Shown: piece after piece, positions 1-64,000 of the stretch
Layout: the number at the start of each line of letters is the position of its first letter
How positions within the stretch are numbered: the first letter of the stretch is position 1
Source: an uncultured bacterium
GTDB taxonomy: Bacteria; Bacillota_I; Bacilli_A; RFN20; CAG-826
Length of the DNA: 64,000 bases
Reading direction: 5' to 3'
Assembly (NCBI GenBank): GCA_949288485.1
Contig: CASEKC010000002.1
Coordinates: 124,001-188,000 of the forward strand
Notes under the pieces: model-generated
Seen by the model: only the letters and a program-made list of their open reading frames with translations
Databases searched by the model: none
Told to the model about the DNA's origin: nothing
Position numbers and translations under genes: made by a program

Positions 1-229
1 TTAAACAATATATTTTTGAAATATCAAATTTATCAACATTTTTAATATGGTCGTTATGATTATGTGTTAGAAAAATAAAATCGATATCATCGATTGATAA
101 ATTTCTTTCCTTCAATATGCTTTTTAAAGGCTTTATATTCATTCCGGCATCAAGCAAAATAATTGTTTCTTCATCAAAAATTAAAGAACCATTACCCTTT
201 GAGCCACTAGCTATATTTATAAATTCCAT
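1..229 (-). CDS. MBL-fold metallo-hydrolase, YycJ/WalJ-like (partial, C-terminus outside window)
   Basis: Reading the minus strand from the ATG at 229 gives an open frame to the window edge, about 76 residues. It begins MEFINIASGSKGNGSLIF and contains LLDAG and THNHNDH. The SGSKGN start and the HxHxDH metal-binding motif are typical of the YycJ/WalJ branch of the metallo-beta-lactamase superfamily, proteins linked to DNA metabolism or wall homeostasis in Bacilli. The start lies 11 bp after the dnaB stop, so it is probably co-transcribed with dnaB. The rest of the protein is not visible, so the subfamily is an inference from the N-terminus. Confidence 0.75.
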   Translation of the reverse strand, partial: MEFINIASGSKGNGSLIFDEETIILLDAGMNIKPLKSILKERNLSIDDIDFIFLTHNHNDHIKNVDKFDISKIYCL

Positions 230-240
230 ATTTATTAATA

Positions 241-1710
241 TTAATCAGTGACAAAATCACTATCATCAAATTGTTTATCAGTTGCAGTAGAAAATCTGCC
301 TATTGCAGGGAAAAATAATAGCCAAACTTTACCTGTTGCTCCTTGTCTATTTTTAGCAACAATAATATCCATTTTTTCGCCACGATTATCATCTTCTTGG
401 AAGTTAGTTTGTTCATTTTCTGCCTCATTATTTGGATTAACTCCATTATTTTGTCCATTATTTAAAGATGCATCGCCAAAACCACGTTTTTCTTTTACAT
501 CAATTCCTTGACGACGATAATATCCTTGGCGATATAAAAGTAAGGCTTTATCGCAGTCATTTTCAATCTGACCACTACCTCTTAATTCACTTAATTCAGG
601 GATTCTATTTTCTTTCTTTTCAGCTCCTCTATTAATATGAGCAACGATAATAATCGGAATATTTAATTCCAACGCTAAAGCTTTTAAATGAGTACTAAAA
701 TAAGCAATTTTTTCTTGATCAGAATTAAATTTATGGGAACCTTCCTTAATAATACCGATGTGATCAACAACAACTAAAGCTAAATCTCCTCTTTGTTCTT
801 TTAGTTTTCTACATTTAACTTCAATATCATCGATTGATATTGCTGTTGATTCTTCAAAAAATAAATTTGTTTTAGAAATTTCATTTTCGGCATCTTTTAA
901 TAAAACCTTATCTTGAGGAGATAAGAATCCAAAATTTATTTTTCTTTGAGTAATTCCGCTTGAAACAGCAAAAAGTCTTCTCATAAGTTCTTCATTGCTC
1001 ATTTCTAAAGAAAAATATGCAATTGTTCGATTAGTTCTTTTTGCAATATTAAAACAAATGTTTAAAGCAAGCATTGATTTACCCATACCTGGACGAGCAG
1101 CAACAACAATTAATTGACCATTTCCAAGTCCACCCATTTGTCGGTCCAAATCTGAAAATCCAGTTTCTAATCCATCAATTCCAGATTTCGACTTTTGAAT
1201 TAAATTTCCAACAAGTTTTGCAACTTCTCTTGCACTCTTAAAATCTGAAACACTTCTTTTTGAAGTAATTTCTTCTATTTTATTTTCGGTTCTGGCTAAA
1301 AAATCACTTATTGATTCAATACTTTTTTCGGTTGCAGTATCAATAGTTTTTTGACAAACTTCAACTAAATTTCTTAAAAGTTTAAATTCTTGTAGTTTTT
1401 TAACATATTGATCAAAATTCTGATAAATAGTAACGCTTTCAATTAATTCCGCTAAAAAATCAAAACCTCCAATTTCTTCATAAACCTTGTTTTGTTTAAG
1501 CTGAGATGTAACATTTGCAGCATCAATAGCACTATCAGCTAAATCGAGTTGCTTCATTGCTTTAAAGACTTCTCGATGTCCACGATTTGCAACAAAAAAA
1601 TCATCGATTTCCAATAAAGAAACGCCATCAATAGCACATTTTTTATCGGTTAACATCGATCCTAAAACAATTTGTTCTAATTCATCATCGTGTAAAAATG
1701 TTAAATCCAT
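241..1710 (-). CDS. dnaB: Replicative DNA helicase DnaB
   Basis: Hexameric replicative helicase that unwinds DNA ahead of the fork and recruits primase. The N-terminal domain (about residues 1-150) is followed by the RecA-like ATPase domain. Walker A is GMGKS near residue 207, a DHIGII Walker B-type strand follows, and ELRGSGQIENDCD lies near the C-terminus. Length (489 aa) is slightly above the usual 440-470. The excess is mainly an Asn/Glu-rich insert (about residues 405-440, including NNGQNNGVNPNNEAENEQ) just before the conserved MDIIVAKNRQGATG segment. The gene lies 5 bp after rplI and is probably translated from the gdpP-rplI-dnaB transcript. Confidence 0.97.
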   Translation of the reverse strand: MDLTFLHDDELEQIVLGSMLTDKKCAIDGVSLLEIDDFFVANRGHREVFKAMKQLDLADSAIDAANVTSQLKQNKVYEEIGGFDFLAELIESVTIYQNFDQYVKKLQEFKLLRNLVEVCQKTIDTATEKSIESISDFLARTENKIEEITSKRSVSDFKSAREVAKLVGNLIQKSKSGIDGLETGFSDLDRQMGGLGNGQLIVVAARPGMGKSMLALNICFNIAKRTNRTIAYFSLEMSNEELMRRLFAVSSGITQRKINFGFLSPQDKVLLKDAENEISKTNLFFEESTAISIDDIEVKCRKLKEQRGDLALVVVDHIGIIKEGSHKFNSDQEKIAYFSTHLKALALELNIPIIIVAHINRGAEKKENRIPELSELRGSGQIENDCDKALLLYRQGYYRRQGIDVKEKRGFGDASLNNGQNNGVNPNNEAENEQTNFQEDDNRGEKMDIIVAKNRQGATGKVWLLFFPAIGRFSTATDKQFDDSDFVTD

Positions 1711-1715
1711 ATTTT

Positions 1716-2165
1716 TTATTTATCTTCACTAACGTGAACTCTAATTTCAGCAATTATTCCCTTATAAAGTTCAATTTTTAAATTTGTATATCCAAATGCA
1801 TTAATTGGATATTTTTCAACAAATTTTCTTTTATCAATAACAATTCCGTATTCTTTTTTTAATCTTTCTTCAACTTCTTTAGTAGAAATTGTTCCAGCCA
1901 TGTTTCCGCTTCCTTGAGCTTTAGCTTTAAACTCTAAAGTAATTTGGCTTAGTTTTTCCTTATTTTTTAAAGCTTCTTGTCTTAATTCTTCTTCTTTTTG
2001 AGCTTGTAATTGTTTTTCTTTTTCTAAATGAGCGATGGAAGCTTCAGTTTTTCTAACCGCGAGCTTATTTTTAATTAAGAAATTATTGCCATAACCATCA
2101 CTTACAGTTTTAGTTTCGCCTTTTTTTCCAACGCCTTTAACATCTTTAAGTAAAATTACTTCCAT
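1716..2165 (-). CDS. rplI: Ribosomal protein L9
   Basis: 149 residues, the usual length for bL9. The N-terminal RNA-binding domain shows the family signature ([17 protein letters not shown], then [15 protein letters not shown]). It is followed by the long Lys/Glu/Gln-rich connecting helix (about 45-75) and a C-terminal domain with [17 protein letters not shown]. It sits 2 bp after gdpP and 5 bp before dnaB. This gdpP-rplI-dnaB order is conserved in Bacilli, which supports all three calls. Confidence 0.97.
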
Positions 2166-2167
2166 AA

Positions 2168-4201
2168 TTAATCTTCTCCTTCAATATTTTTACGTGCTTC
2201 ATCCAATGTTGAAGTTAAAACTTCAACCAATCTCTTTTCAATTTCATTAACACTTGTATCTTTTATCGCTGCAGCGGCTGCATTTAAATGGCCACCACCT
2301 CCAAGTTTTTCACAAATTAATTGAACATTAATTTTTCCATCGCTTCTAGCCGAAACTCCAACTTCATTTTCTTTTGTTCTACCTATAACAAATGAAGCGC
2401 TATTTCCTTTTATTGCTAAACATTGATTAGCAGCTTTAGCTAAAGTAACAGAGTCGATAATCTCATCATCTTTACATTTGCAATAAACGACTCCTGAAAA
2501 TGGAGTAATCATATTTTCAACAATACTCATAACCGCTTCAAATTCTTGAATTTCATCTTTTAAGAAGTCATCAGCTTCATAATTGTCTGCACCATATTCT
2601 TTTAAAACCATTGAAGATTCAAAGGTTCTAATTCCAACAGTTCTTGTTTTGAAAAATTGCGTATCAAGGAAAATTCCTGAAAGCATAATTGTTGCAACTT
2701 TTGGTTGAACTGGAATTGGTGGGAACTTTGAACCATACTTAATTAACTCAGTAATAAGTTCAGAAGCTGATGAAGCAGATGTATCGATAATTTTTAATAA
2801 AGGATTATCGATAACATTTGTATCAGATTGACGGTGATGATCGATGACAATATATTTTTCTGTTTTATCTAAAAGTTCAGGACACATAACATTATCTGAA
2901 CGATTAACGTCGACAATAATTAATAATGATGTTGGGTCACATTCATCAATAGCTTTCTTTAAAGAAATTGTCATATCATCAAATTGACTCTTTGCAAAAC
3001 TTGTCATAAAAGCATATCTTGTCTTTTTTTCAGTGTAAGTATGATCAAATACGATATGAAAATCTTTACAGTTTTTATATTTACAAATTTCATAAATTCC
3101 TAAACATGAACCTAAAGCGTCCATATCCATTCCTCTATGACCCATAATAAAAATTTTATTATCTTTATAGGTTTCGATATGGTTAAGTAAAGCATTTGCA
3201 TCGCTTTTAACTTTAACTTTATTCCTACTTTCCTCAGCGCCACTTTTTCCACCAAAAAATATTAACTCATGATTCATTTGAGCAATAACTGCTTGATCTC
3301 CACCTCTTGACATAGCAATACTTAAAGCAGTAGAAGCCATTTCATTATTTTGTGCGATTGTTGAGAAATCGTGAGCAAAAGCAATTGATAAAGTTGTATT
3401 AACATCTTCTTTTTTTCCAATAGCTCTAACCGTATTTAAAATTGAAAAATTATCTTTTTTTAAATTTTCTAAATCTTCATTTCTAGAAACAACAAAGAAA
3501 GAATCACTTTTAAAACTTCTAATAACAAAATGGAAAGTTCTAGCGTAGTTTGTAATTGCGTTTTTAATTTGAGGAATAATATCGTTACTATCTTCGTTAT
3601 TTTGAGCAATTTCAGCATAGTTATCAATCATGATAATTCCAAGAACTAAAGAGTTTCTTTGGAATAACGCAACAGCGTTTTCATATTCAGTAACATCTTT
3701 AAAAAGAAAGATATTATTATTTTTTAATAACTTAACAATATAAAAATTATCATCGATTTGAATTGTTTTTTCAAAAGTGTCATCTTCATTTAAGAATTCT
3801 TTTAATTCTTCGTTCCATTCGAAGACGTCTTGATTTATAACATTGACTCCTCTCATATGGAAAATATCACTAGTCCAAACAATTTTGTTATCGTTATCAA
3901 AAACTAAAAAGCCAATTTCACCAAATAAAAATGTTTCGTTTATTTCTTTTCCAACAATTTCTTCTAAAGATAAATCGTTTTTAGTTTTATTGAAATTAAT
4001 AATCATGAAAAAGCATGCTAAAACGATTAAATTAAAAATAACAATTCCAATTGTTAAATATCCAATTCCTTCAACACTCATATGTGTTTGAAGATTCCAT
4101 ATATCAAGAACGTAGAGTGAAATAAAAATACCGAAGGCTAATATTTCAAAAATAGTTAACAATAAAGCGACTATTTGTATTACTTTTAAAACTTTTTTCA
4201 T
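2168..4201 (-). CDS. gdpP: Cyclic-di-AMP phosphodiesterase GdpP
   Basis: Membrane-bound DHH-DHHA1 phosphodiesterase expected to hydrolyse c-di-AMP. Two N-terminal transmembrane segments (about 8-30 and 43-68) are followed by a PAS-like region, a degenerate GGDEF-type domain (around 175-320) and the catalytic DHH domain. The DHH domain shows [12 protein letters not shown] near 353 and VIDHHRQSD near 452. The DHHA1 glycine motif GGGGHLNAA lies near 632. Length 677 aa matches the 650-680 aa family norm. The first gene of the gdpP-rplI-dnaB unit, it has a TATAAT box about 26 bp upstream and follows the rpsR terminator, so it probably has its own promoter. Confidence 0.95.
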
Positions 4202-4226
4202 ATTAAAATCCGCGATTACTCTAATA

Positions 4227-4232
4227 ATTATA
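4227..4232 (-). promoter_or_regulatory. Candidate -10 box of the gdpP-rplI-dnaB unit
   Basis: The minus strand reads ATG-TATAAT here, about 26 bp upstream of the gdpP start and downstream of the rpsR terminator. The -10 hexamer matches consensus exactly. No convincing -35 box was found, so the call rests on the hexamer and its position. Confidence 0.4.
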
Positions 4233-4273
4233 CATTAAATCACTACTTTTATTAATAAAATTAATAAGTTATG

Positions 4274-4298
4274 AAAAAGCCGCTATTTCAAGCGGCTT
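4274..4298 (-). terminator. Rho-independent terminator after rpsR
   Basis: An 8-bp perfect stem, AAGCCGCT (4277-4284) with AGCGGCTT (4291-4298) and a six-base loop, is followed on the minus strand by a run of T. It lies 25 bp after the rpsR stop and separates rpsF-ssb-rpsR from gdpP-rplI-dnaB. Confidence 0.88.
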
Positions 4299-4323
4299 AT
4301 CGATAAATACGAAATAAGATAAA

Positions 4324-4551
4324 TTAGTCTTCAATATATGGTAAAAGAGCCATATAACGAGCATTTTTAATAGCTCTTGCTAATTCTCTTTGATATTTTG
4401 CACTTGTTCCGGTAATTCTACGTGGAGAAATTCTACCAGAAGATGAAATAAATTTCTTTAATAAATCAACATCTTTATAATCGATGAATTTGATTTTATT
4501 TTTTGTGAAATAGCAAACTTTTTTCTTGCTTCTTTTCTTAATAAATGCCAT
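4324..4551 (-). CDS. rpsR: Ribosomal protein S18
   Basis: 75 residues, full length for bS18. The family core is visible: [18 protein letters not shown], then [20 protein letters not shown] and [10 protein letters not shown]18 pairs with S6 on the 30S platform. It is the last gene of rpsF-ssb-rpsR, 34 bp after ssb, with a good Shine-Dalgarno (AAAGGAGAAG) before the ATG and a terminator just downstream. Confidence 0.97.
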
Positions 4552-4585
4552 TCTCTTCTCCTTTCTTAATCTTTAAAATAAAGAA

Positions 4586-5047
4586 TTAGAATGGAAGATC
4601 ATCATCAGCTAAATCCATTTGAGAATAATCTGTATTATCAGTTTCGTTCTCATTTGTATCTGGTTCATATCCAGAAGTATTTCCGTTTAATTGACTGATT
4701 GAGTCTTCACTATTCCTTTGTGTATTTTTACGGTTATCGCAAAGAGTCATAGCTTGAACAAATACATCGAGTGATGTAGCACTTGTTCCATCTCTTCTTT
4801 CATATCTAGAAGATTCAATATATCCTTCAACAGCAATTAAGCTTCCTTTTGTACAATATCTTTCAATTGTTTCAGCAATATTTCCTAATGCTCTACATGG
4901 GATAAAATTTGTCATTCTATTACCTTGAGCATCTTTTCTTACTGAATCAATTGCAAGTGTAAAAGGTAAAACTGCAACTCCTGAAGTACTTCTTCTAATT
5001 TCTAATTCTCTTGTGATACGACCTACTAAAACTACACGATTAATCAT
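4586..5047 (-). CDS. ssb: Single-stranded DNA-binding protein
   Basis: 153 residues with an N-terminal OB fold (MINRVVLVGRITRELEIR, VEGYIESSRYE) and a low-complexity acidic linker. The C-terminal tip is DLADDDLPF, the protein-interaction tail of bacterial SSB. It binds ssDNA during replication and repair. Its place between rpsF and rpsR is the standard arrangement in Bacilli, and the S6:S18 leader upstream probably controls it too. Confidence 0.97.
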   Translation of the reverse strand: MINRVVLVGRITRELEIRRSTSGVAVLPFTLAIDSVRKDAQGNRMTNFIPCRALGNIAETIERYCTKGSLIAVEGYIESSRYERRDGTSATSLDVFVQAMTLCDNRKNTQRNSEDSISQLNGNTSGYEPDTNENETDNTDYSQMDLADDDLPF

Positions 5048-5064
5048 TTTTTCTATCTCCTTAA

Positions 5065-5352
5065 TTATTCATGATCGACAGTGATTAAGAATCTTAATAC
5101 ATTACTATCGAACTTTGTGAGACGATCAAATTCCTTTAATGCAGCTGGTTCAGCTTCAACCTTTAAGACAACATAGTAACCTTTCTTTTCTTTTTTGATT
5201 TCATAAGCAAGGTCTCTTGCGCCCCATTCATTGGTTTTTGTAACCTTAGCACCATTATTTGTTAATAATTTTGCTAATTTTTCGATTTCAGCTTTTCTAT
5301 CAGCTTCTTCAAGGGTTGATTTGAGAATGTACATGATTTCGTACTTTTTCAT
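5065..5352 (-). CDS. rpsF: Ribosomal protein S6
   Basis: 95 residues starting MKKYEIMYILKSTLEEADRK, with the central WGARDLAYEIKKEKKGYYVV and C-terminal NVLRFLITV typical of bS6. The open frame extends 50 codons further upstream. The ATG at 5352 is chosen because it matches the family N-terminus and has a strong Shine-Dalgarno (AAGGGAGGT, 5361-5369) at 8-nt spacing, while the upstream extension overlaps the structured leader. It heads the rpsF-ssb-rpsR operon. Confidence 0.95.
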   Translation of the reverse strand: MKKYEIMYILKSTLEEADRKAEIEKLAKLLTNNGAKVTKTNEWGARDLAYEIKKEKKGYYVVLKVEAEPAALKEFDRLTKFDSNVLRFLITVDHE

Positions 5353-5366
5353 ATCTTTATACCTCC

Positions 5367-5409
5367 CTTCGGACATCTGGCTTGTTAATATTACAAACAA
5401 GCAGAGAAG
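5367..5409 (-). promoter_or_regulatory. Probable S6:S18 autoregulatory mRNA leader
   Basis: The minus-strand RNA folds into a two-tier hairpin. CTTC pairs with GAAG at the base (5406-5409 with 5367-5370). TCT pairs with AGA, and GCTTGTT pairs with AACAAGC around a nine-base loop. The 3' side carries an asymmetric bulge TGTCC, so an unpaired CCG-type element abuts the basal stem and the adjoining Shine-Dalgarno. A stem with a 3' bulge containing CCG is the hallmark of the rpsF leader bound by the S6:S18 complex. The fold was made by hand and no covariation was tested. Confidence 0.65.
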
Positions 5410-5535
5410 CGACCCTATATAGTAAACTATATAAAAGTGCCTATTAAGTATATAAGAATAGCCCCTTAAAGTAAAGGTTTTTTGATCCCCTTCACTATAC
5501 AAGAATGCTAATTTTTAAAAATTTATGCATAAAAT

Positions 5536-6435
5536 TTATTTTTTTAGCACTAATTCTTTTGAATCAATCGAGTAGGATTTATCGCTTTGAAGAATATATG
5601 AGGATAATTTTATGCCGAATTTAACAGCTTCATGGAAATCTTGATTTCTGATATATTCATGAACAAATCCTGCAAATAAAGCATCTCCTGCTCCATTGGA
5701 ATTAACAATATTATCCACTTTATCCACATGGAAAGTTTCCACGTGAGAACCATCATAACCGATAACGTCCCTATCTTTATTAGAAATAATGAAATTTTTG
5801 ACTCCTTTTTCTATTAACTTATCAGAAACGTTTTCTTCTTTTAAATTTGGAGAAAATAAAGCTTTTGCTTCCCCAATATTACATTTAAGTAAATAAATTT
5901 TATCTAAATAATTCTTAAACTTTATAATCTTAGGAATTGAAACTCCTTCGACCATTATTTTTTTATCACTATAATTATTAAAAATATATTTTATTGTTTC
6001 TTCACTAATATTAGCATCAATACAAATATATTCTGAATTTTGTAAAGTTTTTTGGTATTTTGAAAGGAAAAATGGCGAAATACAATCAATTATTTGATTA
6101 TCACAAACACTGACATATAAATCATTTTTTTCATTATTAATTGCTAAATAGGTAGAAGATATTCTATTAGATTTTGGCGAAATATAATTTATTGAAGCTT
6201 CTTTAAGTTCATCTTTTAATTTTTTTCCATATAAATCATTTCCAATTGCAGTAAAAAATAAAAAATCATCATTTAAGATTGATAAATCATAAGCGACATT
6301 TTTCATTACTCCACCAAAAGAAATTTTAAGTTTACCAATGTTTGATGTTCCATTAATTAATGGTTTTAAACTAGTCGCAATAAAATCAATATTTGATCCA
6401 CCAATTAATATGAGTTTGTAATTAGAAAATAACAT
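5536..6435 (-). CDS. psuK: PfkB-family carbohydrate kinase, probable pseudouridine kinase
   Basis: 299 residues, PfkB/ribokinase fold. The N-terminal substrate region is ILIGGSNIDFIATS followed by FGGVMKNVAYDLS (usually GGVGRNIAENL in pseudouridine kinases). The C-terminal anion hole and catalytic Asp lie in NSNGAGDALFAGF near residue 245. PsuK phosphorylates pseudouridine to the 5'-phosphate, and a PsuG homologue lies at 8454-9365. The specific substrate is inferred from this partner and the GGV.(K/R)N motif; another nucleoside or sugar kinase is possible. Shine-Dalgarno AAGGGGAAG precedes the ATG. A TTTCCACGTG motif lies inside the gene at 5736. Confidence 0.72.
   Translation of the reverse strand: MLFSNYKLILIGGSNIDFIATSLKPLINGTSNIGKLKISFGGVMKNVAYDLSILNDDFLFFTAIGNDLYGKKLKDELKEASINYISPKSNRISSTYLAINNEKNDLYVSVCDNQIIDCISPFFLSKYQKTLQNSEYICIDANISEETIKYIFNNYSDKKIMVEGVSIPKIIKFKNYLDKIYLLKCNIGEAKALFSPNLKEENVSDKLIEKGVKNFIISNKDRDVIGYDGSHVETFHVDKVDNIVNSNGAGDALFAGFVHEYIRNQDFHEAVKFGIKLSSYILQSDKSYSIDSKELVLKK
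5736..5745 (+). other. TTTCCACGTG motif, copy 1 (inside psuK)
   Basis: Ten-base motif followed by AGAAC. One of six copies in this window, all in the same orientation. The core CACGTG with flanking TTTC and AAAA resembles ParB/Noc-type sites. Confidence 0.5.
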
Positions 6436-6602
6436 AACAATATTTCTTCCCCTTTAAATATTTATTATATTAAATAAAATATTTAAATATAAAATTAACT
6501 TTATATTAAACTTTTATTTTTGCTAGTCAAGATATTAAAACATTATAGGAAATAATATTTTATTTAATAAGAAAATAAACGATTTATATTTTTATTAATA
6601 AC

Positions 6603-6637
6603 AACTAAAAACAGCATTTATTATGCTGTTTTTAGTT
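6603..6637 (-). terminator. Terminator after guaA
   Basis: A 14-bp inverted repeat, AACTAAAAACAGCA (6603-6616) with TGCTGTTTTTAGTT (6624-6637) around a seven-base loop, lies 13 bp past the guaA stop. The A/T-rich outer stem supplies the T-rich 3' arm on either strand. It separates guaA from psuK. Confidence 0.85.
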
Positions 6638-6650
6638 TATTTATTATTTA

Positions 6651-8153
6651 TTATTGATATTCAATTGTGGATGGTGGTTTTGTTGTAATATCATAAACAA
6701 CTCTATTAACACCAGCGACTTCATTAACAATTCTTCTTGAAACTCTTTCTAAGAAGTTAATATCGAAATGATAGAAGTCAGCATTAATACCATTGATTGA
6801 TTTAACTGCTCTAATAGCAATTGTGTGATAATAAATCTTATTATTTCCTTCAACACCAACACTATCGATATTTGTTAATACACAGAAATATTGATAAATA
6901 TCTTTTTCTAAATGAGCTTTTCTTATTTCTTGAGATAAAATTTCATTTGCTTCTCTTAAAATTTCAAGCTTAATAAGAGTGACCTCACCAATAATACGAA
7001 TAGCTAAACCAGGGAAAGGGAATGGTTGACGAGTAATAAACGATTCATCTAAACCAAGTTTTCTTCCAACACTTCTTACTTCATCTTTAGTTAATTGTTT
7101 AATTGGTTCGATAATTTTAAATCCAATATCTGGTGGAAGATCTTTAATAACTTTACTCTTTCCTCCCCATTTTGATTCGCGAATATCACTATATAATGTT
7201 CCTTGACCTAAGAAATCAAAATGTCCAAGTTTTGATGCAGCTTTTTTAAATACTTCAACGAAGGTTGAAGAAATAACTTTTCTTTTTTCTTCAGGATCAA
7301 CAACACCTTTTAATCTTCCTAAGAACAATTCTCCTTCATCAGCAACATGAACTTTAATTTTAAAATGTTCTTCAAAACGTTTAATAATAACATTATATTC
7401 GTTATATCTATGTAAACCAGTTTCAACAAATAAACAAGTTAAATTATCTCCAATTGCTTCATGTAATAATAATGCAGCAACAGCACTATCAACACCACCA
7501 CTAAGTCCTAAAATAACTTTTTTATCACCGATTTCTTTCTTTAAACCTTTAATCTTGTTTTCAATAAAGCTATCGATTGTCCAATGCCCATTACATCCAC
7601 AAAGTTTAATAAAGTTTTGCAAAATCTTAACGCCATATTCAGTTGAATCAATTTCTGGATGGAATAATAAGCCAAAAACGTAACCTTTTGAAAAACCGAC
7701 CAATCCAGATGAAGCACTTTCAGCAATTTCTTCTACATCACTTAAGCCGATAACTTTGTCGTTTTTACTCATATAAACGACTGTTTCTTCTGGCACATCT
7801 AAAAATAAAGGACAATTTGTATTGATACGCACAACATGCTTATCATACTCTCTGTCCTTTATCGATTCTATTTTTGCACCATAATGTCTTGCTAAAACTT
7901 CCATGCCATAGCAAATTCCTAAAATTGGAATGTTAAGTTCTAATAATCTTTCATCAAAAAGTTCTTTATCATCATCACTAATAACATTAGGGCCACCTGA
8001 AAGAATTATTCCTTTAACATGATGAAGTTCCTCAATTCTTTCCTTGCTTGTATTTTTTGGAAGCAAGAGACTATAGACGCCATTATCTCTTAATTTTCTT
8101 AAGAGTAATTCATTATATTGGCTTCCATAGTCTAATATAACTATTTTGTCCAT
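6651..8153 (-). CDS. guaA: GMP synthase (glutamine-hydrolysing)
   Basis: Converts XMP to GMP using glutamine and ATP. The N-terminal class I amidotransferase domain has the nucleophile Cys in GICYGME (near 79) and the His-Glu of FHPEID (near 165). The ATP-pyrophosphatase domain has the PP-loop LGLSGGVDSAVAA (near 214) and the conserved RQPFPFPGLAIRI. The C-terminal dimerisation domain ends TTKPPSTIEYQ (usually IEWE). Length 500 aa is typical. Shine-Dalgarno AAAAGGAGGAG lies at 8161-8170. A terminator follows, so it is probably monocistronic. I found no purine riboswitch in the 5' region. Confidence 0.97.
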   Translation of the reverse strand: MDKIVILDYGSQYNELLLRKLRDNGVYSLLLPKNTSKERIEELHHVKGIILSGGPNVISDDDKELFDERLLELNIPILGICYGMEVLARHYGAKIESIKDREYDKHVVRINTNCPLFLDVPEETVVYMSKNDKVIGLSDVEEIAESASSGLVGFSKGYVFGLLFHPEIDSTEYGVKILQNFIKLCGCNGHWTIDSFIENKIKGLKKEIGDKKVILGLSGGVDSAVAALLLHEAIGDNLTCLFVETGLHRYNEYNVIIKRFEEHFKIKVHVADEGELFLGRLKGVVDPEEKRKVISSTFVEVFKKAASKLGHFDFLGQGTLYSDIRESKWGGKSKVIKDLPPDIGFKIIEPIKQLTKDEVRSVGRKLGLDESFITRQPFPFPGLAIRIIGEVTLIKLEILREANEILSQEIRKAHLEKDIYQYFCVLTNIDSVGVEGNNKIYYHTIAIRAVKSINGINADFYHFDINFLERVSRRIVNEVAGVNRVVYDITTKPPSTIEYQ

Positions 8154-8356
8154 TGGTTGACTCCTCCTTTTCTTTAAATTATTTATTTTATTAGAGCAAA
8201 AAACTTTGCGCTAAATTGAGTCCATTATTATGTAGAAAATCTTTCCTTCTAGATATTATTTTAATATAACAAATTAATTTTGCCTATCTATTTTTTAATT
8301 ATTTTTAAATATTTTTAGTTCAAAACTAACAAGACCTTTATTATCGTTAATATCAG

Positions 8357-8366
8357 TTTCCACGTG
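8357..8366 (+). other. TTTCCACGTG motif, copy 2 (intergenic, upstream of guaA)
   Basis: Followed by AAAAT, giving a near-palindromic GTTTCCACGTGAAAAT. It lies in the 300-bp gap between guaA and psuG, about 200 bp before the guaA start. Apart from this site, the gap holds only the psuG terminator and the guaA promoter/5'UTR, where a small GCAAA/TTTGC hairpin is visible near 8197-8210. Confidence 0.5.
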
Positions 8367-8393
8367 AAAATAATTTATTAAAATAAATAAAAA

Positions 8394-8416
8394 GGATGCG
8401 GTTTAAACCTGTATCC
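8394..8416 (-). terminator. Probable terminator after psuG
   Basis: Imperfect hairpin with GGAT/ATCC outer and GGTTT/AAACC inner pairing, followed on the minus strand by TTTTTATTT. It lies 38 bp after the psuG stop, at the end of the folD-to-psuG operon. Two non-canonical pairs on the minus strand make it weaker than the others in the window. Confidence 0.55.
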
Positions 8417-8453
8417 CTAATTATTTAATTATATCTATTAAAAGAAAAATAAA

Positions 8454-9365
8454 TTACTTATTTAATGAGTAATATTCTTTAGCAATTTTCGCACCTAATT
8501 TAGCATTATTTAATACTAACGCAATATTAGTTTCCAAAGATTTACCTTCGGTTAATTCGACAATTTTCGAAAGTAAGAATGGCGTCTCTTCTTTTCCTCT
8601 TACTCCTTTTTCTTCCATCTCTTCGATTGCTTTTTCAATGACTTTTTCAATTTTTTCTTCATCTAAAGAGTGTTCATCATCTACTGGATTAGTAATTAAA
8701 ACACCACCATCAAGTTTATTATCTCTTTTTGCTTTAATAATAGATGCGATTTCTAAAGGGGTTTTAGCATTATAATCTACTTTATATTTAGAAGTTTTTG
8801 TATAAAAAGCTGGAAGGTAATCAGTATTATATCCAATTACAGGAACACCTTTTGTTTCTAAAATTTCTAAAGTTAATCCTAGATCAAGAATTGCCTTTGG
8901 ACCTGCACAAATAACACTAACATTTGTTCTTCCTAGTTCTTCAAGATCAGTAGAAATATCAAAAGTTTCATTAGCTTTTCTATGAGCTCCACCAATTCCT
9001 CCAGTAACGAAGAATTCAATATTAGCAAGGGAAGCAATAAACATTGTTGCAGCAACCGTTGTCGCACCCCAAGATTTAGTTGCAAAAACTATTGGAAGAT
9101 CTCGTCTTGAACATTTAACAATTCCTTTTCTTTTGCCAAATTCTTCAATTTCTTCTTTATTCATTCCTATAACTGCAACTCCATCAATAATTCCAATTGT
9201 TGCAGCAACAACTCCTTCATCTTCAATAGCTTTTTCAACTGCTAAAGCACACTCGACATTTTTTGGATAAGGCATTCCATGAGAAATAATTGTTGATTCT
9301 AAAACAATTACTGGCTTTTTTTCTTTTAAAGCATCTTCGACTTTTTTTGAAATTCTAATATTCAT
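8454..9365 (-). CDS. psuG: Pseudouridine-5'-phosphate glycosidase
   Basis: 303 residues, the usual family length. It cleaves pseudouridine 5'-phosphate to uracil and ribose 5-phosphate. Family signatures include VIVLESTIISHGMPYP near the N-terminus, ATIGIIDGVAVIGM, FVTGGIGGAHR, SVICAGPKAILDL and LITNPVDDEHSLDE. It is the last gene of the five-gene operon from folD, 36 bp after the thioesterase gene, with Shine-Dalgarno CGGAGGTC. The matching kinase (psuK-like) is nearby but in a separate unit beyond guaA. Confidence 0.95.
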   Translation of the reverse strand: MNIRISKKVEDALKEKKPVIVLESTIISHGMPYPKNVECALAVEKAIEDEGVVAATIGIIDGVAVIGMNKEEIEEFGKRKGIVKCSRRDLPIVFATKSWGATTVAATMFIASLANIEFFVTGGIGGAHRKANETFDISTDLEELGRTNVSVICAGPKAILDLGLTLEILETKGVPVIGYNTDYLPAFYTKTSKYKVDYNAKTPLEIASIIKAKRDNKLDGGVLITNPVDDEHSLDEEKIEKVIEKAIEEMEEKGVRGKEETPFLLSKIVELTEGKSLETNIALVLNNAKLGAKIAKEYYSLNK

Positions 9366-9401
9366 TGCTAAAGACCTCCGTTTTTCAAAAAAGTTATTCT
9401 A

Positions 9402-10118
9402 TTACATATTGCATTCAACTTCAAAATAAAATTTTAAAGTATCATCTTTATAAGCATAAACATAGTATTTATTATCAATTTTATATTTATAAACCGAGAT
9501 TAAATCATTTAAATAACATTGTGAAGTATATTCAATTTGGAAAGATTTAATTTTTATATCTTTTGAAGGATTAAATAAATCGATAAATAAATCAGCACAA
9601 TGAGAATTATTTAAATGCATGTTATGATCTAAAAGAGATTGTCTAACGATTATATCTTTTACATAATCTTCCTTATTTTTAAGAGGTTTAGGAAGTCTTT
9701 TTAATCTATTTTCAAAAACACCTTTTCTACCTTCTTCATAAATTTCTAAATGAGGTGTAGCAACATTTTTTTTATTTAAAGAATAAATCATCCATATTGA
9801 TCTACCTTTTATAATAAGTTCATTCTTACCATTATAAATTTCATAATCTCTAGGATATTCCATTAAATTATTTTTTAATGGATATGTTTTAATTGTTACA
9901 TTAGATAGATTTGAAATATCTTTGATTATTTCAAATCTATTTCTAACAATTACCCATATTAAATTATCTTTAATAAAATCATTAAAACCTACATGCAAGA
10001 TATCAGCGTGATGTGTTGCTATTTCTTGAGTTAAATCTAAAATTGAAGACATTTTTAACTCATCAAAACAATCACGTAGATTTGTAGTTATTGTAAAATT
10101 TTCAGTTAATTCTTTCAT
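9402..10118 (-). CDS. Acyl-ACP thioesterase (FatA/FatB-type double hotdog)
   Basis: 238 residues. It hydrolyses acyl-ACP to release free fatty acids. The N-terminal hotdog resembles the bacterial acyl-ACP thioesterase family (CFDELKMSSILDLTQEIATH, then VIVRNRFEI). The strand RSIWMIYSLNKK and the second-domain active-site region LDHNMHLNNSHCADLF (Asp/Asn and His, usually NxHxNN) agree. It sits in the operon between the M29 aminopeptidase (25 bp) and psuG (36 bp). Chain-length preference cannot be read from the sequence. Confidence 0.85.
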   Translation of the reverse strand: MKELTENFTITTNLRDCFDELKMSSILDLTQEIATHHADILHVGFNDFIKDNLIWVIVRNRFEIIKDISNLSNVTIKTYPLKNNLMEYPRDYEIYNGKNELIIKGRSIWMIYSLNKKNVATPHLEIYEEGRKGVFENRLKRLPKPLKNKEDYVKDIIVRQSLLDHNMHLNNSHCADLFIDLFNPSKDIKIKSFQIEYTSQCYLNDLISVYKYKIDNKYYVYAYKDDTLKFYFEVECNM

Positions 10119-10143
10119 ATTTTCCCTTAATTAAAGATTTAAA

Positions 10144-11382
10144 CTAAAAAGCCCAATTTCCATTTTTAAAGATTTGATATTGGTTATTATTTTCATCAAA
10201 CCCAATGATATCTAAATCTTTACTACCGATCATAAAATCAACGTGAATCATCGATTTATTGATACCTTTTTCTTTTAACTCATCTAAACTATATTTTTCA
10301 TAATCCTTATAAAGATTTGTAAAACCTGCTCCTAAAGCAAGATGACAAGAAGCGTTTTCATCAAATAAAGTATTATAGAATAAGATGTTTGTATTATTTA
10401 TTGGAGAATCATAAGGAATTAAAGCACATTCTCCAAGCATTGAAGCTCCTTCATCCATATTAACCATATCTTTTAAAATAGATTCCCCTTTTTTAGCATG
10501 AACTTCAACAACTTTTCCATTTTTAAAAACAAAAGAAAAATCTTCAATTAAATTTCCATTATAAGATAAAGGTTTAGTTGCTATAACTTTACCTTCAATT
10601 TTTCCAGCAATTGGAGTTGTAAAAATTTCTTCACTAGGAATATTTGGATTAAAGAAAACTTTAGTATTTTTAGTAAATTCTCCTCCACCTTCCCATTTAA
10701 CATCTGGATTTAATTCTAATGTAAAATCGGTTCCGTTTTGTGATTTATATTGAAGTTTAACCAATTTTAAAGAATTTAATTTTTCACTTCTTTTTTCTAA
10801 ATTTTTATTATGTTTTTCCCATTCTTCAATTGGCGAAGTATTTTCATAAACTCTTGAAACACTCAAAATTGCTTCCCATAATTTTTCAACAGCTTCATCT
10901 TCATTCAAAGATGGGAAAACTGTTTTTGCCCATCTTTTAGATGGAACAGCCGCAATAACCCATTGATAATTATCATCAATTAAATCACGATATTTTCTAA
11001 TTTGAGGACCTAAAATTCTTCTAACTTCAGCAAATTTAGCTCCGTCAACATCTTTTAATTCATCTGGTGCAGAACTTTCTATATAAATACGCACAGGTTC
11101 ATTTTTTACATAATGTTCCCATTTTGCTTTTTGATAATCTTTTAAATTTGCTAAATCTTCAATGCTTCTATATTTATAATCAAGTAAAGATAATTGACTA
11201 TTTTCCCAAATAACTTCAACGTTTTTGGATCCGTTTTTATAACATTCTTCTACAAGAGGAATGATAAAATCTACAATTTCAGTTGAAGCTTGAATAACAA
11301 CTTCTTGTCCTTTTTGAATGTTTGCACCACATTTAACTATCAATTCAATATACTTTTTTACTAAATTCAAATTTTTATACAT
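10144..11382 (-). CDS. M29-family aminopeptidase (AmpS/PepS-like)
   Basis: Metal-dependent cytosolic aminopeptidase of about 412 residues. The family pattern is visible: an N-terminal KYIELIVKCGANIQKGQEVVI, then ESSAPDELKD and AAVPSKRWA, the metal-ligand segment NMDEGASMLGECALIP, then NILFYNTLFDENASCHLALG and HVDFMIGS near the C-terminus. The frame opens at 11403, but the ATG at 11382 fits better. It has Shine-Dalgarno AAAAGGGAT at about 8-nt spacing, matches the family N-terminus and avoids overlap with the upstream gene, whose stop is at 11388. It is the third gene of the folD operon. Confidence 0.9.
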   Translation of the reverse strand: MYKNLNLVKKYIELIVKCGANIQKGQEVVIQASTEIVDFIIPLVEECYKNGSKNVEVIWENSQLSLLDYKYRSIEDLANLKDYQKAKWEHYVKNEPVRIYIESSAPDELKDVDGAKFAEVRRILGPQIRKYRDLIDDNYQWVIAAVPSKRWAKTVFPSLNEDEAVEKLWEAILSVSRVYENTSPIEEWEKHNKNLEKRSEKLNSLKLVKLQYKSQNGTDFTLELNPDVKWEGGGEFTKNTKVFFNPNIPSEEIFTTPIAGKIEGKVIATKPLSYNGNLIEDFSFVFKNGKVVEVHAKKGESILKDMVNMDEGASMLGECALIPYDSPINNTNILFYNTLFDENASCHLALGAGFTNLYKDYEKYSLDELKEKGINKSMIHVDFMIGSKDLDIIGFDENNNQYQIFKNGNWAF

Positions 11383-11387
11383 ATAAA

Positions 11388-11984
11388 TTAATCCCTTTTG
11401 CAACCTGTAAAATCATTAAAATGAGGTAAATTATCACACCAATCACAGAAAATATGCCATTCATCTAATTTATGGTTCTTTCTTTGATTGTACATTGTTT
11501 TTAACTGCTGATAATTAGTAACCATTGTTGCTCCTAAACAGAATCCGCATGGTGTTGAAGCAACAAGTTCTCTCCATTTTTCTTTCTTTTCTTTTCTATT
11601 TTCTTCACTGATTGCGTTATATTCATCCTTAATTTTTTCAACAATTTTTAATATTTCTTTATTTGTTGATGATACGCATTGACTTGAAATATCAAATTTC
11701 AACAAACAGTGCATGGTTGATTGAGAAGAAACATATTCAAAAAAATGATATCTTTGGGCTTGTTTCCACCAATATAAAGGAGCGGTAATATCAAATTCAA
11801 CAACAATACCTTTTAAATAATTATCATGTCCTTCCCCGCTTTTAGCACTTCCTAAAGCGATTGCTCTTTTTACATCTTTTTCATTAACTTCTTCACGATC
11901 AAAAATTGTACGCATTGGATTTCCACTTGCTTTTATCGCGCTTTCTAATCCAAATACTTCAGTTTTTCCAATATTAAAATCCAT
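11388..11984 (-). CDS. ThyX-like protein (diverged flavin-dependent thymidylate synthase fold), function unknown
   Basis: 198 residues. The order GEGHDNYLK (51-59), VVEFDITAPLYWWKQAQRYH (61-80), FFEYVSSQSTMH (81-92) and near the end YNQRKNHKLDEWH follows the layout of ThyX. In ThyX a GHxSxxEH segment precedes the QLVRHRxxS..S.R motif and an NLRxxxHFxxLR helix follows. Key residues differ: RHR reads RYH, and the final Arg of the motif is missing. Five Cys in the C-terminal third, including PCGFCLG and CDWC, are not typical of ThyX. The gene overlaps the folD end by 11 bp, fitting a folate-linked role. Homology is inferred by eye; activity as a thymidylate synthase is doubtful. Confidence 0.6.
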   Translation of the reverse strand: MDFNIGKTEVFGLESAIKASGNPMRTIFDREEVNEKDVKRAIALGSAKSGEGHDNYLKGIVVEFDITAPLYWWKQAQRYHFFEYVSSQSTMHCLLKFDISSQCVSSTNKEILKIVEKIKDEYNAISEENRKEKKEKWRELVASTPCGFCLGATMVTNYQQLKTMYNQRKNHKLDEWHIFCDWCDNLPHFNDFTGCKRD

Positions 11985-12792
11985 AATTATAAGCCTCCAA
12001 AAGATTTAATATTAATGCTAAACGAGTCAAAAGGCCAACTCCCTTAGGTACAGGAGATTGAAAAAGACATTTCAAATCAGGTTCGCAATCTCCTCTTAAT
12101 TTTCCTTCAACTCGTGAAATTCCTACATCAAATATAACTGTATTTTCTTTAAATTTATAATCATTATTTTTTATAAAATATGGTTTTCCAATAGCAACTA
12201 TTATTAAATCGGCATGTTCAATATAAAATTTTCTATCTTCATTAGAAGTATATGAATGTAAAACTATTACATTCATATTTTTCTTTAATAAAGCATGAGC
12301 CATTGGTTTTCCAACTATTTCGCTTCTTCCTAAAATTACAGCGTTTTTTCCATTAAATTCGTAATTATTATCAATCAAATATTCTAAAATACCTTTTGGC
12401 GTTGCACTTAAAAATGGCGATAATGGATTAAATCCATCTATATCTTTTTTTGGATCAATACTTCTTTTAATTTTTTCTTCATTGATTCCTTTTGGTAAAG
12501 GAAGTTGAACAATAAATCCAGTTACAGAATTATCTTTATTTAATCTATCTACAACTTCTAAAAGAGATTTTTCATCAATATCGTTTCTTAGTTTTAAATG
12601 TTGGTAAGGAATATTAAGTTCAGTTAAATCATTTATTTTTCCTTTTATATATGAATTTGATGCAGCATCATCATTAACTTGAACAATTACTATTTTTAAA
12701 GGTTTAGAAAAAGGAATATTTTTAACAATATTCTTAATTTTTTCTTTTTTATTTTTTACATATTCTATAATTTCTTCCATATTTAAACTCAT
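11974..12792 (-). CDS. folD: Methylenetetrahydrofolate dehydrogenase / methenyl-THF cyclohydrolase
   Basis: 272 residues. Bifunctional enzyme interconverting 5,10-methylene-THF and 10-formyl-THF. It shows the substrate-pocket region NSYIKGKINDL, the signature FIVQLPLPKGI, DPKKDIDGFNP and the NADP-binding VILGRSEIVGKPMAHALL. The C-terminus carries VPKGVGLLTRLALILN (usually TPGGVGPMT). It is the first gene of a five-gene operon and has a TATAAT box 11 bp before the first ATG, suggesting a very short or absent leader. A second ATG lies four codons in. Confidence 0.95.
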   Translation of the reverse strand: MSLNMEEIIEYVKNKKEKIKNIVKNIPFSKPLKIVIVQVNDDAASNSYIKGKINDLTELNIPYQHLKLRNDIDEKSLLEVVDRLNKDNSVTGFIVQLPLPKGINEEKIKRSIDPKKDIDGFNPLSPFLSATPKGILEYLIDNNYEFNGKNAVILGRSEIVGKPMAHALLKKNMNVIVLHSYTSNEDRKFYIEHADLIIVAIGKPYFIKNNDYKFKENTVIFDVGISRVEGKLRGDCEPDLKCLFQSPVPKGVGLLTRLALILNLLEAYNYGF

Positions 12793-12803
12793 TCAACCAT
12801 TTA

Positions 12804-12811
12804 ATTATACA
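12804..12811 (-). promoter_or_regulatory. Candidate -10 box of the folD operon, near-leaderless
   Basis: The minus strand reads TG-TATAAT, ending 11 bp before the folD ATG. Transcription starting 6-7 bp after the box would leave a leader of about 4-5 nt and no Shine-Dalgarno. Confidence 0.5.
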
Positions 12812-12947
12812 TTAGAAATGAAAAAAATATTATTATAAGAATAATCAAATTTAATATTTGTAAATGTAACTTTTTGTAAATATTTTTGTATATCATTTTA
12901 TATTTAAAAATAAATATAATAAAATTGCTAAAAATATTTTAAAAAAT

Positions 12948-12981
12948 CCAATAAAAGTAATTACTAATTCGTTTTTATTGG
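12948..12981 (+). promoter_or_regulatory. Candidate ECF-sigma promoter of the sigma/anti-sigma operon
   Basis: CCAATAA (12948-12954), 15 bases, then CGTTTTTAT (12970-12978) and TGG. The same two blocks with exactly the same 15-base spacing occur before the lipoprotein gene at 14872. A shared two-block motif upstream of an ECF sigma gene and a neighbouring target is the usual sign of autoregulation. The assignment of -35 and -10 roles is inferred. Confidence 0.6.
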
Positions 12982-12994
12982 AAAAAGGGTGAAA

Positions 12995-13516
12995 ATGATT
13001 GAAAGTAGTTTAAAAACATACCTAAAAGAATTCCAGCAAGATAACTTGCAAAATTTTAATAAGTTTTATGAATCTACAAAAAAATCTGTATTTTATAACA
13101 TTCTTTCATTTATAAAATCGCATGAAACTAGTGAAGATATTTTGCAGGATACTTATGTTAAATTCTTAAAGAACGTAAAAGAAATTAAGCATCACACATC
13201 GATACTTGGTTATCTTATTATGATAAGTCGTAATCTATCTTTGGATTATTTAAAAAAAATTAAAGAGAGCGAAATAGAAGATGATTACCAGGTAAAGCAT
13301 GAAGATGATTTTAACCAAGATAAACTTCTTCTTTTAGAAAAATTAAAAAATGTTTTAAAAGAAAAAGAATATGAGGTAATTATCTTCCACATTTATGACG
13401 AACTTACTTTTGAAGAGATAAGTTCGTTAACAAATACCCCGTTAGGTACAACATTATATCGATACAACAATGCAATTAAAAAAGCAAAGGAGGTGCTAGC
13501 AAATGAAACATATTGA
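12995..13516 (+). CDS. ECF-family RNA polymerase sigma factor
   Basis: About 173 residues. Region 2 includes ILQDTYVKFLKNV and LGYLIMISRNLSLDYLKK; region 4 includes LTFEEISSLTNTPLGTTLYR, a helix-turn-helix. The frame opens at a GTG at 12989, but the ATG at 12995 has better spacing from AAAGGG. It ends in TGA and overlaps the downstream anti-sigma gene by 14 bp. The gene carries a Shine-Dalgarno (AAAGGAGGTG) for its partner inside its own 3' end, so the two are translationally coupled. Probably controls its own promoter and that of the lipoprotein gene. Confidence 0.9.
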   Translation: MIESSLKTYLKEFQQDNLQNFNKFYESTKKSVFYNILSFIKSHETSEDILQDTYVKFLKNVKEIKHHTSILGYLIMISRNLSLDYLKKIKESEIEDDYQVKHEDDFNQDKLLLLEKLKNVLKEKEYEVIIFHIYDELTFEEISSLTNTPLGTTLYRYNNAIKKAKEVLANETY

Positions 13517-14642
13517 TGATCAAAAAATTATTGATTCATTAAGCGGTGTTGAAAATTATGAAATTAAAACAACTGCTGATGATATTTTAGCTGCCTTCGA
13601 AAAAGAAAAGGTGAAAGAACCTTTAATTGACAAGAAGAAAAAATTCAATTTCAACTTATTCTTCAAAATTTCTATTCCTGCTTTAGCCGCATGTTCTATC
13701 GCATTAATCGTTGTTTTCTCTATTCCAAAAGACGGTGGAGATATTATTATTCCTCCAAATCCTTCAAATAATCAATCTATTTTAAATTTAAATGAAGAAC
13801 AACAAAATATTATAGGAAAAGAACTAAATACTTTAGCATCTTTCCAAGCTAACTTAAATGCAGTATCCACTTCTTCCCTTCCAGCATTTAATAATGGAAT
13901 TTCTACATTAGATAATGACGATTGGGATGACAATGATTATCAATCATTTGATATCGATTCCGTTATTGATTTATATGATCCATATTCTCACGCTGTTATT
14001 AATCTTATTAATAATAAAGAATTTAATTTATCAAATACTTCTATTGAAAATGGTGATTTTGGAAATATATTAACATTAACTAGTGGCCAAGAAGTTTTAA
14101 AAGTTGAATATAACATTGCTATTGAAACTGGAAGAAATGACTTCTTAATGGAAGGAATGTTAACAACTAATACTGGTTCTTATCCAATTACAATCTTTAC
14201 AGAAAAAGAAGGAAATGAAACTGAAGTTGAAACTATTATTGAATATTCTTCAACTAATGTTGTAAAAATTGAACAAGAAAATGAACCAGGTAAATGGGAA
14301 AGTGAAAATTCTATTTCTTATGCAACATATAAATCAAAAGATGAAGCATATCATGATGATTTATTCTTAGAAAAATTCACTTATGAATATGAAAATGAAT
14401 TAGATGATAGTCAAAGAGAAATTGAAATGGGTGTTGAAATTGAAAAGAATTCTTCATTCTTCGACCAAGAATCTTTAAGTCTAGAAGTTTTACATCATGA
14501 TTTAAAAAATGTATATTTTGAATTTGAATATGAGCTTGAATATCCAGAAATTGAAATTGAAGATGAATGGATTAGCTGTACAATTAATAATGATGGATCA
14601 AGACTATACGAATATAGAGGAGATAGTCAGACTCGTAATTAA
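13503..14642 (+). CDS. Probable membrane-anchored anti-sigma factor with large extracytoplasmic domain
   Basis: 379 residues. A cytoplasmic N-terminus (1-57, including TADDILAAFEKEKVKEP and a KKKK stop) precedes one transmembrane helix (about 58-77, SIPALAACSIALIVVFSIP). An outside domain of about 300 residues follows, rich in Glu, Asn and beta-strand-like segments. Its place directly after and overlapping an ECF sigma gene, plus the single-span topology, supports an anti-sigma role. No zinc-binding ZAS motif was seen, so this is by context. The outer domain resembles the neighbouring lipoprotein (IEQENEPGKWESENSISY here, QQESESEWNESENEFEY there). Sensed signal unknown. Confidence 0.65.
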   Translation: MKHIDDQKIIDSLSGVENYEIKTTADDILAAFEKEKVKEPLIDKKKKFNFNLFFKISIPALAACSIALIVVFSIPKDGGDIIIPPNPSNNQSILNLNEEQQNIIGKELNTLASFQANLNAVSTSSLPAFNNGISTLDNDDWDDNDYQSFDIDSVIDLYDPYSHAVINLINNKEFNLSNTSIENGDFGNILTLTSGQEVLKVEYNIAIETGRNDFLMEGMLTTNTGSYPITIFTEKEGNETEVETIIEYSSTNVVKIEQENEPGKWESENSISYATYKSKDEAYHDDLFLEKFTYEYENELDDSQREIEMGVEIEKNSSFFDQESLSLEVLHHDLKNVYFEFEYELEYPEIEIEDEWISCTINNDGSRLYEYRGDSQTRN

Positions 14643-14670
14643 ATTAATTCTTTAAAAAAATTAATATAAG

Positions 14671-14697
14671 GGCGGAATTGGTAAAATTCCGTCTTTT
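14671..14697 (+). terminator. Terminator after the sigma/anti-sigma operon
   Basis: GGCGGAATT (14671-14679) pairs with AATTCCGTC (14685-14693) through one G-T pair and is followed by TTTT. It lies 29 bp after the anti-sigma stop. The rest of the 300-bp gap to the next gene is AT-rich and holds only the lipoprotein promoter. Confidence 0.8.
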
Positions 14698-14871
14698 AAT
14701 TTATATAATAATGAATAGCTATTAATAAAAATATATCTATAATTATCCATTTTCTTTTAACAATTCTATAAATTTTATAATTTAATGTAATTAAATTAAA
14801 AAATTTTTTATACTAAAAAATACGATAACTATCGATATTTTTAAATTTCTTAAAATTTTTTTAATTTTTTT

Positions 14872-14904
14872 CCAATAATTTTTATAGGTTGCTCGTTTTT
14901 ATGG
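14872..14904 (+). promoter_or_regulatory. Candidate ECF-sigma promoter of the lipoprotein gene
   Basis: CCAATAA (14872-14878), 15 bases, then CGTTTTTAT (14894-14902) and GG. Both blocks and the spacing match the site before the sigma gene at 12948. The start codon is about 45 bp downstream, behind a Shine-Dalgarno (AGGAGG). Confidence 0.6.
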
Positions 14905-14946
14905 TATCAAAACAAAAAGAACAATTAATTTTAGGAGGAAATATAC

Positions 14947-15969
14947 ATGAAAAAAAATAAATTATTTGTCTTATTACCAGCTATCGCAATCGGTGGAGCA
15001 TTATTAATGGCTTCTTGCGCAACTACTTCTGATAAGCCAGTCCCACTAACAACTGAAGATAATAAACCATCAACCGACCCTTCAAAACCAGGTGGAAATG
15101 AAGAAAACCCTTCAACAGATCCTTCAAATCCAGGTGGTAATCAAGTAATTGATGAAGCTAGTGAAGTTAAAAATGATGAGTTATCAAATTTACAAGCTGT
15201 TACAGCTATGAATTTATTATCATTCAATAGCCCTTCTGCAACAATCGGATTAAATTCAATTACAACAAGAGATTTTAACCGCCCAATTACTGATCAAGAA
15301 AAACAAGAAGTTATTAACATGCTCCCAACATTAGATTTATTAATGATGGAAGATCAAGCATTTACATCAACAATTACTGAAGTTAATGAAGTTGTTAATA
15401 ACCAAACATATCAATTTAAAGAAGTTATTGAATATAAAGATAATACAATGGCATCTTCAAATATTACTCTTTATTTCAATATCACAAATTCATGGACAAG
15501 AGGTGAAAACTTCATGCAATCTCTTGAAGGTGTCGCTTTATTAGCAAATGATCCTACCTTCTACTCATTCTCTTCATTAACACATTATGAAAATGACCGT
15601 GGTGAAGTAGAAGAGGAAAGAAACTTCCGTATTCAAACAGGTCAAAATTCATATATACTTGTTCAACAAGAAAGCGAAAGCGAATGGAATGAAAGCGAAA
15701 ATGAATTTGAATATTTAATTGTTGAAAACGGAAGAAGAGTCAATAATTATTCAATCTCAATTGAAAATGAATGGAATAAAAAGTCTGTTTCTTATGAATC
15801 AAACGAAAAAGAATATGAAATGCAAATCATTGAAAGAAACGGTGAAAAATATTATGTCGTTGAATATGAAAACGAAAGCGGGTGGAATGAAACTGAAGCA
15901 TTATTAGTTTTCAAAAAGATTGTTGATCAAGCTGGAAATGCTAGATTCGAAGAAGTATTCAATTGGTAA
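14947..15969 (+). CDS. Secreted lipoprotein, probable ECF-sigma target
   Basis: 340 residues. A lipoprotein signal peptide, MKKNKLFVLL to a lipobox LMASC, places Cys at about residue 24. A Pro/Ser/Gly linker with two imperfect repeats follows (STDPSKPGGNEENP and STDPSNPGGNQ). The mature domain ends in a Glu/Asn/Tyr-rich beta-like region. I do not recognise the family. Similarity of its C-terminal half to the outer domain of the adjacent anti-sigma factor, and the shared promoter motif, suggest the two act in the same envelope-sensing circuit, perhaps by competing for one ligand. Function not established. Confidence 0.8.
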   Translation: MKKNKLFVLLPAIAIGGALLMASCATTSDKPVPLTTEDNKPSTDPSKPGGNEENPSTDPSNPGGNQVIDEASEVKNDELSNLQAVTAMNLLSFNSPSATIGLNSITTRDFNRPITDQEKQEVINMLPTLDLLMMEDQAFTSTITEVNEVVNNQTYQFKEVIEYKDNTMASSNITLYFNITNSWTRGENFMQSLEGVALLANDPTFYSFSSLTHYENDRGEVEEERNFRIQTGQNSYILVQQESESEWNESENEFEYLIVENGRRVNNYSISIENEWNKKSVSYESNEKEYEMQIIERNGEKYYVVEYENESGWNETEALLVFKKIVDQAGNARFEEVFNW

Positions 15970-15988
15970 TTAATAATATAACTTCAAA

Positions 15989-16014
15989 AGCTGCTAGGAA
16001 AAAAACTAGCAGCT
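15989..16014. terminator. Bidirectional terminator between lipoprotein and helicase genes
   Basis: AGCTGCTAG (15989-15997) and CTAGCAGCT (16006-16014) form a perfect 9-bp stem with an A-rich loop, placed between two convergent genes and 1 bp from the helicase stop. A T-rich tract follows on the plus strand. Confidence 0.85.
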
Positions 16015-16015
16015 A

Positions 16016-19000
16016 TTATTTTGTTATTATTTCAATATAATTATTTGAATTAATTTTTATTTCATTTTTATCTTTAATCATATAATCAATAACAAAATCT
16101 AAATAATCATCAATTTTTTTAGTTTTAGATTTAAAACCTAATTTTTTAACTGCTTCTTTCTTTAAAGAATTTTTCTCTATAGAAATATCTCTTCTTAGAA
16201 GCTCTAAAATTAATACTTCAATCTCTTCTTTTGCAATATCTTCAATATTTCTATTATCAGCTTTTCGATAAAAATCGATTTTAAAATCATCTAAACCATC
16301 TTTAAAATAATAGATATTTTCCACATAATAAGAATAATTGTTTGGATTATTTAATTTAGAAATAAAATAATTAATTAATTCAGTATTCTCACGATTTTTT
16401 CTTTTAATTTGGAATAAATTATATATTTTCTTAATCAGAAGAGTTTTAGAGATAGGATATTCGACATCAATAATGTTTTTAATAATTTTATATATTTTTT
16501 CGCGATTTTTGATATTTAAAAATTGTTTTTCATTATATAAATTTTTTAATGTAAAAATTAAATATGGTTTTAGTGCAGATTTTTCTTTACGTTCAACCTT
16601 TGTAAAGGTAAGTGAAGAAAAATCAATATCGTCTGAAGAATTAATAGTATTACTTTCTTCTAAAGCTTTTTTAATCTCTTCATCGATAATTTTTAAAACT
16701 TTTAATCGATTATTATAATAATCAAGCGACCAAACCATTAAAGTTTTCCATCCTAAAGATTGAAGTTTATTAAATTGAATAATATTTCTATCTTCAACGG
16801 TTGGAGTAGAAATATATGAATAAGAATCCATAATTATCGCTAAAAGATATCTATTTTTGTTATTTGGATTAACAATTGCGATATCAATTTTAAATTTTGA
16901 GGTACCTAAATGGGTAACTACTTCATAACCTTTATTTTTTAAATCTTCAGCTAAATAATTTTCAACTCCATATTTTATTAAACTAGCTGAATTAATCGAA
17001 GATAAGGTTTTAACGCCATATTGAGAATATTCCAAAAATTCTTTTAAATATTTAACGCCTTCAGAATTGGTTTTGTTTAAATTTATTTCATTATAAGCAA
17101 TCGAAGAATAAACATACATTTCTTCACGGCTTCTTGTTATTGCAACATTTAATCTACGATAACCTCCAATATTATTAATCGGTCCAAAGTTTTGGACAAA
17201 TCTTCCGTTTTTATCACGTCCATAACAAATTGAAAGATAAATTATATCTCTTTCGTCACCTTGAACATTTTCTAAATTTTTAACAAAAATCGGTTCTTTT
17301 AAATTTGAAACTAAATTAAATAGTTCTTGGTCTTGTTCAATTTTTTCTTCTAACATCTTTTGAATTAAGTCCATTTGATGGATAGAAAAAGTGATGACGC
17401 CATAGCTATGGTTAAATTTATCGTTTTTAATTCTAAAAACTAAATCGGAAATTATCGCTTTTGCTTCTTCAATATTTGTTGCACTTTTGCCTAAATCATA
17501 AGTTCCATTGATAAATTTAAAATGTATTTTTGAATTTACATCATCAATTGAAGGGAAAGTATAAAGTTCATTGTTATAAAATTTACTATTTGAAAAAGCT
17601 ATTAATGATTCATTTTTACTTCTATAATGGTATAAAAGTTTTTTAATTGGGAAAGAGGAAGCAATTGCATCATCTAAGATTGATTCTAAATCAGAAATAA
17701 ATTGTTCGTCTTCATTATCATCAACTTGTTTATCAAAAAACGATGTTGGCGGTAATTGTTTATCATCTCCGGCTATAACTAAAGAGTCTCCTCTTGAAAT
17801 TACTCCAATAGCACTTGAAGTAGGAATTTGAGATGCTTCATCAAAAATTACTAAATCAAAATGGAAAAGTTTAGGATCTAAATATTTTGCACAGCTTAGC
17901 GGAGAAACAAGAACACATGGTGTAATATTTAATAAAGTTTCACTAATTAATGACAAAATTTTTCTTAAACTCATTCCTCTTCCACTACTTTTAATAGCTT
18001 TTTTTAATATGCCTACTTCTGAAGAATTAACACTATTTTTATAAGATGTTGGTAAATTTGAACTTAATTTTGCGACAACTTCGTTTATTACATCTTTTTT
18101 ATAAGAATTATCTAATTTTTGATAAGTTGTTCTTTCTAAATTTAAATTTTCACCATTAAATTTTTCTAAATGATTCTTATTTATTAATTTTTCTACTATT
18201 TTTCTATATAAACTTTTATAAAATCTTCTACTTATAAGATTAAAATCAAAGCATTTTAAATATTCAGTTTTTATATTCTTTAATAAATAATTATCAAAAT
18301 TATCAAAAACATTCAAAATACCGGACCAATCTTGTAATAAATCAATGTTTTGATAAATATTTTTAAGATTAACAAAGACAGCATCAATCTCTCCATTATC
18401 TTTAAATTTATTAAAATTAAATTTAAAATCTGATGATAGTCTTGATAAATTTTCTTTAATAATTTCAAAGCTATCTTGGTATTCTTTAATCATTTCTATA
18501 GAAGCTTTTTCTTTATAAAGTTCATTGATATATTTTATGAATAATTTATCGTCAATTTTTCCATAGGAAATTTTTTCAATAATTTTAAGAAAATCAATAG
18601 TTGCATCAATCTTTTTTAAAATTTTAGTGTAATTATTTTTATCGTTTCTAAAATAATCATTAGAAATAAGAGATTCGATTAAAATAGAATTTTTATTAAT
18701 TATTGGTTTATTTTGATTATGATTTTTAAGTAAAACCAAATATTGTTCAGTATTATGTCTATTAATTTTTTTAGGGGCAAAAGCTCTTCTTTTTAGTTGT
18801 TTTAAAATTTTTGATTGCTTAAATAATTTAGATAAAAAATTACTGTTTTTCGAATTTTGATATGTTAAATATAATTCATTAAGATCCATTTTTTCAATCG
18901 ATTCATCAAAAATTTGATTTAAAGAATTCCATTCAAGAACATAATTATTTTCTAATAAAACCATTTCTTTAAGTTTTTTTAATTTTAAGAAAGATCCTTC

Positions 19001-21799
19001 TTCAATCAATAAATTAAAATAAACTTCTTCCACTTTTAAATAATCAAAAAGATTATAAATTTGAGCAATAATTTTATTATCTAAATTATCAATTCTTAAA
19101 GATTTGTTTAATTTTTTATAATTAATTAAAAATTTATTAAATTCTTCTATTGTTACATTAAGTAAATCTTTTAATTCGTTTTTTATTGAAGATGAATAAT
19201 CTCTCAATTCAACAATGAAAAAAGGATTATCTTCTTTAAAATCAATAAAAAAATTTTGATATGTTTGTCCTCTTAAAAATAGTTTTTCAATATTTTCTTC
19301 TTTAGATTTAGTAAAATTATCAATAAATTGGTCGTTTATGATAATTTCTTCACCTTTTTCATCCTTATATTGTTCGAATTTTAAAATAGCATCATATAAA
19401 GAAAGAGGATAATCATCTTTTAAATGAATTTTTTTGATAATATCTTTAAAATCATTTTTTAAATAATTAATATTTTCAATTAAAGATGAAAACTCTCTTT
19501 TTTTAGCTATTTCTCCCAAGTCTAAAGCTCTTTCTAAAGAATTCAGGACAATTTTTTTATCTTGTTTATTTGAATGTAATTCTAAACAAAAAGGATCGAT
19601 TTTTACTTCTTTTAAACGAGAATAAACTACATCGAGTGCTGCTTTTTTCTCACTACAAAAAAGTACTTTTTTATTATTATATAAAGCATTGACAATAATA
19701 TTTGTGATTGTTTGAGATTTTCCAGTTCCTGGAGGTCCAATCATAACAAAAGATTCACCATTTGCTGAATTAATTATCGCTTCAATTTGGCTAGAATCTG
19801 AACTTAAAGGAATAGCAACATTTTTTAAATCAAGGAAATTATCTATATCAGAAGCATCGAATTTCTTTTTACTTTCCCATTCTTTTTTCCCATTTAAAAA
19901 AGATTTAATAACTAAATTTTTTGAAATTTCATTTTTTCGATTACGAATATCGTTCCACATTAAATATTTAGAAAAAGAAAAGCGTCCAATAAAAGCAGTT
20001 TCGCTTATTTTAAAACCTTTTAAAGATAAAAAGTGCTTTTTAAATTCAGAAATAATTTTATTTAAATCAATGATATCTGAATTATCACTTTTTCTAGGTA
20101 ATTCAGTAAAAATATTTAAATCTATAGAATATTCATCTTTTAGATAGGCTAAAAAAGATGTATTTAAAAAGGGCTCTTGATCTAAAGCTTTAATTTCAAA
20201 AAGTTTCGATTTATTCCTTTTCATTTCTATTGGTAAAAGTAAAATCGGGGCATTAAAAGTGCTTTTTGTACTGCTATTTTCTTTCCACGTGACAACTCCA
20301 AATGCAATAAATAGTGTATTTGAACCACTTTCTTCCTCTTCGTTATTTACTTTTCGATATAAAGAAGGAAGTGATGTAAAATATTCTTTTTCATTTAATA
20401 AGATTTCCATCTTGTTTTTTAAAATAAATTCATTACATCTACTTATTATTTTTGGATCGTTTTTTATCTCGAAAATATGTTTTTTTGATGAAGAAGGAAT
20501 TGAATCATCGTTTTTAAATAATAGTGTAAAACGACTATCTAAATTAGACATTAATAAATAAGATAAATCATAAATTGAAGGTGTTAAAATTTGAAAATTA
20601 TTAGTACCTATTTTCATATTTATAAGCTTGTTATTTTTTGAAAGATCCAATAATTTCCTTTCCCAATATGAAAAACGGTCTTTATTTTTATAAAATTCAT
20701 TTTTTAAATCACTCGATTTTAAATTAAGATCTTTTAAAGATAAACTTTCTTTATTAAACGCAATTTTATCAATGTTTTCTTTATTTAAAATATCTTCTTC
20801 TAAAGGATAAAAATGATTTTTTCTAGATGATTTAACATCCAAAATTAATAAATCATCTTCTTTTAATAAATGTTTTTTAGTTTCTAAAATATTTTCTTTA
20901 AATTTAGCTTTTTTATTAAAAATAGAACTTATATCAAATGCAATAATTTTATTAATTGATAAATATAAATAAATATCATCTTTGGAAGTTATTAAAGGAG
21001 AATAAGATATATTTGAAGTAGTCCATATTCCTACCATTACTCGATTTTTATTAAAAATTATTAAAGGATTAAATGAAAAATATTCTAATAAAGAGGCAAA
21101 AAATAAAGCTAAATCTAATTCACTTCCTCTTTTAGAAAAATAAATTTCTTCATCTCTCCTTATTTTTATACCGTTTATTAAATAATTAGAAGGTAAATTA
21201 ATTAGCGATATATCTAACTTTTTAAATTCTTTATATAAAATTTCTATTTCGTTATAAATATCTTCAATATCATAATTCTGATAATTATAAAAATTATCAG
21301 AATTATATATTTCTTTTTTCTTTAATTTAGAATTATAGGCTAAATTTTTAATATATTTATTATTAGGTGTAATAAAAGAAACAAGGGAAGGATAATCAAA
21401 ATAAGATAAAGAAAATAAAAATGGAGATATAAGTTTAACAATAAAAAAAGAACTGACTAATATTTCATTATTTTCATTAATAACTTCAAAAAATATCTTT
21501 ATATCTTTAGCAATTACTATCTCTTTTAATTTTTCATTATCAAAATGAATATTAAAATTAGTTAAACTTATTTCCTCTTTTTCTTTTAAAAACGGAATAA
21601 AAACATCATCAATAGTTAAATATTCATTATTAAGTGTAAATATTTTTAAAGCGAGTGAGGAAAAAGGAAGGAAATAAGAATTAACTAATTTTACTTTTTC
21701 AATTAAATTATAAGACTCATAAAAATGGAGGTAAGAATAAACATTCTTACCTTCGATAGATATAGCTATAGGTTTTTCATATTTTTTAATATCTTCCAT
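16016..21799 (-). CDS. Giant DUF4011-type SF1 helicase with PD-(D/E)XK nuclease-like domain (putative antiviral defence)
   Basis: 1927 residues. An N-terminal region (about 1-350) includes a transglutaminase-like stretch, RGSELDLALFFASLLEY then NRVMVGIW. A DUF4011-like segment follows near 375 (FSYWERKLLDLSKNNKLIN). The split SF1 helicase has Walker A GPPGTGKSQT near 688, Walker B VIFDEASQIP near 1318, and late motifs VQGDERDIIYLS and RRLNVAITRSREEM. A nuclease-like domain near 1636 (KFKIDIAIV ... YLLAIIMDSYSY) and a C-terminal DUF3320-like tail complete it. This architecture is known from standalone phage-defence helicases (Hhe class). The gene lies 33 bp after lacZ with no terminator between, so read-through from the galactoside operon is possible. 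Confidence 0.8.
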   Translation of the reverse strand: MEDIKKYEKPIAISIEGKNVYSYLHFYESYNLIEKVKLVNSYFLPFSSLALKIFTLNNEYLTIDDVFIPFLKEKEEISLTNFNIHFDNEKLKEIVIAKDIKIFFEVINENNEILVSSFFIVKLISPFLFSLSYFDYPSLVSFITPNNKYIKNLAYNSKLKKKEIYNSDNFYNYQNYDIEDIYNEIEILYKEFKKLDISLINLPSNYLINGIKIRRDEEIYFSKRGSELDLALFFASLLEYFSFNPLIIFNKNRVMVGIWTTSNISYSPLITSKDDIYLYLSINKIIAFDISSIFNKKAKFKENILETKKHLLKEDDLLILDVKSSRKNHFYPLEEDILNKENIDKIAFNKESLSLKDLNLKSSDLKNEFYKNKDRFSYWERKLLDLSKNNKLINMKIGTNNFQILTPSIYDLSYLLMSNLDSRFTLLFKNDDSIPSSSKKHIFEIKNDPKIISRCNEFILKNKMEILLNEKEYFTSLPSLYRKVNNEEEESGSNTLFIAFGVVTWKENSSTKSTFNAPILLLPIEMKRNKSKLFEIKALDQEPFLNTSFLAYLKDEYSIDLNIFTELPRKSDNSDIIDLNKIISEFKKHFLSLKGFKISETAFIGRFSFSKYLMWNDIRNRKNEISKNLVIKSFLNGKKEWESKKKFDASDIDNFLDLKNVAIPLSSDSSQIEAIINSANGESFVMIGPPGTGKSQTITNIIVNALYNNKKVLFCSEKKAALDVVYSRLKEVKIDPFCLELHSNKQDKKIVLNSLERALDLGEIAKKREFSSLIENINYLKNDFKDIIKKIHLKDDYPLSLYDAILKFEQYKDEKGEEIIINDQFIDNFTKSKEENIEKLFLRGQTYQNFFIDFKEDNPFFIVELRDYSSSIKNELKDLLNVTIEEFNKFLINYKKLNKSLRIDNLDNKIIAQIYNLFDYLKVEEVYFNLLIEEGSFLKLKKLKEMVLLENNYVLEWNSLNQIFDESIEKMDLNELYLTYQNSKNSNFLSKLFKQSKILKQLKRRAFAPKKINRHNTEQYLVLLKNHNQNKPIINKNSILIESLISNDYFRNDKNNYTKILKKIDATIDFLKIIEKISYGKIDDKLFIKYINELYKEKASIEMIKEYQDSFEIIKENLSRLSSDFKFNFNKFKDNGEIDAVFVNLKNIYQNIDLLQDWSGILNVFDNFDNYLLKNIKTEYLKCFDFNLISRRFYKSLYRKIVEKLINKNHLEKFNGENLNLERTTYQKLDNSYKKDVINEVVAKLSSNLPTSYKNSVNSSEVGILKKAIKSSGRGMSLRKILSLISETLLNITPCVLVSPLSCAKYLDPKLFHFDLVIFDEASQIPTSSAIGVISRGDSLVIAGDDKQLPPTSFFDKQVDDNEDEQFISDLESILDDAIASSFPIKKLLYHYRSKNESLIAFSNSKFYNNELYTFPSIDDVNSKIHFKFINGTYDLGKSATNIEEAKAIISDLVFRIKNDKFNHSYGVITFSIHQMDLIQKMLEEKIEQDQELFNLVSNLKEPIFVKNLENVQGDERDIIYLSICYGRDKNGRFVQNFGPINNIGGYRRLNVAITRSREEMYVYSSIAYNEINLNKTNSEGVKYLKEFLEYSQYGVKTLSSINSASLIKYGVENYLAEDLKNKGYEVVTHLGTSKFKIDIAIVNPNNKNRYLLAIIMDSYSYISTPTVEDRNIIQFNKLQSLGWKTLMVWSLDYYNNRLKVLKIIDEEIKKALEESNTINSSDDIDFSSLTFTKVERKEKSALKPYLIFTLKNLYNEKQFLNIKNREKIYKIIKNIIDVEYPISKTLLIKKIYNLFQIKRKNRENTELINYFISKLNNPNNYSYYVENIYYFKDGLDDFKIDFYRKADNRNIEDIAKEEIEVLILELLRRDISIEKNSLKKEAVKKLGFKSKTKKIDDYLDFVIDYMIKDKNEIKINSNNYIEIITK
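20282..20291 (+). other. TTTCCACGTG motif, copy 3 (inside the helicase gene)
   Basis: Followed by ACAAC. Same orientation as the other five copies. Confidence 0.5.
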
Positions 21800-21832
21800 T
21801 TTTTTACTTTTTTAAAATTTCCTTTTAATATT

Positions 21833-24838
<3,006 letters not shown>

Positions 24839-27091
24839 TTAAATTAATTTATCTCTTTTCCCTCCATCAACTTGCTTTGTTTTTCTATAAAGTTTTGCTC
24901 TTATATCATCTACTTCTTTTAAAACGAATAATGCACTAAAATACGGATCCATTGGACAAGATAAATTTAAACCAACATTCATATAAAAACTACCTTTATA
25001 AATATCGTTTGTTAATGAGTTAAAATAGAATTTATTAGGTGATAAACCTTTGATTTTTAAAAATCTAGATTTTGTCTGTTCTTTTTTATAATTCATAAAA
25101 TAAACAAGACACTCTTTTTTATTATTGCTAACAACGTTCCAAGCAGCATAATTAGAAGAAAAAGGAGAAAAAATCGAATAATATTTTCCTTCTTCGACTA
25201 CATGATGGAAATCTTTATATAAAGAATTGAAGAATTTAATTTGTTTTTTATCTTCTTCATTTAATTTAGTAATATCTAGTTCATATCCAAAAGTTCCAAA
25301 AAAAGCTAAACAAGCCTTATCTTGAATACTTCCTATTTTTCTATTTGAAACGTGAGCTCCAATACTTCTTAACGGATAAAAAATATTTTTTGCATATTGA
25401 ATTGAAGCTCTTAAAGCTATATCCGTTTCGTCGCTTCCCCAAATTTGAGGGGAGAAAAAAAGCATTCCTAAGTCAAATCTTCCTCCTCCAGAAGCACAAG
25501 TTTCTAACAATATGTGAGGATAGATGTTTGTAAATCGATATAATAAATCGTATACACCTAACATGAAACGATAATTTGTTTCTTTTTTTCTTTCAACTGG
25601 TAAAGACGGGGAATAACTTTCTGTCAAATAACGATTAAAATCCCATTTTACATATGAAATATCATATTCATCAAAAATATCGATCATTTTTCTAAAAATA
25701 TTAGTAATAACTTCATTATTGGTTAAATCTAAAACAAGTTGATGTCTTAGCAATGTTGGATGTTTATAATTTTCTGGAATAAGTGCAAATTCTGGATGCT
25801 CTTTGAATAAATATGAAGAAGGAGAAATCATCTCAGGTTCTATCCAAAGACCTATATCCATTTTTAAAGATTTAGCGTGATCGATAACTTTTTTTAAATC
25901 GATTTTTAAATTATCAACTTCCCAATCTCCTAATGAAGTAGTATCGCTATTTCTATTTTTAAACCAGCCATCATCTATAACGACCAAATTAATATCACAT
26001 TTTTTAGCTTCATCAATCAAAGAAATTATTTTATCTGTATCAAAGTCAAAATAATAACCTTCCCAGGAATTGATTAAAATATAATCTTTTTGCACATTTT
26101 TGGTTTGTGGCATTATTCTTTTTCGTATAACTTCATGCATCAATTGACTCATTCCGTTAATTCCTTTATTAGAATAAACAAAAAGAGTTTGGAAAGTGCT
26201 AATTTCTTCCTTTTCTTTTAATAGATACTCAAAAGTTTCATCGTTAAATCCACCAATAATTCTTGTTTGATCAATTTCATCAACTTTAAATTCATATGAA
26301 AAATCGCCTGAATATAGTGATGAGATTCCATATACCTCGCCATTATCGAGTGTTGCTTCATTAGAAATTAAAGCAATAGCTGGATTATAATAAAAACCAC
26401 GAGCTCCATGATTATCACTAATTTTAGTTAATGAATGGTTAAGTGGAATTATTTCTACTTCAGTATCATTCCCCCAAGTTCCTTTTAAAGCAAGGATTTT
26501 ATAACCAGAAGATGGTAAATCTAATTCAAAAGATGATAATTTTTTAACCTTTATATTTTCATTAGATTTATTAATTATTTTTGAATATCTTACTAAACAA
26601 TCAAATTTTTCACTGATTTCATAAAAAAGTTTTAAATAAACCTTCTTATATTCATCTTTTAAAGTAATAATTAAGGTAGTAACATCGTTTTCTTGAAAAC
26701 GAACATATGGAAAGCGTATTCTCTCCTTCTTATATGGTCCTTTTATAATCTCATATGAATCAAAAAGAAAATTTGTAATAGGAATATTATCTTCGCCTTC
26801 AATTATAAAAGGAGCGTTTCTTTTATCGCCTTTTCCAAAAGGAGCAACTTCAAATTGAGATGCTATAAAAGAAAAATAATAGTCCTCATCCATTGTTTCC
26901 TTTTTTTCATCGTTTAAGAAAGCGTATCTTTCCATATATCTTTCTGATACACGTTCTTTTGAAATGTCATTTAAATATTTTCCACTATATAAATGAATCA
27001 AATAATTATATTTATTTACATGAATATAATATGAAAAATTTTTCGTGAATAAATGGAAAATTTTACGTTTTTTCTCAAAGGTTACTCCCAT
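24839..27091 (-). CDS. Alpha-galactosidase, GH36 family
   Basis: 750 residues, cytoplasmic. It releases alpha-linked galactose from melibiose or raffinose-type sugars. Family features are LINSWEGYYFDFD, VIDDGWF, DIGLWIEPEM, the nucleophile Asp in VKWDFNRYL near 483, CASGGGRFDLG, and the acid/base Asp in GSDETD near 552. It starts 12 bp after the malL-like stop and lies 3 bp before lacZ, so alpha- and beta-galactosides are handled by one transcript. Confidence 0.94.
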   Translation of the reverse strand: MGVTFEKKRKIFHLFTKNFSYYIHVNKYNYLIHLYSGKYLNDISKERVSERYMERYAFLNDEKKETMDEDYYFSFIASQFEVAPFGKGDKRNAPFIIEGEDNIPITNFLFDSYEIIKGPYKKERIRFPYVRFQENDVTTLIITLKDEYKKVYLKLFYEISEKFDCLVRYSKIINKSNENIKVKKLSSFELDLPSSGYKILALKGTWGNDTEVEIIPLNHSLTKISDNHGARGFYYNPAIALISNEATLDNGEVYGISSLYSGDFSYEFKVDEIDQTRIIGGFNDETFEYLLKEKEEISTFQTLFVYSNKGINGMSQLMHEVIRKRIMPQTKNVQKDYILINSWEGYYFDFDTDKIISLIDEAKKCDINLVVIDDGWFKNRNSDTTSLGDWEVDNLKIDLKKVIDHAKSLKMDIGLWIEPEMISPSSYLFKEHPEFALIPENYKHPTLLRHQLVLDLTNNEVITNIFRKMIDIFDEYDISYVKWDFNRYLTESYSPSLPVERKKETNYRFMLGVYDLLYRFTNIYPHILLETCASGGGRFDLGMLFFSPQIWGSDETDIALRASIQYAKNIFYPLRSIGAHVSNRKIGSIQDKACLAFFGTFGYELDITKLNEEDKKQIKFFNSLYKDFHHVVEEGKYYSIFSPFSSNYAAWNVVSNNKKECLVYFMNYKKEQTKSRFLKIKGLSPNKFYFNSLTNDIYKGSFYMNVGLNLSCPMDPYFSALFVLKEVDDIRAKLYRKTKQVDGGKRDKLI

Positions 27092-27103
27092 ATGTTCTCC
27101 TTT

Positions 27104-28744
27104 TTATTTAATTTTATAAATTATTGCTTCAAATGGTTTTAATACTTTATTTTCATGTTTATCATAATTTGAAACTAGTATTTCTTTAGTTTCATCAAGT
27201 TTTTTATCTTTAATTTGTTTATTCGATAAGTTAGCTACAATTAATAGTGTTTCATCATTTGTTCTTCTTAAAAATTTTGCAACATAGCTATTTGATTTAA
27301 TTTCTTCAAAAGAACCATATTTTAAAGTATCTGAATGATTTCTAAAATGAATCATTTTTTTATAAAAATTCAAAATTGAATTTTTATCATTTACTTCATT
27401 TTTAACATTTATATTTTTATAATTGTCATTTATTTTTATCCAAGTTTGATGTCCTTCATTAAATCCACCATTTATACTATCATCCCATTGGAAAGGGGCA
27501 CGAGCATGGTCACGATTAACTGTATCATTTACCCATTTAAAAGCTCTTCTTTTTGAAACATGTAACATCTTCATTGCTGTTTCGGTTGCATTTTTTGCCA
27601 TACAATCATCAGTTTCTTCATAGGTTAGATTTTTATAGTTCAAAGTTCCTATTTCTTGACCTTGATAAATAAAAATTGTTCCTTTAAGAGAAAGAAGGAA
27701 TAAACTTAAAGCTTTTGCACTTTCTTTAAAAAACTTTTTCTCATCACCAAATCTTGAGACAGATCTTAATTGATCATGATTTTCTAAATAAGCGCCAATC
27801 CAAGAAACTTCTTTTTGCCATTTAAAAATTGGTTTAAATAAAAGTTTTGCTTTATATACTGGTTTTTTAAATATTGGAACAAGTTTAAAGGATTTACAAA
27901 AAGCATGGTCAAATTCAAAAAACATATCTAAAGCTCTTCGATCAATAAATTCTTGGCCAATCTTTGGAGTTAAAGAACTTGTTTCACCAACTAAAAATAC
28001 ATCATCATATTTATCTAAAACTTCTCTTCTAAATCTTTCTAAAATTTTGAATGCTCCTTCTTGATTTTCATAATGTTCTCTTCCTCTAGAAAATAAAGAA
28101 AATTTACCATTTTCAAGGGAAGTTTTATAAATTTGACTAATTACATCACATCTAAAACCAGCGACACCTTTGTCTAAATAAAATTTTAAGATATTTTCAA
28201 CTTCTTTTATTACTTCCTCATTATGATAATTTAAGTCGGGTTGTTCTTTTGTAAAAAGGTGAAGATAGTACATATTATCTTCATTTGGAACTTTTTCCCA
28301 GCAATATCCTGAAAAAGCACTATTCCAATTGTTTGGAGGTTTTTTACCATTTCCTTTTCTAAAATAGTAATAATCTCTATATTTAGAATCTTTGTTTTTT
28401 AAAGCTTCTTGAAACCATGGATGTTGATCAGAAGTATGATTTACAACTAAATCCATAACAATTTTAATATCTCTTTTTTTAGTTTCTTCAAGTAAAGTAT
28501 CAAAATCTTCCATCGTTCCAAAAAGTGGATTAATTTTGTAATAATCGCTAATATCATAGCCATTATCTTTCATTGGAGAATTATAAATTGGTGAAAGCCA
28601 AATCATTCCTACCCCTAATTCTTTTAAATAATCAAGTTTTTGAATGATTCCTTTTAAATCGCCATATCCATCATTATTTGAATCTTTAAACGATAGGGGA
28701 TAAATTTGGTAAATAATTCTTTCTTTATATGCTCTTTTTTCCAT
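27104..28744 (-). CDS. malL: Alpha-glucosidase / oligo-1,6-glucosidase, GH13
   Basis: 546 residues, cytoplasmic. The GH13 regions are present: DLVVNHTSDQHPWF, GFRCDVISQI with the nucleophile Asp near 198, LVGETSS with the acid Glu near 251, and ENHDQLR near 322. Length and the N-terminus (YQIYPLSFKDSNNDGYGDLKGI) match the oligo-1,6-glucosidase/sucrose-isomerase branch. In this operon it would process the glucose-containing part of imported oligosaccharides; sucrose or isomaltose could be substrates. It overlaps the transporter stop by one base (TAATG). Confidence 0.9.
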   Translation of the reverse strand: MEKRAYKERIIYQIYPLSFKDSNNDGYGDLKGIIQKLDYLKELGVGMIWLSPIYNSPMKDNGYDISDYYKINPLFGTMEDFDTLLEETKKRDIKIVMDLVVNHTSDQHPWFQEALKNKDSKYRDYYYFRKGNGKKPPNNWNSAFSGYCWEKVPNEDNMYYLHLFTKEQPDLNYHNEEVIKEVENILKFYLDKGVAGFRCDVISQIYKTSLENGKFSLFSRGREHYENQEGAFKILERFRREVLDKYDDVFLVGETSSLTPKIGQEFIDRRALDMFFEFDHAFCKSFKLVPIFKKPVYKAKLLFKPIFKWQKEVSWIGAYLENHDQLRSVSRFGDEKKFFKESAKALSLFLLSLKGTIFIYQGQEIGTLNYKNLTYEETDDCMAKNATETAMKMLHVSKRRAFKWVNDTVNRDHARAPFQWDDSINGGFNEGHQTWIKINDNYKNINVKNEVNDKNSILNFYKKMIHFRNHSDTLKYGSFEEIKSNSYVAKFLRRTNDETLLIVANLSNKQIKDKKLDETKEILVSNYDKHENKVLKPFEAIIYKIK

Positions 28745-30276
28745 TATAAATCCTTCTTTTCTTCTTCAACATTTAGATTATTTTCTATTTTTCTTTGTTC
28801 AATTTCTTCAACCATTTTACGATGAGATTCTTCTGTAATCTTATATTTAAAGCGAATAATTAAGAAAGTTGCTAAAAATAGTACAAATGGTAAAATTGTG
28901 AAACCAATGTGGAAAATTATAAGTTGATTTTGAGTCACGCCACTCATTAAAGCATTTACTTCAGAAATAATTAAATCTTTATTTCCCATAAATTCTCTTT
29001 CAGCTGTAGCAATACCATTAGAAATAGTAAATAAACCAGCCATAAAAAGGAAAGCATATAAAGCAAGTTGTTGTAAACTACTTCCAATTTTAGCTGTAAA
29101 TGCTCTTAATGCAAAAGTTGAAGATTCCCTTCTTTCATTAAATTTATATTCGTTATAATCAATCGAATCTTGAATCATTATATATAAAATAAGACTCATA
29201 ATTGTTTGACCAAAGAAAGCAAAGAATCCATAAACACAAACTAATGGGAAAGTTGCTGCACTTGTATAAAATACATATGAAAATAACAGAATATAAGCAG
29301 CAAGAGTTAAAAACGAACAAATTGTAAATAATTTCATTTTTGAAAGTTTTAATTTATTTACAAATAATGGGTATAAACATTGACCAAGTAAAGTTGCTAC
29401 TGCATAAACCACGGTAAATAAGGTTTGATAGGTGCCACCATTTTCATATCCAAAATTAAAATAGAAATAGTTTAACCCAGCCCCAACTAAAATTGATGCT
29501 CCTGTATAATAAAGTAAAATTGCAATAATTGTATATCTCAACTGATTATTTTTTATGATTACTGTAAAAATATCTTTGAATTTAATTTTCTCATCGTTTT
29601 TTTCAACACTACTATCAATTTCTTTTTCTCGCATAAAAATAACTAGAATAGTTTGTGATAAAACAAAAAGAATTGAAGTAACTAAAGCAACCCATCTATA
29701 AGTAGGACCTTGATTTCCGCTAGCTAAAATTGGAACGATACCACCGACTGCAAAAGAACCAATTGAAACAAAAATAGATAATAACGTTGTTAAATTAGCT
29801 CTAACTTCTTCTTTTTGTGATAAAGAAGGCAAAACCGCCCAGAAGGCAATGTCATTCATTGTATATGTAAAATCCCATAAAAAATAAAAAACAGCGAAAA
29901 ATGCAACAAAATACCAACCTGTTGGAGTTATCCAAAACATTAATATAGTGACAATTGAGTTAGCAAGTGCGCCAATAAATATCCAAGGACGATATTTACC
30001 CCGTTTAAAATGACATTTTTCTATAATAAATCCCATGATTGGATCGTTTAAACCATCCCAAATTCTTAAAACTATAATAATGATTGTAATCGTTGTATAC
30101 ATTTGAACGTATTCTTCGATTGTTACATTACCTAAAGCAAAGAATTGTACAAAGGATAATAAAAATAACGAAATAAATTGATAAGAAGCATCCCTAAACA
30201 TGCCCGATGTCGTATATAACCATTTTGTAAGTTTAGGAACATCTCCAGAAAATGTTTTATTCCCTAGATGAAACAT
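28744..30276 (-). CDS. GPH-family sugar:cation symporter (MelB/LacS-like)
   Basis: 510 residues with about 12 transmembrane segments. GPH signatures are LRIWDGLNDPIMGF in the first cytoplasmic loop and RGKYRPWIFIGAL after it, plus KFNERRESSTFALRAF in the middle. There is no C-terminal EIIA domain of the kind found in LacS. It is the first gene of the operon with alpha-glucosidase, alpha-galactosidase and beta-galactosidase, so a galactoside such as melibiose, raffinose or lactose is the likely substrate. Shine-Dalgarno AGGGGGA precedes the ATG. Confidence 0.9.
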   Translation of the reverse strand: MFHLGNKTFSGDVPKLTKWLYTTSGMFRDASYQFISLFLLSFVQFFALGNVTIEEYVQMYTTITIIIIVLRIWDGLNDPIMGFIIEKCHFKRGKYRPWIFIGALANSIVTILMFWITPTGWYFVAFFAVFYFLWDFTYTMNDIAFWAVLPSLSQKEEVRANLTTLLSIFVSIGSFAVGGIVPILASGNQGPTYRWVALVTSILFVLSQTILVIFMREKEIDSSVEKNDEKIKFKDIFTVIIKNNQLRYTIIAILLYYTGASILVGAGLNYFYFNFGYENGGTYQTLFTVVYAVATLLGQCLYPLFVNKLKLSKMKLFTICSFLTLAAYILLFSYVFYTSAATFPLVCVYGFFAFFGQTIMSLILYIMIQDSIDYNEYKFNERRESSTFALRAFTAKIGSSLQQLALYAFLFMAGLFTISNGIATAEREFMGNKDLIISEVNALMSGVTQNQLIIFHIGFTILPFVLFLATFLIIRFKYKITEESHRKMVEEIEQRKIENNLNVEEEKKDL

Positions 30277-30313
30277 AAAATTATCCCCCTAAGTATTTTT
30301 AAATGATAAATTA

Positions 30314-30319
30314 ATTATA
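30314..30319 (-). promoter_or_regulatory. Candidate -10 box of the galactoside operon
   Basis: TATAAT on the minus strand, 37 bp before the transporter ATG; the -35 region is weak. A TTTCCACGTG motif lies about 40 bp further upstream (30358). No cre-like palindrome was found here, unlike the two ABC sugar importers. Confidence 0.4.
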
Positions 30320-30357
30320 TTACAAAAGGGCGTTTTATTACATAAAAATGTAAGATA

Positions 30358-30367
30358 TTTCCACGTG
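30358..30367 (+). other. TTTCCACGTG motif, copy 4 (upstream of the galactoside operon)
   Basis: Followed by AAAAG, in the 105-bp gap between the P-type ATPase stop and the GPH transporter start. Confidence 0.5.
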
Positions 30368-30381
30368 AAAAGTACAAACTT

Positions 30382-32799
30382 TTATTTAATAAACTTTCGA
30401 TTTATTATTCTCGACAAAAGTATAAAAAATCCTGGAATAACAATTATATATGTTAAAGCAATAATGTATTCATAGATAGTTATATTTTGGAAAATTGTCA
30501 TATCAAAAAATCCATCTAAAATTAACTTTAATTGTTCATTTAATGTATCAGCATTTGATAAATATCCAATATCTAAAAATATATTTGGTTCTATTAATAA
30601 ACACCCAATTGTTAAGATACTACCTAAAATTAAAACATTTCTCGAATATTTAGTAAGTTTTTTTATCGAATTAAATAAAATAAATGGACCGGTTAAAGAA
30701 ATCAAAAATGATACTAATATTTCTAAATTTTCTAATGGATAAAAAGCATTAATAATTAAAAGATAAACTCCACCTAAAGAAAGAATAAATCCATTTTCAA
30801 TTCCTTTTAATAATGATTCTTTAATAATCGAAGAATCAATACTTTCTGGATAATTCTTTTCAATAGATAAAAGGAATCCACAAAGAGCAACCATAATAAA
30901 TTCAAAAACATATATCGATTCAATTTCAATGAGCATCCCACTTGTTGAAAAAATCGCATAAAAAGCAAAAAGAGCAATAACGATATCTTTTGAAATAAAT
31001 AAAGTACAACTTCTTTTTATATTATTAACTACTCTTCTACCTTCTTCGATTACTCTAACTAAATGAATAAAATCATCATCTAAAAGAGTAAAATCAGCAA
31101 TTAATTTTGATGATTTTACTCCACTAGCTAAAGCAATTGAACAACTTGCTCTTCTTAAAGAAGTAATATCATTAATTCCATCACCAACATAACCAACTTT
31201 ATGACCATTTTCTTCTAAAACTCTAATTATTTCTTCTTTTTGTTTTGGAGTAGCTCTAGCAAAACAATCATATTTAAGGGCGATATCTTTTATTTTTTCA
31301 AAAGGTACATTTTCTAAAGAAATTATATTGTTGTATCCTTTTATATTTGCTTTTTTTGCAATTGAAGAAACAGTAAAAAGATTATCACCACTAATAACCT
31401 TTATATTTATATTCATTTTTTCAAAATAAGAAATAATATTTGTAATATTTTTTCTTAATTCATTTTCAATAAATAATAATCCAACTACTTCTTTATCATT
31501 TTTAATAAATGCTAAAACTCTTTCACCATTTTTTGCATGTTCTTTTGCAACTTCTAATATTTGTTCATAATTTATTACATTTTCATTTATTAATATATCA
31601 AATGCTCCAAGTTTATAATTATCATCATTTATATTTAAAGAACTATATTTAATAGATGAATCAAAATCATGAATTTTAACAATTGTTTTATATTTTATAT
31701 TGTTAAAATTCATTAAATTAAATTCTTTTTTTAAAGCTAATGATGTTAAATTATCATCCATATTTGATAAATATAATGATAATAATTCTTTAAATTTTAA
31801 TTCATTATAAGAATTAAAAATTTCTTTACCTTTATAAATTAAATTTTGTGTTGTAATTGTTCCAGTTTTATCTAACGCTAAAACATCAATTCTTGCTAAT
31901 CTTTCAATAGCATATAATTCTTGGGTTAAAACTTTTTCTTTAGCTAATTTATAAATAGAATTTGCTAAAGTAACGGATGAAAGTAAGACTAATCCAATTG
32001 GTATCATTCCAACAATAATAGTTGAAGATGCGTTTACTATATCTAAATTAAACTTGAAATTATAAATAATAAGTTCTTTTAGTAAAACTATTAAAAAAGA
32101 AGGAATCATAACTAGAATCATTATTAAAATAATTCTATTTATATCTTTATTTAGTTTTGATTTATCTTTTTTAATTTTTTTAACATCATGTTCTAATTTT
32201 TTAATATATGTATTATCACCTACATTTGTAACTTTAATTACTACTTTATCATTTTTAGAAGATACTAAAAAAGAACCGGAAATAATTTTTTCATTCAGTC
32301 TATGAAATACGTTATTTGATTCTCCAGTAATTATCGATTCATTAAAATAACCTTCACCAGAAACAATTATTCCATCAACATTAATTGTTTCATTTTTTCC
32401 AACTATTAATAAATCTCCTTCAACTATTTCCTTTGAATTAATATTTTTAATTTCACCGTCTCGAATTACTTTAACATTTTCATCATTTATAATTTCCATT
32501 TTCTCGATAATATGTTTTGATCTTTCTTCACTTATTAAAGAGGTGACTCCATTAAAAAGAATAATTATTAAAAAACCATATTTTGTTAAAGGTATACCAG
32601 TTAGACCATTTGGATAAAATATTTGTAAAAATAAAAAAATTAAAGCAACTACATAAAGAATAATATTAAAAAAAGAAAAAAAGGACTCATAAATAATTCT
32701 TAAATGAGATTTATAAACAACTCGTTTAGTTTTATTAATCTTTCCTTCTTTTGTTAATCTTTCAACTTCACTTGAAGTTAATCCTTTTAGTTTTTCCAT
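30382..32799 (-). CDS. Cation-translocating P-type ATPase (CtpE/Exp7-like)
   Basis: 805 residues. Actuator motif ITGESN near 155, phosphorylation site LDKTGTITT near 309, hinge VGYVGDGINDITSLRRA near 540 (usually GDGVND). About eight to ten transmembrane helices, with pairs near 35-85, 220-280 and a C-terminal block from about 600. Lack of CPC or metal-binding N-terminal domains argues against a heavy-metal P1B pump. The pattern fits the CtpE/Exp7 group, which has been linked to calcium uptake; the ion is not certain. An extended -10 (TGG-TAAAAT) lies only 10 bp before the ATG, implying a nearly leaderless mRNA. Confidence 0.88.
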   Translation of the reverse strand: MEKLKGLTSSEVERLTKEGKINKTKRVVYKSHLRIIYESFFSFFNIILYVVALIFLFLQIFYPNGLTGIPLTKYGFLIIILFNGVTSLISEERSKHIIEKMEIINDENVKVIRDGEIKNINSKEIVEGDLLIVGKNETINVDGIIVSGEGYFNESIITGESNNVFHRLNEKIISGSFLVSSKNDKVVIKVTNVGDNTYIKKLEHDVKKIKKDKSKLNKDINRIILIMILVMIPSFLIVLLKELIIYNFKFNLDIVNASSTIIVGMIPIGLVLLSSVTLANSIYKLAKEKVLTQELYAIERLARIDVLALDKTGTITTQNLIYKGKEIFNSYNELKFKELLSLYLSNMDDNLTSLALKKEFNLMNFNNIKYKTIVKIHDFDSSIKYSSLNINDDNYKLGAFDILINENVINYEQILEVAKEHAKNGERVLAFIKNDKEVVGLLFIENELRKNITNIISYFEKMNINIKVISGDNLFTVSSIAKKANIKGYNNIISLENVPFEKIKDIALKYDCFARATPKQKEEIIRVLEENGHKVGYVGDGINDITSLRRASCSIALASGVKSSKLIADFTLLDDDFIHLVRVIEEGRRVVNNIKRSCTLFISKDIVIALFAFYAIFSTSGMLIEIESIYVFEFIMVALCGFLLSIEKNYPESIDSSIIKESLLKGIENGFILSLGGVYLLIINAFYPLENLEILVSFLISLTGPFILFNSIKKLTKYSRNVLILGSILTIGCLLIEPNIFLDIGYLSNADTLNEQLKLILDGFFDMTIFQNITIYEYIIALTYIIVIPGFFILLSRIINRKFIK

Positions 32800-32809
32800 A
32801 TGTAACTAT

Positions 32810-32818
32810 ATTTTACCA
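32810..32818 (-). promoter_or_regulatory. Extended -10 of the P-type ATPase gene, near-leaderless
   Basis: The minus strand reads TGG-TAAAAT, ending 10 bp before the ATG. A start 6-7 bp downstream would leave about 3 nt of leader and no Shine-Dalgarno. Confidence 0.45.
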
Positions 32819-32894
32819 AACTTCTAAAAATATTAATCAAACAACCACTTATTAAATTTGTATTAAAGTTTTCAAAAAAGTGAATAAATTTCTT

Positions 32895-32936
32895 AAAAAA
32901 TGACGTCTTACAGACGTCGACGTGGGTGGGGGGGAG
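32895..32936 (-). other. GC-rich hairpin with T-tract and G7 run in an AT-rich gap
   Basis: Two GACGTC boxes (32902-32907 and 32913-32918) around TTACA can form a 6-bp stem followed on the minus strand by A and six T, a terminator-like shape. Next to it lies GACGTGGGTGGGGGGGAG on the plus strand, including seven consecutive G (32928-32934), the only such run noticed in this window. It sits about 100 bp upstream of the P-type ATPase and 33 bp past the ABC-transporter terminator. It could be a second terminator, an attenuator or a sequence artefact. Confidence 0.5.
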
Positions 32937-32968
32937 ATAATTAAATTTATTCCCATATAATATATAGT

Positions 32969-33001
32969 AAAAACTGCTAAGAAATAACCTTAGCAGTTTT
33001 T
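32969..33001. terminator. Terminator after the MacB-like ABC transporter gene
   Basis: AAAAACTGCTAAG (32969-32981) and CTTAGCAGTTTTT (32989-33001) form a perfect 13-bp hairpin whose ends give T-tracts on both strands. It lies 17 bp past the ABC gene stop. Confidence 0.9.
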
Positions 33002-33018
33002 AAGTTTTTATATAAATA

Positions 33019-35748
33019 TTATTCAGTTCTTAATGCAACAGCAGGATCTTTATTAGCTGCAAGTTTTGCTGGAATAATTCCAGAGATAGAAGTTAATAAG
33101 ACTGAAACTAATATCATAATTATAGCTTGAAGTGGAGTTAATGCAGCAATTGTATAAACACCAGTTAAACTTCCAACAATCATATTTAATATAAATGATA
33201 ATAAATAAGTTACCGCAATACCTAAAAGCCCACTAGCTAAACCTTCAATCATTGTTTCACTATAAAATAATCTTGAAACATCTTTTTTTCTTCCACCAAG
33301 TGCTCTAATAACACCGATTTCTTTAACTCTTTCAACAACACTAACATAAGTAATAATCGCAATCATTACAGTTGAAACAACTAAAGATAGAGCAGTGAAA
33401 GCAATTAAAGCATATGTAACAATATTAATCATATTGTTAACCAAATCGATAATAAGTTGAAGATTATCACTATAAATTATTTCTCCTCTTTCACTAGCAG
33501 GAATTATTTTCCCATCAACAGTAATATCAACATCATCATTCCATCTATTTAAATAATCAATAATATCTGCTTTTAAATTGAAGTTATTTGGATAAATTGA
33601 AATTGAATATGGTAATGAATTACCACCTACATCAGCTAAACTTAATGAATAAGTAGCCATTGTAGAAGTTGATGCACTCATACTTAAATCACCAACAAGT
33701 CCGATATTTATAGGATAATCTTGATCTTCAAAATAATAATGATAATTATACATCATGCCACCAATATTTATTGTTGAAGAAATCCCTTCAATGGTTGATT
33801 CTTGCATAAACATATAAGAATCTAATGTTTTTGATTCGGTTGAATTAATATATTCAACAATTTCACTATTTTTTGAATCTTCAAGCATTTTATTAGCTAA
33901 AGCAGGAGTATAATAAAATCCACTTGATAAAGACCCATAACTCACCCCTTCTTTTGGTTTTAATATCGCAGTAATTTTTAAAGGAATTCCTTCGACACTT
34001 TCATCAATATCTTTTTCATAAGCATTATATTGATATTGAGCGTTAATATTAACTAAATAAGTTTTACCATCTTCTCCAATAAATGGAAATGAAGGTAATT
34101 TTGTATCAACTTTCTTATAAATAGCGTTGTTAGGATAGTAAGTAAAAGTTTTATTTAATAATTCATCGAATGTGAAATGATTTTTATCTAATTCAGGATC
34201 ATAACGATCATTTTCTGCTGCACGATAAACAATATTAAAAAATTCTTCTTGAGAATAATAACCAAGTTCTCCTAAAACAATATCTGTTAAAGATTCATCA
34301 GAAGATAAAACAATCATTATCTCATTTGCTTCTTTTGGTAAATAGGAAGTTTCTGGATCAGAAACAATCTCATATTGTTCAAAAACATAATCTTCATTAT
34401 TTAATGTTTGATCAAAAGGTTTTGCTAATGTTGAAATTAAAGAAGCATAACTTCCAAAGGAAGTATTTTCTAGCATACTAGTATAAGTTTGAACTATCGT
34501 GCTTAAAGACATTCTTTCGTTTTCGTAATTAGTAAAATCGATATCAGTATAAATATTATTTAAAAAATTTATTCCATAATCGTAAGTAATATCAGCATAT
34601 AAAGATGGGTCTAACTCATTTAAATATTTAACATAATCTTCGGTGATATCGTTATGAATCGTAACATCATTCATTGTACCGCTAGTTTCAATTAGCATTT
34701 CTAAAATATAGTCGATATTAATTTTTCCTTCTTCAGTAGCTCCTTCAATTAAATCAACTCTACCTTGGAAAGATAAATTATTCATTAATGAAGATAAATC
34801 ATAAGTTTCAGTTGAAATAGTTACAGGATTTCCTGAAAGCATATCATTTTCCATTGAATGAATATAATTTTGAATACCTGTTGAAACTGCTAAAACAGAT
34901 GAAACACCAATAATTCCAATACTTCCGGCAAAAGCAACTAATGCCGTTCTTTTGAATTTAGAAAGTAAATTTCTTCCAGATAATCTAAAGGTTTGCCAAA
35001 AATTAAGTTTTGCTTTTTTTGAAACTTCTTTAACATTTTTAATTTCTTTTTCTTTATTATATTCTTCTTCGTTTAAAGGATTTGAATCATCAACAACTAA
35101 TCCGTCTTTTAAATTTATAATTCTAGTTGAATATTTATAAGCTAAATCAGGATTATGAGTGACCATAATTACTAATTTATTTTCAGAAATTTTCTTCATC
35201 AAGTCCATAATTTGGACAGATGTAACACTATCTAAAGCTCCAGTTGGTTCATCAGCAAGTAAAATATCTGGTTCGTTAACTAAAGCTCTAGCAATAGCAA
35301 CTCTTTGACATTGACCACCACTAAGTTGATTTCCTTTTTTTGAATAAAGATCTTTTAAACCAACTTCATCAAGAGCTTTTTTAGCTCTTTTAATTCTTTC
35401 TTCTTTTTTTAATCCGCCAATTGTAAGAGCGAGTTCAACATTTTCTAAAATTGTTTGATGAGGAATTAAATTATATGATTGGAAAATAAAACCTATACGA
35501 TGATTACGATATGTATCCCAATCACGATCTTTAAATTTTTTCGTAGAAATATTATCAATAATTAAATCACCTTCCGTATAATGATCTAATCCACCAATAA
35601 TATTTAATAAAGTTGTTTTACCACAACCTGAAGGACCTAAAATAGAAACAAAATCTTTACTTCGAAAAGTAATATTAATACCTTTTAAAGCATGAACAAC
35701 GTTATCGCCTACTTTATAATCTTTTTTAATATTTCTAAGTTCTAACAT
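33019..35748 (-). CDS. MacB-like ABC transporter, fused ATPase and FtsX-type permease
   Basis: 909 residues. The N-terminal ATPase has Walker A GPSGCGKTTL (near 38-47), LSGGQCQRVAIARAL, and Walker B ILLADEPTGALDS. A first transmembrane helix (about 268-290) precedes a large extracytoplasmic domain (about 290-760). Three C-terminal helices of the FtsX type follow, with VVERVKEIGVIRALGGRKKDV between the first two. MacB-type systems act mechanically to export lipoproteins, peptides or toxins rather than classical substrates. Shine-Dalgarno AAAAAGGAGGAA precedes the ATG. Probably monocistronic, since its own terminator follows and the upstream gene is 78 bp away. Confidence 0.92.
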   Translation of the reverse strand: MLELRNIKKDYKVGDNVVHALKGINITFRSKDFVSILGPSGCGKTTLLNIIGGLDHYTEGDLIIDNISTKKFKDRDWDTYRNHRIGFIFQSYNLIPHQTILENVELALTIGGLKKEERIKRAKKALDEVGLKDLYSKKGNQLSGGQCQRVAIARALVNEPDILLADEPTGALDSVTSVQIMDLMKKISENKLVIMVTHNPDLAYKYSTRIINLKDGLVVDDSNPLNEEEYNKEKEIKNVKEVSKKAKLNFWQTFRLSGRNLLSKFKRTALVAFAGSIGIIGVSSVLAVSTGIQNYIHSMENDMLSGNPVTISTETYDLSSLMNNLSFQGRVDLIEGATEEGKINIDYILEMLIETSGTMNDVTIHNDITEDYVKYLNELDPSLYADITYDYGINFLNNIYTDIDFTNYENERMSLSTIVQTYTSMLENTSFGSYASLISTLAKPFDQTLNNEDYVFEQYEIVSDPETSYLPKEANEIMIVLSSDESLTDIVLGELGYYSQEEFFNIVYRAAENDRYDPELDKNHFTFDELLNKTFTYYPNNAIYKKVDTKLPSFPFIGEDGKTYLVNINAQYQYNAYEKDIDESVEGIPLKITAILKPKEGVSYGSLSSGFYYTPALANKMLEDSKNSEIVEYINSTESKTLDSYMFMQESTIEGISSTINIGGMMYNYHYYFEDQDYPINIGLVGDLSMSASTSTMATYSLSLADVGGNSLPYSISIYPNNFNLKADIIDYLNRWNDDVDITVDGKIIPASERGEIIYSDNLQLIIDLVNNMINIVTYALIAFTALSLVVSTVMIAIITYVSVVERVKEIGVIRALGGRKKDVSRLFYSETMIEGLASGLLGIAVTYLLSFILNMIVGSLTGVYTIAALTPLQAIIMILVSVLLTSISGIIPAKLAANKDPAVALRTE

Positions 35749-35826
35749 TTGGTTCCTCCTTTTTTTATAACGATTTAATATTTTAAAATATAACGGATTT
35801 TTTTAAACTACCACATTTTAGAATTA

Positions 35827-36810
35827 TTATTTTCTCTTAACTTTAGATTTAACTAAAACATCTTCATAAAGTTTCATCATTTTTAAAGTATCATCTAAAG
35901 TCATTGAAGGATTTTCTTTTTTGTTATTAATTAAAGAATTATATGTTTCAACAAGTTGATATTCATATCCATTAAAATCTTCTTTAAAGTTAATAGTTGA
36001 AACTAAAATAGGATAATTACTATCTTCTTTTTTATTATATATTTCAACCTTTTCAGGATTATTGATATTAATTATTTTTAAATAACCATCTTTACCATAA
36101 ATAAATCCTTCACGAGAAGTTGCATCATTAATTGTTGTAAAAAAATGAGCTAAAATACCATTATTGAATGTAATATTTCCACTAATTGTTTCATCTACTC
36201 CTGTTGGATGTAATTTACTCATTACATTAATTTCTTTAATTTTATCGACAACAAACATGTCGATAAAATTAAGAGGATATACACCTACATCAAGTAAAGC
36301 TCCTCCTCCTAAGATAGGAGAATATATTCTTTCTTTATCAAAAATACGATAACCTAAATTAGCTTCAATATAATAAGGATCCCCAATTGCTCCACTTAAA
36401 ATTAAAGAAGTAATTATTCCTCTTGAAGGCATATAACGAGTCCAAATAGCTTCAGCTAAAAATAAATTCTTTTTTCTAGCTAATGTAACTACTTCTTTAG
36501 CTTCATAATAAGATTGACAAAAAGCTTTTTCACATAAAACATTTTTATTATGTTCTAAAGACATTTTTATATGTTTATAGTGTTCAGCAATAGTTGTTGA
36601 AATATAAACTAAATCAATATTTTCATCATTTAACATTTCTTCATAATCTTTATAAGCTTTTTTAAATCCATATTTATTTTTAAATTCTTCACTTCTTTTT
36701 ATATCTTTACTAGCTACTCCATAAAGCTCGAATTTATCTTTTAAAAATAAAAATGTTTCTGCGAGTGTATGAGCAATATTTCCCGCCCCTAAAAATCCAA
36801 CTTTTATCAT
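35827..36810 (-). CDS. Gfo/Idh/MocA-family NAD(P)-dependent oxidoreductase
   Basis: 327 residues. Rossmann motif GFLGAGNIAHTLAETF at the N-terminus, then the family EKAFC (usually EKP) near 95 and GGGALLDVGVYPLNFI near 170. Such enzymes oxidise or epimerise sugars and cyclitols or act as trans-dihydrodiol dehydrogenase-like proteins. The substrate cannot be read from the sequence and neighbours do not settle it. Shine-Dalgarno AAAAGGAG precedes the ATG. Confidence 0.88.
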   Translation of the reverse strand: MIKVGFLGAGNIAHTLAETFLFLKDKFELYGVASKDIKRSEEFKNKYGFKKAYKDYEEMLNDENIDLVYISTTIAEHYKHIKMSLEHNKNVLCEKAFCQSYYEAKEVVTLARKKNLFLAEAIWTRYMPSRGIITSLILSGAIGDPYYIEANLGYRIFDKERIYSPILGGGALLDVGVYPLNFIDMFVVDKIKEINVMSKLHPTGVDETISGNITFNNGILAHFFTTINDATSREGFIYGKDGYLKIININNPEKVEIYNKKEDSNYPILVSTINFKEDFNGYEYQLVETYNSLINNKKENPSMTLDDTLKMMKLYEDVLVKSKVKRK

Positions 36811-36867
36811 AATTTTAATTTCTCCTTTTTTTAATAGCCAATAATTTTATTTTTCTAAATTATTATT

Positions 36868-38256
36868 TTATTTTCTATATAAATCTTCAAGTGTATAAAG
36901 TTTTATATTTTCATTTATTCTGTTTTTTAATTCATAACCTTTTTTTGAAAAGAAGCCATATCTACTTACATTGAAACTTGTTTTACTAACTTCTTCGATT
37001 TCTTCATTTATAATCTCTTCATATATCTTTTTTTCTATATATTTACATTCATAAAACGTAAATCCATTAATATCTTCACTAACTATATCAAATTCTCCAT
37101 TTCTTTTATTAACAGGATCATCATAATAATATTTACCTATTTTTATAAAAGGCGGATTAATTAAACCAAGTTTGTTTTGCCTAATTAAATATTCTTTTGA
37201 TACTTTTTCAAAAATTTTAGGAACATAATATCGATAAAATTTTTCTTTTATCATTAAATCAAAAAAAGTATCAGGGGACATTATGCTTAAAGTTGAAGAA
37301 TATGGATATATAAATGTATAAAAGAATAAAGATAAATTATCATCTATTAAATATTTAGCAATTTTATTGTTATTTTCATCATTTATTGGATATTCCTTTT
37401 TAATTAATTCCATTTGAATAAGTTTATTTAAGGTATCAACTAAAGTAGGAGATGAAGAAATTCTCGAATAATTTAAGATATCCTTAAATTTAACATAGCC
37501 TTTTGAAATAATATCAAATACTAAATTAGCATTTTCAATTTTTTGGAGCTGAGAATAAAGATAATTTCTTATTTCATCTTTTAAAGGCGAATTATTTTTC
37601 AATAATATTTCAATGATATTTTCTTTAAAGGATTTTTTCTCATCAATTAAGGAATTATAGTAAGGAATACCTCCAAAAACACAATAAAAAGATAGTTTAT
37701 CTTCATTAGAAAAAGATTCATAAAAACGTGATGATTCATAATAATCCATAGCCTTTAAATTAATGATTAAAGACATTCTTCCATATAATGGGTTTTCTTC
37801 TTTTAAAAGTTTTTTCATTGTTTCAACATAAGATCCACAAATAATTAACTTTAAATTTGAAGAAAATTTGTTTTCATCAATTACTGATTGAATAATACTA
37901 TCGCAACCTTCAAGTTTATTTCTTAAATAAGGGTATTCATCTAAAACAAAAATTATAGTTTCATTCTTTGCTAATTCAAAAATAAATTTTAAAATTTCTT
38001 CTAGATTATTAAATTTTAAAGGAGGTAAATTAAAAATATTCGTAAGTAAAGAAGAAATAGAATTAACGTTATCTATTTCGTTTGTTTCTTTGCATTCATA
38101 ATAAATGAATTTCTTTTTAGAAGACAATAAAGATTCTTTAATTAATTCACTTTTACCAATTCTTCTACGACCATAAATTAATCCAGCTTGAAAACCATCA
38201 CGATTATAAAGATTTAATAAATCATTTAGTTCTTCTTTTCTTCCAATAAATTTCAT
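36868..38256 (-). CDS. AAA ATPase with C-terminal DUF234 / PD-(D/E)XK-like domain
   Basis: 462 residues. The N-terminus has FIGRKEELNDL and the P-loop YGRRRIGKSELI (near 28-39). Walker B is IIFVLDEYPYL near 105. A winged-helix segment lies near 265-295, and the C-terminal domain carries GEFDIVSEDINGFTFYECKY (near 387-406), the D...ExK pattern of a restriction-like nuclease fold. The layout matches archaeal-type ATPase_2-DUF234 proteins, common in Firmicutes and Mollicutes-like genomes but of unknown function. Its short 5' leader is made of two 15-bp repeats that contain the Shine-Dalgarno, hinting at autogenous control. Confidence 0.85.
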   Translation of the reverse strand: MKFIGRKEELNDLLNLYNRDGFQAGLIYGRRRIGKSELIKESLLSSKKKFIYYECKETNEIDNVNSISSLLTNIFNLPPLKFNNLEEILKFIFELAKNETIIFVLDEYPYLRNKLEGCDSIIQSVIDENKFSSNLKLIICGSYVETMKKLLKEENPLYGRMSLIINLKAMDYYESSRFYESFSNEDKLSFYCVFGGIPYYNSLIDEKKSFKENIIEILLKNNSPLKDEIRNYLYSQLQKIENANLVFDIISKGYVKFKDILNYSRISSSPTLVDTLNKLIQMELIKKEYPINDENNNKIAKYLIDDNLSLFFYTFIYPYSSTLSIMSPDTFFDLMIKEKFYRYYVPKIFEKVSKEYLIRQNKLGLINPPFIKIGKYYYDDPVNKRNGEFDIVSEDINGFTFYECKYIEKKIYEEIINEEIEEVSKTSFNVSRYGFFSKKGYELKNRINENIKLYTLEDLYRK

Positions 38257-38257
38257 T

Positions 38258-38287
38258 CGGTTTCCTCCGAGTCGGTTCTATCCGAGT
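38258..38287 (-). repeat. Two tandem 15-bp repeats forming the 5' leader of the AAA ATPase gene
   Basis: Plus-strand copies CGGTTTCCTCCGAGT (38258-38272) and CGGTTCTATCCGAGT (38273-38287) agree at 12 of 15 positions. The proximal copy contains the Shine-Dalgarno (GGAGGAAA on the minus strand) one base from the start codon region. GC content is well above the surroundings. The pair fills the whole distance from the predicted transcription start to the ATG. Confidence 0.75.
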
Positions 38288-38293
38288 AAAAAT

Positions 38294-38299
38294 ATTATA
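38294..38299 (-). promoter_or_regulatory. -10 box of the AAA ATPase gene
   Basis: The minus strand reads TGT-TATAAT, an extended -10. Six bases separate it from the first 15-bp repeat, putting the start of transcription at the edge of the repeat. Confidence 0.55.
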
Positions 38300-38415
38300 A
38301 CATAAAATTTATTAACACTTGCTAATAAAAACGATATTATTTAAAAACAATTTTAAAAATTTTAATTATTCGTAAATTGATAGAGCTTAATAAAAGGAAT
38401 AGAATAATTAAGTTT

Positions 38416-39744
38416 ATGAATAAAAACTTAGTTATTAAATTATTAAAACATATTTTACTTGCACTTCTTTCGGGTGTTTTAGTTGGTTTAACAATCGGAC
38501 TTTATCAAAAAGGTCTTCAATATGTTTTTTCTTTTGCAACTTTAATGTTTAATAATAAAGAATGGTATTTAATAGTTACAAATTTAATAATTTTTATTCT
38601 TTTATCATTTATTAACTATATTTTAATTTTAAAATTTAAAAGTATTGATGGAAGTGCGATTCCTTTAGTAGAAAAAGTTATTGAAAGAAAAGAAGATAAA
38701 GAAAAATTAAAATTAATTGATATTCCTTTAACAATTATTAATAGTTATATCTCAACTTATTCCTTATTTACTTTAGGAAGTGAAGGTCCTTCAATTTCAA
38801 TAGGAGCAAGAATTGGGAAAAGTGTTAATAAACTTTTTAAAGAAGATGATGATTTAGTTAATATTGGTTTAAATAGTGGAGCAGGGTTTGGCTGTGCTTT
38901 TCTTTCTCCTTTAGCTGGAATAGTTTATTCTTATGAAGAAGGATTACATAAATTTTCTTTTAGATCACTACTTTATGCGTTTATTATCTCTTTTTCATCA
39001 TTTTTTATATGTTTTTTATTAAATAATCTTCATTTAATAAGTGTTAGTAATATTTCTTTTATTAACATAAATCAAATATTAGTTTTATTTATCATTGCAC
39101 TTTTTTCATTATTAATTAGTTATTATTTTAAAAAGATAATGATTTATATAAGAATGAAATTTAATAAATATGAGAATAATATATTTATTAAATTTCGTTC
39201 ATTTATATTTTTCATTATCTTTTTTATTTTAGGTTATTTTATATTTTCTTTATTAGGAAATGGTCGAAATATTATTTTAAATTTATCTTCATTTAATAAT
39301 ATTTATTTATTAATAGGTATTTTGTTGTTAAGAAGTTTATTTTTATCTATATTAGGTAATGGAAAAGTAAGTGGAGGAATTGTTATTCCTTTAATGGCTA
39401 TTAGTGCATTAATAAGTAAAATATCGATATTATTATTTAATAATAATATTAATAATAATTTATTTTTTATTAGTAGTGAAAATGAAGAAATATTAATTCT
39501 TTTTGGAATGATTTTATTTTTTTCACTTATTAATAATGCTCCTTTAACATCTATTACTTTATTTATTGAAACATTATTATTTTCTTCATTCTTTAAAATA
39601 GAAAATATTATTACAATTTTTTCATCTTTTTCGTTTTATTTAATGATTCTTTTAATATTAATAATGAATTTAATAAATAAGTATTTATTAAATTCTAAAA
39701 ATATATATGAAGAATTTATAAGAGTTGATTATATGAAGTTTTAG
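38416..39744 (+). CDS. ClC-family chloride channel/transporter
   Basis: About 442 residues with ten or more membrane helices. The selectivity motif GSEGPSISIG lies near 121, followed by GAGFGCAFLSPLAGIVYSYEE, and the GKVSGGIVIPLMAI block lies near 315. The gating Glu of transporters is present in the first motif (GSEGP); in the second block the family GxFxP reads GGIVIP. The frame opens at a TTG at 38377; the ATG at 38416 starts just before the first helix and is preferred, though no well-spaced Shine-Dalgarno supports either. Confidence 0.85.
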   Translation: MNKNLVIKLLKHILLALLSGVLVGLTIGLYQKGLQYVFSFATLMFNNKEWYLIVTNLIIFILLSFINYILILKFKSIDGSAIPLVEKVIERKEDKEKLKLIDIPLTIINSYISTYSLFTLGSEGPSISIGARIGKSVNKLFKEDDDLVNIGLNSGAGFGCAFLSPLAGIVYSYEEGLHKFSFRSLLYAFIISFSSFFICFLLNNLHLISVSNISFININQILVLFIIALFSLLISYYFKKIMIYIRMKFNKYENNIFIKFRSFIFFIIFFILGYFIFSLLGNGRNIILNLSSFNNIYLLIGILLLRSLFLSILGNGKVSGGIVIPLMAISALISKISILLFNNNINNNLFFISSENEEILILFGMILFFSLINNAPLTSITLFIETLLFSSFFKIENIITIFSSFSFYLMILLILIMNLINKYLLNSKNIYEEFIRVDYMKF

Positions 39745-39868
39745 TAAAAATATTATAGATATTTTTAATTACTAATTTTTTTGTTATTTAATATACAACT
39801 TCAAATAATTTGACGAGTAACATTATATCTTTTAAAAACATTATAAATCTCCTTTTGTTGTTTTACGT

Positions 39869-39901
39869 CAATCTTACTTCAATCTCACTTCAATCTCTCA
39901 T
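39869..39901 (+). repeat. Three tandem 11-bp repeats
   Basis: CAATCTTACTT, CAATCTCACTT and CAATCTCTCAT follow each other without gaps in the gap between the ClC gene and the tRNA. Too few and too short to be a CRISPR array; function unknown. The remainder of the 39745-39937 region shows nothing further. Confidence 0.6.
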
Positions 39902-39937
39902 TAAAGTAACTTGAATGTCTTTAATACAAATAAAAAA

Positions 39938-39964
39938 CCTAAAATATAAAACTTATATTTTAGG
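39938..39964 (-). terminator. Terminator of the tRNA-Leu transcript
   Basis: CCTAAAATATAA (39938-39949) pairs with TTATATTTTAGG (39953-39964) across a three-base loop and is followed on the minus strand by TTTTTTA. It lies about 20 bp past the tRNA 3' end. Confidence 0.85.
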
Positions 39965-39985
39965 AGTAAATTTTTTAAAAGATTT

Positions 39986-40071
39986 TGGTGCGGGCTAGGG
40001 AAGTCGAATCCCTACGCTTATAAGGCACAAGATTCTAAGTCTTGCATGTCTACCAATTCCATCAAGCCCGC
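39986..40071 (-). tRNA. tRNA-Leu (anticodon UAG)
   Basis: 86 nt including an encoded CCA. The acceptor stem GCGGGCT/AGCCCGC with discriminator A, the D-arm TGGAATTGGTAGACA, and the anticodon stem CAAGA/TCTTG around loop CTTAGAA are all present. A long variable arm (TGCCTTATAAGCGTA), as in class II tRNAs, and T-arm AGGGATTCGACTTCCCT follow. Reads CUN leucine codons. Followed by a strong terminator. Confidence 0.96.
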
Positions 40072-40178
40072 AAGTGATTAATATTATAACTTAAAAACAA
40101 TAAGATAAAAAGTTTATAAAATTTATAAATCTACTATTTTTAGTATGATATTTATTAGATATCTAGTTTAATTCATTT

Positions 40179-40184
40179 TATAAT
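40179..40184 (+). promoter_or_regulatory. -10 box for leaderless transcription of the first PlsX-like gene
   Basis: TATAAT ends 7 bp before the ATG at 40192, so transcription would begin at about the start codon. No Shine-Dalgarno is present. Confidence 0.55.
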
Positions 40185-40191
40185 ATTAAGC

Positions 40192-41100
40192 ATGGTTAAA
40201 AGTATTGAAAACACTAAAAAAATAGCAATTAAAATAGACGAAAAAATTAATATTAATGAACTTATTTCAGCTTTAAGAATATTTACAATTGCAAATTTAG
40301 ATTTATATTTTTATTTATATAATTTACCAACAAAATATATTTCTTTAATAGACAAAAATAACAAAAATATCATTATAAATAATACTAACCAATTAAATAC
40401 ATATTCTTTATATAAAGATTTAATTAAAGAAGGAATGGATTTTGTTATTTCATTTGATGATATTTCTTTTATTAATAATTTAATAAAAGAAAATAATAAA
40501 ATGAATAACAAAGATGAAATTATAAAAAGAGGTTTATTTTTCAAAAATAAAAATGATTATTTATTAATTTCTGATTTTAATAGAGATTATAAAGAAATCA
40601 GTGAAATTGAAGATACTTTTATTTCATCTTTTAATATTTTAAAACGAATGAAAACACTTACTAATAACAATAAAAAAGAAAATAAAAAAATAGAAATTAA
40701 TTATTTAAAAATAGGGGATTATAAAGATCAGAAAATTATAGATATATTATCTAAAAGCAATGAATATAAAGGTGAAATATCTTTTAAAGATTTATTTTTA
40801 ACAACTTCTTCTTTTTGTTTAACTGATTCATTATCGCTTTCAATTTTTATTGAAGTTATGGAAGGAATTAACGAACTCGACCGAGTTAATAAAGAAAATA
40901 GAAGTAATAAATCTTTAATAGGAGAATATTTTTCTAAACTTGTTTTTTCTTATCAAAAAATGAATGTAGAAGATATCAATTATTTATTGTTAAAAATAAA
41001 ATTAGTTTTTAATTTCACATATCTTTTATTTATTTTACCTACTAATTTAAAAACTAATGAATATACTAAAATATTTAAACTTATAAAAGATTTATTTTAA
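40192..41100 (+). CDS. Degenerate PlsX-like protein A, function unknown
   Basis: 302 residues, very rich in Lys, Asn and Ile, no signal peptide or membrane helix. The N-terminus (IAIKIDEKININELISALRI) and the segment YKGEISFKDLFLTTSSFCLT parallel the next gene and, more loosely, PlsX phosphate acyltransferase (DAMGGD..P.EI..GAL and Y.GFVE..DI..). The glycine-rich PlsX active-site motifs are absent, so enzymatic activity is unlikely. It appears leaderless and is followed 23 bp later by its paralogue. Homology to PlsX is a tentative reading by eye; paralogy with the next gene is clearer. Confidence 0.5.
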   Translation: MVKSIENTKKIAIKIDEKININELISALRIFTIANLDLYFYLYNLPTKYISLIDKNNKNIIINNTNQLNTYSLYKDLIKEGMDFVISFDDISFINNLIKENNKMNNKDEIIKRGLFFKNKNDYLLISDFNRDYKEISEIEDTFISSFNILKRMKTLTNNNKKENKKIEINYLKIGDYKDQKIIDILSKSNEYKGEISFKDLFLTTSSFCLTDSLSLSIFIEVMEGINELDRVNKENRSNKSLIGEYFSKLVFSYQKMNVEDINYLLLKIKLVFNFTYLLFILPTNLKTNEYTKIFKLIKDLF

Positions 41101-41123
41101 ATAAAAAAAGGAGAAGAAAATAT

Positions 41124-42011
41124 ATGAAAAACGTTTTTATTGATGCTACAAGTTTTAAATATACACAAGAAATTTCCCAAGCTTTAAGAATTTATCTTCT
41201 TAATAGACACGATTTTACATTTAATATTTTAGGAAGGAAAAACGATTTTATTACAATAATGGATGATAAAAATATTAACTTAATTGAAGATTTAACACCA
41301 GTTAACCTTCAAAATTTAAGTAATGAACAAAAAGAAATGATGAAAGATGAAGAAAAAGTTGATTATAACAAAGAGTTAAAGGAAAAGTTAATAAACGAAA
41401 ATGATTTAATTATTACTTCAAAAGATTTTTCATCTTTTTTTATCCATGATGAAGATATTATTATTCGTCCATATAATAAAGATAAAAAAGACCATTCTTA
41501 TGTTGTTGAGCTTAATAAAAATGTTAATTATGAAAAATTAGTCGATGATTTAAAAGATATTATTAAGTTATATAATTTAAAACTTAAAAACGATCGTCGT
41601 TTAAAGATTTATCTTTCTTCTTCTTACAACAACGATGAAACTCTTAATGAAAAATTAAAATTTTTTAGTGAATATGAAGGAATTTTACCAATAAATGAAG
41701 TTTTATCTACTTCATTTGATATTTTAATTTTAGATAACACTTCTTCTTTCTATTTTTATTCATTATTAAATTCTTTATCTGATGATAACAAAAAGGATCA
41801 AGATGAAAATAGTGAAAAAAAGAAGAAAAAAAGTGTTTTAGATTTTTTAAAAAAAGAAAAATCTCCGATTGAAGAGATTAATACTGATTCATTATTTTCT
41901 TTTTATATAATTAAAATTGATAAAAATAATAAATACACTTTTTATTTAAGGAATTTTTGTAATGCTAATTCCTTTTTTACAATCTTTGACAAAGTTTCTT
42001 CTATTTTATAA
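41124..42011 (+). CDS. Degenerate PlsX-like protein B, function unknown
   Basis: 295 residues. The start VFIDATSFKYTQEISQALRI resembles PlsX (IAIDAMGGD.AP.EI..GAL). FFSEYEGILPINEVLSTSFD then ILILDN matches the PlsX region Y.GFVE..DI...DVVV.DGF. A Lys-rich insert (KKKKKSVLDFLKKEK) lies near 235. It has a good Shine-Dalgarno (AAAAGGAG) and is probably co-transcribed with protein A. The 3' end overlaps the convergent small membrane protein by 11 bp. A non-catalytic or very divergent acyl-phosphate enzyme is one possibility. Confidence 0.55.
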   Translation: MKNVFIDATSFKYTQEISQALRIYLLNRHDFTFNILGRKNDFITIMDDKNINLIEDLTPVNLQNLSNEQKEMMKDEEKVDYNKELKEKLINENDLIITSKDFSSFFIHDEDIIIRPYNKDKKDHSYVVELNKNVNYEKLVDDLKDIIKLYNLKLKNDRRLKIYLSSSYNNDETLNEKLKFFSEYEGILPINEVLSTSFDILILDNTSSFYFYSLLNSLSDDNKKDQDENSEKKKKKSVLDFLKKEKSPIEEINTDSLFSFYIIKIDKNNKYTFYLRNFCNANSFFTIFDKVSSIL

Positions 42012-42369
42012 ACGATGTTAATAGATTTATTAAATTTTCTATTTCTTCACCGCTAACTTCACCACTATCTAATTTAATTACACCAAAATAAAATAGTAAA
42101 ACAATGGCGGTTATTTGAATAATAGTTAAAATTATTGAAGAAATTAACATTCGATATTTATGTGCACCATCTTCATATCTAATCTCATAAAAAGCTAATT
42201 CCATAACTAATAAAACTGGTGCGCCAAAAAGAATCGAAGTTAATATACAATCAATATCTCTAATTCTTCTGCTTCTTTCTTTTCTTAAATATTTTAAATA
42301 TTGAATGCTTAATAAATATGTACCCAAAAAGCAAATAACTAAAAGAGAAAAAAATGTATAAATACTCAT
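42001..42369 (-). CDS. Small membrane protein, unknown function
   Basis: 122 residues with three predicted membrane helices (about 3-25, 42-62 and 76-97) and a positively charged loop YLRKERSRRIRD after the first, then an acidic C-terminal tail. No family recognised. It ends in an 11-bp convergent overlap with PlsX-like protein B and is followed upstream by the terminator of the mgl operon, so it is expressed separately. Confidence 0.6.
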   Translation of the reverse strand: MSIYTFFSLLVICFLGTYLLSIQYLKYLRKERSRRIRDIDCILTSILFGAPVLLVMELAFYEIRYEDGAHKYRMLISSIILTIIQITAIVLLFYFGVIKLDSGEVSGEEIENLINLLTSFIK

Positions 42370-42387
42370 AATTTAAAACCCAACATA

Positions 42388-42419
42388 AATAAAAGAGCTA
42401 TTTCAATAGCTCTTTTATT
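42388..42419. terminator. Terminator after the mgl operon
   Basis: AATAAAAGAGCTA (42388-42400) pairs with TAGCTCTTTTATT (42407-42419) around a six-base loop, with T-rich arms on both strands. It lies 23 bp past the mglC stop. Confidence 0.88.
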
Positions 42420-42442
42420 ATAACCTAAAAAATACTTAAATA

Positions 42443-44107
42443 TTATTTTTTCTTTAAATATTTAGCACAGTCAAGGGCAACTGCTGCTAAGACAATAACA
42501 CCTTTAATTGCAAGTTGGAAGTTAGTGTCAGTAATTCCAATATAAGGGAGAATAACTGTAATCATTGTGAAGAGTAAAGCACCAATGACAACACCTCTAA
42601 TTTTACCAACACCACCAGTAAATGAAACTCCACCAACAACACAAGCCGCAATAGCATCTGTTTCCATGCCTTGACCTGTTTGAGCTCTAACGTTACCTGA
42701 ATAAATACCAAACATTGAACCACCAATACCATAGTAAATACCAGCTAACATAAAGACTGCTAATGTGACCCAGAATACAGAAATACCTGAGACACTTGCT
42801 GCTTCAGGATTACCACCAACAGCAAACATATTTTTACCAAACTTTGTTTTATTCCAGATAAACCACATGATAATAATACCTATAATTGCATAAATAATCA
42901 TGTAAGATAAACCTGTACTTCTATATCTAATTAAGAATCCACTAACAAATTCCTTAACACCTGGATCTGGGTTACCAGTAAATGCGTTTCCAGTAATACC
43001 GGCTAACATACCAAATGTAAAAAGTTGGGTTGCAAGAGTTGAAATAAATGGATGCATTTTAAATTTTGCTGAGAAGAAGCCTGCAATTGAAGTAATAATA
43101 ACGCAAGCAACAATAGAAATTAAAAATGCTAAAACAACTCTAAGTCCTAATGGTAGTGCTGAAAAATCAGGCGATATTCCAAAGAATGTAACAGATGTGG
43201 TACCACTAGTTGTAACAAGCATACCAGTTAAAACAGATGCAAGACCAACTAATCTACCTACAGAAAGGTCTGTACCAGCAAGAACAATTAGTCCTGCAAC
43301 ACCTAAAGCCAAGAATACTTTTGGTGAAGTTTGATTTAAAATAAGTAAAATAGTACTTAAATTTAAAAGGAATTGATGTTCTTGTACTGCATAAATAATA
43401 ATTGCAAAGATAAGTAAGGCAACAATTGCAAGATATAAACCATTATTAAGAATGAATGTTTTCCAGTTAAAATTATATTTATAATTTTCAGCTTTTTGTT
43501 CAATACTTTCAGCAATAGGCATCTTCTTATTATTAGCATTTTCAATTGCGTTGAATCTCATTAAATATAATTGATGTAATTCATCTTTTAATTTATCGCA
43601 TTCATCATGATAATTTACTTTTAAGTCACCAGCAATTTGAACGTGAGCAACTTTCAAGTCTTTGATTTCACTAGCAAGATTTTCACCGCCAGCAGCTTTA
43701 GTTTCAGCTAAAGCGTTTTTATATCTTTCGTTCTCTTTAGCTAAATCTTCTTGATATTTTGCTTTTAATTCAGCGAATTTTGCTTTATTACTAGCTTTCT
43801 TTTCTTGAATAAATCCATTGCTTGTAACTTTAATGTAATTAATAAAATCAGCAACTTTTTCAGCAATAATATCTTTATTGCTTTCTTTATTTTCTTTTGC
43901 TAATTCTAATTCAGCTTTACATTTAGCAATAATTTTTCCCTTAGTTTCTTTATCAAGTTGTTTATTTTTCTTTACGTTTGTAATCTCGTTTTTTAAATTT
44001 TCGATTTTTGTAACGCCGTTTAAACGTAAATCATTCAATTCAACTTGTCTTCTATCAATTTCTTGTTGGAATTGATCAATAGGGGAAAGGTTAACAGTGT
44101 TTTCCAT
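42443..44107 (-). CDS. mglC: Galactose/ribose-type ABC importer permease with coiled-coil N-terminal extension
   Basis: 554 residues; normal MglC/RbsC permeases have about 320-340. The C-terminal part (from about 215) has eight or more membrane helices and family motifs AGTDLSVGRLVGLASVLTGM, NKTKFGKNMFAVGGNPEAA and ACVVGGVSFTGGVGKIRGV. The first 200 residues are soluble, Lys/Glu/Ala-rich and predicted helical (for example KAKFAELKAKYQEDLAKENE), most likely a coiled coil on the cytoplasmic face. The ATG at 44107 has a plausible position after mglA (19 bp). Substrate is inferred from the MglB-like partner. Confidence 0.92.
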   Translation of the reverse strand: MENTVNLSPIDQFQQEIDRRQVELNDLRLNGVTKIENLKNEITNVKKNKQLDKETKGKIIAKCKAELELAKENKESNKDIIAEKVADFINYIKVTSNGFIQEKKASNKAKFAELKAKYQEDLAKENERYKNALAETKAAGGENLASEIKDLKVAHVQIAGDLKVNYHDECDKLKDELHQLYLMRFNAIENANNKKMPIAESIEQKAENYKYNFNWKTFILNNGLYLAIVALLIFAIIIYAVQEHQFLLNLSTILLILNQTSPKVFLALGVAGLIVLAGTDLSVGRLVGLASVLTGMLVTTSGTTSVTFFGISPDFSALPLGLRVVLAFLISIVACVIITSIAGFFSAKFKMHPFISTLATQLFTFGMLAGITGNAFTGNPDPGVKEFVSGFLIRYRSTGLSYMIIYAIIGIIIMWFIWNKTKFGKNMFAVGGNPEAASVSGISVFWVTLAVFMLAGIYYGIGGSMFGIYSGNVRAQTGQGMETDAIAACVVGGVSFTGGVGKIRGVVIGALLFTMITVILPYIGITDTNFQLAIKGVIVLAAVALDCAKYLKKK

Positions 44108-44126
44108 AATTTAAATCCTCTATTTA

Positions 44127-45623
44127 TTATAAATATTTAGCACTTAAACGTAATAATTCTTCTTGGTTAGTTTCTTTTGTATTGACTATACCAGCAAGAC
44201 GATAATTACTCATAACTGCGATTCTATTAGTAATACCTAAGATTTCAGGCATTTCACTTGAGACGACAATACAAGTTTTACCTTGTTTAGCCATATTAAT
44301 AATGAGTTGATAAATTTCATATTTTGCACCAACGTCGATACCTCTAGTAGGTTCATCGAGAAGGAATACTTCAGGATCTCTTTCGAGCCATTTTCCGATA
44401 ATAACTTTTTGTTGATTACCACCAGAAAGAGCTGTTATTAAATCACCAGGCCCCATACATTTTGTATGCATTTTATGAATTTCTCTTATTGTTGCATCTT
44501 TCATCTTTCGATTATCAAGTGCAAAACCAGTCATATTTTTATCTAATGATGTAATTGTTGTGTTAAAAGTTAAATCACCTTTAGCAAACATACCATTAGC
44601 TTTTCTTTCTTCTGTTACAAAGGCGAAATTATAATCCATTGCTTCTTTAGCATTTTTGAATTTAATGTCTTTTCCTTTATAAATAATTTTCCCTGATTTA
44701 ATAGTTCTTAAACCAAATAAAGTTTCTAATAATTCACTTCTTCCAGCTCCGACAAGACCATAAATACCAAAAATCTCGCCTTGCTTAACTTCAAAACTAA
44801 TATCTTTTAATAAAGGAGCATATTGAGTAGAAAGACCTTTTAACTCTAATACAACATCTCCAGGAACGTTGTCAACTGGAGGGAATCTTTGATCAAGTGA
44901 ACGTCCAACCATTGCTGAAATAAGTTCGTTCATATTAGTTTCTTTTGTTGATTTGGTCATAATCATTTCACCATCTCTTAGGACAGAAACTTCGTCACAA
45001 ATTTCAAAAACTTCATCCATTTTATGTGAAATATAAACAAAACTAATACCTTGTTTTCTTAATTCATCAACAATAGAGAATAATTTTTTAACTTCTCTTT
45101 CTGTTAATGAAGAGGTTGGTTCATCCAAAACAATAATTTTAGCATCATAAGAAACAGCCTTAGCAATTTCACACATTTGTCTTTGTGAAACCGACATTGT
45201 TCTCATAAGTTGTTTAGGATTAACATTCATTTTTAATCTTAAAAATAGATTCTTTGTTTCGTTAAGCATGTATCTTTCATCGACCATTCCACCCTTTGTT
45301 GGATATCTTCCAAGCCACATGTTATCCAAAACTGTTCTATCAAGACATTGATTCAATTCTTGGTGAACCATTGCGACTCCATTTTCAAGAGCATCTTTAG
45401 GACCTGTAAAATTAACAGGTCTTCCATCAAAAATTATTGAACCATCATCACGATTATAGATGCCAAACAAACACTTCATCATTGTCGATTTTCCAGCACC
45501 ATTTTCGCCCATGAGGCCCATAACCGTTCCTCTTTTAACTTTGAGGTTAATATCCTTTAAGACGTGGTTTTTACCAAAAGATTTCGAAAGTTTTTCTATT
45601 TCTAGGATATTTTCATTTTCCAT
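44127..45623 (-). CDS. mglA: Sugar ABC importer ATP-binding protein, two nucleotide-binding domains
   Basis: 498 residues, standard for MglA/RbsA. The first domain has Walker A GENGAGKST (near 38-46), MSVSQRQMCEIAKAV and VLDEPTSSL. The second has a degenerate P-loop GLVGAGRSELLE (near 292), the full signature LSGGNQQKVIIGKWL and FLLDEPTRGIDVGAKYE. Energises the MglC permease. It lies between the mglB hairpin and mglC. Confidence 0.95.
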   Translation of the reverse strand: MENENILEIEKLSKSFGKNHVLKDINLKVKRGTVMGLMGENGAGKSTMMKCLFGIYNRDDGSIIFDGRPVNFTGPKDALENGVAMVHQELNQCLDRTVLDNMWLGRYPTKGGMVDERYMLNETKNLFLRLKMNVNPKQLMRTMSVSQRQMCEIAKAVSYDAKIIVLDEPTSSLTEREVKKLFSIVDELRKQGISFVYISHKMDEVFEICDEVSVLRDGEMIMTKSTKETNMNELISAMVGRSLDQRFPPVDNVPGDVVLELKGLSTQYAPLLKDISFEVKQGEIFGIYGLVGAGRSELLETLFGLRTIKSGKIIYKGKDIKFKNAKEAMDYNFAFVTEERKANGMFAKGDLTFNTTITSLDKNMTGFALDNRKMKDATIREIHKMHTKCMGPGDLITALSGGNQQKVIIGKWLERDPEVFLLDEPTRGIDVGAKYEIYQLIINMAKQGKTCIVVSSEMPEILGITNRIAVMSNYRLAGIVNTKETNQEELLRLSAKYL

Positions 45624-45652
45624 CTTTTTACCTCACATCAATAATTAAATAA

Positions 45653-45687
45653 AACGCCCATATAATTTACGTCATTGTATGGGCGTT
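45653..45687 (-). terminator. Intra-operon hairpin/partial terminator between mglB and mglA
   Basis: AACGCCCATA (45653-45662) and TATGGGCGTT (45678-45687) form a 10-bp stem followed on the minus strand by TTTTATTTAATT. Placed just after mglB, it would let most transcripts stop or be stabilised there, giving more binding protein than ATPase and permease. Confidence 0.8.
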
Positions 45688-45707
45688 ATAGTTACAAATT
45701 AGTTAGA

Positions 45708-46832
45708 TTATGCTAATGCGTGATACCAATCTTTAATAATTTGACCTTGAGCAACACCTTGTCCAACAGATCCTGAACCAACATAGTAAACTTTATCTAA
45801 TGTTGAAAGATCAGCAACACCTGAGTCGTCTGATTTCTTTGGTTGTCTATTGAAGAAGACGACTGGTTTATCACCAACTGCATTAAGATATGCTTCATAG
45901 TTAGCGTGAGTAATAATATTTAATGCGTAACAATCATAATTACCTTCAGCAGCAGCTGATGTAACTCTTTCTAATAAGTCAGTATCATTTTGTCCATCGC
46001 CAGCGATAACTGTAACATCAAATCCCATAGCTTCAGCATAATGTGGTAATGCTTTATAGTATGTCTCATTAATGAAGTTATCTGTAGCATTATAAACAGC
46101 GACTAACATTTTTTTGCCTTCGATGCCTTCAACTTTTTCAACATCGACATAAGCACCTGGTTTTAATGAATCAGCATTTCCAGCTGTAACAGCAGCAAAT
46201 TCTGTTTGAATAATATGTTCATCATAACCTTCGAGATTTAAATTAGCTTTTCCGCCATAAGTATCATCGATAACAGGATCATTTCCTAAAATTAAGTTAG
46301 CTAAAACTGTAGCAGTTGCTAAAGCTTGGTCATCACCGTTTTGTGAAACTGAACCAGCTAATGTTCCTTCCTTAATCATATCACATGCAGATGATAAAGC
46401 ATCAAAACCAACAATTGGAGTACCTTTTAATAAACCTGCAGCACCTGAAGCAGCAACAGCCATACCATCATTGTTAGAAACAATGAAATCTAAGCTTGAA
46501 CCATATTGGTTAATTGCTCTTTCAACGAATTCTTTAGCAGCTTGGTCGTTCCATGTTGAACCGTCAGCAGCAACACAAGTGTGTCTTTCTAATTCTTTAG
46601 CTGTAAATCCGCCTTCAGCAGCGATTTCATTTAAAGCATCGACACAACCTTTTGTTCTATCTTCAGCTTCTGGGTTTCCATCTTCACCAACTAAGATGAT
46701 GTAACCTAATTCGCCATCAGAAAGAGCATTTTCTAATGTCCATTCTGTAGCAGCTGAATCACCACCACAAGATGCTAAACCAGCAGCCATTAAAGCGACA
46801 GCAGCAATTCCAGGAATTAATCTTCTTTTCAT
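45708..46832 (-). CDS. mglB: Galactose/glucose-type ABC importer substrate-binding lipoprotein
   Basis: 374 residues. Signal peptide MKRRLIPGIAAVALMAAG with lipobox LASC, Cys near residue 22. The periplasmic-binding-protein fold of the MglB/RbsB cluster follows: YIILVGEDGNPEAEDRTKGC, FIVSNNDGMAVAASG (the DGMA motif of MglB), GTPIVGFDALSSACDMIKEG and GSVSQNGDDQA (usually TVLQN). It delivers hexose to MglCA. The gene has a Shine-Dalgarno (AGGAGGAAA) and a strong promoter with an operator in its spacer, and is less AT-rich than its neighbours. Confidence 0.92.
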   Translation of the reverse strand: MKRRLIPGIAAVALMAAGLASCGGDSAATEWTLENALSDGELGYIILVGEDGNPEAEDRTKGCVDALNEIAAEGGFTAKELERHTCVAADGSTWNDQAAKEFVERAINQYGSSLDFIVSNNDGMAVAASGAAGLLKGTPIVGFDALSSACDMIKEGTLAGSVSQNGDDQALATATVLANLILGNDPVIDDTYGGKANLNLEGYDEHIIQTEFAAVTAGNADSLKPGAYVDVEKVEGIEGKKMLVAVYNATDNFINETYYKALPHYAEAMGFDVTVIAGDGQNDTDLLERVTSAAAEGNYDCYALNIITHANYEAYLNAVGDKPVVFFNRQPKKSDDSGVADLSTLDKVYYVGSGSVGQGVAQGQIIKDWYHALA

Positions 46833-46923
46833 ATTATTTAATTTTTCCTCCTAATAATTCCGTTTAAATTAACCAAGATAAAGTAATTTCGATAAGAATT
46901 TTATTTATCTTTTAGTCTTCTTT

Positions 46924-46952
46924 ATTATAATTTGAAAGCGCTTTCATATCAA
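46924..46952 (-). promoter_or_regulatory. mgl promoter with cre-like operator in the spacer
   Basis: The minus strand reads TTGATA, 17 bases, TATAAT. The spacer contains the perfect palindrome TGAAAGCGCTTTCA (46933-46946), a match to the cre consensus recognised by CcpA and to operators of other LacI-family proteins. Binding there would block RNA polymerase. Whether CcpA or the nearby LacI-type protein acts here is unknown. Confidence 0.8.
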
Positions 46953-47087
46953 CTTTTTTTCAATTTACATTAATATTAATGTTGATTAATGTGCATTTTA
47001 TCGAAATTTTTATTTAAATTTTTTTCTATTTTAGATTGACAAAAGTATCTTATTAACATATTTAATAATGAAAAAGTGTGAAAATAA

Positions 47088-47739
47088 TTAAAAAAGTGAG
47101 AAAAAATCAAGAAGAGAAAGGTTATATATAGTGTTTGCTGAATTTAGTTCATATTTCAATTCGTTTAATCTTGATGAACTAGCTTCAAAGTATGAATAAT
47201 AAATGTAATCAGCAAATCTATAATATTCATTTTGTAAACCACCTAAAAAGTATGAATATTTATAATCAAATAAAGTTGTTTCTAAATCCGAAGCAAAATA
47301 AGACGTTTTTACATCCTTTTCACTTCTAAAGAAAAGATTTTTAGATTATTTTCATACTGAACAGGTAAATATATATTTAAATTTATTTCCAAGTAAGAAT
47401 GTTCTTCTATTTTATAATATAAGGAAATTTTATTTATATTATTTAAGGTGACTAATAAAATATCGTTTAAGTTCCCTTTATTAGCCGATTTAACATTAAA
47501 TTTAATTGATTTTAACCAAAAAATGATATGGAATCTCTATTTTCAAAATTAATATAAGATATGACTAATTTTGTTTTATCTAAATTTATATAATTAGATA
47601 TGAAATATTCAAAATCATTTAGCCTAGAAAAATAAAAATTGAAATCTTATTTTTCATAATTTGTAGAACAAGAAGCATTAGTTAATAAGGCAAAAATAAT
47701 TAAACTATATTTTAAAAAATTTTTTAATCTTTTATTCAT
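47088..47739 (-). pseudogene. Decayed lipoprotein gene
   Basis: The minus strand starts with ATG at 47739 behind an AAGG site and encodes a lipoprotein signal (MNKRLKNFLKYSLIIFALL, then TNASC). It meets an in-frame TAA after codon 30 and then continues in open segments joined by two frameshifts (near 47520 and 47320). Segments include FNFYFSRLNDFEYFISNYIN, then LNDILLVTLNNINKISLYY, then KDVKTSYFASDLETTLFDYK, ending with a stop at 47088. The continued coding look across three frames argues for recent decay rather than random sequence. The sequence from here to the mglB promoter holds no other gene. Confidence 0.75.
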
Positions 47740-47762
47740 ACCTTATTTAAAATTATTATAAT

Positions 47763-48728
47763 TTAATTTTCCATTTTATTTAAATAAACATCATATTTAA
47801 TTTTTATAGCGTTCTGTTTTTTCTTATATACTAAATGATCTTTAAGTAATTCAATTGATTTTGATGAGATTTTATCATAATCAAAATCAATTGAAGGAAA
47901 TTTATAATAAAATCCTAATCTTTTAATATCATTATCAAATCCTATAACATGTATTTTTTTAAGTAATTCGTAATATTCTTTTTTATACATTAAAGCATCT
48001 AATAAGATACGGTCATTATAAAAGAATATTCCATCATAATTTTCATTTTTTATTAAGTTAGGAAACGATTTTAATCCCTCTTCTATTGTTACAAGTTTAT
48101 ATTCTTTATTATATTTTTTTACGATATTTAAAAATCCAATCAATCTTCTTTTAGAAGCTTCACTAGCTTTTTCATAAACATAAATTAGTTTTTTGGCGTT
48201 TTTATTTATTAAATAAGATGTAGCAATTTCTCCACCCTTAATATCATCAGTATATAATGAATCAACATATTGATTTTCACTAACTCTACCAATAAGTTGA
48301 AGATAAATATTATTAATTTTTGCTAGTTCAATTGCTTTTTCTTCAAGTTCATTAAAAGAAATGATCGCATCTACTTTTCGATATAAACATTTCTTAATTA
48401 TTTCTTCATCAACCTTTTTAAATTCGTTAGTATTAATAACTAAAAGATCAAATTTTTCATTTTCAATTTTGTCAACTATAAGTTGACCCATTAAAGCAAA
48501 ATAAGGATTATGAAAAGAATCAAAAACTAAAGCAACAGTATAGATTTTAGAAAATTTAAAAGTATAGCCTTTAGCTTGATAACCGACTCTTAAAGCTTCT
48601 TTTCTAACTATCTCTTTAGTTTCTTCACTAATATCACTTAAATCTCTTAAAGCATGAGAGACCGTATTTATCGATAAATTTAAGTTTTTAGCAATATCTT
48701 TTAATCCAACTTTTTTTGTTTTTAACAT
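47763..48728 (-). CDS. LacI-family transcriptional regulator
   Basis: 321 residues. An N-terminal helix-turn-helix of LacI type (VGLKDIAKNLNLSINTVSHA then LRDLSDISEETKEIV) is followed by a sugar-binding-like core (TVALVFDSFHNPYFALMG) with KIHVIGFDNDIKRLGFYYKF near the C-terminus. The hinge helix is atypical. It lies upstream of the decayed lipoprotein gene and the mgl operon, so it may regulate the mgl promoter operator, but a global CcpA elsewhere in the genome is an alternative. Confidence 0.9.
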   Translation of the reverse strand: MLKTKKVGLKDIAKNLNLSINTVSHALRDLSDISEETKEIVRKEALRVGYQAKGYTFKFSKIYTVALVFDSFHNPYFALMGQLIVDKIENEKFDLLVINTNEFKKVDEEIIKKCLYRKVDAIISFNELEEKAIELAKINNIYLQLIGRVSENQYVDSLYTDDIKGGEIATSYLINKNAKKLIYVYEKASEASKRRLIGFLNIVKKYNKEYKLVTIEEGLKSFPNLIKNENYDGIFFYNDRILLDALMYKKEYYELLKKIHVIGFDNDIKRLGFYYKFPSIDFDYDKISSKSIELLKDHLVYKKKQNAIKIKYDVYLNKMEN

Positions 48729-48767
48729 AATAAAAAATATTATAACAATGTTAAATACAAAATTTAA

Positions 48768-49718
48768 TTAAACTTTAGTTAATACGTATTTAATATTTGA
48801 ATCACTTTTAATTAAAAATTTTGTATTTGCTTTTATAAAATAAGATTTGTATTTACTTACTTTTTTATTATTAATATATCCTTCTCCTTCTATAACTGTT
48901 AAACACGAAAAAGAATCATTAAATGCATATTCTTTTACTTCGTTTTTATTTAAATTTTCTAAAAAACACGTAAAATATTTTCTTTTTATTTCTTTTTCAT
49001 TAGTTAAAGTAATTGTAGAAAAATCTAATTTCTTTAAATTAATAACATCCAAAGCTTTTTTTATATGTAATTCTCTTTTTTTACCACTTTTTTTATCAAT
49101 ACGGTCATAATCATATAATCGATATGTTAAAAAAGATGATTCTTGTATTTCTAAAAGAGTTATTCCTTTTCCTATAGCGTGTATTGTACCTGGTTTAATT
49201 AAAAAGATATCTCCTTTTTTTACCATCACCTTATTTAATAATGATAATAAGTTATTATCATTAATAGATTTAACAAAATCTACTTTTGTTAAATCTTTAT
49301 TTAATCCTAAATATAAATAAGATGATGGTAAAGAAGATAAGATAATCCACATTTCTTCTTTACCTAAACTATTTTCATGATTTAAAGCATATTCATCGCT
49401 AGGATGAACTTGAATTGATAAAGAATCATTAGAATCGATTAATTTAATTAGAGTAGGAAAAAATAATTTATTATTAAAAACAAAAGAAGATATATTACTT
49501 CCTAAATCTTTTTTATAATCAACTTCTTTTCTTACTTCTTTTAACTTTTTATTATCATTTTCATCAATAAATAAAGAAGGACCTTCATCTAAAAAAGATA
49601 ACTCCCATGATTCACTTATTTTTTCATATTTATTATTTATATCTTTATAGCTTTTTAATTTTGTTCCACCCCAAAGATATTCTTTTAAAGATGGAATAAG
49701 TTCAACAATATCTTCCAT
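48768..49718 (-). CDS. manA: Mannose-6-phosphate isomerase, type I
   Basis: 316 residues. Interconverts mannose 6-phosphate and fructose 6-phosphate using zinc. Zinc-ligand motifs are LSIQVHPSDEYA (near 98-109), GKEEMWIIL and the cupin segment KPGTIHAIGKGITLLEIQES (near 175). The start LIPSLKEYLWGGTKLKSY is a family signature. It lies between the LacI-type regulator and the phosphohexomutase, consistent with hexose-phosphate metabolism. Confidence 0.94.
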   Translation of the reverse strand: MEDIVELIPSLKEYLWGGTKLKSYKDINNKYEKISESWELSFLDEGPSLFIDENDNKKLKEVRKEVDYKKDLGSNISSFVFNNKLFFPTLIKLIDSNDSLSIQVHPSDEYALNHENSLGKEEMWIILSSLPSSYLYLGLNKDLTKVDFVKSINDNNLLSLLNKVMVKKGDIFLIKPGTIHAIGKGITLLEIQESSFLTYRLYDYDRIDKKSGKKRELHIKKALDVINLKKLDFSTITLTNEKEIKRKYFTCFLENLNKNEVKEYAFNDSFSCLTVIEGEGYINNKKVSKYKSYFIKANTKFLIKSDSNIKYVLTKV

Positions 49719-49780
49719 ATTAAATATTTATTACCTTTATTTATATTTATACTTATATTTATTTATCTTTAATTTTATTT

Positions 49781-51547
49781 TTATAAATTCATTAAAAGAT
49801 TAAATAAATCTTGATATTTATCAATTAATTCTTCACTCTCTTCTTTATTTAAAGAATTAACTTCAATATAACATTTTAATTTTGGTTCAGTTCCACTAGG
49901 GCGAATCATAAAACGAGTTTCGTTTTTAAAAATAAGAATTAAAACATCACTTGAAGGTAAGTTTATTTTCTTTTTATTATTATTTATATCACTACTTTCT
50001 TTATTTAAATAATCTTCTTTAATAATTACTTCTTCTTTTAATATATTAGATAACTCATTTAATGAAAGATTTCTTATTTTTTCCATAATTTCTTTCATTT
50101 TTTTCATTCCGTTTTCACCATCAAAATTATGTGTTAATAAAATATTTTTATAATAGCCATATTCTCTATAAATAGAATCTAGTTTATCAATTAGTGAAAT
50201 GTTATTTATTTTATAAAAATAACACATTTCACTAATTAAAAGAGAAGCATTAATACTATCTTTATCTCTTATATCAGTATTTGTTAAATATCCATAACTT
50301 TCTTCAAATCCTAATAAATAATTATCTAATTTATTTTCTTTTTCTAAAGAGTTAATAATTTCTCCTATAAATTTAAAACCAGTTAAGACTGTTTTTAAAT
50401 TTATATTATATTTTTTAGCTATTTTATCTATTAAAGAAGTAGATACAATACTTCTAACTACTACTTTATTATTAAAATAAGATTTATCTACTTTATTAAT
50501 GTTTAAATTATAGTCAATAATAAAATCAAGTAATAAAATAGCAATTTCATTACCAGAAGGATAATAAATTTCTTTTTTTATTTTATCATTTATTATTAAA
50601 GCAACTCTATCTGCATCTGGATCAGTTGCAAGTAAAATATCACTAGAAGTATTTTTTAAATATTTTAATCCTAAAGAGAGTGTTTCTTTTAATTCTGGAT
50701 TAGGTTTAGGACATGTTAAAAATAAAGGGTCTGGTTTTTCTTGTTCTTTAACAATTATTAAATCTTTAAAACCACTTTTAAATAAAACTTCTTTAACATA
50801 TCTTAATCCTGTTCCATTTAAAGGAGTATAAACTATTTTAAAATTTTCTTTTTTATCTCTATTTTTTAATAAAGATGAAGATAAAGTAGAGTTTATATAT
50901 TCATCAAAAACATCATTATTTATATAAGATAAATATGATTTATCGATATTTTTTTCATCGCTATGTAATTTAAAATCTTTAAAAGTATCAACGCTATTAA
51001 TTTTAGTTAATATTTCATTAGCTTCATTTAAAGTAATCTGATAAGCATTTTCATTATAAACTTTATAGCCATTATATTCTTTTGGATTATGAGAAGCAGT
51101 AATTATAATTCCTCCATTAGCTTTAAGCTTTTTAATTGCAAAAGAAACTACTGGAGTAGGGGTAAGTTCTTTAAATAAATATACTCTTATTTTATTAGAT
51201 GCTAAAACAAGGGAAGAAAGATAAGCAAATTCTTTGGAATTATGGCGAGAATCATAACCAATAACTACACTTATTTCTTCATTATTACTTATTTTTTCTT
51301 TATATTTTTCTTTTAAATATAAGGCAAAACCTTCAGTTGCTTTATATATATTATATTTATTAAGTTTAGAAGAACCTAAAGACATTATTCCTCTAAGTCC
51401 CCCGGTACCAAAACTTAAATCTTTATAAAATAAATCATTAATTATTTCTTCATTTTGTATACTTTTTAACTCATTATAATCATTTTCATCAATATTTTTT
51501 AAAGAATCTAACCAATATTTATATCTAGACAATGTTTCTTTTTCCAT
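49781..51547 (-). CDS. Phosphoglucomutase / phosphomannomutase
   Basis: 588 residues, in the range of the Gram-positive PgcA-type enzymes. Catalytic phosphoserine in ITASHNPKEYNGYKVY near 152, metal-binding DPDADRV near 310, GFEESYGY near 390 and the phosphate-binding RPSGTEPKLKCY near the C-terminus. The N-terminal FGTGGLRGIM is also typical. It isomerises hexose 1- and 6-phosphates. Adjacent to manA and to an ABC importer of the sugar-phosphate/iron superfamily. Confidence 0.94.
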   Translation of the reverse strand: MEKETLSRYKYWLDSLKNIDENDYNELKSIQNEEIINDLFYKDLSFGTGGLRGIMSLGSSKLNKYNIYKATEGFALYLKEKYKEKISNNEEISVVIGYDSRHNSKEFAYLSSLVLASNKIRVYLFKELTPTPVVSFAIKKLKANGGIIITASHNPKEYNGYKVYNENAYQITLNEANEILTKINSVDTFKDFKLHSDEKNIDKSYLSYINNDVFDEYINSTLSSSLLKNRDKKENFKIVYTPLNGTGLRYVKEVLFKSGFKDLIIVKEQEKPDPLFLTCPKPNPELKETLSLGLKYLKNTSSDILLATDPDADRVALIINDKIKKEIYYPSGNEIAILLLDFIIDYNLNINKVDKSYFNNKVVVRSIVSTSLIDKIAKKYNINLKTVLTGFKFIGEIINSLEKENKLDNYLLGFEESYGYLTNTDIRDKDSINASLLISEMCYFYKINNISLIDKLDSIYREYGYYKNILLTHNFDGENGMKKMKEIMEKIRNLSLNELSNILKEEVIIKEDYLNKESSDINNNKKKINLPSSDVLILIFKNETRFMIRPSGTEPKLKCYIEVNSLNKEESEELIDKYQDLFNLLMNL

Positions 51548-51608
51548 AAACTACTACTTATCCTTATATATTTAAATTATTTTTTAATTTATTATTCTTT
51601 TTTTAAAA

Positions 51609-51634
51609 TAAGGGCATCAAAGTTGATGCCCTTA
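51609..51634. terminator. Terminator after the second ABC importer operon
   Basis: TAAGGGCATCAA (51609-51620) pairs with TTGATGCCCTTA (51623-51634), a near loop-less 12-bp stem. T-rich sequence flanks both sides. It lies 7 bp past the ATPase gene stop and about 60 bp before the phosphohexomutase start. Confidence 0.85.
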
Positions 51635-51641
51635 TATTTTT

Positions 51642-53654
51642 TTATTCATTATTTAAATATTTTAAACTACCTTGAGAAAGAAGTTTTCCACTCTTTCTAT
51701 CAAAAAGTAATATTTCTTTACCAATGAAATTAAGTTTACAATTTGATCCAACTTTATAATCGACTCCACCAAATATAACACCAGTAAGAATAAATTCACC
51801 TAATCTAATTTTAACAGTTGTTTCCATTCCACTAGGAAGAGCATTATAAATTTCTCCATTGATTAATCCATCATCATTAAGAGATATAAATTCTGGACGA
51901 ATACCAATAACGTATTCATTTTCATCAATAACTCTTTCTTCAGTTGAATCAACTGTTTCAGTGACTTTTTGAATAGAGAATTTAAATTCTTGATCTTTAT
52001 TACCTTTTTCAACGAATTTTTTATCTTTTTTCAAAGATTCAACTTCTTTTTCTTTTTCTTTAACTTCATTATCTCTTTCTTCTTTTTCTTTAGTTAAATT
52101 TAAAGATGTTGTAGGAACATATTCAAACTTTAACCCATCAAACATCGAGAGAGTAATTTTTTCATTTTCATCTTGAGAAGCAATTGCTTCAACAAAGTTA
52201 ATAGCTGGAGAACCAACGAAATCAGCAACAAAAATATTATTTGGTTTTTTATAAACATCTAATGGGGCATCGTATTGTTGTAAAACACCATTATTAATTA
52301 AACAAATTTTTGTAGCTAATGTCATAGCTTCAAGTTGATCGTGAGTGACATAAACAAATGTCGAACCAGTTTCAAGATGTAAACGTTTAAGTTCACCTCT
52401 CATTTCAAGTCTTAATTTAGCATCAAGATTAGAAAGAGGTTCATCCATAAATAAGACTTTTGGTCCAGGAGCTAAAGTTCTAGCAATAGCAACTCTTTGT
52501 TGTTGACCTCCAGAAAGTTCACTAGGATATCTTTCCATGAATTCGCCAATCTTAACAACTCTAGAAACATGTCTTACTTTTAAATCGATTTCTTCAGCAC
52601 TTAATTTTCTATATTTCATTAAGTGTACTTTCTTTCCATCCCAAGATTTATTATCAAAATCAATTGAAGGAATTTTTTCACCCTTATTATTAAGATGGAA
52701 ATTATTATTTAAATAATCACTTCTTGTTCTAGCTAACAATGTTTCATAATCTTTAAGTTCATTTTCTACTAAACTCTTTTGTTCTTCTTCGCTCTTATCT
52801 TTAATTGATAAAGCAAATTCATATAATTTTTTAGCAGTTTTTAATGAAACATTAGTTTTTCTCATGATAACTTTTAAAGGTTTTTCATTTTCATTAGCTG
52901 CGTAATCAAAATAAGAAAGAAGCGTTTTATAATCTTTGATTGCTTCATAACTCAAATTTAAAGCAATATAATCTTCAGCGAGTTCAGGTTCGCTTAAAAC
53001 ATAACCTTCACTATTTAAATCAATACCTTTTTCTTCGTATTTATGAGTAATTGATTCTAATTCTTTTTCCTTATTTTCAATTTCTTTAGCACAAATAGAA
53101 GATAAATCGTCTTTTTCTTCTAAATGTAAATCAAAAATATATTTTGCAGTAAAATTAGAAACTTTAAATTGATCAATAATTGCAATTAAAGTTCTTCTTT
53201 TATCGACTTTTCCGTTTTTATCAATATTTTGTTTGGTGAGTTCAACTACTTTTTGAGGATTTTTTAAAACTAAAATATCATTTTTAATTTTTGTATAGTT
53301 TGAATCAACAACTGGTAAATATTCTTTTAAATTTTGTAAGCCAAACTCGATATTTTTTTGTACTGTCATATGTGGCCAAAGAGCATAGTTTTGGAAAAGG
53401 AAGCCAACATGTCTTTTACTTGCAGGAACATTAATTCCTAAATCACTATCAAAAACCGGGATACCATTAATTAAAATTTTTCCACTAGTTGGAGTTTCAA
53501 GACCTGCAATCATACGAAGTGTAGTAGTTTTACCACATCCTGATGGGCCAAGTAATGTAATGAATGAATAATCATCTATATGGAGATTTAAATTATCAAC
53601 GGCATAGAAATCTCCCCATCTTTTTGTAACATTAATTAAATCAATTGTAGGCAT
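51642..53654 (-). CDS. ABC importer ATP-binding protein with large insertion in the nucleotide-binding domain
   Basis: 670 residues; relatives (MalK, UgpC, PotA, FbpC) have about 350-390. Walker A GPSGCGKTTTL (near 36-46) and Q-loop FQNYALWPH are normal, but about 240 residues (roughly 110-345, Lys/Glu/Asp-rich, helical) separate NIEFGL from the helix before LSGGQQQRVAIARTL (near 378). Walker B VLFMDEPLSNLDAKLR and the switch His in VTHDQLEA are intact. A second charged insert (about 520-570) interrupts the C-terminal TOBE-like domain. Long inserted forms of such ATPases are known in Mycoplasma UgpC-like proteins. It partners the fused permease, 2 bp upstream. Confidence 0.9.
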   Translation of the reverse strand: MPTIDLINVTKRWGDFYAVDNLNLHIDDYSFITLLGPSGCGKTTTLRMIAGLETPTSGKILINGIPVFDSDLGINVPASKRHVGFLFQNYALWPHMTVQKNIEFGLQNLKEYLPVVDSNYTKIKNDILVLKNPQKVVELTKQNIDKNGKVDKRRTLIAIIDQFKVSNFTAKYIFDLHLEEKDDLSSICAKEIENKEKELESITHKYEEKGIDLNSEGYVLSEPELAEDYIALNLSYEAIKDYKTLLSYFDYAANENEKPLKVIMRKTNVSLKTAKKLYEFALSIKDKSEEEQKSLVENELKDYETLLARTRSDYLNNNFHLNNKGEKIPSIDFDNKSWDGKKVHLMKYRKLSAEEIDLKVRHVSRVVKIGEFMERYPSELSGGQQQRVAIARTLAPGPKVLFMDEPLSNLDAKLRLEMRGELKRLHLETGSTFVYVTHDQLEAMTLATKICLINNGVLQQYDAPLDVYKKPNNIFVADFVGSPAINFVEAIASQDENEKITLSMFDGLKFEYVPTTSLNLTKEKEERDNEVKEKEKEVESLKKDKKFVEKGNKDQEFKFSIQKVTETVDSTEERVIDENEYVIGIRPEFISLNDDGLINGEIYNALPSGMETTVKIRLGEFILTGVIFGGVDYKVGSNCKLNFIGKEILLFDRKSGKLLSQGSLKYLNNE

Positions 53655-53656
53655 AA

Positions 53657-55483
53657 TTAACCTCCTATACCTTTATCTAAACTTGCTCCAGTAACCTTAT
53701 TAATAAGCCAGTTAAAGAGTAAGATAACAATAACAAGAATTAAGTTTGCACCATTTTCTAAAGCTGGAAGACCAGTTTCTTCAAGTTGGAACATCAATGT
53801 TGTAAGAATCATTCCAGTAGGAGCAATAAATACGAACAATGAAAGTTCCCTCATACAGCTAATAAATGGTAATAAATATCCACTTAAGAAACTTGATTTT
53901 TGAATTGGGAAAACAATTCTAACCATACGTTTCCACCAAGGAATGTTTTGAATCATTGCAGCTTCTTCAATTTCTCCACTAAGTTGAAGCATTGCATTTA
54001 AACTACTTCTACTTGCAAATGGAATATATTTATAAGCACCAACAATTACACAAAGTAAGAATGGAGCTGCATATAACCACGAAATATTTAAAGAAACCAT
54101 AAAGAAGATAGCTGAAATTGAAATTGATGGTAATAAGTAAGGTAAGAATGCTAGAGCATTAACACCTTGAGCCATCTTTGATTTCCTTTTTTTAGATACC
54201 GCATAACCGATTAATAATCCAAATGTCCCGGCTAATAATGAACAAACTAAAGAAAGAACAATAGATCCTCCTAAAGCTTCCCAAATTTGAAGAGTATAGA
54301 AAATGCCTTTATATCCGTTCCTTAAAACTTCCTTAGAAGTCCACCATTTAGTAGTAAATCCAATAGAGTAATCTCCACTATTTGGTAATAATGATTCAAA
54401 AATAAACGAAACCATTGGACCAATACAGAAGAATAAAACTAAGATTGAAAGAATTATAGCAACAACCCATTTTCCAATCTTTCCAAGGTTATTTTTTGTA
54501 ACTTGTCCAGATTTTCCACTAACGGTTGTATATTGTTTTCTACTTCCTGTTGAGAATTGGTTAATCATTAAAATAAGAACACCAATTACAATAAGAATTA
54601 TTGAAATAATTGCGCCCATACCAGCTTGAGAAGAGAATTTTCCAGCTTGTAGCATAACTTGTAATTCAGTAGCTAAAACTTCAAAATTAATTGGTTTTCC
54701 TAATGTAACAGCAACTGGATATGAAGACATTGCTGAAGAGAAAACTAATAAAATAGTTGATAAAATAGCTGGTTTTACAATCGGAACTGTAATTCTAGTA
54801 AAAATTTTATAACGAGGAATATTTAAAATTGTTGCAGCTTCTTCTAAGTTTGCATCCATATTTCTTAAAATTCCACCAATTAAAATGTAAGCAAATGGAG
54901 CGTAATGTAATCCTAAAACTAATGAGATAGAAAAAGGACCATAAACTAACCATTCAGGTGAGGCAAACCCAGTTAATGCTTGAAGTTCCCCAACATATCC
55001 AGCAGTACAATTTGTGGAAATAAAGAAGTTTTTCCAGAAAAGTGCTAAAGTCCATTGTGGCATGATATATGGGAAAATAAAGACATTAGATATGAATTTT
55101 TTAAAAGGCATATTAGTTCTTGTAACTAAAAATGCAACTACTCCACCAAAAATAACAGCGAACACGCATGCTAAAACCGAAACAAGTAACGAATTTCCTA
55201 ATGGTTTATAAAAATATCCTAAACTTGTTTCAGATGCAAAAAGTTCTTTCCAATGATAAAAAGTAAAACTTCCTAGTGGAAGGCCACTAGCCCCTACTTC
55301 CATTAAATGAATTGTAAAAGCATCTATCAAAACATAAATCATTGGAATTAGGTTAAGAATAAGTAACATAATTCCAAAGATTACTAATATAGAATTAGCT
55401 GGTACACCAAAGAAAGTTAATCCTTTATTAACATCTTTTTTAACTTTTAATTTGAAGGAGTTTAAATTAAGTGTATTTTCCAT
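53657..55483 (-). CDS. ABC importer permease, two fused transmembrane domains (AfuB/FbpB-like)
   Basis: 608 residues with about 12 membrane helices. Two EAA loops that contact the ATPase are visible: EEAATILNIPRYKIFTRITV (near 215) and EEAAMIQNIPWWKRMVRIVF (near 510), showing a tandem permease in one chain, as in ferric-ion/sugar-phosphate/polyamine-type importers. It lies 77 bp after the binding-protein gene and 2 bp before the ATPase gene. The substrate is not settled by sequence; hexose phosphate is suggested by the neighbours. Confidence 0.9.
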   Translation of the reverse strand: MENTLNLNSFKLKVKKDVNKGLTFFGVPANSILVIFGIMLLILNLIPMIYVLIDAFTIHLMEVGASGLPLGSFTFYHWKELFASETSLGYFYKPLGNSLLVSVLACVFAVIFGGVVAFLVTRTNMPFKKFISNVFIFPYIMPQWTLALFWKNFFISTNCTAGYVGELQALTGFASPEWLVYGPFSISLVLGLHYAPFAYILIGGILRNMDANLEEAATILNIPRYKIFTRITVPIVKPAILSTILLVFSSAMSSYPVAVTLGKPINFEVLATELQVMLQAGKFSSQAGMGAIISIILIVIGVLILMINQFSTGSRKQYTTVSGKSGQVTKNNLGKIGKWVVAIILSILVLFFCIGPMVSFIFESLLPNSGDYSIGFTTKWWTSKEVLRNGYKGIFYTLQIWEALGGSIVLSLVCSLLAGTFGLLIGYAVSKKRKSKMAQGVNALAFLPYLLPSISISAIFFMVSLNISWLYAAPFLLCVIVGAYKYIPFASRSSLNAMLQLSGEIEEAAMIQNIPWWKRMVRIVFPIQKSSFLSGYLLPFISCMRELSLFVFIAPTGMILTTLMFQLEETGLPALENGANLILVIVILLFNWLINKVTGASLDKGIGG

Positions 55484-55503
55484 TTTGTTGCTCCTTAATA
55501 AAT

Positions 55504-55540
55504 ATATCTAGTTAGGCCAAATTTTGGCCTAACTAGATAT
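55504..55540 (-). terminator. Intra-operon hairpin between binding-protein and permease genes
   Basis: An inverted repeat of 18 bp, ATATCTAGTTAGGCCAAA with TTTGGCCTAACTAGATAT, almost without a spacer, lies 21 bp past the binding-protein stop. It occupies the same place as the mglB-mglA hairpin, so probably limits expression of the downstream genes. The T-tract on the minus strand is short. Confidence 0.75.
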
Positions 55541-55560
55541 TAAATAAACGAAATTATTAA

Positions 55561-56922
55561 TTATTTGTTAGCAATAACGTTTTTAATGAAATTGTTAACA
55601 TCATTATATTCAGTAACAATAAATGCTGGATCTTCAATAACAACATTTGCTTCATCTTCCCACCAACTTGATGCTGGGTCATTTAAACATGAGAAGACAT
55701 TTTCACCATTATCATCTTGTGTCCAAGTATAGTCTTCAGCAAGTGTTCCGTGTCCATATTTAGTTCTATCAACATTGATTGAAGGCATTGATGGATAATC
55801 ACCAATATCAACTGCCCAAGCACTATAACCTTCTTTTGTTGTACTTAAGAAGTTAATAAATGCACATGCTGTCCAAGGATGAGCTGCATAAGGCATAATT
55901 TGGAGATAGTGTTTATACATAAATCCACCAAATCCTTTAACAAGTGAAGCACCTTGAGTTGCTCCATCACTAGCATCTTTACCTAAAGCTGCGATAGTAA
56001 TATCTTTCTTTGTAATAGCAGCTGTTTCTTGAATTGATGCGATTTTTGAATAAACAATCCAACCAAATCCACCTTGGTCTTTCATAAATGCGTCTCTAGC
56101 AGCACCATCATCAGCATAGAAGATTGCATTTTTAAGGAATCCTTCGATAAATGCATAAGCATATTTTTGATCGCCATATTTTTCATATGGAGTTAAATCT
56201 AAATCTTTGTTATCGTTAGTTGGATCATTGAAGGCTTCTTCTAAAACTGAACACCATTCTTCACCAGTTAACATAATTAACCAGTCTCTATTAACGTTTT
56301 CATTATCTGGAGACATTGTATGGATTCTTGCTCCATCAACAGTAACATCCCAAACGTTATCTAAAACAACATCTGCACCACTTCCACCATTATTAACCAT
56401 CCAAGTTTTCATATTATATTGTAATGAGAATGGGTTAGCATTTAATGATTTATTGGTATCTGGGTCATCATTCCATTCTTTTGGAACATAATTTAAGAAA
56501 TAACCAGTATTAATACCTAAATTTTGTAATTGATAACCATCTTGGACTAATGCAGCATCATATCCATCTGTAACACCTGCTTCGATTTCTCCACAAAGTG
56601 TTAAATAGATTTCACCATCAACTGCTGTGTCAGTTGTAATTGTCATATTTGAACATGCTGAATTATATTTTGATAATTCAGCTTTGAAAGCATCAATAGC
56701 ATTTTTAAATCTTGATGACGTACCGATGAATTTTAATGTTCCGCCATCGATTTCATCAGCAGCTTTTTTCATTAATTCATCTCTACTCATGCTTTGAGCT
56801 TCTTTAATAACGTTTTGATTTGTTTCTTTAATTTCTGATGTTCCTGTATTACCACAGCCTGTCATAGCACATGCACAGAGTAAAGCAGCACTAACAGTAA
56901 ACAAATTTCTAACTTTTTTCAT
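55561..56922 (-). CDS. ABC importer substrate-binding lipoprotein (AfuA/iron-type cluster)
   Basis: 453 residues. Signal peptide MKKVRNLFTVSAALLCACAM with lipobox MTGC, Cys near 23. The mature part has the segment TLKFIGTSSRFKNAIDAFKA, a central QYNMKTWMVNN, and a Trp-rich C-terminus (YAAHPWTACAFINFLSTT) that fits periplasmic-binding proteins of the ferric-ion/polyamine/sugar-phosphate type. The gene has its own promoter with a cre-like site. Ligand unknown; sugar phosphate is inferred from the flanking phosphohexomutase and manA. Confidence 0.85.
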   Translation of the reverse strand: MKKVRNLFTVSAALLCACAMTGCGNTGTSEIKETNQNVIKEAQSMSRDELMKKAADEIDGGTLKFIGTSSRFKNAIDAFKAELSKYNSACSNMTITTDTAVDGEIYLTLCGEIEAGVTDGYDAALVQDGYQLQNLGINTGYFLNYVPKEWNDDPDTNKSLNANPFSLQYNMKTWMVNNGGSGADVVLDNVWDVTVDGARIHTMSPDNENVNRDWLIMLTGEEWCSVLEEAFNDPTNDNKDLDLTPYEKYGDQKYAYAFIEGFLKNAIFYADDGAARDAFMKDQGGFGWIVYSKIASIQETAAITKKDITIAALGKDASDGATQGASLVKGFGGFMYKHYLQIMPYAAHPWTACAFINFLSTTKEGYSAWAVDIGDYPSMPSINVDRTKYGHGTLAEDYTWTQDDNGENVFSCLNDPASSWWEDEANVVIEDPAFIVTEYNDVNNFIKNVIANK

Positions 56923-56963
56923 TATAAATTATTCCTCCTGATAGAAATTTTCTTGATACTTTA

Positions 56964-56991
56964 ATTATAAATGGAAGCGCTTACATTTCAA
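56964..56991 (-). promoter_or_regulatory. Promoter of the second ABC importer with cre-like operator
   Basis: The minus strand reads TTGAAA, 16 bases, TATAAT. The spacer contains TGTAAGCGCTTCCA (56972-56985), one mismatch from the cre consensus. Arrangement and operator are the same as at the mgl promoter, so the two importers are probably co-regulated. Confidence 0.75.
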
Positions 56992-57088
56992 GAGAAAAAT
57001 TTTACAATTTATTAAAGGCAAATGATTAGAATTAAAATTTTAACGATATTTATCGAATATTCTCGAATTTATTAATTGTAAAGAATTT

Positions 57089-58756
57089 TTAAAAATTAAT
57101 TATAAATTCTGAACCTTTTCCTAACTCAGAATCAACTTTAATTTCAAAATCATAATAAGAACAAATATATTTAACAATAGATAAACCTAAACCCGTACCG
57201 CCATTTTGTCTACTTCTAGCTTTATCAACTCTAAAGAATCTTTCAAATATTCTTTGTTGATTCTCTTTTGATATACCAATTCCAGTATCTTTAATAGAAA
57301 TATAATGATTTTTATTATTGATAGTAATAAAAATATTTCCACGTGGTAAATTATAACGAATACTATTTTCAATTAAATTTTTAAAAAGGTTATAAAAATC
57401 GTCTGGATTCATTTTTATAATACATTTTTCATAGTGTTTAACGATAACAATTTCTTTTTCTTTAATTTGATTATCAAGCATAGAAAGAATTTTATTGATT
57501 TCTTCACTTACATCAATTTTTTCAATAGGTCTTAAATTATTATTTTCTAAAGAAGAAAGTTCAAGCATTTCTACAATAAGTTTATTCATTCTTTCACCTT
57601 CTTTTATCGTTCTTTCATTAGCATTAGCAATTTCTTCTTTGCTAGATAAAAGCCCATCTTTAATCAATTCTTGGAACCCTAAAATTGATGTTAAAGGTGA
57701 TTTTAATTCATGAGCAGCATTAGCAAAGAAATCTCTTTTCATTTTTTCTGAATTATATTTATCAGTAATATCAATAATTAAAATAGATACTGATTTATTA
57801 TTTTGGCTTTCTTCAAAAGAAGAATTAATTGAATTTGTATTAAATTCATAAACTCTCCCATTAATTTCTTTATTAAAAACCATTTTTCTATTCGTTGATA
57901 AAGTAATTTTTATATTTAAAGATAATTCTTTTGGTAAATCATTTTCATTAAATCTATATAAATTCTTATCAAAATTTAAAATATCACGAGCTTTTTGATT
58001 GGACAAAATAATCTCGTTAAAAGTATTTAAAACTAAAATTCCTTGATCAATTGAATCGAGTAAAAAATCTAACCTTTTTTCACTTAAATAGTTATTTTGA
58101 AGTTCAATATCGAGTTTTCTTCTTGTATCTTTTAAAATATTCGCTAAATTTTCAACATCATTATCATATTCAACCATCGTCTCAATTTTAGCGATTTGTC
58201 TAAGTTTTCTTACTTGATGTTTTAAATATAAAGTTTCTTTTTTATATTTTTTATAAATTAATATCCACGAAGTTAAAGTTATACTTAAAATTAATATAGG
58301 AATAATTATAAGTAAGGATTTTAAAATTAAATAGGTAGTAGAAATACTAACGATTGTTACTAAATAAAGATTTGTATTTTTATTTAAAGAAATATAAGCA
58401 AAACCTTCATAATTTAATATATTTGAATCATAAATAGTAATTATTTTATTTTCTTTAAATGAAAACGATAATAAATCTTCTTTACTATAATCATTTTTTA
58501 ATGAAGTAGAAAAAGTATTATCATTTAAAGAAAATACCATTAATTCATAGTTTTTAAAATTATTAGTTATAAAAGAAATATAAGAAGTAAAATTATCTTC
58601 ATTTATATTTAAAGATATATTTTCATTTAGATTAAAAGCATTCTCTTTTAATCTATTTTCTTCATAGTAAAAAGGTATTAATAAACTAACTAATGAGATA
58701 ATAGTTATTAATAATCCGATTAAAAGAGGTAAGACAATTCTTTTAAATTTAATCAT
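57089..58756 (-). CDS. Sensor histidine kinase, PhoR/WalK-like
   Basis: 555 residues. Two membrane helices (about 7-30 and 140-165) enclose an extracytoplasmic sensor of about 110 residues. A PAS-like region (LLDSIDQGILVLNTFNEIIL, near 230) precedes the phosphoacceptor His in FFANAAHELKSPLTSILGFQ (near 350). The ATPase domain has NLIENSIRYN, DTGIGI and GGTGLGLSIVKYI. It overlaps the response-regulator stop by one base (TAATG), so the two are translationally coupled. Signal unknown. Contains TTTCCACGTG copy 5. Confidence 0.94.
   Translation of the reverse strand: MIKFKRIVLPLLIGLLITIISLVSLLIPFYYEENRLKENAFNLNENISLNINEDNFTSYISFITNNFKNYELMVFSLNDNTFSTSLKNDYSKEDLLSFSFKENKIITIYDSNILNYEGFAYISLNKNTNLYLVTIVSISTTYLILKSLLIIIPILILSITLTSWILIYKKYKKETLYLKHQVRKLRQIAKIETMVEYDNDVENLANILKDTRRKLDIELQNNYLSEKRLDFLLDSIDQGILVLNTFNEIILSNQKARDILNFDKNLYRFNENDLPKELSLNIKITLSTNRKMVFNKEINGRVYEFNTNSINSSFEESQNNKSVSILIIDITDKYNSEKMKRDFFANAAHELKSPLTSILGFQELIKDGLLSSKEEIANANERTIKEGERMNKLIVEMLELSSLENNNLRPIEKIDVSEEINKILSMLDNQIKEKEIVIVKHYEKCIIKMNPDDFYNLFKNLIENSIRYNLPRGNIFITINNKNHYISIKDTGIGISKENQQRIFERFFRVDKARSRQNGGTGLGLSIVKYICSYYDFEIKVDSELGKGSEFIINF
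57336..57345 (+). other. TTTCCACGTG motif, copy 5 (inside the histidine kinase gene)
   Basis: Followed by GTAAAT, the most divergent right flank of the six copies. Same orientation. Confidence 0.45.
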
Positions 58757-59427
58757 TATTCTATTTTATATCCATTTCCATATATAGAAACAATAAAATT
58801 TTTATCATTATCATTAATTTTTTCTCTAATAGATTTAATATGCATATCAATAGTTCTAGAAGAGTTATTTTTATCTTCTTTTTTCCAAATAACTTTAAAA
58901 AGTTCATCTCTAGATACTACTTTTCCTCTATTTTTAAATAAATATTCAATAATTTTATATTCATTTTTAGTTAAATCTACTTTTTCATCAAAATTATATA
59001 AACTTTCATTTTTTTCATCTAAAGAATAATGATCAATCTTAATAATAAATTTAGTTTCCAAATATTTACGATAATTAACATTTACTCTTGAAATTAATTC
59101 TTTAATATTAAATGGTTTAACAATATAATCATCCGCTCCATTATTTAATCCATTAACTTTATCTTCGATTAATGATTTTGCACTAATTATAATTACTGGA
59201 ATTGAAGAAGAAAATTTTCTAATTTCTTTTAAAACTTCATCACCTTGAATATGAGGAAGCATTAAATCAAGTAAAACTAAATTAGGTTTAGTTTTATTAA
59301 ATTCATCTAAAAAAAGTTCTCCAGTTTCAAAAGATTTAACATTAAAACCAGATTTAGTTAACGCAATATTAATTAAATCTGATATTTCTTTATCGTCTTC
59401 CACTGAATAAATTAAATACTCATCCAT
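58756..59427 (-). CDS. Response regulator, OmpR/PhoB family
   Basis: 223 residues. The receiver domain has the acidic pair EDD near 10, phosphoacceptor Asp in LVLLDLMLPH (near 54), Ser in IIISAKS and Lys in YIVKPFN. The winged-helix output domain includes LTKNEYKIIEYLFKNRGKVV and SRTIDMHIKSIREKI. It heads a two-gene operon with the histidine kinase. Placed beside the second sugar ABC importer and could regulate it, but no binding repeats were found. Confidence 0.95.
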   Translation of the reverse strand: MDEYLIYSVEDDKEISDLINIALTKSGFNVKSFETGELFLDEFNKTKPNLVLLDLMLPHIQGDEVLKEIRKFSSSIPVIIISAKSLIEDKVNGLNNGADDYIVKPFNIKELISRVNVNYRKYLETKFIIKIDHYSLDEKNESLYNFDEKVDLTKNEYKIIEYLFKNRGKVVSRDELFKVIWKKEDKNNSSRTIDMHIKSIREKINDNDKNFIVSIYGNGYKIE

Positions 59428-59488
59428 AATTTTTACCTTGTATTTAATTTTACATATTTTTAAATAAAAATTGTAATTATTTAAAGTT

Positions 59489-59978
59489 TTAATTTTCTAA
59501 TTTGTAAATTTTTATTCCATCTTTTAATATTTCATTTAATAATTCAATATTTTGATTTATATAATTAGCACTCAAAAGATCAACCTTTTTAGCAAGTGAT
59601 TCTCTTAATTCCTCTACTAAAGCAAAAAATTCTCCTCCTTTGATATTTCCTCCAACTAGTAAATCAATATCACTATTTTCACTAGCTTTATTTTTAGAAT
59701 ATTAACCAAATAAATAACAAAAAGCAGCATTATATCTTTTTAAAATTTGTGGAGATATATCGATTATTTCTTGAAGTGATAAAATACCATGTTCTTCATC
59801 AATTCTTGTTTTTCTAATAACGTTTTATAAATACTTTCATATTTAAAACTGCCTATTTTTTAATTATCATTCTCATAATTTTGGTAAGTTCTTAAAGGAA
59901 TAGCAACTAACTTTGATGCTTCTTTTTGAGTTAACTTCTCTTTTTTCTTAATTCTTTCAATAAATTATCTTTGTTCAT
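59489..59978 (-). pseudogene. Decayed HTH / MNT-type nucleotidyltransferase gene
   Basis: On the minus strand, pieces in shifting frames read from the ATG at 59978 (MNKDNLLKEL), then KEKLTQKEASKLVAIPLRTY (an XRE-type helix-turn-helix), then ILSLQEIIDISPQILKRYNA. The last pieces are CYLFG-stop-YSKNKASENSDIDLLVGG and VDLLSANYINQNIELLNEIL. The last part is the minimal nucleotidyltransferase signature (G-S-x-x-x-x-x-DxD), with TAA replacing the Ser codon. At least two frameshifts and several stops break it. HTH-nucleotidyltransferase proteins often belong to toxin-antitoxin or mobile modules. The rest of the 59428-60092 gap shows nothing else. Confidence 0.75.
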
Positions 59979-60092
59979 AAAAATAGTTTAACTTATTATT
60001 GCGTATTTTAAATATATCGATATGCAAATATTGCGTCTTTATAATTTAAAAATACACAATAAATTTTCCTTCTTATCTATTATATAAATAGA

Positions 60093-60098
60093 TATAAT
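60093..60098 (+). promoter_or_regulatory. -10 box for near-leaderless transcription of the Y-family polymerase gene
   Basis: TATAAT ends 10 bp before the ATG at 60109, and no Shine-Dalgarno is present. No LexA-type box was recognised upstream. Confidence 0.5.
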
Positions 60099-60108
60099 TT
60101 TCTTACCT

Positions 60109-61380
60109 ATGGAAGAAAATTTATATTTAAAAAATAAAGTAATTGCTGTAATTGATATGAAGTCTTTTTATTCTTCTGTTGAATGTGTTGAAAGAGGATT
60201 AGATCCATTTTTTACTCCTCTAGCTGTAACAGATTTATCTAGAAAAGATGCTAGTATCGTTCTTTCAGTAACTCCATATTTAAAAAGTTTAGGTGTTCCA
60301 AGTGTTTGTCGAAGAAGAGATTTACCTAAAGATATAAAAGATATGATTTATGCTACTCCTCGAATGGAATTATATGTTAAAAAGAGTGCAGAAATAGTAT
60401 CAATATTTTTAGATTTTGTCGGATTAGATGATGTTCATACCTATTCAATAGATGAATCTTTTTTAGATTTAACTCCATATTTAAAATTATATAAATGTTC
60501 TCCTTATGAACTTGCTAGAAGAATTTTAAAAAGAATTAAAGATCAAACTGGTTTAACTGCTACTTGTGGTCTTGGTTCAAATATGTTTTTAGCCAAAGTA
60601 GCTGATGATATTTATGGAAAAAAAGATCCAAATTTTATTGGAGAAATATATAGTAATGAAATAAAAGAAAAATTATGGCCAATAAAACCTTTAAATAAAA
60701 TTTGGGGTATTTCAACTGGTTATTTGACTAGATTAAATCGAATTGGAATTTATTCTGTTAAAGATTTAGCAACATATCCAAAAGAAAAATTAATAAAACT
60801 CTTTGGTGTTTTAGGGGAAGAATTACATAATCACGCTAACGGGATTGATGAAACTAATATAAGAGAAAAATATATTCCAGTTAATAAAACTATTTCTAAT
60901 GGCCAAGTTTTAATGAAAGATTATACTAAAAAAGGAGCATTACTTGTTTTAAAAGAGATGAATGATGATTTATGTTTTCGTCTTAGAGAAATTGGTAAAA
61001 AAACTAATGTTATTCATTTAGCTGTTGGCTATTCTTTAACTAGCGACGATGTAGGTTATTCTCATGAATTATCGCTTTCTTATCCAACTAATAACAACAA
61101 AGAAATTTATGAAGGAATTAAATATTTATTTAATAAATATACTTTAGATAAACCAATTAGAAGACTCGGAATATCTTTTTCTCATCTTTCTTCTCCTTCT
61201 TTTGATCAACTAGACCTATTTAAAGATTATAATGAGCTAGATAAAGATGAAAGACTTTATGATTATATCGATTTAATTCAAGAAAAATATGGTAAAAATA
61301 AATTATTAAAACTAGATAGTAAAAAAGAAGACTCTACTATTAAAGAAAGACATAATCAAATTGGCGGACATAGAAGATAA
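60109..61380 (+). CDS. Y-family DNA polymerase (UmuC/UvrX/YqjW-like)
   Basis: 423 residues. Translesion polymerase. Catalytic carboxylates are in VIAVIDMKSFYSSVE (Asp near 16) and YSIDESFLDL (Asp-Glu near 114). The thumb helix-hairpin-helix region and little-finger domain follow (LNKIWGISTGYLTRLNRIGI, then LGISFSHLS). The N-terminal IDMKSFYSSVECVERGLDP is typical of the UvrX/YqjW group rather than DinB. The polymerase lies alone on the plus strand and converges on the serpin gene 18 bp away. Confidence 0.92.
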   Translation: MEENLYLKNKVIAVIDMKSFYSSVECVERGLDPFFTPLAVTDLSRKDASIVLSVTPYLKSLGVPSVCRRRDLPKDIKDMIYATPRMELYVKKSAEIVSIFLDFVGLDDVHTYSIDESFLDLTPYLKLYKCSPYELARRILKRIKDQTGLTATCGLGSNMFLAKVADDIYGKKDPNFIGEIYSNEIKEKLWPIKPLNKIWGISTGYLTRLNRIGIYSVKDLATYPKEKLIKLFGVLGEELHNHANGIDETNIREKYIPVNKTISNGQVLMKDYTKKGALLVLKEMNDDLCFRLREIGKKTNVIHLAVGYSLTSDDVGYSHELSLSYPTNNNKEIYEGIKYLFNKYTLDKPIRRLGISFSHLSSPSFDQLDLFKDYNELDKDERLYDYIDLIQEKYGKNKLLKLDSKKEDSTIKERHNQIGGHRR

Positions 61381-61398
61381 CTAAAATAAATCACTAAA

Positions 61399-62628
61399 TT
61401 AATTTAATGTATTTACTCTCATTGCAAAAATAGGAATATCATTTTTTAAAGTTATAAATAAATAAAATGGTTTATCTAAATAAATATCAGGTAAATCTGG
61501 AACTCCTGCACCAGGAGCTCCACCAGTTGAAATGCTTACTCCTTCAAAACCATCTTCATTTATTTCAAAATAATTATCTTGTAAAAATCCTTCAAGAGTA
61601 TAAGAAATTGATCCTTCAGTTACTTTATTTCCTACATAGCTTCCATATATTTCTCTTGATTTTGCTACTTCTTCATAATTAGAAATTGAATTTGATGAAG
61701 TGTAGGTAAAAAATGGGAAAGCAATATTGATATTTTTAGAATTTCCATTTTCATCAGTATAAAGAGAATATGTTCTTCGATAATTAGAAAAATATTCTTC
61801 TAAAGGAAGATCATCGATTGTTTTATCTTCATTTGAATTTATAACAAAAATCATATCAAAATTAGTTGTTTCACCTTTAAAACTTAAAACTTCATTTACT
61901 TTATCAATATGATATTTTGTAGGAATAACACCAAATCTTGTTTCATTTCCATTTCCATTTATATCTTTAAAAACATGTCTTGTAGTAGAAAACTCTCTCT
62001 TTTCTTTAATTTTTAATCCGGAAACATAATTTAAAGAAGAATCATAATTAAGTTTATATTCATAATTTATTTTAGTTTCTAAATCAGTACTTAATTTATC
62101 ACTTATAGCTTCTTCTAAACTTTCTTTATCTTTAGCAAAATATGAAGAAAAAGAAAAATCTTTACTATATTTTTTTAAAGAATTTTTATCAAAGCCGATA
62201 TTTAATCCTGCAATTAGGTTTGTAAATTTAAAAACGCTATTTTCATTATTTGAAAAACTAACGTTTTTAAATTTATTAAATTTTTTTAACATCTCTTCAC
62301 TATTTTCTTTATTAATATTATAAGATTTTAAAATTTCATCGCTTGAAGTAACTTCTATAGTTAAAAAATTTAAAAATGAAGAAAAAGGCGAAAATAAAAT
62401 ATTTTTTTCTTTACTTTCTTTACCTTTTAAAGCAATAGACGAATCTTCATAAAGTAAAGAAGAAAAATTAATTAAAGAAAGGGAAATAAAATCATCATAA
62501 TTTATTTCATTACTTTTATAATTTCTCATTTTTGTTTCATAAATTACTTCATATGGTTTAAAAAGGTTACAAGAAGAAATCAAAGCGGTTAATAAAGTTA
62601 AACTCATTAATTTAAAAAGTTTTTCCAT
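61399..62628 (-). CDS. Serpin-family lipoprotein
   Basis: 409 residues. Lipoprotein signal MEKLFKLMSLTLLTAL with lipobox ISSC (Cys near 20). Serpin features are ILFSPFSSFLNFLTIE near 75 (usual NIFFSPxS), a hinge region EINEDGFEGVSIS near 355 (usual EEGTEAAAAT), a reactive loop rich in Gly/Pro/Ala, and the C-terminal DKPFYLFITLKNDIPIFAMR (usual RPFLFFIRD..ILFMGR). The P14 position is Phe and the hinge is not Ala-rich, so inhibition by loop insertion may be impaired. Ala or Gly at P1 would suit elastase- or subtilisin-like proteases. It follows the second anti-sigma/sigma pair. Confidence 0.82.
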   Translation of the reverse strand: MEKLFKLMSLTLLTALISSCNLFKPYEVIYETKMRNYKSNEINYDDFISLSLINFSSLLYEDSSIALKGKESKEKNILFSPFSSFLNFLTIEVTSSDEILKSYNINKENSEEMLKKFNKFKNVSFSNNENSVFKFTNLIAGLNIGFDKNSLKKYSKDFSFSSYFAKDKESLEEAISDKLSTDLETKINYEYKLNYDSSLNYVSGLKIKEKREFSTTRHVFKDINGNGNETRFGVIPTKYHIDKVNEVLSFKGETTNFDMIFVINSNEDKTIDDLPLEEYFSNYRRTYSLYTDENGNSKNINIAFPFFTYTSSNSISNYEEVAKSREIYGSYVGNKVTEGSISYTLEGFLQDNYFEINEDGFEGVSISTGGAPGAGVPDLPDIYLDKPFYLFITLKNDIPIFAMRVNTLN

Positions 62629-62718
62629 ACTAGTTTTCTCCTTTCTTTATTAAAAAGTTTTTTATTTATATTAAATAAGATTATGTTTAATTATTTTTTG
62701 GTGCAAATATATAAATTA

Positions 62719-62728
62719 TTTCCACGTG
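62719..62728 (+). other. TTTCCACGTG motif, copy 6 (upstream of the serpin gene)
   Basis: Followed by AAAAT, the same flanks as copies 2 and 4. It lies in the 119-bp gap between the serpin gene and the anti-sigma gene, about 90 bp before the serpin ATG. Confidence 0.5.
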
Positions 62729-62747
62729 AAAATAAAAATATTAGGTT

Positions 62748-63599
62748 TTAATCATTATTTTCTAAATTATAGAAGTATTCTTTTAATTCTTCTTTAAAAG
62801 AAAGTAATGATTCATTATTTATTAAAGAAGAATCATATATAAATGTATATTTTTCATTATTATTTTCTTTATCAATTAAACTAGAATATAAAAGAGTATT
62901 ATATTCATCATTAAATAATCTACTTACATCATAAAAATAATTATTTTTATTATCTTCATATATTAAATTAGTTAAACTACTACTTTTTGAAGAATATTCT
63001 CCAAAAAGTAAAATAAATTCTAAATTATCATTATTATCTATATTAAATTTAATAAAGATCATTCCTTCATTTATTCTATCATTAGAAATAATATAATAAT
63101 TTGTAATATTTAAATTGTTTTTATCTAATAATGAAGAAGGTATATCAAAAACATAATAATTAGATAAAAAATCATATTTTTCTTTTTCTATATCTAATTC
63201 TTTTTTAAATGTTTCTTCATTATTAAATATTTTTATACTTTCGCTTACTTCTCCACCAATTCCTTGACTTCCATCTTCTCCAGAAGGGTTTTTATCTCCT
63301 GGAGCATTATTTCCAGCACTAACATTTAAAGCAAAAGGTAAAGATAAAATACCAATAAAAATTAAGCAAACTAAGGAAGTAACACTAATTTGTAAAAATA
63401 ATTTTTTATTAAAAATAAAGACATGTTTTTTCTTTTTTGATTTTTCTTTTTCTTTTAAAGTAGAAAAATCAAGTGAAGAAAAAACATTAGTTTTCATTTC
63501 ATTTAATTTTTCTTCGTTAAAAAAGTTGCTATTATTAGAAATAGTGTTATTTATGCTTGTTTCTAATTCTTTTTCAATTTTTTTATTTATCATTTTCAT
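62748..63599 (-). CDS. Probable membrane-anchored anti-sigma factor, second copy
   Basis: 283 residues. A cytoplasmic N-terminus (about 1-68, ending KSKKKKHVFIFNKK) precedes one membrane helix (about 70-92, ISVTSLVCLIFIGILSLPFA). The outer domain of about 190 residues starts with a Gly/Pro-rich linker. The ATG overlaps the sigma-factor stop (ATGA), the arrangement of a sigma/anti-sigma pair. No zinc motif was seen. The outside domain is different from that of the anti-sigma at 13503. Probably sequesters the upstream sigma factor. Confidence 0.62.
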   Translation of the reverse strand: MKMINKKIEKELETSINNTISNNSNFFNEEKLNEMKTNVFSSLDFSTLKEKEKSKKKKHVFIFNKKLFLQISVTSLVCLIFIGILSLPFALNVSAGNNAPGDKNPSGEDGSQGIGGEVSESIKIFNNEETFKKELDIEKEKYDFLSNYYVFDIPSSLLDKNNLNITNYYIISNDRINEGMIFIKFNIDNNDNLEFILLFGEYSSKSSSLTNLIYEDNKNNYFYDVSRLFNDEYNTLLYSSLIDKENNNEKYTFIYDSSLINNESLLSFKEELKEYFYNLENND

Positions 63600-64000
63600 A
63601 TACTTCCTTTTTGTTTTCTTTTTTTGTTAATTTCTTTTTTTAACTTTTCTAAACTTCTTCGATAAATACTTTTTACAGTATTTATCGAAGAATATTTATT
63701 GTTAGAATTTATTACTATTTCTTTAAATGTTTGATCTAAATAAATATGTTTAATAATAATATCTAGTTCAGTTTCATTTAAAATAGATAAATATTCATCC
63801 ATTTTATATTCATTTTTAGAATAATCATCTTTTTCTTTTTCATTTATTTCTTTTAAATAAATAACATCTTCGATATCAACTCTTTTATTTTCTTCTTTTT
63901 TAAATTCGATAATTTTATTTTTAACAATCGTTAATAAATAATATTTAAGATTGTTAATTTTCTTATTTTCTTTTAAAAGTTCGTTAAAAAGAATGATAAA
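63596..64000 (-). CDS. ECF-family sigma factor, partial (N-terminus beyond the right edge)
   Basis: The minus strand is open from the window edge to the TGA at 63596, at least 134 residues. Sigma region 2 ends INNLKYYLLTIVKNKIIEFK, comparable to the LxxIxRNxxLDxLR pattern. Region 4 reads IYLDQTFKEIVINSNNKYSS followed by TVKSIYRRSLEKLKKE, a helix-turn-helix. It is translationally coupled to the anti-sigma gene. The start codon is outside the window; an internal ATG at 63802 is not the true start because region 2 lies upstream of it. Confidence 0.85.
   Translation of the reverse strand, partial: FIILFNELLKENKKINNLKYYLLTIVKNKIIEFKKEENKRVDIEDVIYLKEINEKEKDDYSKNEYKMDEYLSILNETELDIIIKHIYLDQTFKEIVINSNNKYSSINTVKSIYRRSLEKLKKEINKKRKQKGSI

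Follow-up and report, generated by a model that had tools for sequence, protein, structure and literature searches.

A predicted autoregulated ECF sigma factor circuit with a CCAATAA-type promoter and a lipoprotein paralogous to the putative anti-sigma factor in uncultured gut Bacilli

Genes and predicted features of the sigma factor locus

The window, i.e. the whole stretch of 64,000 nucleotides that was analysed, harbours genes for an ECF sigma factor, a putative anti-sigma factor and a lipoprotein, together with two promoter-like sites (P1 and P2) and two hairpins resembling intrinsic terminators (Table 1). The first gene encodes an ECF (group IV) sigma factor which consists of the sigma2 and sigma4 domains only, joined by a short linker. 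Its product matched the Pfam domain Sigma70_r2 (4.5e-8, above the cut-off) and the NCBIfam model sigma70-ECF (53.8 bits, cut-off 42.9), while Sigma70_r4_2 scored 21.1 bits and thereby stayed under its cut-off of 25.7. The ATG at 12995 is the likelier start codon compared to the mechanically assigned GTG at 12989, since the relatives share the ATG.

Table 1. Coordinates of the predicted features in the window.
Feature	Position	Strand	Basis
P1 -35 element CCAATAA, sigma/anti-sigma operon	12948..12954	+	exact match; kept in congeners
P1 -10 element CGTTTTTAT, sigma/anti-sigma operon	12970..12978	+	exact match
ECF sigma factor, 173 aa, regions 2 and 4 only	12995..13516	+	Pfam, NCBIfam, conserved ATG
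Putative anti-sigma factor, 379 aa	13503..14642	+	position, overlap with the end of the sigma gene, family-wide synteny
Intrinsic-terminator-like hairpin, 3' of the anti-sigma gene	14668..14696	+	consensus scan only
P2 -35 element CCAATAA, lipoprotein gene	14872..14878	+	exact match; conserved in relatives
P2 -10 element CGTTTTTAT, lipoprotein gene	14894..14902	+	exact match; conserved in relatives
Lipoprotein, 340 aa; lipobox ...LLMASC, Cys24	14947..15969	+	profile comparison; conserved family-wide
Intrinsic-terminator-like hairpin, 3' of the lipoprotein gene	15989..16014	+	consensus scan only

The putative anti-sigma factor is made up of about 55 N-terminal aa, a single transmembrane segment assigned by eye to approximately residues 56-75, and a large outer domain. 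An overlapping downstream gene whose product has one transmembrane segment is present in nearly all loci of the family, the anti-sigma role being putative. Searches of this protein and of the lipoprotein against Pfam and NCBIfam gave nothing significant. The N-terminal four-helix anti-sigma domain of class I (ASDI) averages about 101 aa (PMC7406223). With about 55 aa preceding the transmembrane segment and two short helices predicted by AF2 at low confidence (pLDDT about 20-35), the layout of the protein appears nearer to the two-helix arrangement of class II than to class I. The PDB search with the complete AF2 model (pLDDT 45) gave no hit below E 0.09.

The motif CCAATAA-N15-CGTTTTTAT is present at 12948-12978 and 14872-14902, in both cases without mismatch and with a spacer of exactly 15 bases, as the sequence-only reading had stated for a pair of blocks upstream of the sigma gene and the lipoprotein gene. 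By analogy to the numbering of the sigH promoter (PMC6411747), transcription is predicted to start near 12982 at P1 and near 14906 at P2.

A second pair of genes for an ECF sigma factor and a putative anti-sigma factor (L252) is located at window positions 62748-64000 on the minus strand and runs past the window end. Its upstream region is devoid of CCAATAA and contains GCACCAAAA, similar to the upstream regions of L040 and L041. Furthermore, two primary-type (sigma-70) genes (L249 and L250; G000:C1, about 89.8-92.2 kb) are arranged in tandem in this small genome.

Occurrence of the motif in the genome, the genus and the family

The pattern search for further regulon members in the whole genome (1.36 Mb, 15 contigs) revealed three exact copies of CCAATAA-N15-CGTTTTTAT. 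No site deviates from the motif at a single position, and eight deviate at two positions. The reversed pattern gave eight matches with up to two mismatches, about as many, so that the two-mismatch matches are regarded as background. All three exact copies precede genes in the correct orientation, the exact motif being confined to gene starts in its own genome rather than equally common in coding or random sequence.

The sigma factor was matched in 22 of the 26 congeneric genomes, strongly in 21 of them. Across these 26 genomes the genus pattern CCAATAA-N15-CGTWTTWAT had 39 exact matches compared to one for the reversed control; nearly all of them precede a sigma gene or a lipoprotein gene, and the motif is kept upstream of the orthologous sigma genes. 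The counts in the genome and the genus, set against the reversed-pattern controls, rule out a chance similarity of P1 and P2. Five genomes lack a close ortholog of the sigma factor; four of them have no match at all, and the fifth (G025) has a single match away from a matching gene start. One-mismatch matches in the congeners were located mostly within genes where they were inspected and are therefore treated as background rather than as additional regulon members.

The gene order sigma factor, anti-sigma factor, lipoprotein recurs in the fully read loci with three exceptions, namely one inserted gene in G006, a contig break in G010 and, in G014, a distant lipoprotein gene that is located on a different contig but has the same promoter type. 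The genome G024 encodes two paralogous modules with -10 elements that are unlike each other but alike within each module (CGTATTAAT/CGTATTTAT and TGTACTAGT/TGTACTAGT). The fourth base of the -10 element is the same in both promoters of a locus in 21 of 22 cases, a count which included some wrongly anchored sites.

In the sigma promoters L211, L213 and L214 (of G022, G012 and G018, respectively) the start codon is located three bases past the -10 9-mer. Counted as in sigH, the predicted 5' end of the mRNA falls exactly on the A of this ATG, which would make the transcript leaderless. A separate group of ECF paralogs (L191-L193 in G009, G022 and G018) has -35 elements of the TCAAACA/CAAACA type and the -10 element TGTATTAAT; these sigma genes are likewise followed by a putative anti-sigma gene.

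Relatives of the sigma factor were detected in 134 of 224 genomes from 35 genera. The whole genus and many further genera of the family have forms of the motif upstream of their sigma and lipoprotein genes. For the family scan 72 loci were pooled and searched with the pattern xxAAYAA, 15 or 16 bases, YGT, which had been picked without reference to the partner promoter. This generic pattern was found upstream of 58 of the 72 sigma genes and 48 of the 53 lipoprotein genes, compared to 3.8-4.0% in shuffled sequence. Both promoters of one locus usually bear the same version of the motif, the identity of the -10 elements within a locus being 8.0 of 9 positions versus 5.8 +/- 0.2 with shuffled partners. 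However, the lipoprotein promoter of the nearest relative matches nearly as well (8.0 versus 7.8, p = 0.13, not significant), so that the co-variation partly reflects shared ancestry.

The confinement to gene starts together with the conservation at orthologs argues for the earlier proposal of an autoregulated ECF circuit in which the motif would be the recognition sequence of the sigma factor.

A cvpA-like gene as a probable lineage-limited third target

The third exact copy of the motif is located on another contig (G000:C1:206150, minus strand) in an intergenic region 37 bp upstream of a gene encoding a cvpA-like membrane protein of 185 aa (Pfam Colicin_V, PF02674; 42.9 bits, cut-off 29.3). 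In all four closest species (G000, G016, G020 and G010) the cvpA ortholog is preceded by the motif with at most one mismatch to the genus pattern. The motif is absent upstream of the cvpA orthologs of G011, G019, G023 and G025; for that of G015 just 86 upstream bases were available for inspection. A general role of cvpA as target was rejected given the restriction of the site to the group of four species, where it seems to have been acquired recently and in this lineage alone.

The lipoprotein and its relation to the putative anti-sigma factor

In the profile comparison the lipoprotein matched the outer domain of the putative anti-sigma factor with a probability of 97.7 and an E-value of 1.4e-12 over 180 columns, while the controls were negative (10.8 for the reversed profile, at most 0.3 for eight column-shuffled profiles). 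The computation thus identifies the lipoprotein as a paralog of this outer domain. Its AF2 model (pLDDT 62) predicts N-terminal helices followed by an antiparallel meander of 14 strands, for which the comparison with the PDB gave nothing better than E 0.09; the confidence of both models is too low to assign a fold. A second copy of the lipoprotein was looked for in the own genome and was not found.

The lipoprotein gene is the constant partner of the sigma module across genera. Since the lipoprotein always accompanies the sigma factor and is paralogous to the sensor, a role in feedback or ligand handling is suggested. The main rival to this interpretation accepts the promoter assignment and regards the lipoprotein, and with it the cvpA-like protein, as an envelope-stress effector rather than as a feedback or sensor element, which we consider a serious possibility at somewhat less than even odds. 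ECF regulons commonly include envelope effectors, and the third target encodes a membrane protein of the Colicin_V family. However, the homology of the lipoprotein to the outer domain of the anti-sigma factor and its constant association with the module suggest a shared ligand or shared signalling.

Sigma factor residues and promoter specificity

In the solved sigH promoter complex of Mycobacterium tuberculosis R186 forms a hydrogen bond with the first G of the -35 element and S182 with the second, and the flipped T of GTT is bound by T76 and N77 in the specificity loop (PMC6411747). Aligned to sigH, the sigma factors with CC-type promoters never have R at position 186, where N, S, E, Q or similar residues are found instead, and mostly have W or Y at position 182. 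All eight sigma factors of a sister clade with V182/R186 have GTAATAA promoters with G at the first position, whereas the -35 element begins with C or T for all 53 other sigma factors whose promoter was located. The GT/R186 sigma factors form a single clade, and their match of R186 with G therefore represents essentially one evolutionary transition, although the change runs in the direction that the structure predicts. Since S182/R186 is missing where the promoter has CC and the clade with R186 has G, the CC-type -35 element is best read as the own specificity of the focal sigma factor.

At positions 76/77 the clade of G000 has T/S-S together with CGTT. More generally, both the focal clade and the GT clade combine T or S at position 76 with CGTT; most other sigma factors have K, E, Q or G there and A in the promoter. 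G006 breaks this rule by combining S76 with A. This match between residue 76 and the -10 base, which was read off after the fact, may be taken as supportive but not as proof. A literature search retrieved no ECF promoter of the CCAAT or CCAAC type; the main ECF classification was outside this search, so that the priority of the motif is not established.

The motif might instead be the operator of an ordinary transcription factor that controls the lipoprotein gene together with the sigma operon, and an inverted repeat overlapping P1 (CCAATAAAA...TTTTTATTGG; window positions 12948-12981) is indeed operator-like. This repeat is, however, restricted to the closest species and missing at P2, at the cvpA site and in most relatives; a palindromic operator was discarded because the repeat was found solely at P1 of the closest species. 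Furthermore, the spacing is fixed at 15 bases, plausible starts follow the second block at the distance expected of a -10 element and the choice of bases follows the sigma residues 186 and 76, which makes an operator improbable.

Matches resembling sigma-70 promoters are plentiful in this AT-rich sequence, though not above shuffles. It seems very improbable that P1 and P2 are housekeeping (sigma-A) promoters which resemble each other by accident in an AT-rich genome, since the motif has just three exact copies in the genome and no resemblance to TTGACA/TATAAT, and it is conserved across genera along with the focal sigma factor. Recognition by another ECF sigma factor of the same genome is hardly credible either, because the second sigma factor, whose gene pair at the right end of the window would speak for such a reading, retains the canonical S182/R186 in its helix (NTVKSIYRRSLEK) and lacks the motif in its upstream region, while the motif and the focal sigma factor co-occur across the genus.

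Proposed regulatory circuit

CCAATAA-N15-CGTTTTTAT is most probably a promoter read by the sigma factor encoded at 12995-13516 as part of an autoregulated circuit, an explanation to which we assign a probability of about 0.87. We infer that the sigma factor would transcribe its own operon including the gene of the membrane-anchored anti-sigma factor, the lipoprotein gene and, in this species group, the gene of the cvpA-like membrane protein. In the resting state the sigma factor would be held at the membrane by the anti-sigma factor, until an envelope signal acting on the outer domain of the latter releases it and the expression of its own operon is amplified. Sequestration, signal-driven release and positive autoregulation are assumed here after the known ECF scheme. 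The genome encodes one M50 (site-2-type) protease, so that regulated proteolysis may be possible. The outside-exposed, sensor-like lipoprotein would most likely act in feedback and tune the signalling, either by competing with the sensor for its ligand or by presenting this ligand.

To this already known kind of circuit the analysis adds a predicted third target, an apparent specificity for CC-type -35 elements and the paralogy of the lipoprotein to the outer domain of the anti-sigma factor. Only tentatively, and as possible rather than probable, we propose a previously undescribed module present family-wide, in which a CC-type ECF sigma factor would be dedicated mainly to the expression of a lipoprotein that copies the sensor domain of its own anti-sigma factor, the chief output being a feedback on its own sensing. 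The recurring sensor-like lipoprotein suggests such a feedback design, with a regulon that would consist almost only of the circuit itself. The motif also provides a clean, testable candidate promoter for an uncharacterised sigma factor group of uncultured gut Bacilli, and the natural series of sigma factors and promoters (CC versus GT at -35; A, T or C at -10) may extend the known code between ECF residues and promoter bases.

Comparison with known ECF systems

The focal system resembles canonical ECF (group IV) systems in its sigma factor of sigma2 and sigma4 only, the overlapping downstream gene for a putative anti-sigma factor and the promoter of its own. A review names AAC in the -35 box and CGT in the -10 box as hallmarks of ECF promoters (PMC8103513). 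The focal promoter contains CGT and, at -35, AAT (AAT or AAC in the relatives) preceded by CC. The sequence-only reading that the motif is unlike the common ECF consensus has thus to be revised, since the central AA, the spacing and register and the CGT at ECF distance are canonical, and the motif differs by CC instead of GG and T instead of C. Compared to the canonical systems the -35 element has CC in place of GG and AAT in place of AAC, and S182/R186 of the sigma factor are replaced.

SigH of M. tuberculosis, which recognises GGAAYA-GTT promoters (PMC6411747), is similar in the promoter geometry and in the combination of a flipped T at -9 with T or S at residue 76. It differs in the -35 element (GG versus CC) and in S182/R186 versus Y182/N186 of the focal sigma factor. 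With phmmer E-values of about 1e-5 to 1e-4, both proteins show a weak overall sequence similarity.

SigW of Bacillus subtilis recognises a CGTA-type -10 and a GAAAC-type -35 element and keeps R186. Its R at residue 76 parallels the K or E of those relatives of the focal sigma factor which have CGTA-type promoters, whereas R186 and the GAAAC-type -35 element set it apart from the focal sigma factor. In the sigma-E system of Escherichia coli, RseB as extracytoplasmic partner modulates the membrane anti-sigma factor RseA. The focal module may work in a similar manner through an extracytoplasmic partner of its membrane anti-sigma factor. No fold match was found; in contrast to RseB, the focal partner is a paralog of the outer domain of the anti-sigma factor and has its own promoter of the sigma factor's type.
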